A stretch of DNA of 64,000 nt from Gordonia crocea (lineage in GTDB: Bacteria > Actinomycetota > Actinomycetes > Mycobacteriales > Mycobacteriaceae). Location of the stretch: assembly GCF_009932435.1 (NCBI RefSeq), contig NZ_BJOU01000008.1:1-64000 (forward strand), read 5' to 3'. Both the position numbers and the translations under genes were made by a program. Positions 1-64,000 of the stretch are shown here, piece after piece (positions within the stretch are counted from its first letter, which is position 1; each line of letters starts with the position of its first letter). The notes under the pieces are model-generated. The model had not been told where the DNA came from. It was given only the letters and a program-made list of their open reading frames with translations, and did no database searches.

Positions 1-65
1 GCTTGCTCCGGTAAGACAGCAGTGCGATGCGCAGTGCGCCCGAGGCGCTGGTGGTCGGCATGCGC

Positions 66-1730
66 CTATTCTGCCGATCCGGCTGCGGCCTCGAGCGCCG
101 AGACGTCGGTGAGCTTGATCCGCGGGCGTCCGGATTCGCGTCCGGCCGCCTTCTCCGCGGCGTCGATGTTCTTCCATCCGTCCAGGTCGATGAGGTGTGC
201 CCCGCGCTCCACGACGAGCTGCTCGATTTCCTCGCGCGATGCTGCGGGTCGACGAGCTTGTCCTCGATGAAGTCGGCGATGACGGCCTTCGGCGGTCTCC
301 TCGCCGCACAGCCGGTTGCGGCCGATGCCGCCGGTGGCGCCGCGCTTGATCCAGCCGGTGACGTAGACGCCGGTCATCTGCTCGCCGTCGTCGAGGACCC
401 GGCCGGCGTCGTTGGGGACGATGCCGCGCTCGTCATCGAAGGGCAGGTCGGGCACCGCGTCGGCGTGGCCCTTGTAGCCGATGGACCGCAGCACCAGCCC
501 GGCGTCGACGGTGGTCGTCTCGTCGGTGGCGTGCACGGTCACCCGGTCGGTGTCGTCGCCGTAGGCGTTCTTAACGATGGTGACCGATTCGACCTTGTCG
601 TCGCCGTTGATGGACACCGGCGAGGCCAGGAAGCGGAAGACGATGCGGCGGTCGCCGTCGGCCGACCGCTCCGAAAACTCGTTCGCCAGGCGGACTTTGG
701 TGGCGATGGTCGAGTCCAGCTCGTCGCCGGCGGCCGCCGAGATCGGGTCGAGACCCAGTTCGTCGGACTCGATGACGATGTCGAGGCCCTCCACGTCGCC
801 GAGCGCCAGGAACTCGCTGTTGGTGTAGGCGCCCTGCGCGACACCGCGGCGGCCCAGCACGATGACCTCGCGGATGTTGGACTCACGCAGCTTGGCCAGC
901 GCGTGGCTCGGCGATGTCGGTCTTGGCGAGCACGTCGGGGTCGGTGGCCAGGATGCGCGCCACGTCCAGGGCGACGTTGCCGTTCCCGACGACCACGGCG
1001 CGCTCGGCGGACAGGTCAACGTCGAGGTCGACATAGTCGGGGTGGCCGTTGTACCAGGCGACGAACTCGGTGGCCGAGATCGAGCCGGACAGGTCCTCAC
1101 CCGCGATGCCCAGGCGCTTGTCGGTCGCCGCCACCCACCGCGTAGATGACCGCGTGGTAGCGCTGCGCGAGCTCGTCGTGCTTGATGTGCTCGCCTACGC
1201 GCACGTTGAGGAAGTAGTTGAAGTTCTTCTTGTTGGCGGTGGACAGGTAGCCGCGTTCGACGAGCTTGGTGGCCGCGTGGTCGGGGGCGACGCCGAAGCG
1301 CACCAGGCGTGCGGGGTGGGCAGGCGGTCGAAGACGTCGACGGTGATCGACGGCTTGCGGACGAGGACCTCGGCGGCATAGAGCGCGGCCGGGCCGGCGC
1401 CGACGATGGCGACGTGCAGCGGCTTGTCCGGCAGCGGCGGGGCCTTCTTCGGCGGGACGAGTCCGCCGTCCACCTCGTGGTCCTTGTAGTAGTCGGCGTT
1501 GATCTGCAGGTAGGGCTCGTCTTTTTCCTCGAGCTGGTCGTCGGGAGGATCGCCTCGACCGGGCACTCATCGATGCAGGCACCGCAATCGATGCAGGTTT
1601 CCGGGTCGATGTAGAGCTGCTCGGCCGTCAGAAACTCCGGCTCATCCGGCGTCGGGTGGATACAGTTGACCGGGCAAACGCTTACGCAGCTGCCATCGTT
1701 GCAACACGGCCGGGTGATAACGTGCGCCAT
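66..1730 (-). pseudogene. fprB: FprB-like ferredoxin/ferredoxin-NADP(+) reductase, reading frame broken several times
   Basis: The first ~60 codons encode a 7Fe-type ferredoxin domain with two cysteine clusters (CCNDGSCVSVCP and [12 protein letters not shown]). After that, recognisable flavoprotein reductase sequence continues but changes frame: an FAD GxGxxG motif ([15 protein letters not shown], about 1390-1430), an NADP site ([16 protein letters not shown], about 950-1000) and the usual C-terminal motif (TGWIKRGATGGIGRNR, about 300-350). Frame changes fall near 1550, 1312, 1133, 905, 288 and 240. Ferredoxin plus reductase in one chain matches mycobacterial FprB, which passes electrons between NADPH and iron-sulfur partners. 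All segments look well conserved, so sequencing or assembly error is as likely as true decay. It is divergent from the thioesterase gene, with a KstR-like box between them. Confidence 0.8.
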
Positions 1731-1756
1731 CTGGTGATACCTCGCGGATCGTCAGG

Positions 1757-1770
1757 TAGAACCTGTTCTA
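1757..1770. promoter_or_regulatory. KstR-like palindromic operator
   Basis: TAGAACCTGTTCTA is a 6+6 inverted repeat with a 2-nt centre. It fits the published KstR pattern TnnAACnnGTTnnA at every fixed position. KstR is the TetR-family repressor of cholesterol and lipid catabolism in Mycobacteriales. The site lies between the divergent fprB-like gene (start 1730) and the thioesterase gene (start 1822), so it could act on both. Binding by KstR rather than a related TetR protein is inferred. Confidence 0.6.
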
Positions 1771-1821
1771 TTTGAGAACAACTCTAGCGCACCAATCCGC
1801 GCCCAATCCACAAGGGAGATC

Positions 1822-2640
1822 GTGACCAGCAACCCCGCCCCACACCAGCCCCTCGGCGACCGGCTCGACACCGCGCAGTACTTCGAAGCGCAGTACCGGG
1901 TGCGGACCGGTGACATCGATCAGGACATGCGCGTCCGGCTCGATTCGATCGCGCGATATCTGCAGGACATCGCCAACGACAACATCGAGGCGACCGAATT
2001 CTGGCAGTCCGATCCGTTCTGGATCGTGCGCCGCACCATCGTCGACGTGATCCGCCCGATCTCGTGGCCGGCGACGGTGACCGCGCAGCGCTGGTGCGGT
2101 GCCCTCTCGACGCGGTGGACGAACATGCGGGTCCGGATGACCGCCCAGCACGAGACCAATCTGTTCAACCCGGAACCGCGCGAGGACGGCCTCGTCGAGA
2201 CCGAGGCGTTCTGGATCCTGGTCAACGACCAGGGCATGCCGACGCGGCTGTCCGACGCGGCCTTCGAGATGTTGAGCTCGATGAACACCGAGCACCGGCT
2301 GCGGTGGAAGTCGATGAACCCGGAGAAGGCGCCGGCGGCGGGTACCGAGCCGGACCGCGAGCACATCCTGCGCGCGGTGGACTACGACCCGTTCAAGCAC
2401 CTCAACAACGCCGCCTACCTGGCGGTGTTGGAGGACGAGATCCTCGCCCATCCGGAGTTGATCGAGGGTCCGCACCGGCTGGTCATCGAGTATCTGCGCC
2501 CGATCGAGCCGGGCGCCCGGCTGACCATTCGCCGGGTGCGCGAGGGCGATGAACTGACGCTCTGGCTGCTCCTGCACAAGCCCGACGCTGATCCGATCGT
2601 CGCGGCGACGATCTGGCTCGGCCCCCTCCCGACCTCCTAA
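1822..2640 (+). CDS. acyl-ACP thioesterase family protein
   Basis: A 272-residue protein of the acyl-ACP thioesterase fold, built as two hot-dog domains. The first domain begins near residue 20 (FEAQYRVRTGDIDQDMRVRL) and the second near 180, with HILRAVDYDPFKHLNNAAYLA, where the Asp/His/Asn pattern resembles the catalytic region of bacterial FAT-like enzymes. These enzymes hydrolyse acyl-ACP to free fatty acid in the cytosol. The start is GTG at 1822, preceded by AAGGGAGA. The KstR-like box 50 nt upstream suggests lipid-responsive control. Length is normal for actinobacterial members. Substrate chain length cannot be read from the sequence. Confidence 0.85.
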   Translation: MTSNPAPHQPLGDRLDTAQYFEAQYRVRTGDIDQDMRVRLDSIARYLQDIANDNIEATEFWQSDPFWIVRRTIVDVIRPISWPATVTAQRWCGALSTRWTNMRVRMTAQHETNLFNPEPREDGLVETEAFWILVNDQGMPTRLSDAAFEMLSSMNTEHRLRWKSMNPEKAPAAGTEPDREHILRAVDYDPFKHLNNAAYLAVLEDEILAHPELIEGPHRLVIEYLRPIEPGARLTIRRVREGDELTLWLLLHKPDADPIVAATIWLGPLPTS

Positions 2641-2641
2641 T

Positions 2642-2720
2642 CGCCGACTGGGCCCTCATTCCCGCCGACTGGGCCCTCATTCCCGCCGACTGGGCCCTCG
2701 ATCTCGCCGACTGGGCCCTC
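2642..2720. repeat. four-copy 21-bp tandem repeat between convergent genes
   Basis: CGCCGACTGGGCCCTC recurs at 2642, 2663, 2684 and 2705, exactly 21 bp apart. The 5-nt spacers (ATTCC, ATTCC, GATCT) are nearly identical. Each unit contains the palindrome GGGCCC. The array starts right after the thioesterase stop codon and ends at the HxlR stop codon. Confidence 0.95.
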
Positions 2721-3060
2721 ACCCGTCGTCGCCGAAGCGCGCCCCCCACGATTGAGCCCACAACTCCAACGGTCCGAGGGCGAGCAAGAGCGCGGCACCA
2801 TGCTTGGTCAGCCGATAGCCCGACTTCGTCCGGCTGATGATGCGCGCCTCGAGTAACTCGTCGAGGCGCTGGGAGATCGTCGTCGGCGATGCCTCTGGAA
2901 TCCGGTTTCGGAACTCGGAAAAGCGGACCGACCCCAACCGCATTTCCCACAGCATCCGGAGCATCCAACGCCGGCCGAGTAGGTCGAACGCGGCCATGAC
3001 CGGCCGCCCGCTGTCCGACCCGCGGACCGGGCGCCCGGGGATTGCTGGTTGCTCTGACAT
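2719..3060 (-). CDS. HxlR-family winged-helix transcriptional regulator
   Basis: A 113-residue protein with the HxlR signature: FDLLGRRWMLRMLWEM near residues 25-40, then VRFSEFRNRIPEASPTTISQRL (recognition region) and GYRLTKHGAALLLALGPL. The frame is open much further upstream, but family homology begins at the ATG at 3060 (MSEQPAIPG). It is divergent from mmpS-mmpL, and a perfect palindrome lies in the shared spacer. That layout suggests it controls the MmpS/MmpL operon, as local regulators do for mmpS5/mmpL5 in mycobacteria (there a MarR-type protein). The ligand is unknown. Confidence 0.88.
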   Translation of the reverse strand: MSEQPAIPGRPVRGSDSGRPVMAAFDLLGRRWMLRMLWEMRLGSVRFSEFRNRIPEASPTTISQRLDELLEARIISRTKSGYRLTKHGAALLLALGPLELWAQSWGARFGDDG

Positions 3061-3168
3061 GCAGCAATGGTATCGCCACCCACGCAACCGCCCGCCATCG
3101 CCGAGGACGGCACTGTGATCCACACTACTTCCTACACCAGTGAATGACGGCCACCACCTTCGCCGGAA

Positions 3169-3201
3169 AACGTTGACAACGTTCAATGTCATCGATACAT
3201 A
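3169..3201 (+). promoter_or_regulatory. mmpS promoter with overlapping palindromic operator
   Basis: AACGTTGACAACGTT (3169-3183) is a perfect 7+1+7 palindrome. It contains a consensus -35 (TTGACA, 3173-3178). A -10-like TACATA follows at 3196-3201 after a 17-nt spacer. A repressor bound to the palindrome would block RNA polymerase. The divergent HxlR regulator is the obvious candidate. Confidence 0.6.
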
Positions 3202-3226
3202 ATCCGTACCAACTTTGGAGGTGTCC

Positions 3227-3670
3227 GTGCAGCAGCCGACCCCGCGCGCCAAGCCGCGCACCCGCTGGATGATGATCGTCGTCATCGCAGTGCTCGCCGT
3301 GTCTGCGCTGTATGTCGGCCGCCTCCGCCTCAGCCACATCCCCGACCGGGCCATCGGTCACGCCCCCACCGCCCCTCAGGTCGGCGTACCCCGGACCAAG
3401 ACCATCGAGTACCGCGTCACCGGCCCCGCCGGCGCCCGCGCCACCGTCTCCTACCTCGTCCCAGGCTCCGGGGTGACCGACGAACAAGTCACCCTCCCCT
3501 GGCGGACCACCCTGACCACACAGGACTTCACCGTCGCCGTCGGCGTCCTCGCCCAGGTCCACGCGACCGGCGACGCCTCCTGCGCCATCCGCGTCAACGG
3601 CACCGACCGGGACGTCGAACGGAACGGCAACAGCGAACCCGTCGTCAATTGCGCCGTCCCCACCGCCTAG
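3227..3670 (+). CDS. MmpS-family membrane protein
   Basis: A 147-residue protein with one N-terminal transmembrane helix (about residues 12-32, WMMIVVIAVLAVSALYVG) and a periplasmic beta-rich domain. The domain includes YRVTGPAGARATVSYL and a C-terminal Cys pair (CAIRV...VVNCAVP), as in mycobacterial MmpS proteins. MmpS partners MmpL transporters in exporting lipids or siderophores across the cell envelope. GTG at 3227 is chosen because GGAGG ends 5 nt upstream; a TTG at 3215 is in frame but overlaps that ribosome site. mmpL begins 8 nt after the stop. Confidence 0.88.
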   Translation: MQQPTPRAKPRTRWMMIVVIAVLAVSALYVGRLRLSHIPDRAIGHAPTAPQVGVPRTKTIEYRVTGPAGARATVSYLVPGSGVTDEQVTLPWRTTLTTQDFTVAVGVLAQVHATGDASCAIRVNGTDRDVERNGNSEPVVNCAVPTA

Positions 3671-3678
3671 GACCCCCG

Positions 3679-6525
3679 ATGACCACAACAGCCGACGCCC
3701 CCGCCGCTCGCCCGCGCTTCGCGCGCTTCCTCTACCGCTTCTCGGCGCCGGTCATCGGAGCCTGGCTGCTGCTGATCGTCGTACTCAATCTTGCTGTGCC
3801 GCAATTGGAATCAGTCGTGATACGCAAGGCCCAGTCCTTCCTGCCCGACTCCGCGTCGTCGGTGCAGGCGCTGACCAAGATGGGCACCTATTTCGGCAGC
3901 GGGGAGCGCAACGGCGGCGGCTCCAACAACTTCGTCTACCTGCTCCTCGAAGGCCAGGACCGGCTCGGCTCCGACGCCAAGGTCTACTACCAAAACGTCC
4001 TGCAGAAGCTGACGTCGGACACGACGCACGTGAGCTCGGCGATGGACCTGTGGTCCGATCCCGATCTGGCGCCGGTCGCCGAGAGCAACGACGGCAAGGT
4101 CGCATATGCGCTGGTGAACCTGCACGGGAACATGGGCACCGCACTGGCGATGGAGTCCACCCGCGTCGCCCGCGAGACCATCGCCGCCACCTCCCCGCCG
4201 CCGGGCGTGCAGGTGCACCTGACCGGCCCGTCGGCCGTCGTCAACGACGAGATGATCGCCATCGCCGACTCGATGTTCCTCCTGGTGGCACTGAGCGCGT
4301 TGCTGGTGACGGTGATCCTGCTCATCGTCTACCGCTCACCGATCACCGCGGCCGTCCCGCTGCTGACGGTCGGCGCCGGGCTGGCCGTGGCCCGCTCCAC
4401 CATCGCGGTGCTCGCCGAGCTGAACCTGCTCGACGTGTCGATCTTCGCCGCCGCCCTCTCTGCGGTGGTGGTCTTGGGCGCGGGCACCAACTACGGCATC
4501 TTCCTCCTCGGCCGCTATCAGGAGAACCGCCGCAAGGGCCTGTCCCCGGAGGATTCGTACTATGCGGCGCTGGCCGGCGTGCAGCACATCATCATCGCCT
4601 CGGCGCTCACCGTCGCCGGCGCGATGGCCTGCCTGACGGCCACCCGACTCTCGATGTTCAGCACCGCCGGATTGCCGTGCACCATCGCGATCATCGTCAC
4701 CCTGGTGGCGGCGCTGACGCTGGGACCCGCGGTGTTGGCCCTACTGAGCCGCCGCGGCTACGCCGAACCGCGCGGCGACGAGAAGTCCCTGCGCCGCTGG
4801 CACCGCATCGGAACCTCCGTCGTGCGCTGGCCGGTGCCGGTGCTCGCCGCGTCGCTGGCCGTTCTCGCCGTCGCCATCGCCCCGCTGGCCTTCTATGCGC
4901 CGAGCTACAACGAGCGCAAGGCGCAACCGTCGGACTCGCCGGCCAACCTCGGCTTCACCGCCGCCGACCGCCACCTCGCGCCCAACGTGATGGCGCCCAG
5001 CGTGTTGATCGTTGAATCCGACCACGACATGCGCAACCCGGCCGACCTCATCGCGTTGGCCAAAATGACCGACTCGGTCGCGTCGATCCGCGGCATCGAC
5101 GCCGTGCAGGGCATCACCCGCCCGCTGGCCCGCCCGCTCGACCAGGGCACGCTGACCAACCAGATCGGCTACATCGGCAACCGGTTCACACAGATGACCA
5201 CCCTGCTCAAACACCGGATCGCCGACCTCGACTCGATCTCCACCTCCCTCGACGAGCTCAACACCGCGGTCGACGGCCTCGCCGACGCCCTGGCCCAGGG
5301 CAACGCCGGCGCCGCACAACTCGCCAGCGCCTCGCAACGACTCTCGACGACCACCGATACGACGATGAGGAAGGTCGACGGCCTGTCCCGGTCGATCGCG
5401 CCGACGCGTAAGGCCCTCGGCGCCACGCCCCAGTGCCGGCAGAACCGCGACTGCCGCCAGGCGCTGGCCGGGTTGTCGGCCCTCGACGACCTGCCCGCGC
5501 TGCGGTCGGCCATCGCCGAACTCTCCGCCGGCGCCGGTTCGGTGAGCCGCGCCCTGCCCACCGCGTCGCAGCAGATCCCGGTCCTGCGCTCGGCGCTCGG
5601 CCAGGCGCGGGCGGTGATCAAGCCGTTGAAGGGAACGCTGTCGGCGCTGTTGCCGCAGACCACCGAGATCACCGACTTCATCGACGAGGTCAGCAAGTCC
5701 TTCGCCGCCGGCTCGCCGGGCAGCTTCTTCTTCCTGCCCAGCCAGGCGTTGGAGAGCCCCCTGTTCAAGTCGGGCATGCCCTACTTCTTCTCCGCCGACG
5801 GCAAGGTCACCCGCATGGTCGTGACGCCGGAGGTCGAGGGTTTCAGCCGCGAGGCGATGGACATCAGCGCCGAGGTCATCCCGGCCGCGACCTCGTCGCT
5901 CAAGGGCACCTCGCTCGCCGGCTCGACGGTCAGCATCGGCGGCCCGGGCGGGACGCTGCTCAACATCGAGTCCTTCGCGCACGAGGACTTCATCGCGATC
6001 GTCGTCGCCGCTTTCGCCTTCGTGTTCTGCGTGGTGCTGCTGTTGTTGCGCAGCCTAGTCGCCGCGATCGCGGTCATCGGCACGGTCACGCTGTCCTACC
6101 TGGCGGCGATGGGCGTCTCGGTGGCGGTGTGGCAGGGCCTGCTGGGCCACCCGCTGCACTGGTCGGTCACACCGATCGCGTTCAGCTTCCTCGTCGCCGT
6201 CGGTGCCGACTACAACATGCTGTTGGTGAGCCGGTTCCGCGAGGAGTACGGCGGCGGTGGCGGCACCGGGCTGATCCGCGCGATGGTCGGCACCGGCAGC
6301 GTGGTCACCACCGCTGGCATCACCTTCGGCGTGACGATGCTGGCCATGTTGGCCAGCGATGCGCGCAACGTCGGCCAGATCGGCACGACGGTGGCGCTCG
6401 GCCTGCTGATCGACACCCTGATCATCCGTTCGCTGGTGATGCCGGCGGTCGCCCGACTCTGCGGCCGCTGGTTCTGGTGGCCGACCAAGTTCTTCACCAT
6501 GGAAAGCAGGACGAGCAATGGCTAA
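3679..6525 (+). CDS. MmpL-family RND transporter
   Basis: A 948-residue protein with the MmpL arrangement: one N-terminal helix, a large extracytoplasmic loop, five helices, a second loop and a final helix bundle. Two transmembrane signature motifs are visible, GTNYGIFLLGRYQE near residue 268 and GADYNMLLVSRFREEY near 842. The Asp-Tyr pair of the second belongs to the proton-relay region. The second loop is rich in helical heptads (about residues 510-650). The ATG at 3679 follows mmpS by 8 nt. The 3' end overlaps the next gene by 8 nt, so mmpS, mmpL and the downstream gene are one operon. The substrate, probably an envelope lipid, is not evident. Confidence 0.93.
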   Translation: MTTTADAPAARPRFARFLYRFSAPVIGAWLLLIVVLNLAVPQLESVVIRKAQSFLPDSASSVQALTKMGTYFGSGERNGGGSNNFVYLLLEGQDRLGSDAKVYYQNVLQKLTSDTTHVSSAMDLWSDPDLAPVAESNDGKVAYALVNLHGNMGTALAMESTRVARETIAATSPPPGVQVHLTGPSAVVNDEMIAIADSMFLLVALSALLVTVILLIVYRSPITAAVPLLTVGAGLAVARSTIAVLAELNLLDVSIFAAALSAVVVLGAGTNYGIFLLGRYQENRRKGLSPEDSYYAALAGVQHIIIASALTVAGAMACLTATRLSMFSTAGLPCTIAIIVTLVAALTLGPAVLALLSRRGYAEPRGDEKSLRRWHRIGTSVVRWPVPVLAASLAVLAVAIAPLAFYAPSYNERKAQPSDSPANLGFTAADRHLAPNVMAPSVLIVESDHDMRNPADLIALAKMTDSVASIRGIDAVQGITRPLARPLDQGTLTNQIGYIGNRFTQMTTLLKHRIADLDSISTSLDELNTAVDGLADALAQGNAGAAQLASASQRLSTTTDTTMRKVDGLSRSIAPTRKALGATPQCRQNRDCRQALAGLSALDDLPALRSAIAELSAGAGSVSRALPTASQQIPVLRSALGQARAVIKPLKGTLSALLPQTTEITDFIDEVSKSFAAGSPGSFFFLPSQALESPLFKSGMPYFFSADGKVTRMVVTPEVEGFSREAMDISAEVIPAATSSLKGTSLAGSTVSIGGPGGTLLNIESFAHEDFIAIVVAAFAFVFCVVLLLLRSLVAAIAVIGTVTLSYLAAMGVSVAVWQGLLGHPLHWSVTPIAFSFLVAVGADYNMLLVSRFREEYGGGGGTGLIRAMVGTGSVVTTAGITFGVTMLAMLASDARNVGQIGTTVALGLLIDTLIIRSLVMPAVARLCGRWFWWPTKFFTMESRTSNG

Positions 6526-7597
6526 ACCGATGTCGACCGCCGCCGCACGACTCATCGTCGACGGGGTGGCCCCGCGGCTCGACCGCCGCATCACCGCGTC
6601 GCGCGAGCCATACACCGGCACCCCGGCGATGCGCCCGCACGTCGGCGCCAACCGGTGGGCCTGGACGCACTACGGCGTCTTCATCCCGAGTCTGCCTGCG
6701 CCGCACCGGTTTCTGAACGTCATGACGCTGATCGGCGCCACCGGGACCGAGCTCTTCGACAACACCGTCAGCGCCAACGCCAGCGCCGACGCGCGCCTCG
6801 CGACGACGGTGCTGTCCTCGACGGCGCACGCCGCCCAGCACCACTACGCCGGATACGACGCCGCCGCCGACGGGTCGTTCGCCGACGACGGGTCGAGCCT
6901 GCGCTGGGCCACGGACCTGGCGGTCGAGCGGTCGGGCAACCGGGTGTCGGTGGCCGGCCGGTACGACACCTTCGAGATCGAACTGGACCTGAGCCTGACC
7001 GACCAGGTCTCCTACTTCACCCACACCCCGGTCTATCAACATCTGAGCCTGCTGGCGCCGTATCGCGGGGCCATCACCGACCTGGTAGACGACACGACGA
7101 CGACGATCAGCGGGTTGGGCACCGTCGAGTACGCGCGCTGCGCGGGTCCGCAGTCGTTGTTGCGCCGCCCGGTCGGGCGCCTCCTGCGCCTCCCGGTCGA
7201 CTTCTTCACCTACCAGATCATCCAACTCGACGAGGTGACCCAACTGCTGCTGACCGACGTGACCGCCCGCGGCGCGGTGGCCGCCCGGACGGTGCACGTG
7301 CGGACCGTCGGCGGCCGCGCCGACGTCTTCGAGGACGTGACCTGCGACGTCGAGCTGGCCGCCGTACCCCGGTTGGACCCCGATGGCAACGCGATGCGGG
7401 TGCCCGCCGGCTTCACCTGGATCGCGCGCCGCGACGGCCGCGAGGTCTTGCGACTGGAGTGCCACGTCGACGACACCCTGCGCTACGGACACGGCAACGG
7501 CTACGTCGGGTCCTACGACTACTCGGGGACCTACGACGGGCGCGAGGTCTCCGGCATCGGCTACCTGGAGTGGATCGACATGCGCGTGACGGACTGA
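6518..7597 (+). CDS. conserved hypothetical protein, possibly lipocalin-like (DUF6670/AttH type)
   Basis: A 359-residue protein without signal peptide or transmembrane segment. It is rich in alternating beta-type stretches and in Trp/Tyr-Gly motifs (WAWTHYGVFIPSLPAPHRFLN near 46; YGHGNGYVGSYDYSGTYDGR near 323). That resembles actinobacterial DUF6670 and AttH/CrtC-like beta-barrel proteins, an assignment made from memory of the pattern. Its ATG overlaps the mmpL stop by 8 nt, so translation is coupled. A lipid-binding or lipid-modifying role for the MmpL substrate is plausible but inferred from position only. Confidence 0.6.
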   Translation: MAKPMSTAAARLIVDGVAPRLDRRITASREPYTGTPAMRPHVGANRWAWTHYGVFIPSLPAPHRFLNVMTLIGATGTELFDNTVSANASADARLATTVLSSTAHAAQHHYAGYDAAADGSFADDGSSLRWATDLAVERSGNRVSVAGRYDTFEIELDLSLTDQVSYFTHTPVYQHLSLLAPYRGAITDLVDDTTTTISGLGTVEYARCAGPQSLLRRPVGRLLRLPVDFFTYQIIQLDEVTQLLLTDVTARGAVAARTVHVRTVGGRADVFEDVTCDVELAAVPRLDPDGNAMRVPAGFTWIARRDGREVLRLECHVDDTLRYGHGNGYVGSYDYSGTYDGREVSGIGYLEWIDMRVTD

Positions 7598-7660
7598 CCG
7601 GGCGACGGTGCGGTGCTACGCTTTTCCGCGTTCTAGCAGCCAATACACCGGGGGTTCGCC

Positions 7661-8401
7661 ATGATCCGTCTCGCCCTTTTGGTCACCGTCGCGTGCGGGG
7701 TCCTCTCTCTCCTCGCGTTCAAGAACGGCGGGGTGTTCCCCGGCATCGTGTTCGCCGTCTGCGCACTCGCGCCGATTGCCGGATGGATCGCGTTCGCGCT
7801 GCGCGGCCGGAATGCGTCGCAGCCGCTGAACGGCGCGGCCAAGGGCATCCTCTCCGCGGTCAGCGTCGTCCTCGTCGCCGCCCTCGCCTACTCGGTGTAC
7901 TGGACCTTCTGGTCGACCAAGCCCGCCAAGGAACTCAAGTACACCGGCGACCTGTCCAAGGTCTGCGACAAGACCTACTTCCCGCAGGCGGCCGAGCACA
8001 CCGGTTCCGGCCCGCACCCGATCATCATCTTCACCCGCAGCGGCACCGGCTCCAGTCTGCAGCAGGTGAGCGCGCCGTACACCGCGCCGGAGGCGTGGCG
8101 CACCCGAGACGAGCACCAGGTGCAGCTGGTCGCCTGCCTCGACGACGTGTCGTCGGGCGAGAAGGTCGATGAATGCGAGTTCGACAAGGGCAACGTGCCG
8201 GTCTACCAGGGCCGCTACAAGGGCCGGGTCGTCGAGGCACGCACCGGCAAGAAGGTCGCCGACGTGCAGGTCGACGGCAACCGGACCAAGGATTGCCCGA
8301 TGATCACGATGATCCAGGGCGACGTCAAGGACAACCGGCTGCACACCAAGCCGGACTTCGACGAACTCCAGCGCGTCCTCGGAGCCTACGTCAACGGCTG
8401 A
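7661..8401 (+). CDS. membrane-anchored protein of unknown function
   Basis: A 246-residue protein with three hydrophobic segments in the first ~90 residues (about 3-20, 25-48 and 62-82), then a hydrophilic domain of ~155 residues. The domain has four Cys (KVCDKTYF, LVACLDD, VDECEFD, KDCPMIT), which suggests disulfides outside the membrane. No family recognised. ATG at 7661; a TACGCT -10-like element lies at 7617-7622. It is convergent with the MpaB gene 18 nt downstream. Confidence 0.7.
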   Translation: MIRLALLVTVACGVLSLLAFKNGGVFPGIVFAVCALAPIAGWIAFALRGRNASQPLNGAAKGILSAVSVVLVAALAYSVYWTFWSTKPAKELKYTGDLSKVCDKTYFPQAAEHTGSGPHPIIIFTRSGTGSSLQQVSAPYTAPEAWRTRDEHQVQLVACLDDVSSGEKVDECEFDKGNVPVYQGRYKGRVVEARTGKKVADVQVDGNRTKDCPMITMIQGDVKDNRLHTKPDFDELQRVLGAYVNG

Positions 8402-8419
8402 CCCGCGCGACGACGACGA

Positions 8420-9346
8420 TCAGCCGACGGCGACGCGGCGGTTGACCGTCCCGTAGCGCTCGCGGCCCTGCGACGGCGTCACGACGACCGGGTTGTCCGG
8501 CACGCCCGCCGCACGGTGGGCGGCCAGGGCGGCCGAGGTCATCGGTGAGAGCGGCAGGATCGCCCGCTGCGCGACCGCCGGGTGTGCCGTGGCACGCACC
8601 GCCGCCTTCACCATCGGTTTCCACGCGGCGTCGACGAGCCCGGGCTGGTCGAACCCGCCGACCTCGCGCATCCACCGCGGCAGCGTGGCAATCACCGCCG
8701 GGGCCATGAGCCGGCTCCCGATGCGCAGCCGCAGGTTGGCGTTGCCGTCGGAGCGAAGGAGATAGTGCATGCCGCGGAAGGCCCGCTCGGTGACGCACAG
8801 TCCGGGGCGCACGCGCTCGAAATAGGCGCGCACCTCGTCGCGGTCGGCCGGGATGTCGGCCGGGTCGCAGGTCTGCAGTTCGGCGGCGATGCGCGACTCG
8901 GCCCAGTACCTCGCGACCTCCTCGTCGGAGAGGCGGCCGGGGCCGTACATCTCGTAGCACTTGAGGATCGAGTGCCAGCCGGTGACGTGGATCCACAGCT
9001 GCGATGCGGGGTTGTTGGCGCTGTAGCGGCGTCCGGTGATCGGCTCGATCCCGGTGGCCTTGGCGTGCACCCCCATCAGGTGTTCGGAGGCGGCGATGGC
9101 CGTGCGCGAGTCGGCCGTGGCCACGGTGACGAAGTACGCCAGCGTGGCGTCGAGGCGGCGCTGCGGATCGTCGTAGATGCCGCCCATGTCGGCGACGGCC
9201 GCGGTCAGGATCGGGTCGAAGTGCTCCAACACCACCGAGCGCTGGAAGGCGAGCAGCGCGGTCGGGGCGGTCCACAGCTTCCAGGAGATAGAGTCGGGCC
9301 CGAAGAACCCGTAGTCGGTGCTTCGGTAGTCGGCGAGGTCGAACAA
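8420..9346 (-). CDS. MpaB-type oxygenase family protein (DUF2236)
   Basis: A 308-residue protein opening with the family hallmark GPDSISWKLW near residue 15. It continues with the helical core shared with latex-clearing protein and fungal MpaB, including conserved His in SEHLMGVHAKATG (about 107) and WIHVTGWHS (about 143). Family members bind haem and oxidise lipophilic substrates; the substrate here is unknown. The start is ATG at 9346 with AAGGAGG just upstream. It lies 12 nt after the TetR gene, so the two form an operon. Confidence 0.82.
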   Translation of the reverse strand: MFDLADYRSTDYGFFGPDSISWKLWTAPTALLAFQRSVVLEHFDPILTAAVADMGGIYDDPQRRLDATLAYFVTVATADSRTAIAASEHLMGVHAKATGIEPITGRRYSANNPASQLWIHVTGWHSILKCYEMYGPGRLSDEEVARYWAESRIAAELQTCDPADIPADRDEVRAYFERVRPGLCVTERAFRGMHYLLRSDGNANLRLRIGSRLMAPAVIATLPRWMREVGGFDQPGLVDAAWKPMVKAAVRATAHPAVAQRAILPLSPMTSAALAAHRAAGVPDNPVVVTPSQGRERYGTVNRRVAVG

Positions 9347-9358
9347 GGCTGGTCCTCC

Positions 9359-9988
9359 TTAGGCCGCGCGGTACGCGGCAGACATCATGGCGCCGTAGAG
9401 CGGCGCGAGGTCCTCGGCGGTGAGGTCGTTGGCCGGGTCGAGCATGACGCGCACGGCCGCCTCGCACGACGAGACGAACAGTTCGATCAGCGCCGGTGTC
9501 TTGCGCTCCAAATCCTCAGTGCCCCACCATCGTTGGAGCGCGGGCACGATCCAGCGGGTCGACGCTTCGGAGATGATGTGGCGCACGTCGGCGACCGGCT
9601 TGGCCAGTTCGACGTCGGGCCGGCCGTCGAAGACCAGGCGCCAGGACTCGGGGCGGCTGGCCACCGTGGCGAGCAGCGCGGCGTAGCCGTCGACGAAGGC
9701 CTGGTCCGGGTCGTCGCCGGAGGCGGTGTGCAGGGCGGCGAGGGTGGATTCGAGCAGCAGCGACGATTCGCGCTCCATCAGCGCCTGCAGCAGCACCACG
9801 CGATCGGGATAGCAGGAGTAGACCACCGGGCGCGTCACCCCCATGTTGGCGGCAATGGCGGCGATACTGACCGCGGACAGCCCCTTGTCCACCGCGATCT
9901 TCAGCGCGGTGTCGAGGACCAGCGGACGGCGACGGTCGGGCCCGAGGTGTGCGGCGCGTTCTCGTCGCGCAGCGGTATCGACGCTCAT
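9359..9988 (-). CDS. TetR-family transcriptional regulator
   Basis: A 209-residue protein with an N-terminal TetR helix-turn-helix at residues ~30-75 (ALKIAVDKGLSAVSIAAIA, then GVTRPVVYSCYPDRVVLL) and a helical ligand domain. ATG at 9988. An operator-like sequence starts 20 nt upstream of the start codon (10009-10027), and the same motif precedes the CocE-type gene at 13871-13890. The gene therefore probably represses its own operon with the MpaB oxygenase and also the hydrolase. The neighbouring FadD gene suggests a fatty acyl or acyl-CoA ligand, which is inference. Confidence 0.88.
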   Translation of the reverse strand: MSVDTAARRERAAHLGPDRRRPLVLDTALKIAVDKGLSAVSIAAIAANMGVTRPVVYSCYPDRVVLLQALMERESSLLLESTLAALHTASGDDPDQAFVDGYAALLATVASRPESWRLVFDGRPDVELAKPVADVRHIISEASTRWIVPALQRWWGTEDLERKTPALIELFVSSCEAAVRVMLDPANDLTAEDLAPLYGAMMSAAYRAA

Positions 9989-10008
9989 ACCGACAACGGT
10001 AAACCATT

Positions 10009-10027
10009 TTCCTACGGATGTGAAGGA
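10009..10027. promoter_or_regulatory. putative TetR operator upstream of tetR-mpaB
   Basis: TTCCTACGGATGTGAAGGA is an imperfect dyad (TCCTAC...GAAGGA). It shares the pattern TTCCTACGNNTGTGNNGGA with 13871-13890, upstream of the CocE-type hydrolase. It sits between the fadD stop and the TetR start. Confidence 0.55.
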
Positions 10028-10054
10028 TTACTTGTCACGGCCGCGGGATAGGGG

Positions 10055-11647
10055 TCAGGAATCCCCCGCGGCGAGGTCGGCGTGGGTGTCGCGCAACTGG
10101 CGTTTGAGGATCTTGCCGCTCGGGTTCTTGGGCAGTGCGTCGACGACGACCACGTACTTCGGCGCCTTGTAGCCGGCGAGCTTCTCGCGGGCATGGGCGA
10201 TGACGTCCTCGGCGGTCAGCTCGACGCCTTCGCGGGCCACCACCGCGGCCGCGACGGCCTCCACCCAGCGCGGATGGCTGATGCCGAAGACGGAGACCTC
10301 TGCGACGTCGGGGTGGGTGTAGATGGCCTCCTCCACCTCCCGACTGGCGACGTTCTCCCCGCCGGTCTTGATCATGTCTTTCTTGCGGTCGACGACGTAG
10401 AGCACGCCGTCGTCGTCGAAGTAGCCGAGATCGCCGGAGTGGAACCAGCCGGCGCGGAAAGCCTCGTCGGTCTTCGCCGGGTCGTTGTAGTAGCCGAGGG
10501 TGGCATGTGGGCTGCGGTGCACGATCTCCCCGACGGCGCCGGGCGCGACGGGTTCGTCGGCGTCGTCGACGATCCGGGTTTCGACGTTGATCGCCGGCCG
10601 CCCGGCCGATCCGGGCCGGAGCAGTTGTTCCTCGGGTCCGAGGATGGTCGCCAGCGGCGCCATCTCGGTCTGCCCGTAGAAGTTCCACAGTTGCACGTCG
10701 GGCAGTCGCTCCTGCAGTTCTTTGAGCACCTCGACCGGCATCGGCGACGCTCCGTAATAGCCCTTGCGGAGGCTGGAGAGGTCCGCGCCGTCGAAGTCGG
10801 GGTGGCGCAGCAGGCCGATCCACACCGTCGGCGGGGCGAAGAATTTGGTGACGCGGTGCTCGGCGATGGCGCGCAGCACCGTCGCCGGGTCGGGCCCGGG
10901 CAGCAGGATGCTGGTCGCACCGAGATAGACGTCGACGCCGAGGAAGCAGTCCAGCTGCGCGCAGTGGTAGAGCGGCAGGGTGTGCAGCTCGACGTCGTCG
11001 GCGCTCATCGACCCGTCGATCACGCAGGAGACGTACTGCCACATCAACGAGCGGCCGCTCAGCAAGGCCCCCTTCGGGCGCGACTCGGTGCCGGAGGTGA
11101 ACATCATCCGGACCGGGTCGTCGTCGCCGACCGCGACGGTGAACGCCGGGCCGTCGTAGTCGAGCCAGTCGGCGATGTCGGTCCAACCCTCGGCCCCCGC
11201 TCCGATGACCGCGCGCACCCGGACCTGCGCGTCACCCGCGGCGGCCAGCGCCGCGTCGGCGGTCGGCACCAGGGCGTCCTCGGCGACGAAACCCACCGCG
11301 CCGCTGTGGTCGACGATGAAGGCGATCTCGTCGGCGCCGAGCATGAAGTTGATCGGCACCAGCACCACCCCGGCCCGGGCGGCGGCGAAGTTGAGCACCG
11401 CGAACTGCCAACAGTTGTGGCTGAGCAGGGCCAGCCGATCGCCCTTGACCAATCCCGCGGCCGCCAACGCGCCCGCGGTGCGCTCGATGCAGTCGTCGAA
11501 CTCGGCGAAGGTCAGGCGGGTGTCGCCGTCGACGATCGCCACCTTGTCCGGCACGCGCAACGCGGTTCGACGAGGCAGGTCGCCGAGCGCGTGTTGGCGC
11601 GCCAGGGTCCGGTTCTGCCCGTCGGACTTCTCGTTCCCCTGCGCCAT
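10055..11647 (-). CDS. acyl-CoA synthetase (FadD-type, AMP-binding)
   Basis: A 530-residue member of the ANL superfamily. Visible motifs are the phosphate loop MFTSGTESRPKGA (near 185-197), the A5 motif NFYGQTEMA (near 320), the hinge and A7-A8 region GWFHSGDLGYFDDDGVLYVV and DRKKDMIKTGGENV (about 395-430), and the catalytic Lys in PKNPSGKILKR near the C-terminus. It activates a fatty or other carboxylic acid to acyl-CoA through an acyl-adenylate. ATG at 11647 is preferred because AGGAG lies 9 nt upstream; ATG 11653 is too close to it. Substrate unknown. Confidence 0.9.
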   Translation of the reverse strand: MAQGNEKSDGQNRTLARQHALGDLPRRTALRVPDKVAIVDGDTRLTFAEFDDCIERTAGALAAAGLVKGDRLALLSHNCWQFAVLNFAAARAGVVLVPINFMLGADEIAFIVDHSGAVGFVAEDALVPTADAALAAAGDAQVRVRAVIGAGAEGWTDIADWLDYDGPAFTVAVGDDDPVRMMFTSGTESRPKGALLSGRSLMWQYVSCVIDGSMSADDVELHTLPLYHCAQLDCFLGVDVYLGATSILLPGPDPATVLRAIAEHRVTKFFAPPTVWIGLLRHPDFDGADLSSLRKGYYGASPMPVEVLKELQERLPDVQLWNFYGQTEMAPLATILGPEEQLLRPGSAGRPAINVETRIVDDADEPVAPGAVGEIVHRSPHATLGYYNDPAKTDEAFRAGWFHSGDLGYFDDDGVLYVVDRKKDMIKTGGENVASREVEEAIYTHPDVAEVSVFGISHPRWVEAVAAAVVAREGVELTAEDVIAHAREKLAGYKAPKYVVVVDALPKNPSGKILKRQLRDTHADLAAGDS

Positions 11648-11719
11648 GCCCATCAACTCCTCGCGACCGGTCTGCTCCTGTGGCGCACGTTACCGCTTTC
11701 CACCGGCCCCGGCGGACGG

Positions 11720-13849
11720 TTACCGCGCCGTCGGCATCGGGCGGCTGACCGGCAGGTTGACGTAGCTGGGATGGCGGGGGTCGATGAGGATCGTCTGCGG
11801 GCGCAACTGCGACTCGAGCATGAGCACCGGGATCATGAGTCCCTTGGGGAAGTTGGCGGCGAACACGTCGATGCGCAGCCGATGCCCCTGTTGCAGCACC
11901 AGGTCGGTCGGGTTGAACGCGATGTCGACGACGGTGCGCCGCCCGGGGACCACCGGGGCGCGATCACCCAGCGAGAGGTACGGGACGGGTTTGCTGTAGT
12001 CCCCGCTGGGCGAGCGGCTGCTCAGCGACTCGTCGATCTTGCGCAGCGACGCGGTCAGTTGCCCGGTGGTGACGACGGTGGACTGCCCGTTGGGCGCGAC
12101 GTCGTTGAGCGTGACGGCCCAGTAGCCGTCGGTGGTGTCGAGCTTGGTGTTCAGGTGCACGGCGATCTGACCGGAGATCAGCGTCGGCCCGGCCACCGGC
12201 GCGGAGGTGAAGGTCGCGGCCGCCACCTCGGAGATCCGCGCGTCCTTGGCGCAGAAGTCGACGACGCCCATCTGGCCGCCGGTCCCCTGCGCCGCGTCGG
12301 CCGAGCACACCGTCGACAACCCGGGCGAGACGACGGCGGCGGTGCCGTGCCGCGGCGGGCGCGGGGACAGCGAGCCGTCATAGGCGACGACGCCGGTCGT
12401 CGTGCCGCTGCGCTGCCCGGTGAGATATTGCCGCTGGTAGGTCATGCCCGGTCGCGGGAAGTTCGACGCGCTGGTCCACGCGCCGCCCTGCTGGAACAGG
12501 GTGGCCGGGCTGTACTTGTCGATCCCGTTGCGTTTGCCCTTGAGCCAGCGGTCGAACCACGCGCGCTGCAGGACGTCCATGCGCGGCGGCGCGCCGGCGC
12601 TGCCGAGGCCGGACCCCGTCGTCGAGTGGTACCAGTTGCCCATCACCAACTTCTTCTGGCTCAGCGGCACGTCGACGCGGCTCAGCACCTCCGACTGCGA
12701 ATTCACGAACAGGTCTTGCCAACCGCCGACGACGAAGGTCGGGATCTTGATGCGGTCGAGGTGACCGGCGATGCCCTTGCGGAACGGCCCGGCGGGGTCG
12801 ATGACCTTCTTCACGTCGGGCGGGATGTTTCTGAGGTCGAAGGTGAGGAAGGCCCGCAGCAGCGTATCGAAGAAGGTGATCGGGCTCGACACCCGATCGG
12901 ACAGCCATTTCCAGTCGAACCGCCCGGTGGCGATGGATTTCAGGTCGGGCAGCCATTTGAGGGTGTTGACGCTGGCCACCCACGTGGGGATGAAGCCCGC
13001 CGCGATCCCGCCGCCGGGGGCGATCACGTCGCGCACCACGTCGCTGCCGGGCACACCCGCGAAGACGGCCTTGATCGGGGTGTCGGGCTGTTGTGCGGCC
13101 TGCAACGCGACGACGCCACCGTAGGAGTGGCCGGTCATCCCGATCTGTTTGGTGGACCACGGCTGCCGACCGGCCCACCGGGCGATCTCGACCATGTCCT
13201 TCTGCTCGCGAGCGCCGGCGCCGTTCCACACACCCTGGGAGAACCCCGTGCCGCGCACGTCGACGACGACCTGGGCGTAACCCGATCGCACGAGTTGCGG
13301 GTCGACGGAGATCGTGCGGCCCGAGCCGCCGGTGAGCATCCGGATCTGCGAACCGATGCCGGAGAACGGGGTTCCGGACAGGTCGAACAGGTTGAACCGG
13401 TTGAAGAGGTTGACCAGCGGGTCGTAGAGGCCGGGGATCTCCGTCGCCGACGTCAGCATCATGTAGATCAACTTGGTGTAGGGCGTCATGTTGACGATCG
13501 TCGGGATCGGGGTGCGGACCACGCGGCCGGTACGGTCCACCGGCCGGTAGACGTTGGCCTTCAGCACCACGCCGTCGCTCATCCGGATCGGCACATCCCA
13601 GTCGATGTGCACGCCCGGATAGCGCTGCGGGCCGTCGTGCATGCGGGTCCACCGCTCGCCCCGGACCGCGTCGCTGCCCGAGACGGCACCGTCCGCGTCG
13701 GGGGTTCCGCCCAACCAGGCCGCCATCAGGACCGACAGTGCGAGGACGACGCCGACGGTGCCGCCCCGCCGGATCTTGTCCCGAAACCGGACACTATTCG
13801 TCGTTGACCTGCGCTTGACCGACTCTTCTGACCGGGCTGCCGTCGTCAT
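11720..13849 (-). CDS. CocE/NonD-family serine hydrolase with N-terminal signal/anchor
   Basis: A 709-residue protein. Residues ~28-50 form a hydrophobic segment after basic residues (DKIRRGGTVGVVLALSVLMAAW), a signal peptide or anchor, so the enzyme acts outside the membrane. The alpha/beta-hydrolase domain follows with IPTIVNMTPYTK, VVVDVRGTGFSQG and the nucleophile elbow GHSYGG near residue 240. The C-terminal part matches the X-Pro dipeptidyl-peptidase beta domain (HLNTKLDTTDGYWAVTLNDV; LVLQQGHRLRIDVFAANFPK). Family members are esterases, amidases or peptidases; the substrate is unknown. ATG at 13849. A TetR-operator-like motif begins 21 nt upstream. Confidence 0.88.
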   Translation of the reverse strand: MTTAARSEESVKRRSTTNSVRFRDKIRRGGTVGVVLALSVLMAAWLGGTPDADGAVSGSDAVRGERWTRMHDGPQRYPGVHIDWDVPIRMSDGVVLKANVYRPVDRTGRVVRTPIPTIVNMTPYTKLIYMMLTSATEIPGLYDPLVNLFNRFNLFDLSGTPFSGIGSQIRMLTGGSGRTISVDPQLVRSGYAQVVVDVRGTGFSQGVWNGAGAREQKDMVEIARWAGRQPWSTKQIGMTGHSYGGVVALQAAQQPDTPIKAVFAGVPGSDVVRDVIAPGGGIAAGFIPTWVASVNTLKWLPDLKSIATGRFDWKWLSDRVSSPITFFDTLLRAFLTFDLRNIPPDVKKVIDPAGPFRKGIAGHLDRIKIPTFVVGGWQDLFVNSQSEVLSRVDVPLSQKKLVMGNWYHSTTGSGLGSAGAPPRMDVLQRAWFDRWLKGKRNGIDKYSPATLFQQGGAWTSASNFPRPGMTYQRQYLTGQRSGTTTGVVAYDGSLSPRPPRHGTAAVVSPGLSTVCSADAAQGTGGQMGVVDFCAKDARISEVAAATFTSAPVAGPTLISGQIAVHLNTKLDTTDGYWAVTLNDVAPNGQSTVVTTGQLTASLRKIDESLSSRSPSGDYSKPVPYLSLGDRAPVVPGRRTVVDIAFNPTDLVLQQGHRLRIDVFAANFPKGLMIPVLMLESQLRPQTILIDPRHPSYVNLPVSRPMPTAR

Positions 13850-13870
13850 GGCAAGCAACGTAACCCAGAT

Positions 13871-13890
13871 TTCCTACGTCTGTGTCGGAA
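13871..13890. promoter_or_regulatory. putative TetR operator upstream of the CocE-type gene
   Basis: TTCCTACGTCTGTGTCGGAA is an imperfect palindrome that shares the pattern TTCCTACGNNTGTGNNGGA with 10009-10027. A further TTTCCTAC begins at 13891. Confidence 0.55.
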
Positions 13891-14464
13891 TTTCCTACAT
13901 CGAGAAAAGAAATCTCGCCGCACACATCAAAGGGCGCGTCGCCGCCCTTGCCGCCATCGCCTCCGTTACCGCCGCCAGCCTTACCGTCGCCGCCGTCACC
14001 CTCACCGTTGCCGCAGTCCATACCTGATGTAGACCATGTCGCGAAATGCTAAGCGGCCCACAATACGGCGTCAGCGAATTCGAAGAATCATTTCAACAAG
14101 GGGAAAAATACCCATACTTGAACTACCCGCGACCGATGAAACAAGTCGTCTCGATGTGAATCTACCGACCAACGTTATCTATCAACAATAAGCGGTAGAT
14201 ACCCGACTTTCGGGGCTCTAACCTGCGTATATGTGGCATACGAAGGCATATCAGTTGCCCACAATAAACTCGAACTGATCTGGGTCAATCGACCAGAATA
14301 AGTGGGTCGTACGACCATTCTATTTACAGCTCTCAAGGCCATCAAATATGGGTCGATTGACCCACTAAATGCACCACAGGTCCCATGCGGCACAACAACC
14401 TCTGAACAGGATTCCGCGTTGGATCCTGTTGCCCACTATTGAAACGAAGCGGCAGTGGCGCGAA
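13891..14464. other. gene-poor, AT-richer spacer
   Basis: No convincing gene. About 13930-14030 is a GCC/ACC-rich low-complexity run. From ~14030 to 14460 the composition turns markedly AT-richer than the rest of the window and carries the inverted repeats described separately. Short open frames here lack ribosome sites and protein-like composition. Confidence 0.7.
14281..14364. repeat. 14-bp inverted repeat enclosing a 12-bp palindrome
   Basis: TGGGTCAATCGACC (14281-14294) is repeated in perfect inverse at 14351-14364. The 56-nt interval contains the perfect palindrome GGTCGTACGACC (14305-14316). All three share a GGTCNNNNGACC core, so they could be one protein's binding sites or form a long hairpin. 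Nothing nearby identifies the binder. Confidence 0.85.
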
Positions 14465-14839
14465 TCAGACCGAACTGAGCGGGACCGACCCGACCGCATA
14501 GGAGACGACGAAGGCCGCCACCACGACGAGAATCGCCAAGCCCAGCCAGAGGCTCGACCACCGGCGCTGGACGAACGAGACGACGACGGGCACCAACGAC
14601 AACAACGCGCCGATACCCGCGGCCCAGAGCACCCGGCCCATGATGACCTGGGCGGCATCGCACGACATGCCACAGATCGTACTGCCCATGAGGGCGGCCA
14701 AAACCCAGAGCACCAGCGCCGCCCACGCCAGCACCAGCACCACTGCACCGACGACGGTCAGCACGACGTTGGTCGTGCGCCAGGAGTCGCGCGTCTCGAC
14801 GGGTTGCACCGCCTCCCACTGCGACATGTCGTTGACCAT
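14465..14839 (-). CDS. small membrane protein of unknown function
   Basis: A 124-residue protein with about three transmembrane helices (around residues 25-50, 65-88 and 95-118; for example VVLTVVGAVVLVLAWAALVLWVLAALMG). The short N-terminus is hydrophilic (MVNDMSQWEAVQPVETRDSW). The ATG overlaps the stop of the upstream lipoprotein gene (TAATG), so translation is probably coupled. It forms an operon with the two DUF3558-type genes upstream. No family recognised. Confidence 0.75.
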   Translation of the reverse strand: MVNDMSQWEAVQPVETRDSWRTTNVVLTVVGAVVLVLAWAALVLWVLAALMGSTICGMSCDAAQVIMGRVLWAAGIGALLSLVPVVVSFVQRRWSSLWLGLAILVVVAAFVVSYAVGSVPLSSV

Positions 14840-15387
14840 TACGCGCTGTTCTTCAGGACTAGTTCCATCAGCTTGGTCGCCGATTGGCAGGTGTCCCCCG
14901 ACGACCCGCCTTCGGCCTCGACGAACCAGGTGTAGATCCCGCGGCTGGGCGCCTTGGCGGTGACGCCGCAGATGTTGCGGCCGGCCTTGGTCTGGGTGAA
15001 GGCCGAGCTCCCGTTCACCTTGACGTTCTCAGTCTCGTAGCCCAGCTTCTTGGCGGTGCGCTGCTCCACCGACATCGAGCCCCACTCAAACCAGTTGAAC
15101 GTCACGGTCATCCGCATCGCGCCGTACACCGTCCAACGGCAGATCGCTCCGTTGAAGTCCGGCGAACCGACCGCACCGCCGATCGCCTTGCCGATCTCGG
15201 CCGGGCTGACGATCTGGCATTCCAGGGTGACCTTGTCGTACTTGTCGGTGTCGACGTGCCCCTTGGGCCGGACCGGGTCGTTGCCACGGGGCAGCGGGTT
15301 GTTGTCGCCGCCGTTGCAACCGGCGAGGCTGAACACCGCCGCGATGGCCACCACGGCCACACCGATGCGTCGCAGGTGGTTCATCAT
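14839..15387 (-). CDS. DUF3558-type lipoprotein
   Basis: A 182-residue protein with a lipoprotein signal (MMNHLRRIGVAVVAIAAV, lipobox LAGC at ~23-26). The secreted domain carries Cys at LECQIVSP, ICRWTVY, ICGVTAK and DTCQSA, as in actinobacterial DUF3558 lipoproteins. It would sit on the outer face of the cytoplasmic membrane. The ATG at 15387 overlaps the stop of the S4-lipoprotein fusion (ATGA). The two domains are clearly paralogous: both have ICRW/SCEW, FNWF/FNWY and ICG/ICE at matching points. Function unknown. Confidence 0.82.
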   Translation of the reverse strand: MMNHLRRIGVAVVAIAAVFSLAGCNGGDNNPLPRGNDPVRPKGHVDTDKYDKVTLECQIVSPAEIGKAIGGAVGSPDFNGAICRWTVYGAMRMTVTFNWFEWGSMSVEQRTAKKLGYETENVKVNGSSAFTQTKAGRNICGVTAKAPSRGIYTWFVEAEGGSSGDTCQSATKLMELVLKNSA

Positions 15388-16265
15388 GACGCCCTCTCGA
15401 TGGACATGGTCGACAGTTTCTTGGTGGCCTCGCAGATCTGGTCGGTGCTCATCCCCGACGACGAGTCCGCGCGCACCGACCACTCGAAGAAGTCGAGTCC
15501 GAATTCGATCCCGATCTCACAGATCGTGTAGTCCGAGGCGATGAAGCCCTTGTGGCCATTGATCTCGATGTCCTCGGTCGAGTTGCGCGACAGCTGCTCG
15601 GTGGCCCGTTCACGGCCGATCGGTGAACCGCGGTACCAGTTGAACGAGGCGACCGCGCCGGTGCGCACCCCGTTGGCCGCCCACTCGCACGACGACGGGT
15701 TGTTCACCGTGTTCTGCAACGCGGCGAAGGTGGTGATCTGGGAGACCTCTTCGGTGGTGACGCCGCCGCATTCGCCGAAGTAGGGACCGCTGGTCGCGTC
15801 CTTCGGCGGTTGCGGGATGTTGTTGGCCGGCCCGCCGCTGGTGCCGGAGTCGTCGCCGTTACACCCGGCCAGAACCAGGACGACGGCGGCCACCAGCGCC
15901 AGCAGCCCGGTGGTCCGGAACCGGTCGAGTTCGCGGCGCTCGCGCTTGGTGGGGCGCCCGGCACCCCGGTCACGACGAGGCTGGCTGGCGAGGACTTCTT
16001 TCGACGGCGGGGGCGGGCTCTTGTCGATGTAGCAGGCCGCGGCGACCGGCGCCGATACCCGCTTGGACACCTCGCGGGCGACCTCGACGATGCGTTCACG
16101 ACCGCCGACGCGCACACGCACCTCGTCGCCGATCGTCACCACCTGTGCGGGTTTCGCGGTCGCCCCGTTTACGCGGACGTGCCCGGCCCGGCAGGCGGCG
16201 CCGGCGGCCGAGCGGGTCTTGGTGAGCCGGATCGACCAGATCCAGGAGTCAACTCGAGTGGCCAT
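15384..16265 (-). CDS. fusion of S4 RNA-binding domain and DUF3558-type lipoprotein domain
   Basis: A 293-residue protein made of two parts normally found separately. Residues 1-~120 are a complete S4/Hsp15-like RNA-binding protein (MATRVDSWIWSIRLTKTRS; HVRVNGATAKPAQVVTIGDEVRV) that reaches its usual basic end, GRPTKRERRELDRFR. It then reads straight into a hydrophobic segment with lipobox (LLALVAAVVLVLAGC) and a DUF3558-like domain with conserved Cys. There is no in-frame ATG, GTG or TTG close before the hydrophobic stretch, so a separate lipoprotein start is not evident. S4 proteins of this kind bind ribosomal RNA in the cytosol, and the lipoprotein half should be outside. The product may be a signal-anchored hybrid, or the join may be a deletion scar. 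Confidence 0.8.
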   Translation of the reverse strand: MATRVDSWIWSIRLTKTRSAAGAACRAGHVRVNGATAKPAQVVTIGDEVRVRVGGRERIVEVAREVSKRVSAPVAAACYIDKSPPPPSKEVLASQPRRDRGAGRPTKRERRELDRFRTTGLLALVAAVVLVLAGCNGDDSGTSGGPANNIPQPPKDATSGPYFGECGGVTTEEVSQITTFAALQNTVNNPSSCEWAANGVRTGAVASFNWYRGSPIGRERATEQLSRNSTEDIEINGHKGFIASDYTICEIGIEFGLDFFEWSVRADSSSGMSTDQICEATKKLSTMSIERAS

Positions 16266-16478
16266 GCGCTCTCCGGTCCGCGGGGTCAGTACTCCCCCAG
16301 CGTAGCGAGAGTTGCCGCAACCGCCCGTTTTCCGAATGGTTCGGCGGGAAGACCCAGCCCAACGCGGCCCGTGGTTCTCACCACTGGATTGGCGATTTCC
16401 AGCACACTCACAGCCGGGCCCCGCCGGATCTCCAGTCCCACATGCGACCGTGACGGCACACGATCAAAGGCGGTGACG

Positions 16479-16904
16479 ATGAAGGCCCGACGACGGATGG
16501 CGCTCGGCGCGCTCGGCGCGCTTGCCTTGGTGCTCACCGCGTGCGGCACCGATGCCAAGACCCCGGTCGCCACCGGTCAACCCCGCCCGTCGACGATGAC
16601 CACCGCCGTCGCCACCGTCGTCCGCGATGCGGCCGCCTCCCTGGCGGTCGGCGACGTCGACGGCTTCCTGGCCAAGCAGTGCCCGCAGGTCCGCAGCCAG
16701 ATCGCCGCAGATCCGCAGGCCCTCGCCGAGTTGGTGGAGCGCAACCGCGGCATCGTCGTCGAATCGGTGACCGGCGTCGACATCAGCGGCGACAACGCCG
16801 ACGCGCAAGTCGTCTACACCCACCAGTCCGACCCGGATTACCCGTCGTGGACCGCCGACGTCCCGCTGGTCCGCGCCGACGGCGGCTGGCAGATGTGCGG
16901 GTGA
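16479..16904 (+). CDS. small secreted lipoprotein, NTF2-like
   Basis: A 141-residue lipoprotein with signal MKARRRMALGALGALALVLTAC (lipobox LTAC at ~19-22). A compact domain follows with AAASLAVGDVDGFLAKQCPQV and GGWQMC at the end. The pattern of one N-terminal helix, a beta sheet and two Cys that may pair resembles NTF2-like mycobacterial lipoproteins such as the DUF4878 type. It is divergent from the S4 fusion gene across ~210 bp. Function unknown. Confidence 0.78.
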   Translation: MKARRRMALGALGALALVLTACGTDAKTPVATGQPRPSTMTTAVATVVRDAAASLAVGDVDGFLAKQCPQVRSQIAADPQALAELVERNRGIVVESVTGVDISGDNADAQVVYTHQSDPDYPSWTADVPLVRADGGWQMCG

Positions 16905-16976
16905 ACGCATGGCGGTTCTGACGAGCCCCGAATGACGCGGTCCCAAGCCTGCTGACCGGCAGATACCATCTATCGG

Positions 16977-18032
16977 GTGACCGCGCCCCGGCAGCCAATC
17001 CCCCATCCGCCCCCAACGCCGACCCCCGCTCGGCCCCGGGCCCGGATCGGCGCGGTGCCCGCACCGGTCACCGCCCGCGGCGTCGCCCTGGCCGTCGCGC
17101 TGGCCACGCTGATCGTCATCGTCGTCAACGGTGACGAGTGGCTTTACCGCGGCGGTGCCATTCGACTGGTGGCCGAGTTCCTCATCCCCCTGATCGTGGC
17201 CGCGGCGCTCTACCACGCGGCGATCGGCCTTTCCGCGCGCCGACCGGTGCCAGCGGCACCGATGGCGGTGTTGTGCCTGGCGATCGTCGTCGTACTCGCC
17301 GGCGGCGCCGTGGTCGCCCTGCTCGACGGGACCATCGCAGACCAGAGCCCCTGGCTGATCATTGCCCCGTTCGTCATCGCCGCACTCCCGGTGTTCCTGG
17401 TGCTCGGCACCGCCTTACCCCGAGTGCCGGCCTTCGCCGCAGGCGCACTGGCCGCCCTGATCATCGCTGCCGTCGCCGTGGCCGCCGCCCTCACCCCGAA
17501 ACTCGGTTCGACGCCGATGCCGTCGACGCCGATCGCCACCGCGACCGTCGACGCACAGGTCTCGTCGTGGCAGGGGCGCCTACCCAATCCCTGCGACGAC
17601 GTGTCGAGGCGGACATGGGTACGGCACGGCGTCAATCCGGACTGGGTGCACACCAGGGCCCACAAACCGCCCATCCTTAACGAGCCTGACCGTGACGAAT
17701 GCTCGTTCACCGTCGAAGACCGGTGGGGTGTGTTCGGCCGGAGGACTGGCTACATCACCTATTCGACGGAGAGCTTCGGGCAGTTCATGCGCTCGCCAAA
17801 GCAAGGCGATCTCGTCGTCTCGCGGCCGACGACCGTACTCGGCCAGCCCGCCGCCCAATCCACGACGACTCTCGCGGGCCAGCGCGACAACGAGTGCACC
17901 ATCACCGTCGGCACCGTGTTCGGCACCGTCGCCTACCGCGTTGTCACCAGCCCGAGCCCCGCCGCCGAACGGGCCTGCGCGACGGCGATGGAGGACGCCA
18001 CCGCCTTCTACCCGAGCGTCCCGAGGTCATGA
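16977..18032 (+). CDS. multi-pass membrane protein with secreted Cys-containing domain
   Basis: A 351-residue protein: a Pro-rich cytoplasmic N-terminus (PHPPPTPTPARPRA), five hydrophobic segments between ~35 and 180, and a C-terminal domain of ~160 residues. The domain contains NPCDDV, DECSFTV, NECTITVGTVFGTVAYRV and ERACATA. It is paralogous to the C-terminal part of the next gene. GTG at 16977 is preceded by TACCAT ending 7 nt upstream, which suggests a leaderless transcript. The stop overlaps the next start (ATGA). Function unknown; the four-Cys layout is distantly DUF3558-like. Confidence 0.75.
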   Translation: MTAPRQPIPHPPPTPTPARPRARIGAVPAPVTARGVALAVALATLIVIVVNGDEWLYRGGAIRLVAEFLIPLIVAAALYHAAIGLSARRPVPAAPMAVLCLAIVVVLAGGAVVALLDGTIADQSPWLIIAPFVIAALPVFLVLGTALPRVPAFAAGALAALIIAAVAVAAALTPKLGSTPMPSTPIATATVDAQVSSWQGRLPNPCDDVSRRTWVRHGVNPDWVHTRAHKPPILNEPDRDECSFTVEDRWGVFGRRTGYITYSTESFGQFMRSPKQGDLVVSRPTTVLGQPAAQSTTTLAGQRDNECTITVGTVFGTVAYRVVTSPSPAAERACATAMEDATAFYPSVPRS

Positions 18033-18631
18033 TGCGACTCACCGATGGACGGGCATGGCTGCTCGCGCTGACCGGTGCACTATTCGTCGGCGTGGTCGTC
18101 ATCGTCGCCTCCATCACCAGGCACGGCGGTGAGTCTCGGACGGCGGGGCAGCCCACCACCGCGACCGCCGACGCGGCGCACTCGCCGTGGAAGGGCCGGC
18201 TGCCCGACCCGTGCGCCACGTTGCCGCAGTTGACGCTGACGCGCCTGCAACTCGAGGCCTCCTCGGGTGCCGCGCAGAACCAGAACGACGGGTCCCAGAT
18301 CCGCAATTGCACCCTGTTCGCCAGCGGGGGCCAGACCTGGACGTCGCTGGTGTCCTATTCGACGACGAGTTTCGACGAGGCGCAGCGGATCGCCGAGGAC
18401 CCCACCCGCTACGTCACCCGAGCCACGATGGCGCTCGGCCATCCCGCGTTCCGCTCGACGCCGCGCGCGGCGGAGCGGGCCACCACCGAGTGCACCATCA
18501 CGGCGGGGACCGTCTTCGGCACGGTGGCCTACCGCGTGTGGGATGAGTCGAGCCCGTCGGCCGACGCCGTCTGCGCCAAAGCCACCGAACTCGCCGTGGC
18601 CTTCTATCCGAGCGTCCGCCGGGGTCGCTGA
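18029..18631 (+). CDS. single-pass membrane protein, paralogue of the upstream C-terminal domain
   Basis: A 200-residue protein with one N-terminal membrane segment (~9-29, AWLLALTGALFVGVVVIVA) and a secreted domain. The domain contains LPDPCATL, RNCTLFA, TECTITAGTVFGTVAYRV and AVCAKA, and ends in VAFYPSV, which parallels TAFYPSV in the preceding protein. The ATG overlaps the upstream stop by 4 nt, so the two are co-translated and may form a pair on the membrane. Function unknown. Confidence 0.78.
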   Translation: MMRLTDGRAWLLALTGALFVGVVVIVASITRHGGESRTAGQPTTATADAAHSPWKGRLPDPCATLPQLTLTRLQLEASSGAAQNQNDGSQIRNCTLFASGGQTWTSLVSYSTTSFDEAQRIAEDPTRYVTRATMALGHPAFRSTPRAAERATTECTITAGTVFGTVAYRVWDESSPSADAVCAKATELAVAFYPSVRRGR

Positions 18632-18669
18632 TTCCGGGGGCAACCCGCTGTGCCACGTATCGTGGCGGC

Positions 18670-19098
18670 GTGGACCTGCGCGTCGGCGCCTATGCCGTCA
18701 TCACCGACGACGATGACCGCGTGCTGCTCGCCCACTGGAACGCGGGGCACCACTCGGCGTGGACGATGCCCGGCGGCGGCTTGGAGCCCGGCGAGGATCC
18801 GCCGACGGCCGCTCACCGCGAGGTCGACGAGGAGACCGGCTACCGGATCGAACTCGACGAGCTGCTCGACGTCGATTCCCTGGTGGTCCCGGCCGAGCGG
18901 CGTCTCGGGCCCGACGAGAATGTCCCGCTGCACCTGCTGCGGATCATCTACCGCGCGCACATCGTCGGCGGCAGCCTGCGCGACGAGGTGGGCGGCTCCA
19001 CCGATCGCGCCGGGTGGTTTCCGCTGGCCGCTGTCCCCGATCTGCGGCGCGTCACCCTCGTCGACATCGCCTTGTCGGCGGCGAGGCTGATCGGCTGA
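18670..19098 (+). CDS. NUDIX hydrolase
   Basis: A 142-residue protein with a full Nudix box: GGLEPGED at ~37-44, then REVDEETGY at ~52-60, matching GX5EX7REUXEEXGU. These enzymes hydrolyse nucleoside diphosphates linked to another moiety, using Mg2+. Length fits a single-domain MutT-like enzyme; the substrate is not deducible. GTG at 18670 has TATCGT ending 6 nt upstream, consistent with a leaderless transcript. Confidence 0.9.
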   Translation: MDLRVGAYAVITDDDDRVLLAHWNAGHHSAWTMPGGGLEPGEDPPTAAHREVDEETGYRIELDELLDVDSLVVPAERRLGPDENVPLHLLRIIYRAHIVGGSLRDEVGGSTDRAGWFPLAAVPDLRRVTLVDIALSAARLIG

Positions 19099-19110
19099 GA
19101 CCCGACGAGA

Positions 19111-19145
19111 CGCGCCCGCCGCGACGGGGAGTCGTGACGGGCGCG
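19111..19145 (+). terminator. hairpin after the NUDIX gene
   Basis: CGCGCCCG (19111-19118) pairs with CGGGCGCG (19138-19145). There is no U-tract. The same arms occur in hairpins after the two secreted-protein genes. Confidence 0.5.
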
Positions 19146-19191
19146 GGGACTGCAGAGACATCTGTGGTCGGCGGTGCCGAGGTCTTCACCT

Positions 19192-19231
19192 ATTGAAACA
19201 CCCAGTTTGCCCTGGTGAGGCCCGATTGGTG
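19192..19231. repeat. degenerate copy of the 5' region of the secreted-protein gene
   Basis: ATTGAAACACC (19192-19202) and GGCCCGATTGGTG (19219-19231) recur in the same order and orientation at 20917-20927 and 20943-20955, upstream of the gene starting at 20867. The intervening ~15 nt differ. So the gene has a diverged copy of its own leader region behind its 3' end. Confidence 0.75.
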
Positions 19232-19263
19232 ATTCCCGACGAGAAGTGCGCCTTGCACAGCAA

Positions 19264-19301
19264 CGCGCCCGTCGAAGACCGAAAGGTCTCCGGCGGGCGC
19301 G
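19264..19301 (-). terminator. hairpin after the first secreted-protein gene
   Basis: CGCGCCCG (19264-19271) pairs with CGGGCGCG (19294-19301), with an inner GACC/GGTC stem around GAAA. It begins ~20 nt after the minus-strand stop at 19320. Confidence 0.6.
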
Positions 19302-19319
19302 GTGACCGCGAAGCGGCTA

Positions 19320-20867
19320 CTAATTGTTGCTGGTAGACGAGGAACTCTGATTGCTCTGGTTCCCGCCATTCGCCCCGAATCCGCTAAACGACGGGGCAGA
19401 CGGCGCCGACGGGACCGACGGCCGCCAACCGCGGCCCGCACCCGGCGCCGCCGGCGTCTGGTTGGCGCTCTGGCCTCCCTGCGTGGACCACTGGTTGGTG
19501 CCGCCGTTCTGCTGCCAACCGCTGCGCCACTGCTCGGTGCGCTGCTGCTGGCGCTCGGCCCAGTTCTGCTGGGTCTGCTGAGCCGCATTGGCGCCGGATT
19601 GCCACGCGTTCTTGGCTCCCGACTGGAATTTCTGCACCGCATTGGGCACCACCCCGGCAACACCGGTGGCTCCGGTGGTCCCGGTGGTTCCGGTGGTCTT
19701 CTGCGGGGTGGTGTTGGCCGATGCCGAACGGGCGGCGAACGTGCTCGGCGTAGTTCCGGTGGTACCCACCGTCTGCTGCAATGCCGAGAAGGTCGTCGGC
19801 ACGCTGCTCGCCGCCGCGAGCGTGCTCGTCGTGGTCGACGTCGAGAACGGCAGGTTCTCCAGCGGGTTGTTACCGCCGATGATGTCGCCGATCAGACTCG
19901 CCAACGCCGCCAGGTTGTCACCCGGGAACCGAATGTTGTTGAACCCCAACCCACTGATGCCCGGGATGATCTGTGAGGCGTCAAACGCGCCCGTGGTCAG
20001 CACGGGGAAGCCGAAGTAGTTCGACGTGCTGGGCGTAGCAACGTTGTCTTCCGACGAGGCGATCTTCGGGAAGATCGTCACCTCCTGGCCGAGCCACTTG
20101 ACGGTGATCGGATTCTTCAATCCATAGTCGCTCGTCAACGAGACGATGCTCGGCAGACCGTACGCCCCGGTACGACCGCCCCAACTGAACCCGAGGCGAA
20201 CGAAGTCGTCGGTCAAGAACTTCTGGATCGCGCGAGAATCACCGTTGGTCACGTCTGTAAGTAGCGAAAGCAAAGCTCCTACTGGGTCATCGATAATCGA
20301 CAGGGCACCCAGCGGATTAACCAGCGCACCGGATATCGATCTATCATTCGGATTGTAGTCTGCCCCTAGTACTCCAAGAGCATTCACACATGCTCCATCG
20401 GTCGACGAGTAGCCGAATGTCAATGCCCCGAGGCAAACCAATTGCCCCGGGATTGCGAAGCCAGGAAAAACCCCGGGGATAGCAAGCAGCGACGTATCTG
20501 TCGTCGCCAATGCCAGACCGATCATTGAGAATGCGGTAGCACTCTCACCGGTACCCGCAAAGGTGGCCGCGAGAGAACCCGGCAACACAGCAATCGAGTT
20601 GGTATCGCCGACATACCCTTTGACCAAGTTCCAGGCAGTCGATCCAAAAAGGTTCGTAACCAGCCCTTCCGGGTCGATAGCCGTGCCGCCGAGAATGCTC
20701 GTCGAGTCGGCTTGTGCTGGCGCTGGTGGTGCGACGAGGCCTGCGCCGAGCCCTATCGCGGATGCTGCTGCGATTGCGGCGACTCCCCCGCGCATCCGCA
20801 TGCTGCGCCGACGCGCAGCCCTGTTCTGTGTCCCCCGGTTACCGTCTTTGAGCTTCCTTGCCTTCAC
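19320..20867 (-). CDS. large secreted protein of unknown function (intact paralogue)
   Basis: A 515-residue protein. The start is GTG at 20867 (VKARKLKDGNRG) with AGGAG 5 nt upstream; the frame is open further but without a ribosome site. A long basic n-region and hydrophobic core (RMRGGVAAIAAASAIGLGAGLVA) end in APAQA, a signal peptidase I site near residue 54. The middle holds LTDDFVRLGFSWGG, LPSIVSLTSDYGLKNPITV and WLGQEVTIFPK. These blocks recur in the neighbouring interrupted paralogue. The last ~130 residues are low complexity: Thr/Ala runs, then Gln/Trp/Asn-rich repeats (AQQTQQNWAERQQQRTEQW), ending in Ser/Asn. No catalytic motif or known family is recognised. An envelope-surface or matrix role is a guess. 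Confidence 0.75.
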   Translation of the reverse strand: MKARKLKDGNRGTQNRAARRRSMRMRGGVAAIAAASAIGLGAGLVAPPAPAQADSTSILGGTAIDPEGLVTNLFGSTAWNLVKGYVGDTNSIAVLPGSLAATFAGTGESATAFSMIGLALATTDTSLLAIPGVFPGFAIPGQLVCLGALTFGYSSTDGACVNALGVLGADYNPNDRSISGALVNPLGALSIIDDPVGALLSLLTDVTNGDSRAIQKFLTDDFVRLGFSWGGRTGAYGLPSIVSLTSDYGLKNPITVKWLGQEVTIFPKIASSEDNVATPSTSNYFGFPVLTTGAFDASQIIPGISGLGFNNIRFPGDNLAALASLIGDIIGGNNPLENLPFSTSTTTSTLAAASSVPTTFSALQQTVGTTGTTPSTFAARSASANTTPQKTTGTTGTTGATGVAGVVPNAVQKFQSGAKNAWQSGANAAQQTQQNWAERQQQRTEQWRSGWQQNGGTNQWSTQGGQSANQTPAAPGAGRGWRPSVPSAPSAPSFSGFGANGGNQSNQSSSSTSNN

Positions 20868-21036
20868 GACATCTCCTGCTTCCTGGTTACCGTCCGGCAG
20901 AACTACCGGCCCTTCGATTGAAACACCAGAAACTGGACAAGTGGCCCGATTGGTGTAAACTTTCGCGGCGAAAGTCCTGGTCAAACGTCCAAGAGTGCAA
21001 GTGCCACCGGGCCGGACACGAGGAAGCAAAGAAGAA

Positions 21037-21073
21037 CCGCGCCCGCCGGGACTTTCGTCACCGACGGGCGCGG
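21037..21073 (-). terminator. hairpin after the interrupted secreted-protein gene
   Basis: CCGCGCCCG (21037-21045) pairs with CGGGCGCGG (21065-21073), 18 nt beyond the minus-strand stop at 21091. The arms match the other two hairpins of this locus. Confidence 0.6.
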
Positions 21074-21090
21074 AGTTAACGAGACGGGGA

Positions 21091-22637
21091 CTACTGCCCG
21101 GCGCCTCCGGTTGTCGGGGAGGCACTACCGGCCGGCCCAGGCGTGGTGGACTGTGCACCGTCACTCGCGGGCGGGTTGCTGGTTCCCTTGTTTCCGCTGA
21201 AGAACTTGCTACCGAAGCGAGAGGTGAATCCATTCGAGGTTCCCTCGCCAGAGTTCGACTTCGGCGTCGAGTCCCACGAGTTGGTTCCATCCTGCTGCCA
21301 GCTCTGCTTCTGCTGCTGCCAGGCCTCCTGGTTCTGCTGACGCTGAGCCTTCCACGCCTCGGTCGCGGCCTTCGGCGTCTGGAACGCCTGGGTCGCGGCC
21401 TGCTTGGCCGTGTTGGTCATAGTCTGCGTCTGCTGCTGGGTCTGGCTCTTCCAGTTCTTGACGGCATCACGGCTCTTCGAGGTGATAGACGAGGTCGTGC
21501 TGCGCGCGTTGGTCGTATCCGCCGCCGCCAGCTTGGTCGCGTCGGCACCGTCGACGCCGTAGCTCGCCGCCAACGGAGCAACCGCCGTGGTGTTCATACC
21601 AAGGGCCTTGGCGACCACGGTGTTGGTGCCGAGGTTCTGGACCGTGTTCGTGTCCACATTCGCCAGCGGCAGGATGCCGCCCAGGCCGAGGGTGTTGGTC
21701 AGACCGCTCACCACACCGGTCAAGCCACTCGTGGCACTGGTGGTGCTGGTGCCGCCGAGCAAACCGCTCAGCGGGTTCGATCCACTGAACAGGTCGAGCA
21801 GCCCCAGGTTGATGTTGTCGAAGCTCAGGCCGCTGAACGACGGGGTGAGCTGCGAAGCATCGAACGAACCCGTCAGTTGCGGAAGGGCGACGTAGTTGGG
21901 CGTCGTCTTCCCGTTGATCTTGGCGGTCGGGAAGATCGTCAGCGTCTGCCCGAGCCAGTTGATCTTGATCGGGTTGATCAAGCCGTAGTGGCTGGTGAGC
22001 GCCACCAGATTCGGCAGTTGGAGCGAGCCGATCTTGGCACCGTCACGATCTCCGCCGACGGTCAACCGGACAAAGTCCGACGTAAGCAGGTCCTGAAGTG
22101 GGGCACCGGTAAGAAGGCCAGTCACCAAATCCCCCATAGTCCCACTCGGATCCGAGAGGATCTCAAGCATCGCAAGCGGATTGGTGAGCCCTGCCTGAAA
22201 CTCGGGGATCGACCGGTCACCTGTCAAGACCCGCCCATCGAGAGTGCCGAGCACGTTGCCGCACGCGCCGACTCCTTCGGCGTAAGCGCCAGCCACAACA
22301 CCAAGGCAGTCCAGACGCTTGATCCCAGGAATTGAAATCGGCGTGGTAACCCCCAGCAGTGAGGTGGTGATCTTTTCGGTATTCCATGCATTGGCAATTC
22401 CCAAAACCGCGAACGCAACCGACGTCCGACCGTTGCTCGCACCCGAGGTAGCGACACTAAATGGAAGAAGCGCTATTGACGTTGCTTTCCCGCCTCGTGA
22501 CGCGAAGGCAAACTTGATGCCATCTCCGATCACGCGAGCACTCCCAGTCGGCTCTTCAGCATCGGCAATATTCGGAATCAACAGCCCAAGAATGGGATCA
22601 TTTGCGAGTGCTTGAGCGGGGTCAAATAAGGCCCTAG
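21091..22637 (-). pseudogene. 3' part of a secreted-protein gene split by the composite transposon
   Basis: The frame is open from the transposon border to the stop at 21091 (~515 codons) and has no start of its own; the first residues are RALFDPAQALANDPILGLLIP. It carries the blocks shared with the intact paralogue: LTSDFVRLTVGGDRDG, LPNLVALTSHYGLINPIKI and WLGQTLTIFPT. The C-terminus is rich in Gln, Trp, Ser and Asn (AWQQQKQSWQQDG). The missing N-terminus lies at 27841-28211. Joining 28211-27841 to 22633-21091 gives 1,914 nt, exactly 638 codons including the stop, with no frameshift. The gene was therefore intact before insertion, which suggests a recent event. Confidence 0.88.
22634..22637. 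repeat. left copy of 4-bp target-site duplication (CTAG)
   Basis: CTAG immediately precedes the IS end CCTCGATC at 22638. The matching CTAG follows the far end of the second IS copy at 27841-27844. Confidence 0.85.
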
Positions 22638-22809
22638 CCTCGATCTTTCGTGAGGTGCCGCTCCCGGCCTGATCGGTTCGGATTGATTGCGGCAGAACAG
22701 ATTATGTCCTGTGGATATGACAGGGCGACCGTTGTCGCTGGTGGCGGCCGGGTTTCACGTCACCGGCGGTGGTCTTTCGGGGTTGGTTGGTCGGGTCGGG
22801 TCCGGCAGG

Positions 22810-24201
22810 TCAGCGGCTGGTGCGGTAGCCCTCGAGGCGGTGCAGGCCGGCGGTGAGGACTGGTGTCCATTGGTGGTGCTGGTCGTAACGCAACCGGCGG
22901 GTGCGGGCGTGGCGGGCCAGGCGGGCGGCGGTCGCCCACAGGCGTAGGCGGAGGCGTTTGATTTCCCAGGTGCGCGCATCGGTGCCGGTCAGCGCGAGCA
23001 TCTGGGTCCAGGCGGTCAGGTCGGTGGCCAACTCAGTGATGGCGAGCCAGATCTGGTTCTTGGTGAAGTCGTGGTACGGCAGGTTCGTCATGCCGGTCGC
23101 TTTCGCGGCCCGGATGCGGTCTTCGCACCGGGCCCGCAGCCGGTGCCGTACTTCGAGGTCGGCGAGTTGCCCGCGGCTGCTGTTGGTGACGAAGCAGGTC
23201 AGGCGCCATCCGTTGGTGTCGGTGAACCGCAACTGGGCGCCGGGGTGGGGGCGTTCGCGGCGCACGATCACCCGCATACCCGGCGGATAGCCGGTCAAAG
23301 ACAGGACCCCGGTCAGTTCGGCGACCTGGGCCCCGTCACGGGGCTGGCCGTCGGCGTTGTAGGCCTGGGTCCACACCGATGCGGGCAGCACTTCGACCGC
23401 GGCGGCCATGGCCGGGGTCATACCAATCCCACACGAATACGACAGGCCCCGTTTGTGCAGGTAATTCAGGAATCCTTTGGTGCCGCCAGCACTATCGGTG
23501 CGGATGAGGATCTTGCGGCCGGCCCGCCAACACAGACCCGGGATCTGGGCCAGGGCCCGGTGAAGGACGGTGATGTGGTCGGCGGCGGTGTTCGCCCCAG
23601 CATTCCCGGCCCGCAACAATCCTGCGGCGGCTTCCCCTGTTCCACCGGGGCCGTGGTCGATGAACGCCAGCAGCGGGTGGAACCCGAACCCCCGCTTATA
23701 GGTCGGGGCCGCGTCCTGTTTCTCCGAGTGCGCGGTCACCAGGGTCGCATCCAGATCGATGACCAACGGGTGGTGTTCATCGATCCGATGGTTCGGGGCA
23801 TGCTCACCGGCCAACTCCCACACCGTCTTTCGTGCCACAGCCCGCGCGCCGGCGATCGCGGCCAGCGCCGCGACCGGTTCGTCGGCCAGGGTCGCGATCA
23901 GGCGAGAGACGGTCGGATCCGAGGCCACCGGCCCGAACACCGTCTCGCGGCCACGCAGCACCGCCAGATCAGCGGCGCAGTCGGCGCCGCCGACCATCGC
24001 CACAGCCAGATCCAAGACGATCTTGCCCGGATCATGGGTCGCATAGTCCTTGCGCCACGGCGTCAGCGCATCACTCAACAGCCTCGGAAGGCCTGCGACC
24101 TCGGCTGTGCGGGTCACCAACGCCAAACCCGCATGCGACACGATCCCCGCACCGTCACCGGTGACCGTCGACTGCGGATAGAACAGGGTAGAGTTACTCA
24201 C
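22810..24201 (-). CDS. IS1380-family transposase, copy 1
   Basis: A 463-residue DDE transposase. Likely catalytic surroundings are VIDLDATLVTAHSEKQ (first Asp, ~145-160) and ILIRTDSAGGTKGFL (second Asp, ~235-250). The family-typical substrate stretch TYKRGFGFHPLLAFIDHG lies between them. The length is full and no frame is broken, so it should be active. The start is GTG at 24201 (VSNSTLFYPQ). Its GGAG ribosome site lies inside one arm of the 24203-24275 inverted repeat. The protein differs from copy 2 at about five residues (for example Leu6/Val6 and Pro48/Leu48). Confidence 0.93.
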   Translation of the reverse strand: MSNSTLFYPQSTVTGDGAGIVSHAGLALVTRTAEVAGLPRLLSDALTPWRKDYATHDPGKIVLDLAVAMVGGADCAADLAVLRGRETVFGPVASDPTVSRLIATLADEPVAALAAIAGARAVARKTVWELAGEHAPNHRIDEHHPLVIDLDATLVTAHSEKQDAAPTYKRGFGFHPLLAFIDHGPGGTGEAAAGLLRAGNAGANTAADHITVLHRALAQIPGLCWRAGRKILIRTDSAGGTKGFLNYLHKRGLSYSCGIGMTPAMAAAVEVLPASVWTQAYNADGQPRDGAQVAELTGVLSLTGYPPGMRVIVRRERPHPGAQLRFTDTNGWRLTCFVTNSSRGQLADLEVRHRLRARCEDRIRAAKATGMTNLPYHDFTKNQIWLAITELATDLTAWTQMLALTGTDARTWEIKRLRLRLWATAARLARHARTRRLRYDQHHQWTPVLTAGLHRLEGYRTSR

Positions 24202-24202
24202 C

Positions 24203-24275
24203 AGAAAGGTGCTCCTTCGTCCTCGCTTGGTCGTGCTGTCGCAAGAACGATTATTCCAGGTCAGAGCACCTTTCT
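24203..24275 (-). promoter_or_regulatory. 12-bp inverted repeat masking the transposase ribosome site
   Basis: AGAAAGGTGCTC (24203-24214) pairs perfectly with GAGCACCTTTCT (24264-24275). In RNA read from outside through the IS, both arms would be present and the transposase GGAG would be sequestered. Copy 2 has the same arms at 27721-27732 and 27782-27793. A transcript starting inside the loop would lack the upstream arm and be translatable. Confidence 0.65.
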
Positions 24276-24340
24276 TTATGTCCTGGGCCGCGTGTTCGTC
24301 AATTCGCTATGAAATAGCGAGGCTAATTCACCCGGCAGGC

Positions 24341-24377
24341 CGCAGGGCCGCCACTTCTTCGAAGTGGCGGCCCTGCG
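24341..24377 (-). terminator. strong hairpin after the porin genes
   Basis: A 17-bp perfect stem (24341-24357 with 24361-24377) closes on a 3-nt TTC loop. It begins 25 nt beyond the stop of the second porin gene. No U-tract, but the stability suggests termination of the porin transcript before the IS. Confidence 0.75.
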
Positions 24378-24401
24378 AGGATTGTGATCCGAAGCGAGGT
24401 T

Positions 24402-25058
24402 CTAGCCCATGGAGAAGGGGCGTCCGTAGAAACTCATACTCTGCATCGCATGCTTGGTCTCGATCTGGACACTCGCGAAGGAACGGGCTTGGGCATAGCC
24501 ACCGCAGCCACGTAGACCTAGCTGCGAGTTGGTGTAGCTTAGTGAAGCGCGCTTCTTCTTCTTGTAGGTGATCCGCTTGTCGTGCTTGTCCTGGCCGAAG
24601 TCATCGGCGCGCTCAGCGTCCACCAGGTAGAAGGCGCGTGCCTGGCCGGGACCGAGGGACACAGATGTCCCTGCCTCGGCGCCGTCGAACCCGTTTGCGT
24701 CGATGCCACTTCCACCTTCTCCGGAGACGCTGGCCAGGTTGACCTGGCAGCCAACAATGTAGCCGGGGTAGATCTCGATCCGGCTGGCCTCCTTGGAAAG
24801 GGTGACGATGAGCTTGCCGGATACCCATGCGTTGCGGTGCAGGGGGGTGCCACCCAACGATGGGTTGACATTAGCCCGTTCCCGGACCCTCTGAAAGGTG
24901 ACTACGGTTCCGTCGCCCATGGTGTAGCGCTGGGTCTGAGATGGCAGGTTGTAGACCGTGTCTGCTTTTGCGGAAGGTGGCGCAGCAGTCAGGGCGCTCG
25001 TCACCATCACGGCCGCTGCGGCGGCCGTGAGACCAGTAAACTTCGCCTTTGTCTTCAT
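24402..25058 (-). CDS. MspA-family porin, second gene of the pair
   Basis: A 218-residue protein with a Sec signal peptide (MKTKAKFTGLTAAAAAVMVT..., cleavage after SAKA near 31). The mature domain has MspA-family blocks: GDGTVVTFQRVRERANVNPSLGG (split here by strand turns), NAWVSGKLIV, GYIVGCQVNL, and a C-terminal GCGGYAQARSF. MspA-type porins form goblet-shaped channels through the mycolic-acid outer membrane for small hydrophilic solutes. The lysine-rich stretch YKKKKR near 180 is unusual. The gene starts 35 nt after the first porin gene, so the two are co-transcribed. Adjacent unequal pairs are known as NfpA/NfpB in Nocardia and GjpA/GjpB in Gordonia; a heteromeric channel is inferred. Confidence 0.88.
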   Translation of the reverse strand: MKTKAKFTGLTAAAAAVMVTSALTAAPPSAKADTVYNLPSQTQRYTMGDGTVVTFQRVRERANVNPSLGGTPLHRNAWVSGKLIVTLSKEASRIEIYPGYIVGCQVNLASVSGEGGSGIDANGFDGAEAGTSVSLGPGQARAFYLVDAERADDFGQDKHDKRITYKKKKRASLSYTNSQLGLRGCGGYAQARSFASVQIETKHAMQSMSFYGRPFSMG

Positions 25059-25093
25059 AAAATTCTCTCTTCTCTTGAATGTGTTGGCGAGGT

Positions 25094-25795
25094 TCAGCCG
25101 ATGGGGAACGGCTTGCCCCACAGCTGGATCTTCTGGTGATCTTCGCCGGTCACCTCGATGACCGCGTAGGAGCGTGCCTGGGCGTAGCCCCCGCAGCCTT
25201 GGATCTCCATCTGTACGTTGCGCCAGTTAAGGAAGTAGGTCCCTGGTTCCTCGAGGTGCTTTCCTTTTTTGCTGGCAGTCACGGGAGCGTAGATGATCTG
25301 GCCGGGCGCGAGCGGAAGGGAGATGGAACCGGCGATGGTGTCTAGTAGGCCTGTATTCGCGAGAGAACCCTCGGCTCCGAGCTTCAGTTGGCCGATATCG
25401 ACTTGGCAGCCGACGACGTAACCGACAGAGAGGGTTGCTGCCGCGCCGGCCGTTGATACGCCATTCGAACCAGGTGCGGCGTCCTCGCCGAGTGGACCGT
25501 TGTTAGGGCCGACTTCGCGAGTGTCGATTCCGGGGGCGATAACTTTCACGTTGCCCGAGACCCACACCGAACGACCGGCACCATTGGCGGCGAGCGACGG
25601 GCCGATACGGACACGCTCGCCTGTCTTGATGAGGGTCACCCCGTCGCCGCGCACTTTGCCGTTCGGGAGCGAGAACCGCGCGTCGGCCATCGCGCTGGGC
25701 ATGGCTCCGCCGATCGCGACCGACGCGGCGAGTACGGTCGCCGCGCCAACAAATCCGGTCGCTACGCGGCGTGTAGCAGCGGTGAATGTGTTCAT
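25094..25795 (-). CDS. MspA-family porin, first gene of the pair
   Basis: A 233-residue protein. ATG at 25795 has GAGGAAA ~5 nt upstream; an in-frame start 12 nt earlier overlaps that site. The signal peptide (MNTFTAATRRVATGFVGAATVLAASVAIGG) ends near SAMA at ~41. The mature part contains GDGVTLIKTGERVRIGPSL, SVWVSGNVKV, GYVVGCQVDIG and the C-terminal GCGGYAQARSYAVIEV, all matching the family and the second porin. A Gly/Asn/Pro-rich insertion (about residues 92-118) is longer than in its partner. Both genes are cargo between the IS copies. Confidence 0.88.
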   Translation of the reverse strand: MNTFTAATRRVATGFVGAATVLAASVAIGGAMPSAMADARFSLPNGKVRGDGVTLIKTGERVRIGPSLAANGAGRSVWVSGNVKVIAPGIDTREVGPNNGPLGEDAAPGSNGVSTAGAAATLSVGYVVGCQVDIGQLKLGAEGSLANTGLLDTIAGSISLPLAPGQIIYAPVTASKKGKHLEEPGTYFLNWRNVQMEIQGCGGYAQARSYAVIEVTGEDHQKIQLWGKPFPIG

Positions 25796-26155
25796 GTGTT
25801 TCCTCATTCTGTGGCAGGTCTCGGCTGGCTTGGTTACCTGGTTCGCGACTGCGCGCGTCCCTCGACAACTCGCCGAACGATACGGTGGAAAAGTATCGGA
25901 ACTGTGACTTCTGGGCCACCAGCGGTGAATGTTTGCGAACGGTAAGATGGATGGTCAGTGAACGCAAAGTGCTTGTCGGGCGGTCTGAGGCGCAATCTCG
26001 CGGGTCGTCGGTGAGTTGGGATCGGATTGAGTCTAAAGTATGTGGGGCTGGTTTAGCGGAAGGGCTGTTGCTAGGTTTGCTGCGATAGTAGTGGGCGGGA
26101 GGGGCGTGTCGGTGTGATGCGGCTGAGGGGAGACGGGCGTGATTCGGAACGTTAG
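25796..26155. other. porin upstream region and inner IS flank
   Basis: A 360-nt stretch within the transposon cargo with no convincing gene. It should hold the porin promoter, reading leftward. A short plus-strand open frame here has no ribosome site or family match. It ends with TTAG against the second IS copy. Confidence 0.6.
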
Positions 26156-27840
26156 CCTCGATCTTTCGTGAGGTGCCGCTCCCGGCCTGATCGGTTCGGA
26201 TTGATTGCGGCAGAACAGATTATGTCCTGTGGATATGACAGGGCGACCGTTGTCGCTGGTGGCGGCCGGGTTTCACGTCACCGGCGGTGGTCTTTCGGGG
26301 TTGGTTGGTCGGGTCGGGTCCGGCAGGTCAGCGGCTGGTGCGGTAGCCCTCGAGGCGGTGCAGGCCGGCGGTGAGGACTGGTGTCCATTGGTGGTGCTGG
26401 TCGTAACGCAACCGGCGGGTGCGGGCGTGGCGGGCCAGGCGGGCGGCGGTCGCCCACAGGCGTAGGCGGAGGCGTTTGATTTCCCAGGTGCGCGCATCGG
26501 TGCCGGTCAGCGCGAGCATCTGGGTCCAGGCGGTCAGGTCGGTGGCCAACTCAGTGATGGCGAGCCAGATCTGGTTCTTGGTGAAGTCGTGGTACGGCAG
26601 GTTCGTCATGCCGGTCGCTTTCGCGGCCCGGATGCGGTCTTCGCAGCGGGCGCGGCGGCGGTGCCGCATTTCCAGGTCGGCGAGTTGCCCGCGGCTGCTG
26701 TTGGTGACAAAGCAGGTCAGGCGCCATCCGTTGGTGTCGGTGAACCGCAACTGGGCGCCGGGGTGGGGGCGTTCGCGGCGCACGATCACCCGCATACCCG
26801 GCGGATAGCCGGTCAAAGACAGGACCCCGGTCAGTTCGGCGACCTGGGCCCCGTCACGGGGCTGGCCGTCGGCGTTGTAGGCCTGGGTCCACACCGATGC
26901 GGGCAGCACTTCGACCGCGGCGGCCATGTTCGGGGTCATACCAATCCCACACGAATACGACAGGCCCCGTTTGTGCAGGTAATTCAGGAATCCTTTGGTG
27001 CCGCCAGCACTATCGGTGCGGATGAGGATCTTGCGGCCGGCCCGCCAACACAGACCCGGGATCTGGGCCAGGGCCCGGTGAAGGACGGTGATGTGGTCGG
27101 CGGCGGTGTTCGCCCCAGCATTCCCGGCCCGCAACAATCCTGCGGCGGCTTCCCCTGTTCCACCGGGGCCGTGGTCGATGAACGCCAGCAGCGGGTGGAA
27201 CCCGAACCCCCGCTTATAGGTCGGGGCCGCGTCCTGTTTCTCCGAGTGCGCGGTCACCAGGGTCGCATCCAGATCGATGACCAACGGGTGGTGTTCATCG
27301 ATCCGATGGTTCGGGGCATGCTCACCGGCCAACTCCCACACCGTCTTTCGTGCCACAGCCCGCGCGCCGGCGATCGCGGCCAGCGCCGCGACCGGTTCGT
27401 CGGCCAGGGTCGCGATCAGGCGAGAGACGGTCGGATCCGAGGCCACCGGCCCGAACACCGTCTCGCGGCCACGCAGCACCGCCAGATCAGCGGCGCAGTC
27501 GGCGCCGCCGACCATCGCCACAGCCAGATCCAAGACGATCTTGCCCGGATCATGGGTCGCATAGTCCTTGCGCCACAGCGTCAGCGCATCACTCAACAGC
27601 CTCGGAAGGCCTGCGACCTCGGCTGTTCGCGTCACCAACGCCAAACCCGCATGCGACACGATCCCCGCACCGTCACCGGTGACCGTCGACTGCGGATAGA
27701 ACACGGTAGAGTTACTCACCAGAAAGGTGCTCCTTCGATTCCGGATATTTGTACTGTCGCAAGCACAATTATTCCAGGTCAGAGCACCTTTCTTTATGTC
27801 CTGGGCCGCGTGTTCGTCAATTCGCTATGAAATAGCGAGG
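26156..27840 (-). mobile_element. IS1380-family insertion sequence, copy 2
   Basis: A 1,685-bp element in the same orientation as copy 1, with the same terminal repeats (CCTCGATCTTTC left, inverse CCTCGCTATTTC right). Nearly identical to copy 1 over most of its length, with scattered substitutions and one strongly divergent block at ~27737-27768. The substitutions show it is a separate element and not an assembly duplicate. Confidence 0.9.
26328..27719 (-). CDS. IS1380-family transposase, copy 2
   Basis: A 463-residue transposase, full length, start GTG at 27719. It has the same motifs as copy 1 (VIDLDATLVTAHSEKQ and ILIRTDSAGGTKGFL). It differs by about five residues: Val6, Leu48, Asn in GMTPNMAAA, and Met and Arg in LEMRHRRRA. 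The leader keeps the 12-bp inverted-repeat arms, but the loop between them, where the promoter should lie, is quite different from copy 1. Confidence 0.93.
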   Translation of the reverse strand: MSNSTVFYPQSTVTGDGAGIVSHAGLALVTRTAEVAGLPRLLSDALTLWRKDYATHDPGKIVLDLAVAMVGGADCAADLAVLRGRETVFGPVASDPTVSRLIATLADEPVAALAAIAGARAVARKTVWELAGEHAPNHRIDEHHPLVIDLDATLVTAHSEKQDAAPTYKRGFGFHPLLAFIDHGPGGTGEAAAGLLRAGNAGANTAADHITVLHRALAQIPGLCWRAGRKILIRTDSAGGTKGFLNYLHKRGLSYSCGIGMTPNMAAAVEVLPASVWTQAYNADGQPRDGAQVAELTGVLSLTGYPPGMRVIVRRERPHPGAQLRFTDTNGWRLTCFVTNSSRGQLADLEMRHRRRARCEDRIRAAKATGMTNLPYHDFTKNQIWLAITELATDLTAWTQMLALTGTDARTWEIKRLRLRLWATAARLARHARTRRLRYDQHHQWTPVLTAGLHRLEGYRTSR

Positions 27841-28211
27841 CTAGGGACCATCTCCAGGTTCCCTGGAGCCACAACTGCCACACCGATGTTAGTAGAAAGG
27901 GAGCAGTCAGCCCCGCCACGTTGAACACCTTCGGCAGCACAGATCTGCATCCGCCATTGATCCGCAATCGGCGCCAAAACCGAGTCAGCGCCCGCCGTAA
28001 TACTGCCGATGATGCCTTGGAGACTTCCCGCCCCCGCAAGCGCATCAGAAAGCAAGTCCGCGCGCGCCTCCTGCGGCGGCGCCACGAGCGCGCCGCCCAG
28101 CGCGAGCGCGGAGGCCGCGGCTACGCCGGCGACCATGCCGCGCATACGACTGCTGCGGCCCGTCCTCACCTTGGCCCCCCGACCATCATCGTCACGCTGT
28201 TTCGTCTTCAA
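27841..28211 (-). pseudogene. 5' part of the secreted-protein gene split by the composite transposon
   Basis: It begins at TTG 28211 (LKTKQRDDDGRG). An AGGAG and following bases match the leader of the intact paralogue, which starts with GTG at the same point. The signal peptide (RMRGMVAGVAAASALALGGALVA, cleavage after EARA) and ~75 mature residues follow, ending GNLEMVP at the transposon. As it stands, the frame runs into the IS and stops at 27825, which would give a 128-residue truncated secreted peptide. CTAG at 27841-27844 is the right copy of the target duplication. Confidence 0.88.
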
Positions 28212-28683
28212 CGACTGCTCCTGTCTGCCTGGTCCACGTCGACCAATCCGCCGGCTGCAACACCGGTCTTTGCGCATTCAAACACTGAATTTATCCTGAG
28301 TGACGCGGAACACACAAATCGCCCGCACCTATTCTGACCTGGGCAGATGTCCAAGAAGTTGGGGCGATCGTCCAACTCGGGAGTCAGTAAGCGGACCAAA
28401 GTCCAGGACAACGCGCGATTCACGCTGGTCAAAGCGCTCCTCGCTAGCGCATAGCTAGCACCTTGCGAGCACCACCCCGGCCCTCGCCGCCGACTCGGAA
28501 ATTGCCTGCCGCGATTCGGCGTGTCGCGGCGCAAGGACGACGCCTCGGATCGCCCCGGGCCTTCAGAAGACCCGGCACTTGTCAGACGATCGGCGTACAC
28601 TGGTCACTAGATACAAAAACCACAGCACATAGTTTCTAACAGCGGTCCGCACGCCATGATGCGAACCCGGACCTGGGGGTCAC
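28212..28683. other. intergenic region between the split gene and the HNH gene
   Basis: No gene seen. It should hold the promoters of the leftward secreted-protein gene and the rightward HNH gene. A TACACT -10-like element lies at 28596-28601. GCTAGC occurs twice close together (28443-28448 and 28454-28459). Confidence 0.6.
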
Positions 28684-30009
28684 ATGAACCACGACGAACT
28701 CGCCGCATTCGTCACCGACCTGGCCGACGATTTGGCGCCAGCTGCCGTCGAATCCGGTAGCGGTGTGGGTGCCTTGTTGGCCTCCGCGGAAGCGATCGTC
28801 GACGACAAGGCTTTGCTGGGGGTGATGGTCACCGCGGTGCGCATGGGCAACATCGCCTCCTATCTGTTGGCTGCTGCGACGGCGCGGGCCGAGAAGATCG
28901 GCATTCCAGTGCGGCACCGGTTGAAGAACGGCCGCGATCTGTTACGGGAGTTGCCGTTGGCGCCGGCCACTATCAACCGGGTCGCCCGGTTGGCCCAACA
29001 CTTGGATGATTTGCCGAACCTGGTGCGCGAGGTCCGCGACGGCGACCTCACCGTTGACCATGCCGATGCGGTCATCCGCGGTCTCGACCACATTGCCACC
29101 CGCATGGGTGCCGATGGTTTCGATGACGTGCGGGCGAAGACCGCCACCACATTGCTGGCGCACGCCCGCATTGACCAACCCGCCCAAGTCATGGAGAAAG
29201 CCCGCGAACTCGGCCACGAGTTGGCGCCGTTGGATCCGCCATCCACCCCGCCCGCGGACAATCCGTCGTTGAATCAGGCGACCGTGTCGCGCACCGATGA
29301 GGGGCGGGTGACCCTCGAAGCGGACCTCGATCAGCTGTCCGGGGAGAAACTCCACACCGCGCTGGATGCCCTGGCGAAGCCCATCCCGGCACCCGACGGT
29401 TCCCCGGATCCGCGTTCCAGGTCCCAGCGCACCGCTGATGCCCTGGTCGCCATGATCAGCAGCTACCTTGCTTCACGGAACCGTCCGACGGTGGGCGGAA
29501 TCGTCCCGCACATCACGATGACCGTGCCGCTACCAACGCTGGTACCCGACAGTCCTCTGGGTCAGACTCATGCCGCACGGCTGGGGTTCACCGGCTCGGT
29601 ATCAGCGGAGACGGCCCGTGAGATCGCCTGCGGCAACACCGAAGTCACCGCGCTGCTCACTGCAGACTCGGTGCCATTGGACGCCAAACGCACCCAACGA
29701 TTCGTCACCGGCACCCTCCGCCGCGCGTTAGAAGCACGCGACGGCGGATGCCAATTCCCCGGCTGCGGCACGCCACCGTCGTGGTGTGAAGGCCACCATA
29801 TTCAGCACTGGGCCGACGGGGGCGAGACGAACCTCAAGAACACCGTCCTGCTGTGCAGCCTGCATCACCACACCTACATCCACGGCAAAGGCTGGAACAT
29901 CCAAATCGGCTTCGACGGACACCCCTGGTTCCAGCCGCCCGAAGGAGGTGACTGGATCCGCTGCCACAACCGACGCACCCTCACCCTCGCCAACCACGCC
30001 GCGGCTTAA
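28684..30009 (+). CDS. DUF222/HNH endonuclease-domain protein (13E12 repeat type)
   Basis: A 441-residue protein. The N-terminal two-thirds is the helical DUF222 region. The C-terminus is an HNH nuclease domain with RRALEARDGGCQFPGCG (~347-363), SWCEGHHIQHW (~367-377), GGETNLKNTVLLCSLHH (~380-396) and the four zinc Cys. The family is common in actinobacteria and includes the mycobacterial 13E12 repeat proteins, often linked to repeated or mobile DNA. It probably cleaves DNA, but its biological role is unsettled. ATG at 28684. A boxA-like sequence and a long stem lie downstream. Confidence 0.9.
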   Translation: MNHDELAAFVTDLADDLAPAAVESGSGVGALLASAEAIVDDKALLGVMVTAVRMGNIASYLLAAATARAEKIGIPVRHRLKNGRDLLRELPLAPATINRVARLAQHLDDLPNLVREVRDGDLTVDHADAVIRGLDHIATRMGADGFDDVRAKTATTLLAHARIDQPAQVMEKARELGHELAPLDPPSTPPADNPSLNQATVSRTDEGRVTLEADLDQLSGEKLHTALDALAKPIPAPDGSPDPRSRSQRTADALVAMISSYLASRNRPTVGGIVPHITMTVPLPTLVPDSPLGQTHAARLGFTGSVSAETAREIACGNTEVTALLTADSVPLDAKRTQRFVTGTLRRALEARDGGCQFPGCGTPPSWCEGHHIQHWADGGETNLKNTVLLCSLHHHTYIHGKGWNIQIGFDGHPWFQPPEGGDWIRCHNRRTLTLANHAAA

Positions 30010-30082
30010 ACCCGGCCCAATGAGAGCGGCTCCCCAGGGGCTGCGCACGTACCTTGAGAACTCCATAGCGAAAAGCGGCTCC

Positions 30083-30139
30083 GGTCGGGGCCGGTCCACT
30101 ACACCGGCAACCATGCCGGGTGCATGAACGGCCCCGACC
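30083..30139. terminator. long inverted repeat between convergent genes
   Basis: GGTCGGGGCCG (30083-30093) pairs perfectly with CGGCCCCGACC (30129-30139) across a 35-nt loop. It lies between the HNH gene and the convergent AraC-like gene. No U-tract; a bidirectional termination role is inferred. Confidence 0.5.
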
Positions 30140-30169
30140 AACCCCGGCCTGCACAGCCTCGTCGCGCGT

Positions 30170-30684
30170 TCATCGCGTGACCCCGTCGGCGACGATGATC
30201 AGTTCGGCACCCGAACCAAGCAGCTCGCTGGCGGTCAGGCCGAACATGCGCAAGAAGGTGTCGCTGAAGTGCGACGGGGAGGCGAACCCCGCGTCGGCGG
30301 CCGCTCGGGTGAGATCCCCGCCGTCGGCGATCACGCGAGCCACCACCACCATCCGCGCCCACAGCCGATACCCCCGCAGGCTCGTGCCCGTCTCCCGGCT
30401 GAACCGGCGCAGGAAATGCGACCGCGACCAACCGGCCCGCACGGCCAGCCCCGTCGCACCGGGGATGGCGGTCGGGTCGTCGAGGAGCAGGTGCACGGTG
30501 TCGGCGATCCGCGGATCCAGCGGCTCCGGCACCCGCGGAACTCGTCGGCCGCCTCCGCGAGCCAGCGGCCGATCCGCTCGCGCCCGGCGTCGAGGTAGCA
30601 GAACAGCATGCGCGACGACGGTGGCGCCGCAATCTGATGTGTGATGCGGCGCGCCGCCCAGGTAGACCCGGTGGAGGCCGTCAC
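30170..30684 (-). pseudogene. AraC-family regulator with frameshift
   Basis: The C-terminal DNA-binding domain is clear: HLLLDDPTAIPGATGLAVRAGWS, then SHFLRRFSRETGTSLRGYRLWAR and ADAGFASPSHFSDTFLRMFG, a double AraC helix-turn-helix. It reaches the stop at 30170. The upstream part (RMLFCYLDAGRERIGRWLAEAADEFR) is in another frame, and the shift lies near 30537-30542. One missing base would restore DEFRRVPEPLDPRI. The true N-terminus is uncertain; GTG at 30684 is the first start in the upstream frame. It may be a sequencing error or a decayed gene. Confidence 0.65.
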
Positions 30685-30879
30685 CTCCCGGAGCCACGTC
30701 GAACAGCGTTACGGCATGACCGTTCCCGACGCGGACACCGAACTGCTGCTGCGCCATCGCGCGGTGTTGTCCGCCGTGATCGGCGGGGCGCTGCTCGTCG
30801 GAGGGATGCCCGAGGTCGCCCCCAGGCGGGGCCTCGTCGTCAGCGGCGCAATGTCCGAGGTCCGACGTAGCGTGCGGGC

Positions 30880-31029
30880 ATGGCCCAGCAACCACCCATC
30901 GTCGTCGTCGTAAGACAGCCGCCGGTCCCCGCGCGCACGTTCCACCTGGTGATGATCATCGCGACCTGCGGAGCCTGGGTGCCGGTCTGGTTCGCGTGCG
31001 AAGTCGTCGCGGCCGTGCGGCGGCGCTGA
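30880..31029 (+). CDS. 49-residue membrane microprotein
   Basis: A short open frame, MAQQPPIVVVVRQPPVPARTF..., ending in basic residues (AVRRR). The core HLVMIIATCGAWVPVW is typical of small actinobacterial membrane peptides of the type LHLxLTxxTxGxWxPVW. It has one transmembrane segment. TAGCGT lies 6 nt before the ATG, which suggests a leaderless mRNA. Function unknown. Confidence 0.55.
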   Translation: MAQQPPIVVVVRQPPVPARTFHLVMIIATCGAWVPVWFACEVVAAVRRR

Positions 31030-31177
31030 CGACACCCGCGGCTGTCCGTCGACGCGGTTGGATACGACAGACATCTCGGTACGGCCCCTATCTGGCCGCA
31101 GCCAGGTGACCTGCCAGGAACATCCCAGATACGCAAGGTAACCTCGATCACCGCGACCGTCGACGAAAGGACTCAGC

Positions 31178-32167
31178 GTGCGGGGATTCCGGTGGGCCGG
31201 GCTGGTGCTGGCATCAGTGTTGGCCGCAACCCTCTGTGCGGGTGCCGCACAGGCCGCACCCAAGTCGAGGATCATCAGCTCCTACGAGGACGCGCCGCGG
31301 GAGATCACCCTCGTCGTGTACTCGGCTGCGATGCGCCAGTCCTTCCCGATCACCGTGCTGCGCCCGCCCAACACGGGCAAGGCCTACCCGGTGCTGTACC
31401 TGCTCAACGGGGCCGGCGGCGGTGAAGACTCGGCGACCTGGTCCGCGCGCACCAACTACGCCAAGTTCTTCAAGAACAAGAACGTCTACGTGGTCACCCC
31501 CATCGGCGGCGCATTCAGCTACTACACCGACTGGAAGCACCGCGACCCCGCGCTCGGCAAGCCCATGTGGCAGACCTTCCTCACCAAGGAACTGCCCCCG
31601 CTGATCAACTCCCACTTCAAGACCACCGGCCGCAACGCGATCGCCGGCATCTCCATGGCCGGCACCTCGGTGTTCAACCTGGCCATCGCCAAACCCAAGC
31701 TCTACCGCTCGATCGCCGCGTTCAGCGGTTGCGCCCGCAGCAGCGATCCGCTCGGCCAGCAGTACATCAAGATGGTCGTCGACCGCGGTCAGGGCAACAT
31801 CGCCAACATGTGGGGCCCGCTCGGCGGCCCCGGGTGGATCGCCAACGACCCCTACATCCAGGCCCCCCGCCTGCGCGGTACCAAGATCTACATGACCACC
31901 GGCACGGGTGCGCCCGGCTCGCACGAGAACCTCGGCGACAAGGGCATCGACGGTGACCCCATCACGCTGGCCAACCAGGCCGTCGTCGGCGGGCTGATCG
32001 AGGTGGCGGTCAACACCTGCACGCAGCAGATGGCCGACCGCCTACGCTCGCTCAACATCCCGTTCCGGCTCACCACCCGGCCCGGCGGCACCCACTCGTG
32101 GGGCTACTGGGAAGACGACCTGCACAACACTTGGCCCTACCTCGCCCGGGATCTGCACACCCGCTGA
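31178..32167 (+). CDS. secreted esterase/mycolyltransferase of the antigen 85 fold
   Basis: A 329-residue protein. The signal peptide (VRGFRWAGLVLASVLAATLCAGAAQA) is cleaved near residue 26. The alpha/beta-hydrolase domain has YPVLYLLNGAGGG (oxyanion region, ~68-80), the nucleophile elbow GISMAGT near 157, and the catalytic His in GGTHSWGYWEDDLHNTWP near 304. This matches the corynebacterial/mycobacterial mycolyltransferase family (esterase D/Ag85), which transfers mycolic acids onto trehalose or arabinogalactan outside the membrane. GTG at 31178 with GAAAGGA upstream. Whether it is a true mycolyltransferase or a related esterase is open. Confidence 0.82.
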   Translation: MRGFRWAGLVLASVLAATLCAGAAQAAPKSRIISSYEDAPREITLVVYSAAMRQSFPITVLRPPNTGKAYPVLYLLNGAGGGEDSATWSARTNYAKFFKNKNVYVVTPIGGAFSYYTDWKHRDPALGKPMWQTFLTKELPPLINSHFKTTGRNAIAGISMAGTSVFNLAIAKPKLYRSIAAFSGCARSSDPLGQQYIKMVVDRGQGNIANMWGPLGGPGWIANDPYIQAPRLRGTKIYMTTGTGAPGSHENLGDKGIDGDPITLANQAVVGGLIEVAVNTCTQQMADRLRSLNIPFRLTTRPGGTHSWGYWEDDLHNTWPYLARDLHTR

Positions 32168-32605
32168 TCACCCGAGGGCCGCATGGGCCTCGCGTAACAG
32201 GCGGATGGCCAACGCGGTGGTGCGCGGGCCCGGGTTGGTGATCGACACCCACCCCTGGCGGCGGTACACCGGGTGCGGGACGACTTCGTCGTCGGCCGCG
32301 TAGTCCCAGGACCGTTGGCCGGACCGGGGCGTTTCGCCGGTCAGTTCGAGGAACACGGTGGCGCCTACGTGGATGTTCAGCCGCCAACGGTCGGGCTCGT
32401 CGAGATTGGACGCGGTGTCGTCCGGGTAGTTCTTCGTCACGAAGGTCGCATAGGGCTGTTGGCGCGCCGGCACCACGCCGTCGGGGGCGAAGTAGAAGAA
32501 GTGGTCGCCCCAGGCAACCTCCGGAAAGTCACTGCCCGCCACGGGGGCGAGTTCGAGCACCCCGTCGAAGGATCGGATCGTCGCCAACAGCTGGTCCATA
32601 CTCAT
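32168..32605 (-). CDS. DUF6194-family protein
   Basis: A 145-residue cytosolic protein. It starts MSMDQLLATIRSFDGVLEL and contains WGDHFFYFAPDGV, YATFVTKNYPDD, RWRLNIHVG and the closing YRRQGWVSITNPG. This pattern recurs in actinobacterial DUF6194 proteins of unknown function. It is convergent with, and immediately adjacent to, the mycolyltransferase-like gene. It is divergent from the MerR gene with only 38 nt between the starts, and the shared palindrome suggests MerR control. Confidence 0.75.
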   Translation of the reverse strand: MSMDQLLATIRSFDGVLELAPVAGSDFPEVAWGDHFFYFAPDGVVPARQQPYATFVTKNYPDDTASNLDEPDRWRLNIHVGATVFLELTGETPRSGQRSWDYAADDEVVPHPVYRRQGWVSITNPGPRTTALAIRLLREAHAALG

Positions 32606-32607
32606 AG

Positions 32608-32625
32608 TTCAAGCATGTACTTGAA
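32608..32625. promoter_or_regulatory. palindrome between DUF6194 and merR starts
   Basis: TTCAAGCATGTACTTGAA has perfect 6-bp arms around a 6-nt centre. It begins 3 nt from the DUF6194 start and lies 18 nt before the MerR start. This is a likely MerR-family operator in a very short divergent promoter. Confidence 0.6.
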
Positions 32626-32643
32626 GTGCTTATGGAGGGTTGC

Positions 32644-33405
32644 ATGGGACCAAGCGAAGCACTGCCGCCGGCGATGACGACTGCGACCGTCGCTGCGGCA
32701 GCGGGGTACTCCGTGCAGCAGGTGCGCGATTTGGAAGCGCTCGGGGTAGTCGGACCGGCGGCGAGGACCGGCAGCGGATACCGACAGTTCTCCCCCGAGC
32801 ACGTGCGCGGCCTACGGGCCTACCGCGATCTCGCCCACGCCGTTGGGCCGGTCGACGCGCGGCGCGCCCTACGACAGATCCGCCGCGACCCGCCGGACCG
32901 GGCCGCGGCCCTGGTCGGCGAGTTCCACAGCCGACTCAACCGCGAGCGCGAACAGACCCTGGCCGCACGGGCCGCCCTAGAGTCGATCAGCGCCGAGGCG
33001 GCCACCGACGCCCCTCCAGCCGCCGGCGACGCCATGACGATCACCGAACTGTCCCAGGCGCTCGGCGTCCGGGCGTCGACGCTGCGTTTCTGGGAAAGCG
33101 TCGGACTCGTCGCGCCGGAGCGGGTGCCCACGGCGGCGGGAACCGCTCGGCGGTATCCGGTCCGGGCGATCCGCGAGGCCCGCATCACCGCAGCACTCCG
33201 TGCCGGCGGCTACCGGATCCCCGAGGTAATGCAAGCGATCACCGCGATCCGCGAACTCCCCGACGTCGCGACCTCGCTGGCCGCGCTCGACGCCCGCCTG
33301 CAGGCCATCTCCCAGCGCGCCCTCGCCCTACTCCGTGCCGGAGCACTCATCGCCGAGATCATCGAGGGCGCCGCACCGGATTCTCAGTTGTCGTCGCCGC
33401 CCTGA
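32644..33405 (+). CDS. MerR-family regulator with two HTH domains
   Basis: A 253-residue protein with two MerR-type winged helices. The first is at ~10-70 (TVAAAAGYSVQQVRDLEALGVV, GYRQFSPEHVRGLRAYRDL) and the second at ~131-195 (TITELSQALGVRASTLRFWESVGLV, RRYPVRAIREARITAALR). A helical linker joins them and a coiled-coil-like end follows. Two-headed MerR proteins are uncommon but occur in actinobacteria. ATG at 32644 follows GGAGGG by 4 nt; GTG 32626 and ATG 32632 are in frame but overlap that site or the operator. The 3' end overlaps the convergent lipoprotein gene by 22 nt. Confidence 0.82.
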   Translation: MGPSEALPPAMTTATVAAAAGYSVQQVRDLEALGVVGPAARTGSGYRQFSPEHVRGLRAYRDLAHAVGPVDARRALRQIRRDPPDRAAALVGEFHSRLNREREQTLAARAALESISAEAATDAPPAAGDAMTITELSQALGVRASTLRFWESVGLVAPERVPTAAGTARRYPVRAIREARITAALRAGGYRIPEVMQAITAIRELPDVATSLAALDARLQAISQRALALLRAGALIAEIIEGAAPDSQLSSPP

Positions 33406-34367
33406 TCGTTGTTCTGATCGCCGCCCTGGTCGTCGCCGCCCTGGTCGTCGCCGCCCTGATCGTTGTTCTGATCGCCGCCCTGGTCGTCGCCGCCCTGATC
33501 GTTGTTCTGATCGCCGCCCTGGTCGTTGTCGTTCTGGTCGTCGTCGTTCTGATCGTTGTTGTTCTGGTTGTCGTTGTTCTGGTCGTCGTTCTTCTGCTCT
33601 CCAGGGCCCTGCATCTGGTTCTGGCCGGGCTCGGGCGGACCGGGCTGGGCCGGCGCGATGTAGCTGCCCGCGGGGCAGCCCGGGTCCTGATTGGCCGCAC
33701 AGTACTGGCGGGTGCGGTTGTTACCGGTGGAGCCGTCCGCCCCGGTCGGGCCGCCGGCAATCGGGTTGCCGTTGGCATCCCAGACGCCGTGCGCACCGGA
33801 ATCGCCGCCGTTCTCCTTGGGATCGGTGCCGGCACCGTGGTTGGGATTGGTGCAGATGGTCCCCTCACACTTCACGTAGTGCGGGCCGCCGCGAGGGTCG
33901 CGCTGGGCGTTGGGCCCCACGTAACTACCGCGCGGGCAGGCCGGGTCCTCGTTGCGGGCGCAGTGCTCCTGCGTGAGGTTGTTGCCCGTCGACCCATCCG
34001 CCCCCACCGGGCCGCCGTGGACCGGGCGACCATTGGCATCCCAGTAGCCGTGCCCGTCGTGGTAGCCGGTGAACGGCCCGACGTAGCTGCCCACCGGGCA
34101 ACGCCGATCCTGGTTGTGCGCGCAGAAGTGACGGTCGAGGTTGTTGCCCGTCGAACCGTCGGCACCCTTGGGGCCGCCGTTGATCGGGTACCCGTGGATA
34201 TCCCATCCCGCTGTCCGGGGATCAGGCTTGGACGGGTCGCCCTGCTTGGCCGCGGACACCGGCGAGGCCGCGGAGTCCGGCGAACTCTTGGAGTCGTCGC
34301 TGCTACAGCCGCCGATCACCAATGTCAGTGCGGCCAACAAGGCCCACACCCCGAATAGCTTCTTCAT
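33384..34367 (-). CDS. lipoprotein with three ~40-residue repeats and an Asn/Asp/Gln/Gly tail
   Basis: A 327-residue lipoprotein (MKKLFGVWALLAALTLVIGGC, lipobox IGGC at ~18-21). Three repeats follow, each with GxPxxGGPxGADGSTGNN, one Cys in xxCAxNxD, one in CPxGSY, and a closing Y(V/I)xP. They start near residues 57, 106 and 195. The last ~85 residues are almost only N, D, Q and G in NNDQGGDDQGGDQ-like units. The DNA of this tail is itself a tandem repeat (about 33390-33600), prone to slippage. ATG at 34367 with GGGAG upstream. No known family; calcium binding or a surface-exposed spacer is a guess from the acidic Asp/Asn repeats. Confidence 0.8.
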   Translation of the reverse strand: MKKLFGVWALLAALTLVIGGCSSDDSKSSPDSAASPVSAAKQGDPSKPDPRTAGWDIHGYPINGGPKGADGSTGNNLDRHFCAHNQDRRCPVGSYVGPFTGYHDGHGYWDANGRPVHGGPVGADGSTGNNLTQEHCARNEDPACPRGSYVGPNAQRDPRGGPHYVKCEGTICTNPNHGAGTDPKENGGDSGAHGVWDANGNPIAGGPTGADGSTGNNRTRQYCAANQDPGCPAGSYIAPAQPGPPEPGQNQMQGPGEQKNDDQNNDNQNNNDQNDDDQNDNDQGGDQNNDQGGDDQGGDQNNDQGGDDQGGDDQGGDQNNDQGGDDN

Positions 34368-34559
34368 CTGCCTGCTCCCTCCGGTGCGGACGCCAGCCCA
34401 CCGTCGGCGACCTGTAGCGCCCATATATTGATGCGTATAGGTGATACAGAGTAGCGGGAGGTGTGCGGCCATTGTCGGATTTAGCCCTTTCAGCACTCCA
34501 CCCCGGATTCTCCCGACCCGCCGGACGCCGTCGAGCGCGGCGGCTATGGTTGTCGCAAC

Positions 34560-34573
34560 GAGAACACGTTCTA
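34560..34573 (+). promoter_or_regulatory. KstR-like box
   Basis: GAGAACACGTTCTA matches TnnAACnnGTTnnA except for the first base, and its inner AGAACACGTTCT is a perfect palindrome. It ends 17 nt before the GTG start of the acetoacetate-decarboxylase-like gene, in a repressing position. Confidence 0.5.
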
Positions 34574-34590
34574 GTTTCTACGGAGTAGCC

Positions 34591-35355
34591 GTGAGCAGCA
34601 CCCACCAAGTCCTGGGGACCACCGTCGACATGCCGGTGCGCATCCGCAACGCGCGCTGCTTCGTCGCCGGGTTCACCGCGTCGGCCGATGCGGTCACCGC
34701 CGCGATCGCACCCACCCGCCTCACCCCGCTGATCGTCAACCCGTTCAGCCTCGATCCGCGGCGCTTCGGCCAGCCGCGCACCGTGGCGATGCTGGTGTTC
34801 GTCGACTACATCGACGGCGACCTCGGCCCGTACAACGAATTCGGCGTCTGCTTCCTGGTCAACGACCCCGAGCAGCCCGGCGCCTCCCCCATCGCCTCAC
34901 TGGGCTCGCTGATCCGCGGCGATGCCCGCGCCCTCATCCACCACCTCCCCGTCGACGGCGAGTTCACCCTCGCGGCCGGCCGCGGCATCTGGGGCTTCCC
35001 CAAGACCATGGCCGAATTCGACGTGGACCACGACTCGCCGCGCAAGCACGGCGCGGTGCGCGCCGACGGGCACGACATCGTCGACCTCACGCTGGCGCCC
35101 GGGATCGGCGTCCCCGACCAGTCCGGCGGCACCACCCTAACCGCCTACTCCCACCTCGACGGCACCACGCGGCGCACCCCGTGGCGGCTGGAACAGACCA
35201 CCGGCGTCCACACCCGCGTCGGCGGGGCCACCCTGACCCTCGGCAGCCACCCGATCGCCGACGAACTGCGCGGACTCGGCCTGTCCCGGCACGCGCTGAT
35301 GACCTCATCGGTGGCGAAACTGCAGATGACCTTCGACGACGCCACCGTCTGCTGA
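34591..35355 (+). CDS. acetoacetate decarboxylase-like family protein
   Basis: A 254-residue protein with the fold and motifs of the acetoacetate decarboxylase superfamily: YNEFGVCFLV (~84-93) and the family-typical GRGIWGFPKTMAEFDVD (~130-146), whose Lys corresponds to the region of the Schiff-base lysine. Related proteins in Mycobacteriales act on keto acids or serve in lipid metabolism, and the exact reaction cannot be assigned. GTG at 34591 is chosen for CGGAG 6 nt upstream; longer in-frame extensions lie beyond the KstR-like box. That box suggests sterol- or lipid-responsive expression. Confidence 0.75.
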   Translation: MSSTHQVLGTTVDMPVRIRNARCFVAGFTASADAVTAAIAPTRLTPLIVNPFSLDPRRFGQPRTVAMLVFVDYIDGDLGPYNEFGVCFLVNDPEQPGASPIASLGSLIRGDARALIHHLPVDGEFTLAAGRGIWGFPKTMAEFDVDHDSPRKHGAVRADGHDIVDLTLAPGIGVPDQSGGTTLTAYSHLDGTTRRTPWRLEQTTGVHTRVGGATLTLGSHPIADELRGLGLSRHALMTSSVAKLQMTFDDATVC

Positions 35356-35407
35356 CGCGCGGACCCGTTTCCCGCACACTTGAGCAGGGCCGATGGTCCT
35401 TGCGGTT

Positions 35408-35431
35408 CGAGACCAATGTCATGGTGTCTCG
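35408..35431. promoter_or_regulatory. dyad upstream of the flavodoxin gene
   Basis: CGAGAC (35408-35413) and GTCTCG (35426-35431) are inverted around 12 nt that are themselves partly symmetric. The dyad lies 40 nt before the flavodoxin start, a possible operator or hairpin. Confidence 0.4.
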
Positions 35432-35471
35432 ATTTCTGAATCGCGCAGGTTGGGCCCTAGAATTGAACCCC

Positions 35472-35921
35472 ATGTCCACTGTGATTCTGTACGGCACAGA
35501 GACCGGCACCGGCGAGCTGGTCTCCGACGCCATCGCCGATGTCCTCGCCGGTGAGCACGATCCGTCGGTCTACGACATGACCGATTACGCGGTCGAGGAT
35601 CTCGATCCCAGCGACTTCGTCATCGTCGTCTGCTCCACCTACGGTGAGGGCGAGCTGCCCACCGGGGCGCTCCCCTTTGCCGACGAACTCGACGCCCAGA
35701 AGCCCGACCTGTCGGGCCTGCGCTTCGCGGTCTTCGGCCTCGGCGACACGGTGTATGACGACACCTTCAACCGCGGCGGCGAGATCATGGCCGAGATGCT
35801 GACCAACCTCGGGGCCACCCAGGTCGGCGAGCACGGCCGCCACGACCTCTCGTCGGACATCAAGCCGACCGCACAGGCCGAGGAGTGGGCGCAGGGCATC
35901 GCCCCGCTCATCAACGCCTGA
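35472..35921 (+). CDS. flavodoxin
   Basis: A 149-residue flavodoxin-like protein with the FMN phosphate loop GTETGTGE at residues ~8-15. The isoalloxazine-contacting loops are STYGEGELPTG (~55-65) and FGLGDTVYDD (~90-99). It carries one or two electrons in the cytosol. The stand-alone length (about 150) is right for a flavodoxin rather than a reductase domain. ATG at 35472. The reductase partner is not evident here; the FprB-like gene at the window start is a candidate by function only. Confidence 0.88.
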   Translation: MSTVILYGTETGTGELVSDAIADVLAGEHDPSVYDMTDYAVEDLDPSDFVIVVCSTYGEGELPTGALPFADELDAQKPDLSGLRFAVFGLGDTVYDDTFNRGGEIMAEMLTNLGATQVGEHGRHDLSSDIKPTAQAEEWAQGIAPLINA

Positions 35922-35952
35922 TCCCCTCGTAGGTCTCCCAGCCCGTCGCCCC

Positions 35953-36834
35953 TCAGGGGGTCGGCGGGCTGGCTGCCTTCTTGAGGATCCGGCTCTCGAG
36001 TTGATGCTCGTGCACGGTGTCCGCGCGCGACGCCGCGAGCTTCGCCAACTCGGTGACCGACCGGATCATCAACGCCAGCACGATGCCGAGGAACAGGGCC
36101 GTCTTCACGCTGACCTTGATCTCCTCGCCCAGCACCAACATGCCCAGGGCCATCGCGACGGCCGGTTCCATCACGTTCATCGCCGGGAACGACGTCTGCA
36201 GGTCGCCCGCGCCGAAACCGCGCTGCTGGGCGACGATCGCACTGGGCGCCACGATCAGCAGCACGTAGAGCGACCCGTGGGTGAACACGTCGCGCCACGA
36301 GACCATCGCGTGCATGATGACCGACTTCACCAGCAGCGCGGACACGCCGAACAGCACGCCGGCCGCCAGGCCGTAGAACAGCGCGCGGTAGTGGCTGCTG
36401 CGCGACCGCTCTGCCAGGACCACCAGCACCGCGACCGCCGCGATCACCGACGTCGTCGCAATGGCCAGCGTCGTCACATCGGGGCGCCGCGTCGACTGCT
36501 CGGGGTGCGCGATCACCAGGAAGGTACCGACGCAGGCCACCAGGACCAGGCCCCATGCCCATTCGTAGGTGCGGGGGTGCCGGTCGTCGGCCCACGCCTC
36601 CATCGGCAGCGAGAACAGCACGGCCAGCACGATCAGCGGCTGGACCAGCAGGATCGGCCCCAACCCCAGCGCCGCGGCCTGGGCGCCGAACCCGAAGATC
36701 GCGATGAGCGCGCCGATCCACCACTTGGCGTTGATCGCCCCCGACTCTGCCGACTCGCGCTGACGGATCACCGTCCCCAACGCGATGAGGAGCGCCGCCA
36801 GAATGGCGAGCAGCGCGGGGAGCCAGGTGTGCAC
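35953..36834 (-). CDS. DMT-family membrane transporter
   Basis: A 293-residue membrane protein with about ten hydrophobic helices (MHTWLPALLAILAALLIALGTVI onward) in two EamA-like halves. It has LGLGPILLVQPLIVLAVLF in the first half and AMNVMEPAVAMALGMLVLGEEIKVS in the second, the typical DMT end-of-repeat motif with the charged E-E pair. Substrate unknown. GTG at 36834 has GATAAT ending 7 nt upstream, so the mRNA is probably leaderless. The basic C-terminal tail is cytosolic. Confidence 0.85.
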   Translation of the reverse strand: MHTWLPALLAILAALLIALGTVIRQRESAESGAINAKWWIGALIAIFGFGAQAAALGLGPILLVQPLIVLAVLFSLPMEAWADDRHPRTYEWAWGLVLVACVGTFLVIAHPEQSTRRPDVTTLAIATTSVIAAVAVLVVLAERSRSSHYRALFYGLAAGVLFGVSALLVKSVIMHAMVSWRDVFTHGSLYVLLIVAPSAIVAQQRGFGAGDLQTSFPAMNVMEPAVAMALGMLVLGEEIKVSVKTALFLGIVLALMIRSVTELAKLAASRADTVHEHQLESRILKKAASPPTP

Positions 36835-36889
36835 GTGTCCGATTATCGCCGACGACGCTCGACGGCGCCGACCGGGTCGATCGTTGCCG

Positions 36890-37261
36890 CTACCGCGTGG
36901 GCGTCAGGGTGAGCCGCGCGGTGACCGTCTTGTGCCGCGGGATGAACCACATGTAGGAGACACCCGCGTAGCCGTCGCCGGACCGCCAAAACACCCGGCG
37001 GTCAATCATCTCCGCGGTCACGACGCCGCCGCTGCGGGTGGGCTTGATTTCATACCAGGTCTGCTCGTGCACCAGGTAGATGCGGTTGCCGCGCACAACC
37101 GCCGGCTGGGTCAAGATCCTGGTGGGTCCGTCCCACACCGAGTAGGTGTAGTTCCCCGGGCGGATCGCCGCCTGCGCGCTCGGCGCGGCCACCGCGCCGG
37201 CCCCCGCTGCGATTCCGACCGCCACGAGTGCCGCCGCGACCTTTCGCCTGACGTTGAGCAT
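36890..37261 (-). CDS. small secreted protein, family A
   Basis: A 123-residue protein. The signal peptide MLNVRRKVAAALVAVGIAAGAGAVAAPSAQA is cleaved near 31. The mature part is Tyr/Trp/Arg-rich (PGNYTYSVWDGPTRIL; TWYEIKPTRSGG; GDGYAGVSYMWF) and ends LTLTPTR. It has no Cys. ATG at 37261 follows GGGAGGAA. It resembles the neighbour at 37360-37722, which has the same layout (signal, xGxYxY start, GxGYxG block, ITLTPR end), so the two are a tandem duplication. Function unknown. Confidence 0.78.
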   Translation of the reverse strand: MLNVRRKVAAALVAVGIAAGAGAVAAPSAQAAIRPGNYTYSVWDGPTRILTQPAVVRGNRIYLVHEQTWYEIKPTRSGGVVTAEMIDRRVFWRSGDGYAGVSYMWFIPRHKTVTARLTLTPTR

Positions 37262-37359
37262 CCCTGTTCCTCCCACCGGTGTTATCGGGAGGCAACGTTA
37301 CCGGCGTCACATGTCGTCGAGGTCGGGATTGGCCGGTTGGTGCCGGGAGTCCGCGCGAG

Positions 37360-37722
37360 TCAGCGCGGGGTCAAGGTGATGCGCGCCCAGGTGCTGGGCG
37401 AGGTGAACGGCAAGCTGCTGGTCCCGGTGTAACCGTTGCCGGAGCGACGCAGGTTGATCCGCGCGCCGTTCGCGTCGAACCAGCCACCGCGACGGGTGTG
37501 GTGGATGAAGAAGACCTGCGGCGAACCCTGGAACTGGAACTGGGAACCGCGAACGGTGACCGGTTGCCGCGTGATCTGCTCGCCCGACTTCTGCGAGCCG
37601 GTGTACCAGTACTTGCCGCTGGCGATCCTGGCCTCGGCGGGCGAGGCGGCGACTGCCGTCGCACCGGTGGCCACGGCCGCGGCGGCGAGCGTCGCCGCGG
37701 CGAGTCGCTGGAACTTCTGCAT
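37360..37722 (-). CDS. small secreted protein, family A paralogue
   Basis: A 120-residue protein with signal peptide MQKFQRLAAATLAAAAVATGATAVAASPAEA (~31) and mature motifs SGKYWYTGSQKSGEQ, VFFIHHTRRGGW, SGNGYTGTSSLPF and ending ITLTPR. Length, architecture and closing motif match the gene at 36890-37261, ~100 nt downstream. ATG at 37722. Function unknown; the lack of Cys and the beta-rich make-up suggest a small extracellular beta domain. Confidence 0.76.
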   Translation of the reverse strand: MQKFQRLAAATLAAAAVATGATAVAASPAEARIASGKYWYTGSQKSGEQITRQPVTVRGSQFQFQGSPQVFFIHHTRRGGWFDANGARINLRRSGNGYTGTSSLPFTSPSTWARITLTPR

Positions 37723-37868
37723 GATTCCCCCTACTGGTGGTCGGGAATGCCGACCAGACTACCGAGGCCCACTGGCCCGTCGTCCGAGAGGCCGACGGCC
37801 CCCACCCGCCGATAACGATGCGGCCCGGTCGACCCCGTCGGCGTCCGCCGTAGGCCACACTGGTCGTC

Positions 37869-38252
37869 GTGAGACCTCTCCTCCCGCGGATGGCGGTGCT
37901 GGGCGTCGCGGCACTCTCGCCGTCGTTGCTCGCCGTCGGCCCGGCACACGCCTTCGGCGAGACGTCGGTGACCTATTACGCGGTCTCCGACATGCCGCAC
38001 AACGGTTCCTGGACCTGGTACGACGCGAATAGCCGCCCGACGACGTTGAAGTTCGCGACCTTCTTCTCCCAGCGCGCCGACGGCAAGTGGTTCGCGCAGC
38101 AGACCGTGCTCACCCGGTCCACCGATCCGCGGATCGGCATGACGTTCGCCTCGCGCGGCCAATACGCCGGCTGCCGGGTCTACCTCAACGGCAACCGGAT
38201 ACGCGTCAACGTGGCCCGAACGAAGAAGAAGGACGCGACGGTCACGTGTTAG
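37869..38252 (+). CDS. small secreted protein
   Basis: A 127-residue protein with a signal peptide (VRPLLPRMAVLGVAALSPSLLAVGPAHA, ~28). The mature domain has VTYYAVSDMPHNGSWTWYDANSRPTTL, FFSQRADGKWFAQQTVL and two Cys (AGCRVYLNG and the final VTC) that could pair. GTG at 37869 is preceded by CACACT ending 7 nt upstream. It resembles mycobacterial small exported proteins such as the MmpS/DUF-type beta domains only in outline. It is divergent from the family A pair. Confidence 0.72.
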   Translation: MRPLLPRMAVLGVAALSPSLLAVGPAHAFGETSVTYYAVSDMPHNGSWTWYDANSRPTTLKFATFFSQRADGKWFAQQTVLTRSTDPRIGMTFASRGQYAGCRVYLNGNRIRVNVARTKKKDATVTC

Positions 38253-38294
38253 ACCGAGAACAGATGAACCGAATCGAAAGGTCGAGCTGACACC

Positions 38295-38675
38295 ATGCTC
38301 ATCGTCACTACCAATGACATCCCCGGCTACCGCATCGAGGCCGTTCTGGGCGAGGTGATGGGAATGACCGTCCGGTCGGCCAACATTGGCGCCAACTTCG
38401 TCGCCGGGTTCCGCGCGATGGGCGGTGGCGAGGTCACCGAATACACCAAGCTCGTCTACGACTCCCGCCAGCAGGTCACGACGCGGATGTGGGAGCAGGC
38501 GCAGCAGCGCGGCGCGAACGCGATCATCGGCGCCCGCTTCGACACCGGCGCGATCGGCACCAGCTTCTCCGAGATCTGTGCTTACGGCACCGCCGTCGTC
38601 GCCGTGCCCATCCCCGAGGGCGAACCCGGTGCGACACCGCAGTCGGCCGCCGATGCGCGGAACCGACCGGCCTAG
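38295..38675 (+). CDS. YbjQ/UPF0145-family protein
   Basis: A 126-residue protein that matches the YbjQ family (heavy-metal-binding-domain type) over nearly all its length: LIVTTNDIPGYRIEAVLGEVMGMTVRS, then ANFVAGFRAMGGGEVTEYTKLV and GANAIIGARFDTG. Proteins of this fold form pentamers; a metal role is only annotated by similarity. The last ~15 residues are a variable tail. ATG at 38295 with GAAAGG upstream. Confidence 0.88.
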   Translation: MLIVTTNDIPGYRIEAVLGEVMGMTVRSANIGANFVAGFRAMGGGEVTEYTKLVYDSRQQVTTRMWEQAQQRGANAIIGARFDTGAIGTSFSEICAYGTAVVAVPIPEGEPGATPQSAADARNRPA

Positions 38676-38680
38676 CTCGA

Positions 38681-39214
38681 CTACCCGACGTTGAGGGTCG
38701 TGTGAACCGGCGTCGGCGAGGTGGTCAGGTCCAGGACCGGGCAGTGCTCGTCGACGACGCGCTGCAACTCGCGGTACTGCTCCTCGGTGGCCGGGCCGTC
38801 GATGTCGACGGTCACGCGGACCTCCTGGAAACCGGGGCGGGTCTGTCCGTCGAGGCCGAAGAATCCGTTGACGTCGAGGTCGCCCTCGGCCGAGGCACGC
38901 AGGTTGCCGATCTCGATGCCCAGGCGCTGCGCCCAGAAGCGGTAGGTGACGATCTGGCAGGACAGCAGCGCGGCGAGGTAGTACTCGACCGGGTTCGCCG
39001 CGGATCCGTCTCCGCCGAGCGCCGGCGGCTCGTCGACGCTGACCGTGTGGGTGCCCAGCGCGATGTCGGAACCGACGCGGCCGTTGGGCGTTGCCGACGC
39101 GGTGAACACCGCCACCGCGGCGGCCGGATTGGCGCTCACGGCGGCGGCCGTGGCGCTGGCGATCGCGTTGAGTTCGCCGGTGTCGGGGATGGTGTGCGTG
39201 GTTGCCGTAGTCAT
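38681..39214 (-). CDS. OsmC-family peroxidase-like protein
   Basis: A 177-residue OsmC/Ohr-type protein. It has GGDGSAANPVEYYLAALLSCQIVTYRFWAQ (the first conserved Cys, near 96) and VVDEHCPVLDLTT (the second Cys near 161), the pair used to reduce organic hydroperoxides in this family. ATG at 39214 has TAGGGT ending 6 nt upstream, so the transcript is probably leaderless. It is convergent with the YbjQ gene, 5 nt apart. Confidence 0.88.
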   Translation of the reverse strand: MTTATTHTIPDTGELNAIASATAAAVSANPAAAVAVFTASATPNGRVGSDIALGTHTVSVDEPPALGGDGSAANPVEYYLAALLSCQIVTYRFWAQRLGIEIGNLRASAEGDLDVNGFFGLDGQTRPGFQEVRVTVDIDGPATEEQYRELQRVVDEHCPVLDLTTSPTPVHTTLNVG

Positions 39215-39346
39215 GCCCCGACCCTAGGTTCGCCCAGGTCCGCACCCCATGGTTAGAACCACGCTGGGTCTGTCCGGCGGCTTCGGGGCCCGGGCGCCCG
39301 GCGTGGGACCGACCGTTTGTCGGGGGTCGGGGCTAGCGTGAGAGCC

Positions 39347-39613
39347 ATGGGGTTTTCCGATGAGTTGGAGCGCCTGGTGACGCTGAACCGCCACCAGATC
39401 GAGCGGGTCTGCACCGACGCCACGCAGATCCCGGAATTCATCGGCCTGTGCCGCGACAAGTTCGACGAGCACCTCCTGTCCTATGAGGCCTTGGTGGACG
39501 ACGACGAGACGCAGGCCCAGTTCCACTGGCAGGAGGCCGTGGCCTGGCGCGAGACGTCGGCGGTGCTGACGCTGATGTGCGACGGTGCCCTGTCCCAGCG
39601 GCGCAGCGCGTGA
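39347..39613 (+). CDS. small conserved hypothetical protein
   Basis: An 88-residue acidic, helical protein (MGFSDELERLVTLNRHQIERVC; FIGLCRDKFDEHLLSYEALVDDD; WQEAVAWRETSAVLTLMC) with no signal or membrane segment. Its stop overlaps the SixA start (GTGA), so the two are co-translated. TAGCGT ends 7 nt before the ATG. No family recognised. Confidence 0.7.
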   Translation: MGFSDELERLVTLNRHQIERVCTDATQIPEFIGLCRDKFDEHLLSYEALVDDDETQAQFHWQEAVAWRETSAVLTLMCDGALSQRRSA

Positions 39614-40092
39614 GCCGCACCCTCGTCCTGCTGCGCCACGGCAAATCGGCCTACCCGGCCGGCGCCGACGACCACCACCGCCCCCTCGCCCCGCGCGGCA
39701 TCAGCCAGGCCGCGCTCGCCGGGCAGTGGATGCGCGACGAGCAGCTCGCCGTCGACGCGGTGCTCTGCTCGACGGCCAAGAGGACGAGGGAGACCTTGAA
39801 GCGCACCGGGATCGACGCGCCGGTGCAATACCTCGACGAGCTGTACGGCGCCTTGTCGTCGGAGATCTTGGAGGCCATCCGGATCTATGCGCCCGAGTCG
39901 GCGGGCACCCTCCTCGTCGTCGGGCACATGCCCGGCATGGCCGACACCGCCCTGGCCCTCGACCCCGACGGGGACGTCCCCGAGTTCCCGACGTCGGCTT
40001 ATGCCGTGTTGTCCATCGGCGTCGGATGGGCCGATCTGGGCCTGGCCGTCGACCCCGAGGTCGCGCTGCACGGGGTCCGCGTCCCGCGCTGA
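39610..40092 (+). CDS. SixA-type histidine phosphatase
   Basis: A 160-residue protein with the RHG motif (VLLRHGKSAY, catalytic His near 10), STAKRTRETLKR with the second active-site Arg, and the second His in VVGHMPGMAD (~105). It has the short length of SixA-like phosphohistidine phosphatases. GTG at 39610 overlaps the preceding stop. Target unknown; related enzymes remove phosphate from phosphohistidine in phosphorelay proteins. Confidence 0.87.
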   Translation: MSRTLVLLRHGKSAYPAGADDHHRPLAPRGISQAALAGQWMRDEQLAVDAVLCSTAKRTRETLKRTGIDAPVQYLDELYGALSSEILEAIRIYAPESAGTLLVVGHMPGMADTALALDPDGDVPEFPTSAYAVLSIGVGWADLGLAVDPEVALHGVRVPR

Positions 40093-40107
40093 CCCGGCCG
40101 GCGGCGT

Positions 40108-41169
40108 TCAGTCCTCGGTGGGGACCAGGTCGAGCCGGACGCCGAGCACGCGCACCGGGCGGTCCAGGTCGAAGTCGTCGAGCAGGGCGTGCACCGGCGG
40201 GCCGATCTGCTCGACGTCGACGGTGGGCGCGGCGAGCTTGCGCGACTTGGTGCGCGTGTAGAAGGTCGCCGTCCGCACCGTCACCGCGACGCGGAAGACG
40301 ATCCGCCCCTCGTCGCGCACGTGGCGCAGTACCTCGGCGGTGAGGTCGTCGACGGCGGCGTGCAGCTCGCCGGGTTCGACCAGGTCGGTCGGGAACGTCC
40401 GCGAATGCGAATGCGATTTCGCCTCCCACGGTTCGACGGTGATCGTCGAATCCCCACCGCCGCGGCACAACACGTAGAGCCAATTGCCTTGGTGGGGGCC
40501 GAAAGTCGCGATCAGATCGTCCTTGGGGGTGGCGACCAGCTCGTCGACGGTGGTCACCCCGATCGTCGCCAGCTTCGCCGCGGTCTTGGGCCCGACGCTC
40601 CACAACTCCCGCGTCGGCTGGCCCCCCATCATCTCGCCCCAGTTGTCGGCGTCGAGCCGGAAGACCCGCGGCCCGGCATCGGCGTCGGCGCGCTTGGCGA
40701 AGTTCGTCGCCATCTTGGCCCGCTGCTTGTTGTCGCTGATCCCGATCGACGCGGGGAGCCCGGTGTGCCCGGCGATCGTGTCGATGACGTCGCGGGCCAG
40801 CTGTGCGGCGGCCGCATCGTCGAGGTCGTCGGCGCCCAGATACGCCTCGTCCCAGCCCCACACCTCCACCGGGCCGAACCCGCGCAGGACCGTCATCACC
40901 TCGGCCGAAGCATCGTCGTAGGCGTCGGTGTCCAGCGGGAGGTAGACCGCGTCGGGCATCTTCCGATAGGCCGCGCGCAACGGCATCCCGGCACGCACCC
41001 CCTGCGCGCGGGCCTCATATGACGCGCACGTCACCACCTTGCGGGGCTGGGTCGGGTCGCCGTCCCCGCCGACGATGACGGGCACCCCGGCCAGTTCCGG
41101 GCTGCGCCGGCGTTCCACCGAGACCTGGAACTGGTCCAGGTCGACGTGCAGGATCCGCCGTGTGCCCAC
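40108..41169 (-). CDS. dinB2: Y-family DNA polymerase, DinB2 type, with Gln at the steric-gate position
   Basis: A 353-residue translesion polymerase. It has HVDLDQFQVSVE (first metal Asp10; position 15, where the steric gate lies, is Gln), KVVTCASYEARAQGVRAGMPL, the catalytic WGWDEAYL (Asp107-Glu108), SIGISDNKQRAKMATNFAKRADA, and the helix-hairpin-helix LWSVGPKTAAKLATIGVTTVDEL. It closely follows mycobacterial DinB2, where the gate residue is Leu and the enzyme incorporates ribonucleotides readily. GTG at 41169 has TAGGGT ending 6 nt upstream. The C-terminal little finger (TRTKSRKLAAPTVD) is complete. It lacks an obvious clamp-binding peptide at the end. Confidence 0.9.
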   Translation of the reverse strand: MGTRRILHVDLDQFQVSVERRRSPELAGVPVIVGGDGDPTQPRKVVTCASYEARAQGVRAGMPLRAAYRKMPDAVYLPLDTDAYDDASAEVMTVLRGFGPVEVWGWDEAYLGADDLDDAAAAQLARDVIDTIAGHTGLPASIGISDNKQRAKMATNFAKRADADAGPRVFRLDADNWGEMMGGQPTRELWSVGPKTAAKLATIGVTTVDELVATPKDDLIATFGPHQGNWLYVLCRGGGDSTITVEPWEAKSHSHSRTFPTDLVEPGELHAAVDDLTAEVLRHVRDEGRIVFRVAVTVRTATFYTRTKSRKLAAPTVDVEQIGPPVHALLDDFDLDRPVRVLGVRLDLVPTED

Positions 41170-41291
41170 GGTTCGACCCTACTGCGGCAACCGGTCCGGG
41201 GGCAGGCATCAGCCGACGGTCCAGCGGTACAGCGTCTTGCCGCCCGACTTCTGGTTCGTCCCGCCGAGGGCGGTCTGCCCGATTCTCTGCG

Positions 41292-42335
41292 CTACCGGGT
41301 CCAGGTATAGAGCGGATTGTTCGAGTCGGTCTTGCCGATCTCCAGGCCGGTCAGGGCGGCGGCCCGCACGTCGGTGGAACCCGAGGTGATCGCGAACGGG
41401 GTGCAGAGCTTGCGCACGCCGTCGTTGTTGTAGCTGGCCGAATCCTTGCACGGCTTGAACTCGCCGAAGGTGATCATCTTGGTCCAGGTGGTGCCGTCGG
41501 CCGTCCCGATCTCGAACTCCGGGTAGACCGAGTCCACCGACGGGACTGCAGGATCGAACGGCGTGCCCTCGGGCCGGATGTCCTTGAAGTCGGCACGCAC
41601 GAAGAACACGCCGAGGATGCCCTTCAGGGAGTCCTTCTTGAGGACCTTGAGGTCGTCGTCGGTGGCCTTAACGATGGCGGTCACCGTCATCTGCGCCAAG
41701 GACTTCTTCCCGTCCTTCACCAATTCCACGATGACCGGCTGCCCCAACTTGACCTTGGTACCCCGCGGGGTCACCACCGGCAGCGGCTTCGGCTTGGGCT
41801 TCGACGGCGCGGCCGACGAGGTGGGCGCCGCGGCCGAGGTGGGCGCAGGCCCCGCCTTGGCGACCGGTTCGGGCAGCGTTCCCGAGGCGAGCGACTCCTC
41901 CAGGTAGCCGATCGCCCCGTTGAGGTCCGGGTTGGCCGCCGAACATGCGGCCTTGTACTCGTCCAGGATCGGCTTCGCGTCGACGATTGCCTTGTCGCGC
42001 GCGGCGTTGTCCTTCTTGGCGAGGGCGGCGTTGAACGCCTCCGCGTTGGCCTTGCCCTTCTCCGCGATCGCCCGGACCTTGGCATCCTTGATCAGCGACC
42101 CGGCCAACTTCAGCGTGGTGTCCTCCACCGGGAGCTTGCTCTCATCGCCAGTCGACTTGTAGGCGACCAGCTTGCCCGGAACCGCCGTCGCGGTCAGGTA
42201 GGCGATGCTGCACGAGGTCTTCACGTTCGCACCACCCGCGTTGTCGCCGCCCTTGTCGCCGCCACCGCAGCCCGACACCACCAGGCCGGCCGCGAGCAGC
42301 ACCGCGCCGTAGCTTCCGAATCGCCGCATGCCCAT
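41292..42335 (-). CDS. lipoprotein with C-terminal beta domain
   Basis: A 347-residue lipoprotein (MGMRRFGSYGAVLLAAGLVVSGC, lipobox VSGC at ~20-23) followed by GGGDKGGDN. A helical N-terminal part (residues ~40-150) has CSIAYLTATAVPG and YKAACSAANPDL. A Pro/Ala/Ser/Lys linker follows, then a C-terminal domain from ~190 (VKLGQPVIVELVKDGKKSLAQMTVTAIV; FFVRADFKDIRPEG) that resembles DUF4352-type immunoglobulin-like domains. ATG at 42335 with GGGGGA upstream. Function unknown. Confidence 0.8.
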   Translation of the reverse strand: MGMRRFGSYGAVLLAAGLVVSGCGGGDKGGDNAGGANVKTSCSIAYLTATAVPGKLVAYKSTGDESKLPVEDTTLKLAGSLIKDAKVRAIAEKGKANAEAFNAALAKKDNAARDKAIVDAKPILDEYKAACSAANPDLNGAIGYLEESLASGTLPEPVAKAGPAPTSAAAPTSSAAPSKPKPKPLPVVTPRGTKVKLGQPVIVELVKDGKKSLAQMTVTAIVKATDDDLKVLKKDSLKGILGVFFVRADFKDIRPEGTPFDPAVPSVDSVYPEFEIGTADGTTWTKMITFGEFKPCKDSASYNNDGVRKLCTPFAITSGSTDVRAAALTGLEIGKTDSNNPLYTWTR

Positions 42336-42434
42336 AGAGAGTCCCCCAAAGAAGTTCCGCAAAGTTACTTCGGTAGAACCTAACAGCCGACCCGGTCCCG
42401 CCATCAACCGCCCGGCCGACAGACCCCACAACGC

Positions 42435-42470
42435 AACAACCCCCAGCCCGATATCGGGTTGGGGGTTGTT
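42435..42470 (-). terminator. rpoBC terminator
   Basis: A near-perfect 36-nt hairpin with arms AACAACCCCCA and TGGGGGTTGTT and an inner CCCGAT/ATCGGG stem. It begins 20 nt after the rpoC stop. On the minus strand it is followed by GCGTTGTGG rather than a clean U-run. Confidence 0.75.
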
Positions 42471-42489
42471 ACTCGGTCTGGGAAGACGA

Positions 42490-46446
<3,957 letters not shown>

Positions 46447-46480
46447 TTGTGCCTCTCAGTTAGTAAGTAGCTGGTCGTAG

Positions 46481-49999
<3,519 letters not shown>

Positions 50000-50141
50000 G
50001 AAAGTTGACTAGCGGCTACGAGGTGGGCTTGCGCCTGTGTCGCTGGTCTGGCGACCTGAACAGGCGAAACGCTCGAGAGCAGCACGTCGTGTGCGTGTCG
50101 GGCGGAACAAAGTGGACAGGAGGCAGCCAGCGCAACGTCCA

Positions 50142-50172
50142 ACTGTATCAGAAAATAGACGCGCTTTGTCAA
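50142..50172 (-). promoter_or_regulatory. rpoB promoter
   Basis: On the minus strand a TTGACA -35 (50167-50172) precedes TACAGT (50142-50147) by 19 nt. The consensus -35 in an otherwise GC-rich region is typical of strong housekeeping promoters. It leaves a leader of ~135 nt before the rpoB start. The rest of the 50000-50319 gap holds nothing else recognised. Confidence 0.6.
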
Positions 50173-50319
50173 GTCGCGTCTGAGGAAAATCCGCGGGCGC
50201 TGGCTAGCGTGTGTGCGGGTCCTGGCAAACAGAGTGACCGCTCCCACGCCCCACGTCAAGCATTTCGACCCATTCGGGTGGGATTATTCCTGTTCGCGGG
50301 GCGTGTCGGGCGTGGCGCA

Positions 50320-51156
50320 TCACCAAGCGGCGACGCGCTCGATCTTCCACTTGTCGTCCTGCCGGACGACCTCGTACTGCATGCCGACGACCATGCTGCC
50401 GGCGGCCATCCCGCCCTGGCTCATGCTGAGCACAAGGCTGGCGAGGATTTGGGCCTTGGCCCCGTTGCCGCCGCCGGTCAGACCGCGCACACCGATCGCG
50501 TCGACGCGGCACTCGTTGGTCTGCTGGGTCTGCTCGATCACCGTCCGGTTGGTGGGCATCTGCTTTTCCCACTCGGCGCGCGCGGGTCCGACCAGGACGG
50601 CGCGGGAGGAGTCAATCCACTGCTGAACCGTCTGGCCGCGGGCAGGACCGAGGATGGTGCACGAGGCGGTCTCGACCTGGCCGAGGACCTCCGAGGTGGC
50701 CGACTTGTCGATGAACGCCAGGTCGCTGCGGCTCGCGCCGCCGGGGTGCACCAGGCCGATCACGCCGATGAGCAGACCGATCAACCCGACTGCGCCCAGG
50801 ATCAGCGGGCCGCGGCCCGATGCCGACGCGGCCGCGCCGGTGCGGCCGGGAGCCGACCGGGCCACCCCGCCCGATGACGCAGAGCCGGTACCCGACGAGG
50901 AGCCCGGGCGGGTACCGGAGACGACGGCGCTCGAACGTTTGGCCGCCGGACGCTTGGGCGTCGGGCGCTTGGCGGGCGCGCTCTTGGCCGCACCCGTGGA
51001 TGCGGTGGCGTCACTGAAACCGAGGCGCTGGATCGGCGCGCGGCGCGAGGCGCCGGCCACCGGCCGCTTGGCCCCGGACGTGCCCGCCCGGTCGGCGCCG
51101 GGCCGGGGCTGCCCGGCGACGCGGGGACGCTTCTTCTTGGGTGGCAGATCAGACAT
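50320..51156 (-). CDS. Mce-associated membrane protein (second)
   Basis: A 278-residue protein. A long basic, Pro/Ala/Ser/Lys-rich cytoplasmic N-terminus (~115 residues; PPKKKRPRVAGQPRPG) leads to one transmembrane helix (~117-137, LILGAVGLIGLLIGVIGLV). The extracytoplasmic domain is typical of Mas proteins (ILGPARGQTVQQWIDSS; VIEQTQQTNECRVDAIGV; YEVVRQDDKWKIERV). Mas proteins stabilise Mce transporters. The start overlaps the upstream mas stop (TGATG). It is the last gene of the mce operon. Confidence 0.88.
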   Translation of the reverse strand: MSDLPPKKKRPRVAGQPRPGADRAGTSGAKRPVAGASRRAPIQRLGFSDATASTGAAKSAPAKRPTPKRPAAKRSSAVVSGTRPGSSSGTGSASSGGVARSAPGRTGAAASASGRGPLILGAVGLIGLLIGVIGLVHPGGASRSDLAFIDKSATSEVLGQVETASCTILGPARGQTVQQWIDSSRAVLVGPARAEWEKQMPTNRTVIEQTQQTNECRVDAIGVRGLTGGGNGAKAQILASLVLSMSQGGMAAGSMVVGMQYEVVRQDDKWKIERVAAW

Positions 51157-51947
51157 CAGTTACCACCACTCCCCTGCTGGCCGGGAGCCTGCTGATTCGG
51201 ATTCGGTTGCGCGCCACCTTGATTCGCGCGCGGCTGCTGTCCAGACGAGGGGATCGCATTGAACGCGGAAACGGTGTCGGCCATGTACTTGCCGTCGATG
51301 TGGCGCACGGAGATCAGGAAGCCCATCGTCTGCGGGACGTCGGGCTGGTTGGGTGCTTTGGCGACGACGTCGACGTACACCAGCACCTTGCCGGTCTTCT
51401 CGTCGGTGTTGAGCTCGGTGACCGCGGCGCGTTTGACCGTGCTCTCCAACCGGCCCGGGGCGTCGCGGCGCTGCTGCAGTTCCTGGAAGCCCTTGCCCCG
51501 CAGTTCCTGCAGCGCCCGGCCGGTCAGCACCGACTCGACATTGCGCTTGAACTTGTCGGGGTCCTTCGGGTCGATGGTGGTGATGTTCATCGCGGCGGTC
51601 TCGGCGGTGGCCATGATCGAGTCGCGCACGTTCTCCGTCGACCGGTCCGCATAGGAGCGGTACCCGAAGTATCCGCCCACGATGCCGAACACGATTCCCA
51701 CGGCCGCGACGATCGCGGCGATGATCCACGAAACGCTCAGGCCCGACTTCTCGTCGCGCGCTGCCTTGGGCTTTGCGGGGGCCTCGTCGGCCTCGTCGAC
51801 CTCGGTGGCTTCGTCGGCCTCGGTAGCCTCGTCGGCGTCGGCGGTCTCGTCGACCTCGTCGGCCTCGTCAACGGCAGCGGTCAGCGCTTCGTCGGCCACC
51901 TCCTCGGTCGGATCGACCGAGTCGTCAGCCTTCTTGTCATCACTCAT
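51156..51947 (-). CDS. Mce-associated membrane protein (first)
   Basis: A 263-residue protein. The N-terminal ~65 residues are an acidic Asp/Glu/Ala tract (TEADEATEVDEADEAPA). One membrane helix (~72-94, SWIIAAIVAAVGIVFGIVGG) and a Mas-type extracytoplasmic domain follow (NITTIDPKDPDKFKRNVESVLTG; VLVYVDVVAKAPNQP). A Gln/Pro/Asn/Gly tail ends the chain. The very acidic cytoplasmic part contrasts with the very basic one of the next gene; the two may attract each other. It lies 15 nt after mceF. Confidence 0.88.
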   Translation of the reverse strand: MSDDKKADDSVDPTEEVADEALTAAVDEADEVDETADADEATEADEATEVDEADEAPAKPKAARDEKSGLSVSWIIAAIVAAVGIVFGIVGGYFGYRSYADRSTENVRDSIMATAETAAMNITTIDPKDPDKFKRNVESVLTGRALQELRGKGFQELQQRRDAPGRLESTVKRAAVTELNTDEKTGKVLVYVDVVAKAPNQPDVPQTMGFLISVRHIDGKYMADTVSAFNAIPSSGQQPRANQGGAQPNPNQQAPGQQGSGGN

Positions 51948-51962
51948 AAAATCGGAAACTAC

Positions 51963-53216
51963 TTACTTCTTTGTCGGGTGCACGCCGAGCAACCATGCCA
52001 GCTGCCAGGCCAGCGGGTTCAGATCCAGACGGTCCGGATCCTTCTTCGGCTTGTTGTCCCACGGCTGCGGGATGTTCGGATTCGCCAGGGTAGCGCGTGC
52101 CGCACCGCGCACGCTCGTCGGCGACCCCTGCGGCACCGTGCACCGCGCGTTCAGGTTCAACGGGAAATCGTCATAGTTGATGTCGAACGTCGGATTCTTG
52201 CGCTTGATCGCCGCGATCATCTGCTGCGTCGACTCATACCCCTGCGTACACGCCGCCGGGTTGTTCATCTCCAACACCACACCGAAGTGGATCTGCCCGT
52301 CACCGGGAGCCGGGGAATGCGATCCGGCCGAGAGCGCGGAGACCATCGCCAACAGGGCATTGGTCGACCAGCCGGTCGGCGCGATCGCCGTCTTGGCCAC
52401 CGACCCCAGATCCTTGACCACCGTGGTGATGTCGGCACCCTGCTTCTGCAACAGATTCGACAACGCCGTCGCCGAGGTCTGCCCCGTCGTCAACAACCGG
52501 CGCACATCCGGATCAGCCGACGCCAACGTCGCCGTCACCACATCCAGATTCTTCGACCACGCCAAAATCGCATCCGACTGTTCGGCCTGCGTCGCCAACA
52601 CCCGCGACGAATGCGCCAACAACTCGATCGTGTCGCCCAACGAGTCATAGCCCGCCTTGGACAACGTGTTCAACGACGTCACCAACTTCGTCAGGTTCTC
52701 CCCCTGACCGTTGAACGCCTTGCCCAACTCCTCCACGATCGTGCGCAGATCATCCACCGGAACCGACTCGGCGAAATCCAGCGCCGTGTTCACCACGTCC
52801 TCGAGCGGCTGCGGCAGCGTGACATCGTCGCGCTTCACGACCGACCCGGAGGTCATGTAGGGACCGCCGGCCGTCTTCGGGCGCAGGTCGAGGTACTGCT
52901 CACCGATCGCCGAGCGCGAGGCCACGACGGCGGCCGCGGACTGCGGGATCTTCGGGGCGCCGCGGCGGATGCGGATATTCGCGTCGACGCCGTTCTCGGT
53001 CAGCGTCATCGACTGCACGCGTCCCACCGGTACACCCTGGTAGGTGACCTCGGCGTTGGCGAACAGGCCGCCCGAATCGGGCAGCTGCACCGTAATCGGG
53101 AACTCCGCGAGTCCGGCCAATCGCGGCAGACGCGCATAGTTCACGCCGACGTAGACCATCGCGAGGATGCCGACGATCGCGAACACGATCAACTGAGTCT
53201 TCACCAAGCGCGTCAT
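51963..53216 (-). CDS. mceF: MceF-family lipid-binding protein
   Basis: A 417-residue Mce protein with an N-terminal membrane anchor (~6-26, QLIVFAIVGILAMVYVGVNYA). The MCE/MlaD domain is at ~38-115 (ITVQLPDSGGLFANAEVTYQGVPVGRVQSM), followed by the long helical region that builds the transport tube. The C-terminal tail is Pro/Asn/Lys-rich with two Cys (PAACTQG, NARCTVPQ). Sixth of six mce genes; start 1 nt from the mceE stop. The six Mce proteins form a hexameric tunnel that delivers lipids or sterols to the YrbE permease. Confidence 0.93.
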   Translation of the reverse strand: MTRLVKTQLIVFAIVGILAMVYVGVNYARLPRLAGLAEFPITVQLPDSGGLFANAEVTYQGVPVGRVQSMTLTENGVDANIRIRRGAPKIPQSAAAVVASRSAIGEQYLDLRPKTAGGPYMTSGSVVKRDDVTLPQPLEDVVNTALDFAESVPVDDLRTIVEELGKAFNGQGENLTKLVTSLNTLSKAGYDSLGDTIELLAHSSRVLATQAEQSDAILAWSKNLDVVTATLASADPDVRRLLTTGQTSATALSNLLQKQGADITTVVKDLGSVAKTAIAPTGWSTNALLAMVSALSAGSHSPAPGDGQIHFGVVLEMNNPAACTQGYESTQQMIAAIKRKNPTFDINYDDFPLNLNARCTVPQGSPTSVRGAARATLANPNIPQPWDNKPKKDPDRLDLNPLAWQLAWLLGVHPTKK

Positions 53217-53217
53217 G

Positions 53218-54582
53218 TCAGCGGCCTCCCAGCATCGACAACGGGCCCTCCACGACCGACTGTCCCGGCTGGGACGGGGTCAGCACGATGTACTGCGGAC
53301 GGCGCTTGCGCTGTTCGGGCTTCGACGCCGGGAACGGCAGATCCGGCCGGTACCCGCCGTACGACGGCGGGGTCCACGGACCGATCCGCGAATTCGGCGG
53401 CGGCGGAAGCAGGCCGACCGACGGCCAGCCCCACCGCGGGCCGTTGCCCTTGTAGTACGGGTTGGCGCGGTCCACCGGGATGTGGCGGGCCTTCGGCGGC
53501 GAGTAGATCGGTGCCCCCTGGCCGACGCCCAACGCCTCCAGCTGGTTGAGCAGCCGCAGGTCCAGCGTCATGAACAGGTTGACCGAGTCGCCCTTCGCGG
53601 CCGGCGTCAGCCAATCCGGGAACGGGACGGTCAGCATCAGCGGTGCCGCAGTGATCAAGTCGGGCATCGACTTGGCCAGCGACGACAGGATCGGGCGCAG
53701 CGCCTTGAGATCGGAGATGATCGCCTCGCGCGACTTGCCGAGCACCTGGGTGCCGACCACGCCGAGCTTGTCGAGCTTGGTCAGCAGGTCGACGAACTGC
53801 GGGCGCTGGGACTCCAGCACCTGGACGCCGGCCGGCAACTGCTCGAGGATCTGCTCGATCTGATCGGTCTGCGCCGACGCCCGCGTCGACAGCCGCGACA
53901 GTCCCTCGATCGCCGTGACGATGTCGTCGCGCTGCTTGTTCAGATTCGTGATCAGCTTGTTCGTCTGGAGCAGCAAACTGCGGGTCTTGTTGACCGGGTG
54001 GGGCTTTCCGTCGGGACCGGTCTGCATGACCGTCGCCGTGTCCAGCGCCTTGGTCAACTCCGAGACGATCGGCTTGAGCTGGTTGAGCCCGCCGTTGTTG
54101 AGCAACATCGACAACGCGCCGAGGACCTGCTCGATATCGGTGGCCGTCCGGGTGCGCGGGTGGCCCTGCGCGTCCAGGCCGGTGATCGCCACCGCCGGGT
54201 TCTGCGGTGGGGCGTTCTTGGCGTCGGCCGGCTCGCTGAGCCCGACGAACTTCTCGCCGAGCAGCGCCGTCTGCTGGACGGCCGCGTGCACCTGGTCGGA
54301 CAGCTTCACCTCGTTGCGGACCAGCAGCTTGACGGTGGCCTGCCACTCGTCGGGCTCGATGCTGATGTCGGTGACGCGCCCGACGACGATGCCGTCCTTC
54401 TTGACCAGCGACTGCGGCACCAGGTCGAGAATGTCGTCGAACTTCACCTTGTAGGTGACCGGATTGGCGCCGACGTTCACCCCACCCGGCAGCGGGATGT
54501 TGCGAATGCCGCTGCACGAAGCCAGCAGGCCGACGCTCGTCACGGCGGCGGTCGCCACGGCGGCGGTACGGATCCAGCGCAT
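53218..54582 (-). CDS. mceE: MceE-family lipoprotein
   Basis: A 454-residue Mce protein. As usual for MceE it is a lipoprotein (MRWIRTAAVATAAVTSVGLLASC, lipobox LASC at ~20-23). The MlaD domain is at ~45-120 (VKFDDILDLVPQSLVKKDGIVVGRVTDI) and a helical region follows. The C-terminus is Pro-rich (PPPPNSRIGPWTPPSYGG). ATG at 54582 overlaps the mceD stop (TGATG); an upstream in-frame extension has no signal sequence and is rejected. Confidence 0.93.
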   Translation of the reverse strand: MRWIRTAAVATAAVTSVGLLASCSGIRNIPLPGGVNVGANPVTYKVKFDDILDLVPQSLVKKDGIVVGRVTDISIEPDEWQATVKLLVRNEVKLSDQVHAAVQQTALLGEKFVGLSEPADAKNAPPQNPAVAITGLDAQGHPRTRTATDIEQVLGALSMLLNNGGLNQLKPIVSELTKALDTATVMQTGPDGKPHPVNKTRSLLLQTNKLITNLNKQRDDIVTAIEGLSRLSTRASAQTDQIEQILEQLPAGVQVLESQRPQFVDLLTKLDKLGVVGTQVLGKSREAIISDLKALRPILSSLAKSMPDLITAAPLMLTVPFPDWLTPAAKGDSVNLFMTLDLRLLNQLEALGVGQGAPIYSPPKARHIPVDRANPYYKGNGPRWGWPSVGLLPPPPNSRIGPWTPPSYGGYRPDLPFPASKPEQRKRRPQYIVLTPSQPGQSVVEGPLSMLGGR

Positions 54583-55952
54583 CAGCGGTCTCCCCTCTCC
54601 GGTGCGTGCGACGGCTTGTTTGCCTTGGGCTTGGTCGGCTTCGGCTTGGTCGGCTTCGGCGTCTGCGGATTCGGCGAGGTCGGCTGCGGGATGTTGCCCT
54701 GCGGACTCTGCCGGCCCCGGCGGGTGCCCGGGACGGCGTAGCGCTGCGTCTTGTCGTTGCTCATGATGCCGAACGGCAGCACCGGGAGCAGCGGGCTGGT
54801 GCCCGCCTTGATCTGGTTGGCGACGTCGACACAGTGGCTGATGATCGGCGCCATCTTGTGCTGCCACTCCAGGAACGGCTTGGTGCCCGGCATGATGCTG
54901 CCCGGGTTGAGCAGCTTGCACTGCGCGGCCATCAGGTTCTGCAGGTCCTCGATGGTCAACCGCATGGCCAACGTGCCGGACTCGGCGTCGTAGGCGTTGA
55001 TCAGGTTGGACACCGTGACCGGCAGGACGGTGAGGATCTCCTTGATGGACTCCTGGTTGTCCTTCAACGTCTTGGCGGTCGGCTGCAGCGAACGCACGGT
55101 GTCGCCGATGACCTGCTGGTTGTCGTTGACGAACCGGGCCACATCGCCCAGCGCCACCGACAGCGTGGCCAACGCCTGGCCGAGCTGCTGGCGCTCACCG
55201 GCCAAGAAGGTGTTGAACGAGGCCATCTGCGAGTTGAACTTGCGCACCTGGGCGTCGTTCTCGGCCAACGCGCCGACGAACACGTTCAGGTTCTTGATCG
55301 TGTCGACGAGGTTGCCGCTGGAATCGCTGAGCGTGGTGGCGGCCTTCGACATGTTGGTGAAGGCCGAGCCAAGCTTCTCGCCATTGCCGCGCAGGTTGTC
55401 CGCGCCGACGCGGACGAACTCGGTGACCGGGCCGTCTTTGCCGCCCTGCTTGGCGTTCACGCCGTCGGGTCCGAGTGAACGGGACAGCTTCTGCAGGTTC
55501 GCGTAGAGCTCGTCGACCTCGACCGGGACCATCGTCTGGTCGATCGAGAGCGTGATGTCGCGCGGGGCCCGCGGACCGCCGGTGTAGGCCGGGGTCAACT
55601 GCACGTAGCGGTCGGCGATGACCGACGGCGCCATCTGCACCGCACGCACGTCAGCAGGCAGCTTCAGGCCGCGCTTGACGCGCATCTTGACGTGGACGCG
55701 GTCGCCGTCGGGCGAGACGGTCTGCACCTCGCCGACGCGCACCCCGAGCATCTTCACGTCGGTGCCCGGGTAGATGCCGATCGACCGCTTGAACGTCGCG
55801 TTGATCGTCGTCGCACCGATGCCGGAGAACGCCCACCACAGCACCGAGGCCAGGATGAGGGCCAACACCGTGCCCAGCACCACGCCGGTGATGTGGCGCG
55901 GGGTGAACCAGCGCCCGGGGCCGTTGGTCGTCGTCAGATCTGGGGTCGTCAT
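54582..55952 (-). CDS. mceD: MceD-family lipid-binding protein
   Basis: A 456-residue Mce protein. Anchor helix ~18-40 (ITGVVLGTVLALILASVLWWAF), MlaD domain ~45-125 (TINATFKRSIGIYPGTDVKMLGVRVGEVQTV; SVIADRYVQLTPAY), then helical region and a Thr/Pro/Lys-rich tail (PNPQTPKPTKPKPTKPKANKP) likely to span the periplasm or peptidoglycan. The start overlaps the mceC stop. It has Cys near 355 and 381 (AAQCKLLN; SHCVDVAN) that may pair. Confidence 0.93.
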   Translation of the reverse strand: MTTPDLTTTNGPGRWFTPRHITGVVLGTVLALILASVLWWAFSGIGATTINATFKRSIGIYPGTDVKMLGVRVGEVQTVSPDGDRVHVKMRVKRGLKLPADVRAVQMAPSVIADRYVQLTPAYTGGPRAPRDITLSIDQTMVPVEVDELYANLQKLSRSLGPDGVNAKQGGKDGPVTEFVRVGADNLRGNGEKLGSAFTNMSKAATTLSDSSGNLVDTIKNLNVFVGALAENDAQVRKFNSQMASFNTFLAGERQQLGQALATLSVALGDVARFVNDNQQVIGDTVRSLQPTAKTLKDNQESIKEILTVLPVTVSNLINAYDAESGTLAMRLTIEDLQNLMAAQCKLLNPGSIMPGTKPFLEWQHKMAPIISHCVDVANQIKAGTSPLLPVLPFGIMSNDKTQRYAVPGTRRGRQSPQGNIPQPTSPNPQTPKPTKPKPTKPKANKPSHAPERGDR

Positions 55953-57064
55953 CAGCCGGCCTCGGTTCCGCCGTTATTGAACATCTTGACCTTATTCGGG
56001 GGCCGCGTGGTGTTTTGCTGCGGCAGCGCCGGCGGCAGCAGGTTGGTCACCATCGACTCGAACCAGCGGCCGTTGCCGAGCACGTTGGCGTAGAGCCGGT
56101 AGAACGGCGCCAAGTCTTGGATGGACCGGGCCAGGTTCGCCTGGTTCTTGGTCAGCAATGCCGCCACCTGCTGCAGCGACTTGAGTGCCGGGCCGATCTG
56201 CGCCTGGTTGTCGGCGACGATGCCGGTGAGCGCCTTGCTCAGCGCCGTCGTCGACGAGAGCAGCGCCGAGATCGACTGCTGGCGGTTGTTCAGCTCGTCG
56301 AGCAGCTGGCCCGCACCGGCGATGAGGCGGGTGAACTCCTCGTTGCGGTCGGCCAGGATCTTCGACGTCGTCTTGGTCGCGGCAAGGAGCTTCTGCACCT
56401 CCTGGTCGCGCTTGGCGATCGTCGCCGACAGTCGGCTCAGGCCGGTCAGGGCCGGGCCGAAGTCGCCGGCCGTCCCGGAGAACGCCGCGGACATGGTGCG
56501 CAACGATTCGGCGACCTTGTCGGTGTTGAGATCGGTCAGCTGGTTGCTCGCGTCGGAGAAGGCCTCGATCACGTCGTAAGGGGCGATCGTGTCGGTGATC
56601 GGCTTCGACGGGTCGGCCGCCCGGGATCCGCGCGGCGTCAGGCCGAGGTACTTCTGCCCGAGCAGCGTCTTGATCTGGATGGACGCGCGGGTCTGATCGC
56701 CGATCCACGTGTTGGCCACGGTGAACACGACGTTGACCTTGTTGCCGTCACGGTTGAGGCCGACACTGTCCACCTTGCCGACCTTGATGCCCGCGACGCG
56801 GACCTCGTTGCCCGGCTGCAGGCCGGCGGCCTCGGAGAACTCCGCGGTGTAGCGCGGCCCGGCGCCCACGATCGGCAGGTCGGACAGGTAGAACGACGCG
56901 ACCGTCACCATCAGCAGCATCGCGATGCCGAGTGCGCCGACGGTCAGCGGCGAGCGGCGGCCGGCGAACCGGCGCGACGGGTGCAGCTTCTGCGGCTCCA
57001 CGTTCACCACGTCGTCGGAAATGTTGTCTTCAGGCATCCCTGCCGGTTCCTTCTCGTCAGCCAT
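55952..57064 (-). CDS. mceC: MceC-family lipid-binding protein
   Basis: A 370-residue Mce protein with a hydrophilic N-terminus (~38 residues), an anchor helix (~40-60, LTVGALGIAMLLMVTVASFYL) and the MlaD domain at ~70-145 (YTAEFSEAAGLQPGNEVRVAGIKVGKVDSV; KTLLGQKYLGLTPRG). Long helices follow with Asn/Gln-rich heptads (NEEFTRLIAGAGQLLDELNNRQQS). Third of six mce genes. ATG 57064; the upstream mceB stop is 3 nt away. Confidence 0.93.
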   Translation of the reverse strand: MADEKEPAGMPEDNISDDVVNVEPQKLHPSRRFAGRRSPLTVGALGIAMLLMVTVASFYLSDLPIVGAGPRYTAEFSEAAGLQPGNEVRVAGIKVGKVDSVGLNRDGNKVNVVFTVANTWIGDQTRASIQIKTLLGQKYLGLTPRGSRAADPSKPITDTIAPYDVIEAFSDASNQLTDLNTDKVAESLRTMSAAFSGTAGDFGPALTGLSRLSATIAKRDQEVQKLLAATKTTSKILADRNEEFTRLIAGAGQLLDELNNRQQSISALLSSTTALSKALTGIVADNQAQIGPALKSLQQVAALLTKNQANLARSIQDLAPFYRLYANVLGNGRWFESMVTNLLPPALPQQNTTRPPNKVKMFNNGGTEAG

Positions 57065-57067
57065 GTC

Positions 57068-58165
57068 CTACCCCGGCCGCTTCTCGTCGCGCCAGCAACG
57101 GGTCGCCGCGCTGGTGTAGAGGACGTGGTTGATATCGGGCACCGGGATGAGCGGATCGGTCAACAGAATCGACTTGCCGTTGCCCATCACCACGTCGATG
57201 CCGCACAGGTAGAACTGGAACCACGAGCCGAAAGTCGCTGCGCGACCGATCTTCTCGAGCTTCGGCGGCAGGTTGGTGATGATCGCCTCGACATCCTTCT
57301 CACGCTTCATCACCCCGTCGGACACGGCCTTCAGGCCCGCGATACCGCCGGCGATCGACGGCCGCGTCTGACTCAGGATCGAGCCCATGACGGTGGTCAG
57401 GTTGGACACCGACGTCACCGCCGAGCCGACCGAACCGCGCTGTGCCGCCAACCCGGCGACCAGCTTGGAGGTGTTCACCAGCAGCGACTCGAACTGCGAG
57501 TCGTGGTTGTTGACCGTCTGCAGGACCTTGTTCAGGTTGGTGATCAAGTCGCCGATCACCTTGTCGCGGTCGGCCAGCGTGTTGGTCAACTCCGCGGTCT
57601 GCGACAGCAGCGACGACATCGTCGCACCCATGTCCTGGCCGGGCGAGTTCTGGAAGACCTGGATGATCTGGTCGGCCAGCTTGTTCACGTCCTCCGGGCT
57701 GAGCTCTTGGAAGACCGGCTTGAAGCCGTTGAACAGCTCGGTGAGGTTGACCGCCGGGTGCGTGGACCCCTCGTCTCCCTCGACCCCGAAGACGTGCCCG
57801 GGCATCAGGCGCTTGCCGCCCTCGCCCGCGCCGCGCTCCAGTGCCAGATAGCGCATGCCGGTGAGGTTTCGGTAGCGGATGAAGACCTGCGTGCCGTCGG
57901 GCAGCGAGTCGCGGTCCACCGCAAAACTCACCTTCGCGCGGTTCTTGTCGAAGACCTTCACGTCGCTGACCGCACCCACGCGGACACCGGCGATACGCAC
58001 GTCGTCGCCCTTGTTGAGCATCGCGGCATCGGTGAAGATCGCCGAGAAGTCGTGCTTGCCCGACGAGCCGGCATTGGCAATCGTCAGCGCCAACAACGAC
58101 GTGGCGACAATCGTGACCACCGCGAAGGTGATCAGTTTGACCAGGGGTGAAACGATCGACTTCAT
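57068..58165 (-). CDS. mceB: MceB-family lipid-binding protein
   Basis: A 365-residue Mce protein. Anchor helix ~10-28 (ITFAVVTIVATSLLALTIA), MlaD domain ~35-115 (FSAIFTDAAMLNKGDDVRIAGVRVGAVSDV; RNLTGMRYLALERG), then helical part and a Cys pair (YLCGIDVVMG, TRCWRDEK). ATG at 58165 overlaps the mceA stop (ATGA) and fits the family N-terminus. An upstream in-frame extension runs antiparallel to nothing recognisable and is dropped. Confidence 0.93.
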   Translation of the reverse strand: MKSIVSPLVKLITFAVVTIVATSLLALTIANAGSSGKHDFSAIFTDAAMLNKGDDVRIAGVRVGAVSDVKVFDKNRAKVSFAVDRDSLPDGTQVFIRYRNLTGMRYLALERGAGEGGKRLMPGHVFGVEGDEGSTHPAVNLTELFNGFKPVFQELSPEDVNKLADQIIQVFQNSPGQDMGATMSSLLSQTAELTNTLADRDKVIGDLITNLNKVLQTVNNHDSQFESLLVNTSKLVAGLAAQRGSVGSAVTSVSNLTTVMGSILSQTRPSIAGGIAGLKAVSDGVMKREKDVEAIITNLPPKLEKIGRAATFGSWFQFYLCGIDVVMGNGKSILLTDPLIPVPDINHVLYTSAATRCWRDEKRPG

Positions 58166-59499
58166 CGCATGTTCACCTGCGCTCCCCGCAACCTCGATGC
58201 ACCGGGCAGGGTGACCCAACTGGGGACCTGCTCGGGCGCGACGCCGCTGGCGCCGCCGTAAATCATCTGCAGCTGGGCCCGGTACACCGGGTCAGCCCAC
58301 AGATTGGACTTGGTGGCCGTCCCCGCCGGCATCGACGAGTACTGCGCCGGCGGCATCTCCGGCATGTTCCGCGGACCCGGGTTGCGCGACGGCACCTGGT
58401 AGGAACCGTCGGCCAAACCGCCGCCGGGATACTGCGGGAACGGGCGGCCGTTGCGGGCCGGCTTGTAGCAAACCGGGCCGCGGTCGTAGTCGAACAGGCG
58501 CGGCTCGTCCTGGTTGGGCAGGTAGCGGCCACGCGGGTTCACGAACTGCAGGTTCACCCGCACACCCGGGTTCGGGGTGCCCTCGCCGACGATCCGCCGC
58601 GACTCGGGGATCAGGCCGGCGAAGTTCTTGAAGGTGCAGCCGAACACCGGCGACTGGCGTGCCAGCCCGGAGAGCATCTCCTGGGTGCCGGTGAACAGGT
58701 TGATCAAGTCCGACCGGTTGGTCCGCAGGAAGGCCGTGGTGTCGTCGGCGGCGACGCCCAGCGTCGCGATGAGCGACGCCAGGTCGCCCTCCCGCTCCAC
58801 CAGCGTGTTGCCGGTGACCCGGAGGTTGTCCAGCGCGTCGATGACCGACGGCAGTGCGTCGGAGTACGTCGTGGAGAACGACGCCAACCCGCGCAGGGTC
58901 TCCTGCAGATCGTCGGTGTGGGCGTTGATCCCGGCGAAGATCGCGTCGAGCCGCTTGATCGTCTCGCCCAGTTCCTGGCCGCGACCGGCGAGCGCGTCGC
59001 TGATCGAGGTCAGGGTGACGTTCAGATCCTGCGGCGGAACGGCCTTGAGAATCGGGAGCAGCCGGTCGAAGAGGTCCTGGACCTCCTTGGCATTGCCCGC
59101 CGCATCGGTGAAGATCTCGTCGCCCGCGGCCAGCGTCGCCGTCGTCGTGGGCGACTTGGGGACCTCCAGCGCGACGTAGCGCTCACCGAACAGCGTCTTC
59201 GGCAGGATGCGCGCGGTGGTGTCGCGCGGCAACAGGTGCACCTTGTCCGGCTCGAGCGCCAGCACCACGTCGACCTTCCCGTCGGGGGCGGGTTTGACCG
59301 CGGAGACGGTGCCGACGGTCATACCGCGCGCCTTGACGTCGGCGTGCTCGGTCAACGAGTTGCCGGCCGAGTCGGTGCGCAGCACCACGTCCTTGGTCTC
59401 GGTGAACCGCCCCTGGTACTTCAGGATCGACCCGCCGATGAACGCGATGATGACAAGGAAGAAAGCCAGGCCGTAGAGCCTGCGTCGCAAGGTAGCCAT
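58162..59499 (-). CDS. mceA: MceA-family lipid-binding protein
   Basis: A 445-residue Mce protein, first of the six. Anchor helix ~9-25 (GLAFFLVIIAFIGGSIL), MlaD domain ~37-115 (VVLRTDSAGNSLTEHADVKARGMTVGTVSAV; KTLFGERYVALEVP), a helical region, and a C-terminal domain with FGCTFKNFAGLIP and DRGPVCYKPARNG. ATG at 59499 lies 3 nt after the yrbEB stop. Confidence 0.93.
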   Translation of the reverse strand: MATLRRRLYGLAFFLVIIAFIGGSILKYQGRFTETKDVVLRTDSAGNSLTEHADVKARGMTVGTVSAVKPAPDGKVDVVLALEPDKVHLLPRDTTARILPKTLFGERYVALEVPKSPTTTATLAAGDEIFTDAAGNAKEVQDLFDRLLPILKAVPPQDLNVTLTSISDALAGRGQELGETIKRLDAIFAGINAHTDDLQETLRGLASFSTTYSDALPSVIDALDNLRVTGNTLVEREGDLASLIATLGVAADDTTAFLRTNRSDLINLFTGTQEMLSGLARQSPVFGCTFKNFAGLIPESRRIVGEGTPNPGVRVNLQFVNPRGRYLPNQDEPRLFDYDRGPVCYKPARNGRPFPQYPGGGLADGSYQVPSRNPGPRNMPEMPPAQYSSMPAGTATKSNLWADPVYRAQLQMIYGGASGVAPEQVPSWVTLPGASRLRGAQVNMR

Positions 59500-59502
59500 G
59501 TG

Positions 59503-60378
59503 TCAGCCCGCCACTCTCACGGTTGTGGAAGTACCCCAGATCATCAGGCCGAGGAAGAAGTCCAGCAGCGCGATCAGGACCAGGGAGGCGCGCACCGCGT
59601 GGCCGACCGCCACGCCGACGCCGGCCGGGCCGCCGGTGGCGAAGTAGCCGTAGTAGCAGTGCACCAAAATGATCACGAAGGCGAAGACGAGCACCTTGCC
59701 AAAGGACCACAGCACGTCTTCGGGAGGTAAGAACAGATTGAAATAGTGGTCGTAGGAGCCACTGGATTGCCCGTTGAAGACCGTGTTGATGGTTCTCGAC
59801 GCCAGATAGGCGGCCAGCAGGCCGAGCACGTAGAGCGGGATGACCGCGACGAAGCCGGCGATCACGCGGGTGGTCACCAGGAACGGCACCGACGGGACGG
59901 CCATGGTCTCCAGGGCATCGATCTCCTCGGAGATCCGCATGGCGCCCAGCTGTGCGGTGAAGCCACAACCCACCGTCGCCGAGAGCGCGAGGCCGGCGAT
60001 CAGCGGCGCCACCTCGCGGGTGTTCACGTAGGCGGAGAGGAAGCCGGTCAGCGCCTGCGCGCCGATGTTCTGCAGCGCGGCGTAGCCCTGCAGACCGACG
60101 ACGACGCCGGTGAAGCCCGACATCAGCACCATCACACCGACGGTGCCGCCGATGACGGCGAGGCCGCCGGCGCCGAAGGCGACCTCGGCAAGGATCCGCA
60201 GCACCTCGCGGTAGTAGTGCACGATCGTGCGCGGGATCCAGGCGATCGCCCGCGCGTAGAAGGACATCTGATCGCCCGCGTTGTCGAGCACCTTGAGAGG
60301 CTTGCCGAGCTGTTTGCGCAGCTCATACCCCACATACTCCGACCGGCTCTTGGCAATGGTCACGCCGCCCTGCGACAC
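59503..60378 (-). CDS. yrbEB: YrbEB-type ABC permease of the Mce system
   Basis: A 291-residue MlaE-family permease. The N-terminal amphipathic part (QMSFYARAIAWIPRTIVHYYREVLRILAEVAFG) precedes about five membrane helices. The EQ-loop-like region GAMRISEEIDALETMAV (~140-156) contacts the ATPase. Paired with YrbEA it forms the membrane core that moves substrate delivered by the Mce hexamer. GTG start, 1 nt after the yrbEA stop. Confidence 0.95.
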   Translation of the reverse strand: MSQGGVTIAKSRSEYVGYELRKQLGKPLKVLDNAGDQMSFYARAIAWIPRTIVHYYREVLRILAEVAFGAGGLAVIGGTVGVMVLMSGFTGVVVGLQGYAALQNIGAQALTGFLSAYVNTREVAPLIAGLALSATVGCGFTAQLGAMRISEEIDALETMAVPSVPFLVTTRVIAGFVAVIPLYVLGLLAAYLASRTINTVFNGQSSGSYDHYFNLFLPPEDVLWSFGKVLVFAFVIILVHCYYGYFATGGPAGVGVAVGHAVRASLVLIALLDFFLGLMIWGTSTTVRVAG

Positions 60379-60379
60379 G

Positions 60380-61186
60380 TCAGGCCCCCTTCGCCGGAAC
60401 GATCTGCAGGTAGACCGCAGTGATGATGAGGTTCGCGAAGAACAGCAGCAGGAACGAGATCACCACGGATTGGTTGACCGCGTCGCCGACGCCCTTCGGG
60501 CCGCCCTTGGGGTTGAGCCCCTTGTAGCAGGCGATCACGCCGGCGATCAGACCGAAGATCGCCGCCTTGATCGTCGAGATATAGAGGTCGGGCAGCTGGG
60601 CCAGGGTGCCGAACGAGGCCAGATAGGCGCCCGGGGTACCGCCCTGCACGACGACGTTGAAGAAGTAGCCGCCGGCGATACCGACGACCGCGACGAGTCC
60701 GTTGAGCAGGACGGCGACGATGACCATCGCCAGCACGCGCGGAACCACCAAACGCTGGATCGGGTTGATGCCCAGCACCGCCATCGCGTCGATCTCCTCG
60801 CGGATCGTGCGCGCGCCGAGGTCGGCGGCCACCGCCGCGCCGGCCGCGCCGGATACGAGGAGCACCGTGATGATCGGTGACGCCTGTTGCAACACGACCA
60901 GCACGCTGGCCGCACCGGTGTACGACTCGGCGCCGATCTGTTTGATCAGCGACGCGGTCTGCAGCGACACGATCGCGCCGAACGGCACCGAGATCAGTGC
61001 CGACGGCAGGATCGTCACGCTGGCGATGAACCAGGCCTGCTGAATGAATTCCCGCCACTGAAACGGGCGCACAACAGATTGACGTGCAACGTCGACGAAA
61101 AGCTGGACAATCCTGCCGGTTTGCTCAAGCGCACCTGCACCGGCAGTCGCAATTCGATCCACGCCACGCTCGGTGGCAGTCGTCAT
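60380..61186 (-). CDS. yrbEA: YrbEA-type ABC permease of the Mce system
   Basis: A 268-residue MlaE-family permease. WREFIQQAWFIASVTILPSALISVPFGAIVSLQ precedes the ATPase-contact loop GARTIREEIDAMAVLGINPIQRLVVPRVLA (~123-150), with YrbE-typical EEIDA. About five helices follow. It lies 3 nt after mceG, so ATPase, permeases and Mce proteins are one transcription unit. Confidence 0.95.
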   Translation of the reverse strand: MTTATERGVDRIATAGAGALEQTGRIVQLFVDVARQSVVRPFQWREFIQQAWFIASVTILPSALISVPFGAIVSLQTASLIKQIGAESYTGAASVLVVLQQASPIITVLLVSGAAGAAVAADLGARTIREEIDAMAVLGINPIQRLVVPRVLAMVIVAVLLNGLVAVVGIAGGYFFNVVVQGGTPGAYLASFGTLAQLPDLYISTIKAAIFGLIAGVIACYKGLNPKGGPKGVGDAVNQSVVISFLLLFFANLIITAVYLQIVPAKGA

Positions 61187-61189
61187 TGG

Positions 61190-62407
61190 CTAGGGGCTCC
61201 CACTGTCGTCGGTTTCCACGGGGGCGGTCGGGGCGTCCGACGGGGTAACCCAGCTACCCTCGTCGGCGGCCTCGCCAACGGTGTTGAACACGTCTGTGGT
61301 GGCGTTGGCCGCTTGGTTCGCGGTCACACCGGCAGCGGCCGATCCCGCGGCGACGGCGGCCGCCGCGGACTGCGCGGCACCGGCCTGCACCGCGGCCTGG
61401 GCCCGGTTCTCGGCGATGATCTTGTCCTCTTCGGCCATGCTCACGCGAATCGCCTCCTGGGCGTTCGCCGGGAGCGTGTGGAGGACCTCTTCGATGTTGC
61501 GGCGGTGACGGGCGACGGCCTTGCGCTCGGGCATCCCCGGGTTCGGCTGGACCTGCGGGATGATCTCGCTGAAGTCGTCCTTGGTACCACCGCCGGAGAT
61601 GCCGGCGGCCTGCATGGCGGCCTCGGCGGCGGCCACGGCCTCGTCCTTCTCCTCCGACATGCCGATCGGGCCGAAACGGTCACCGGAGAGGAACTGCTTG
61701 ACGACCGGCTGCTCGCTGGTCAGCAGCACCTCGCGGGGGCCGAACATGACCAGTTCCTTGCGGAAGAGCATGCCGATGTTGTCCGGGATGGTCCGGGCGA
61801 TGTTGATGTTGTGCGTGACGATCAGGATCGTCGCGTCGATCTGCGCGTTGATGTCGATCAGCAGCTGGCTGATGTAGGCGGTACGGACCGGGTCGAGGCC
61901 GGAGTCCGGCTCGTCGCAGAGGATGATCTGCGGGTCGAGGACCAGGGCGCGGGCCAGGCCGGCACGCTTGCGCATACCGCCGGAGATCTCGCCAGGGAGC
62001 TTGTCCTCGGCACCGGACAGACCGACCAGCTCGATCTTCTCCATGACGATGGAGCGGATCTCGGTCTCGTTCTTCTTGGTGTGCTCGCGCAGCGGGAAGG
62101 CGATGTTGTCGAACAGGCTCATCGACCCGAACAGCGCGCCGTCCTGGAACAGGACGCCGAACAGCTTGCGGATCTCGTACAGCTCACGGGCCGAGCACTT
62201 GGTGATGTCGGTGCCGTCGATGATGACCGAGCCCTGCTCCGGGTGGAGCAGACCGATCAGGGTCTTCAAAAAGACGGACTTACCGGTACCGGACGGGCCG
62301 AGCAGTGCGCTGACCTCACCCTCGGGCAAAGTCAGGGTGACGTCACGCCAAATATTCTGCGAACCGAAGGACTTGGTCAAGCCCTCCACGCTTACTTCTA
62401 CACCCAC
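61190..62407 (-). CDS. mceG: MceG (Mkl) ABC-transporter ATPase
   Basis: A 405-residue ATPase with Walker A GPSGTGKS (37-44), signature ISGGMRKRAGLARAL (~141-155), Walker B QIILCDEPDSGLDP (~159-172) and the H-loop VTHNINIA. The C-terminal ~150 residues form an Ala/Gln-rich extension typical of MceG, longer here than in M. tuberculosis Mkl (359 residues). It powers Mce lipid import. GTG at 62407 is preferred because GGAGGG lies 7 nt upstream; a TTG 18 codons earlier lacks a ribosome site. It heads the mce operon, whereas in M. tuberculosis mkl is apart from the mce loci. Confidence 0.95.
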   Translation of the reverse strand: MGVEVSVEGLTKSFGSQNIWRDVTLTLPEGEVSALLGPSGTGKSVFLKTLIGLLHPEQGSVIIDGTDITKCSARELYEIRKLFGVLFQDGALFGSMSLFDNIAFPLREHTKKNETEIRSIVMEKIELVGLSGAEDKLPGEISGGMRKRAGLARALVLDPQIILCDEPDSGLDPVRTAYISQLLIDINAQIDATILIVTHNINIARTIPDNIGMLFRKELVMFGPREVLLTSEQPVVKQFLSGDRFGPIGMSEEKDEAVAAAEAAMQAAGISGGGTKDDFSEIIPQVQPNPGMPERKAVARHRRNIEEVLHTLPANAQEAIRVSMAEEDKIIAENRAQAAVQAGAAQSAAAAVAAGSAAAGVTANQAANATTDVFNTVGEAADEGSWVTPSDAPTAPVETDDSGSP

Positions 62408-62671
62408 TGCGGTTCCCTCCAGTCGTTCGTCCGCGAACGGCAGTCCGTATGACTCCCGCAACCCCGTTGGACAGATGTGCTCGCAGTCACTTTAACCCAC
62501 CGGCACGTCGGTTCCGACCCCAGTCCCGTCGAATCGAGACTGGGACGGGCGTCCCTACTCGCCAGTAGCCCTTAACGAATCCTCAGACTAGCCTATGGGC
62601 CGCGTCACTTCAAGCCGTGGGGGGCGACGTGGGAAACACCACAGTGACCCAACCGGTGGTAGTGCGAAAAA
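62408..62671. other. mceG upstream region
   Basis: No gene seen. It should contain the promoter of the mceG-mce operon, reading leftward. A TTAAAGT -10-like element lies ~80 nt upstream of the start on the minus strand, without a clear -35. Confidence 0.45.
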
Positions 62672-62700
62672 CACCCCGCGAGGAGTCCTCGCGGGGTGTT
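62672..62700. terminator. bidirectional terminator after rplL
   Basis: A 14-bp perfect stem (ACACCCCGCGAGGA with its inverse) closes on a single-base loop. It is flanked by A5 on the left and T5 on the right, so it is an intrinsic terminator on both strands. It separates rplL from the mceG promoter region. Confidence 0.9.
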
Positions 62701-62741
62701 TTTTCAGTGCTGTCAGACCGACCCGGAGGCCGATCGGCAGG

Positions 62742-63134
62742 TCACTTGAGGGAGATCGAGGCGCCAGCCTCTTCCAGCTTCGCCTTGGCAGCCTCGGCGT
62801 CCTCCTTGGACACCTTCTCCAGGAGAGCCTTCGGGGCACCCTCGACGAGGTCCTTGGCTTCCTTCAGACCCAGGCCGGCGACAACCTCGCGCACGACCTT
62901 GATGACCTGGATCTTCTTGTCGCCGGCACCCTCGAGGATGACGTCGAACTCGTCCTGCTCGGCGGCAGCGGCGGCGTCGCCGCCGGCAGCCGGGGCACCG
63001 GCAGCGGCAACGGCGACCGGAGCGGCCGCGGTGACCTCGAAGACCTCTTCGAACTTCTTCACGAAATCGCTGAGCTCCAGCAGGGTCAGTTCCTTGAACT
63101 GATCGATGAGCTCGTCAGCGGTGAGCTTCGCCAT
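62742..63134 (-). CDS. rplL: 50S ribosomal protein L7/L12
   Basis: A 130-residue protein. The dimerising N-terminal helices ([28 protein letters not shown]) are joined by an Ala/Gly hinge ([16 protein letters not shown]) to the C-terminal factor-binding domain ([40 protein letters not shown]). L7/L12 recruits translation GTPases to the ribosomal stalk. ATG at 63134 with AAGGA upstream. Second gene after the L10 leader. Confidence 0.99.
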
Positions 63135-63230
63135 GATGGCGTCCTTCCTTTAGGTGGTCGGCGGCGTGGTTGCACGGCGCCGACCGGGGTTGTGCTGTTG
63201 ACCGGGTGGTCGGTGGCGACTGTGGGGGGA

Positions 63231-63758
63231 TTACTCCTCGCCCGCAGCCTCCTTCTGCTGCTGCAGGGCCGCGGCGAGGCGCGCCACCTGCGATGCGGGC
63301 TGGTTGAACAGCCCGGCTGCCTTGGCCAAGTTGCCCTTCATGGCACCGGCGAGCTTGGCAAGGAGGACCTCACGGGTCTCCAGGTCGGCAATCTTCTCGA
63401 TCTCGGCGATGGACAGCGCGCGGCCGTCCATGTAACCGCCCTTGATGACAAGTGCCTTGTTGTCCTTGGCGAAATTCTTGATCGCCTTGGCCGCGACAAC
63501 CGGTTCACCTTCGATGAAGGCAATGGCGGTCGGACCGGTGAACAGCTCGTCGAGCCCGTCCACGCCCGCTTCTTTCGCAGCGAGCTTGGTCAGGGTGTTC
63601 TTGGCGACGGAGTAGGTTGCGCCCTCACCGAGGGACCGACGCAGCTCGGAGATCTGCGGAACGGACAGGCCACGGTATTCCGTGACGACAGCCGCCGTAG
63701 CCCCCTTGAACTGCTCTGCGATCTCCGCGACTGCGGCGACCTTGTCGGACTTGGCCAT
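63231..63758 (-). CDS. rplJ: 50S ribosomal protein L10
   Basis: A 175-residue protein. The N-terminal RNA-binding part ([42 protein letters not shown]) and [25 protein letters not shown] are typical L10. The C-terminal helix ([17 protein letters not shown]) binds L7/L12 dimers. L10 with L7/L12 represses its own mRNA through the leader. ATG at 63758 with GAGAGGAGG upstream. Confidence 0.99.
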
Positions 63759-63779
63759 ACTTCGCCTCCTCTCATTTCA

Positions 63780-64000
63780 CTTGGATGCTCTCCAGGCGCT
63801 GGTGGATCGGAGTCGACGCGACGATGCCCTCCCCGGGGATCCCGGAAAAACAAAACGCCCCGCGCAGGAAGCACACGGGGCGTAGCAGGCGGCGGTGAAG
63901 CCGCGCGGCAATCCTCGGGTCATCCTGCGTGGGCCGTCGACGTGCGTGACGCCGAACCTTCGACGGGTCGCCGTGGTGGCGGCCCGTGACCAACGGTCTC
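63780..64000 (-). ncRNA. ribosomal protein L10 leader
   Basis: The long 5' leader of rplJ on the minus strand runs to the window edge, so its start is not seen. It contains several GC-rich stems and a terminator-like hairpin. It occupies the position of the L10 leader in other bacteria, where L10(L12)4 binds and lowers expression. Assigned from position and structure, not by a covariance model. Confidence 0.6.
63842..63883 (-). terminator. attenuator in the L10 leader
   Basis: ACGCCCCG and CGGGGCGT (63855-63883) form a stem followed on the minus strand by TTTTGTTTTT. It is a full intrinsic terminator ~85 nt before rplJ, so readthrough must be regulated. Confidence 0.8.

Follow-up and report, generated by a model that had tools for sequence, protein, structure and literature searches.

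Composite transposons, in which two copies of one insertion sequence (IS) move the DNA between them, are the closest described counterparts of the locus reported here. For example, Tn6097 of Paracoccus is a composite transposon bounded by two IS1634-family copies; such elements have two IS copies, target duplications at the outer ends only, and unrelated cargo carried as a unit (PMC3281130). The same source reports IS1380-family transposable modules, ISPme1 and IS1247a, that mobilize neighboring genomic DNA by means of a single IS copy, the far end being variable (PMC3281130). Among MspA-type porins, NfpA/NfpB of Nocardia farcinica, which form channels only together, and PorA/PorB of Rhodococcus ruber are encoded as adjacent subunit pairs, and the accessible part of the source mentions no mobile element for them (PMC9233653). 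Porins of Gordonia have also been studied (PMC4559739), and Gordonia porin sequences share only about 47% identity with the N. farcinica protein.

The locus analyzed here lies in Gordonia crocea, within a 64,000-nucleotide stretch of contig NZ_BJOU01000008.1 (hereafter the window), and combines features of these systems. An IS-cargo-IS block of 5,203 bp (22638–27840) consists of IS copy A, a cargo segment of 1,833 bp, and IS copy B. Its overall layout is that of Tn6097-type transposons, but it is built from an IS1380-family element and carries a pair of outer-membrane porin genes rather than resistance or catabolic genes. The IS family is shared with the ISPme1 and IS1247a modules, which have one IS copy, whereas the Gordonia block has a complete IS at both ends. 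As in NfpA/NfpB and PorA/PorB, the two porin genes are adjacent. Among the matches listed from open-licence PMC texts, none describes a composite transposon that carries a porin pair, and we find nothing in those texts on IS1380 elements with CTAG or on IS1380 composites in Rhodococcus.

An earlier note on this DNA, made by inspection, had described two 1,685-bp IS1380-family copies in direct orientation around two MspA-family porin genes, with CTAG at the outermost ends only, and both parts of that description are borne out. Specifically, flank comparison reads CTAG (22634–22637), copy A (22638–24322), a cargo segment that starts with CTAA and ends with TTAG (24323–26155; 61.2% GC), copy B (26156–27840), and CTAG (27841–27844). 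Two copies of one IS are thus present at both cargo ends, as in a composite transposon, and the target duplication occurs at the outermost ends only, a feature whose weight is limited by the target preference of this IS group (see below).

The transposase of copy A scores 314.5 bits against the NCBIfam IS1380 model (cut-off 180), and all 3 IS copies in the genome exceed this cut-off. The 463-aa transposase frame is open in 3/3 copies, including copy A (22810–24201, minus strand) and copy B (26328–27719, minus strand), and the ends of both copies are intact, with terminal inverted repeats CCTCGATCTTTC / CCTCGCTATTTC. The third copy (C; locus L004) lies on another contig (C1:2169823–2171507) and has a clean 4-bp CTAA duplication; no IS copy beyond these 3 was found in the genome. 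Over the 1,685 positions, A and B differ by 27 mismatches, A and C by 9, and B and C by 34. These differences are clustered in patches: at 8 variable sites between positions 212 and 234 A has the bases of B, and at 26 others it has those of C. Copy A thus resembles a recombinant of the B and C types, which would mean that exchange between IS copies has occurred. Outside this genome, 160 plasmid records hold relatives of the IS; none is near identical, and two span at least 80% of it, at 67–68% identity. A search of the G. araii genome with the IS copy gave no match.

The strongest evidence for movement as a unit comes from the DNA on either side. The block sits within a minus-strand gene whose product is predicted to be exported, with the 5′ part, which has a signal-peptide-like start, at 27841–28277 and the 3′ part at 21091–22637. 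When the flanks are joined over a single CTAG, one frame stays open through the junction, with ...NLEMVP on one side and RALFDP... on the other. Homologues of the 3′ part occur in 44 of 101 genomes, our own included, and are confined to this genus. We fetched 30 homologous loci (our own and 29 others); many of the 14 other matching genomes had weak hits. All 29, from genomes of other species, align continuously to the joined protein across the junction with no such insert; the host protein is poorly conserved at that point, with small gaps, and these alignments show the absence of an insert rather than the exact sequence of the site. The comparison with relatives for an empty site, which the earlier note had proposed, therefore finds the host gene uninterrupted throughout, albeit in other species only. 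In-frame rejoining over one CTAG and 29/29 continuous homologues together indicate that the net event is insertion of the whole block, as a single unit, into a pre-existing gene, in line with the idea that a compound unit had entered in one piece.

The interrupted gene belongs to a family of exported-looking proteins with a Gln/Thr-rich tail, found only in this genus among the 101 genomes searched, and the family has no match in Pfam or NCBIfam. An intact paralogue adjoins the interrupted gene (window 19320–21290). In Gordonia sp. X0973 and G. araii, the orthologue of the interrupted gene is likewise surrounded by this paralogue and further neighboring genes.

The outer CTAG pair had also been taken as a sign that the unit moved as a whole. 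The match is present, but on its own it is a weak argument, given the preference of the IS group for YTAR targets, and the case rests on the interrupted gene. We surveyed 20 IS loci of relatives, of which 13 have a clean 4-bp duplication and 7 do not (L110, L114, L115, L116, L120, L121, and L122; several of these are partial copies). The clean duplications are CTAG in 8 loci and TTAG in 5, and with the CTAA of our own third copy 14/14 are YTAR; scoring favored TAG or TAA endings by a bonus, and an unbiased first pass gave 6 of the 13, with the result unchanged. Taking the sum of the squared frequencies (8/14, 5/14, and 1/14), the chance that two unrelated insertions share a quadruplet is about 46%. 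CTAA and TTAG, found at the inner flanks, complete this IS group's own target set, and would be the expected leftovers of two earlier insertions at YTAR sites.

Given this arrangement, we consider it likely that the block is a roughly 5.2-kb composite transposon that moved as IS-porins-IS by transposase acting at the outermost ends. Under this model, two IS1380-family copies would first have inserted on either side of the porin pair, at CTAA and TTAG sites; transposase would then have used both outermost ends together, mobilizing IS-porins-IS in one piece; and the unit would have landed at CTAG in the exported-protein gene, duplicating that quadruplet. That transposase rather than recombination was the mover is an inference, as are continued mobility of the unit and function of the pores. 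Against transposition, the flank scar would be identical if a circle had recombined into a resident IS, copy A is itself a mosaic, and neither a second location of the unit, a strain with an empty site, nor a circular form was observed.

The circle route is the alternative that survives best, although we regard it as rather unlikely. It supposes that a lone IS lay at CTAG in the host gene and that an IS-porin circle later recombined into it, the circle having arisen by recombination between direct IS copies elsewhere. It yields the same flank pattern, and the mosaic structure of copy A shows that exchange of this sort takes place. It requires, however, two events and a resident IS, and the genome has neither a second IS-porin locus nor a further copy of the porin segment, which is present once.

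Misassembly at the 1.7-kb repeats is far less probable. The genome is in 19 contigs, several of them small, and in a protein record, P0005, the first porin is cut at residue 151; the contig behind that record, of 4,036 bp, does not belong to this assembly. Yet copies A and B differ at 27 sites, every junction is precise, the third IS copy was assembled inside a contig of 2.47 Mb, and a false join is not expected to leave the duplication exact and the gene in frame. Weakest of all, and scarcely credible, is independent insertion of two IS copies around an already resident porin pair, which we rejected: chance agreement of the outer quadruplets is frequent enough, as calculated above, but the inner flanks differ from the outer ones, and the porin pair itself lies within a gene that is continuous in all of the fetched homologues.

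The composite transposon favored here has a porin pair as its cargo. Both genes exceed the Pfam MspA (PF09203) cut-off of 22.9 bits, at 115.8 and 91.9 bits, and a single-sequence search against PDB chains (E 0.001) gave no match. Their order is B type, then A type, and both frames are intact. The first gene (25094–25795, minus strand) is of B type and has an internal CTAG at 25342, and the second (24402–25058, minus strand), assigned with Pfam and a tree, is of A type. Against G. araii, dN/dS is about 0.10 and 0.13 for the cargo genes, rough values since dS is above 1 and near saturation, and we read both genes as being under purifying selection.

The proposal that the cargo is the main permeability channel of the cell is not supported, as the genome has 13 MspA-family matches. 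Two of these are fragments of a single frame-split gene, and a separate multi-gene porin cluster is among them. The cargo is instead an additional porin pair and a predicted channel. MspA matches are present in 59/59 genomes of the genus. The genome's own cluster (C1:1202.3–1206.1 kb) is the counterpart of the G. araii cluster and consists of pairs of another type; its first pair is closest to Gordonia sp. X0973, and an equivalent of the cargo pair is absent from it. The second gene of its pair 2 (L067:11776–12460) is split into two overlapping frames of 155 and 117 aa, and would be either a pseudogene or the product of a sequencing error.

The nearest porin loci are those of G. araii NBRC 100433 and Gordonia sp. 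UBA7599. Trees were built separately for proteins of the A type and of the B type, each with 11 rows and with the frame-split gene of our own cluster left out. In both, the cargo gene groups as sister to its counterpart in the lead pair of G. araii (supports 96/95 and 100/99), and pair 2 of UBA7599 comes next. Identity of the cargo pair to G. araii is 86 and 83% in local alignment and 77 and 78% over the aligned proteins. This lead pair (NZ_BAEE01000021.1) has the gene order and the upstream element of the cargo, but it belongs to a three-pair chromosomal cluster in a genome where the IS is unmatched. Among the 11 window ORFs with hits in the fetched stretches of both species, 8 are closer to G. 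araii and 3 to X0973, and the identity of the cargo pair to G. araii is near the range of those ORFs.

The pair may be native or horizontally imported. GC3 is low in the cargo genes, at 74.4 and 73.5%, vs 87.8–95.0% in four porin genes of the own cluster. The interrupted host gene is also low (76.3%), the G. araii lead pair has 79.5 and 78.1%, and 7 and 6 of the 41 window ORFs lie below the two cargo genes.

The porin segment has no match above 75% DNA identity in the 100 relatives searched, the first porin has 2 matches in plasmid records (both <60%), phage records hold no match to the cargo, and viral contigs none to the porB stretch. Outside the window, no IS1380 copy lies within 10 kb of an MspA gene among the matches listed, as compared by eye.

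The cargo also retains sequences beyond its two genes. A 17-bp element, CTCCGTAACGTTCGGCG, is found 55–75 bp 5′ of the lead pair, exactly in our own cluster, X0973, and UBA7599 and with 1 mismatch in G. araii. The cargo version, CACCGTATCGTTCGGCG (25871–25887, minus strand), has 2 mismatches and lies 75 bp 5′ of the first porin gene. The positions in the four Gordonia genomes are L067:9241, L069:11296, L070:8312, and L071:3274. The motif was chosen from these same sequences, which makes the single-base shuffle control an after-the-fact one, and the element is a candidate regulator or promoter site. It is no better than chance 5′ of our own pair 2, G. araii pair 3, UBA7599 pair 1, and X0973 pair 2, and is weakly present (4 mismatches) in Gordonia sp. 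TBRC 11910 (G024). At the other end, 3′ of the second porin gene, folding reveals a hairpin with an 18-bp stem and a 3-nt loop (24340–24378, minus strand). It had been called a terminator; the hairpin is real (z −5.67) and terminator-like, but it lacks a T-tract, and no terminator is listed by the terminator scan. Judged from these parts, the cargo is a complete cassette—i.e. upstream element, two intact genes, and hairpin—and, since all of these are kept, expression of the cargo is probably still possible.

Protein record P0005 (158 aa), obtained in a protein search, is identical to the first cargo porin over 151 residues and then ends in VSRFINS. Identity stops exactly at the gene-internal CTAG, a site of the target type of this IS. 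No match to the tail pattern was found in this genome, with a single set of Ser and Arg codons allowed. The record may come from another isolate or assembly with something joined at that CTAG, and both insertional inactivation and an assembly end are possible. The tail is incompatible with the CC-start ends of this IS, which points to another element or an assembly end at the junction. A broader reading would be an active porin transposon in which two envelope channel genes and their control element form a self-contained unit that moves, is itself silenced by insertion, and varies envelope permeability, with P0005 possibly its switched-off form; we hold this to be doubtful.

Discussions of mycolic-acid outer-membrane permeability usually treat it as chromosomal and regulated. 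At this locus the mechanism is ordinary and the cargo unusual, the structure being confirmed and the interpretation partly supported, and envelope pores are probably movable as transposon cargo in this Gordonia. With a complete porin pair and the upstream element on one transposon, channels could be gained, relocated, or lost directly, which, if true, would affect nutrient and drug entry; it would also explain why porin-cluster content differs between Gordonia species.

Several other features of the window surround the block. A DUF222/HNH-nuclease protein (Pfam; 28684–30009) directly adjoins the interrupted gene, and a short degenerate repeat array at 33390–33590 encodes or overlaps a low-complexity stretch. 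The block lies in a chromosomal region about 15 kb from rpoC and rpoB (Pfam; 42490–49999), which are about 97% identical to those of Gordonia sp. X0973.
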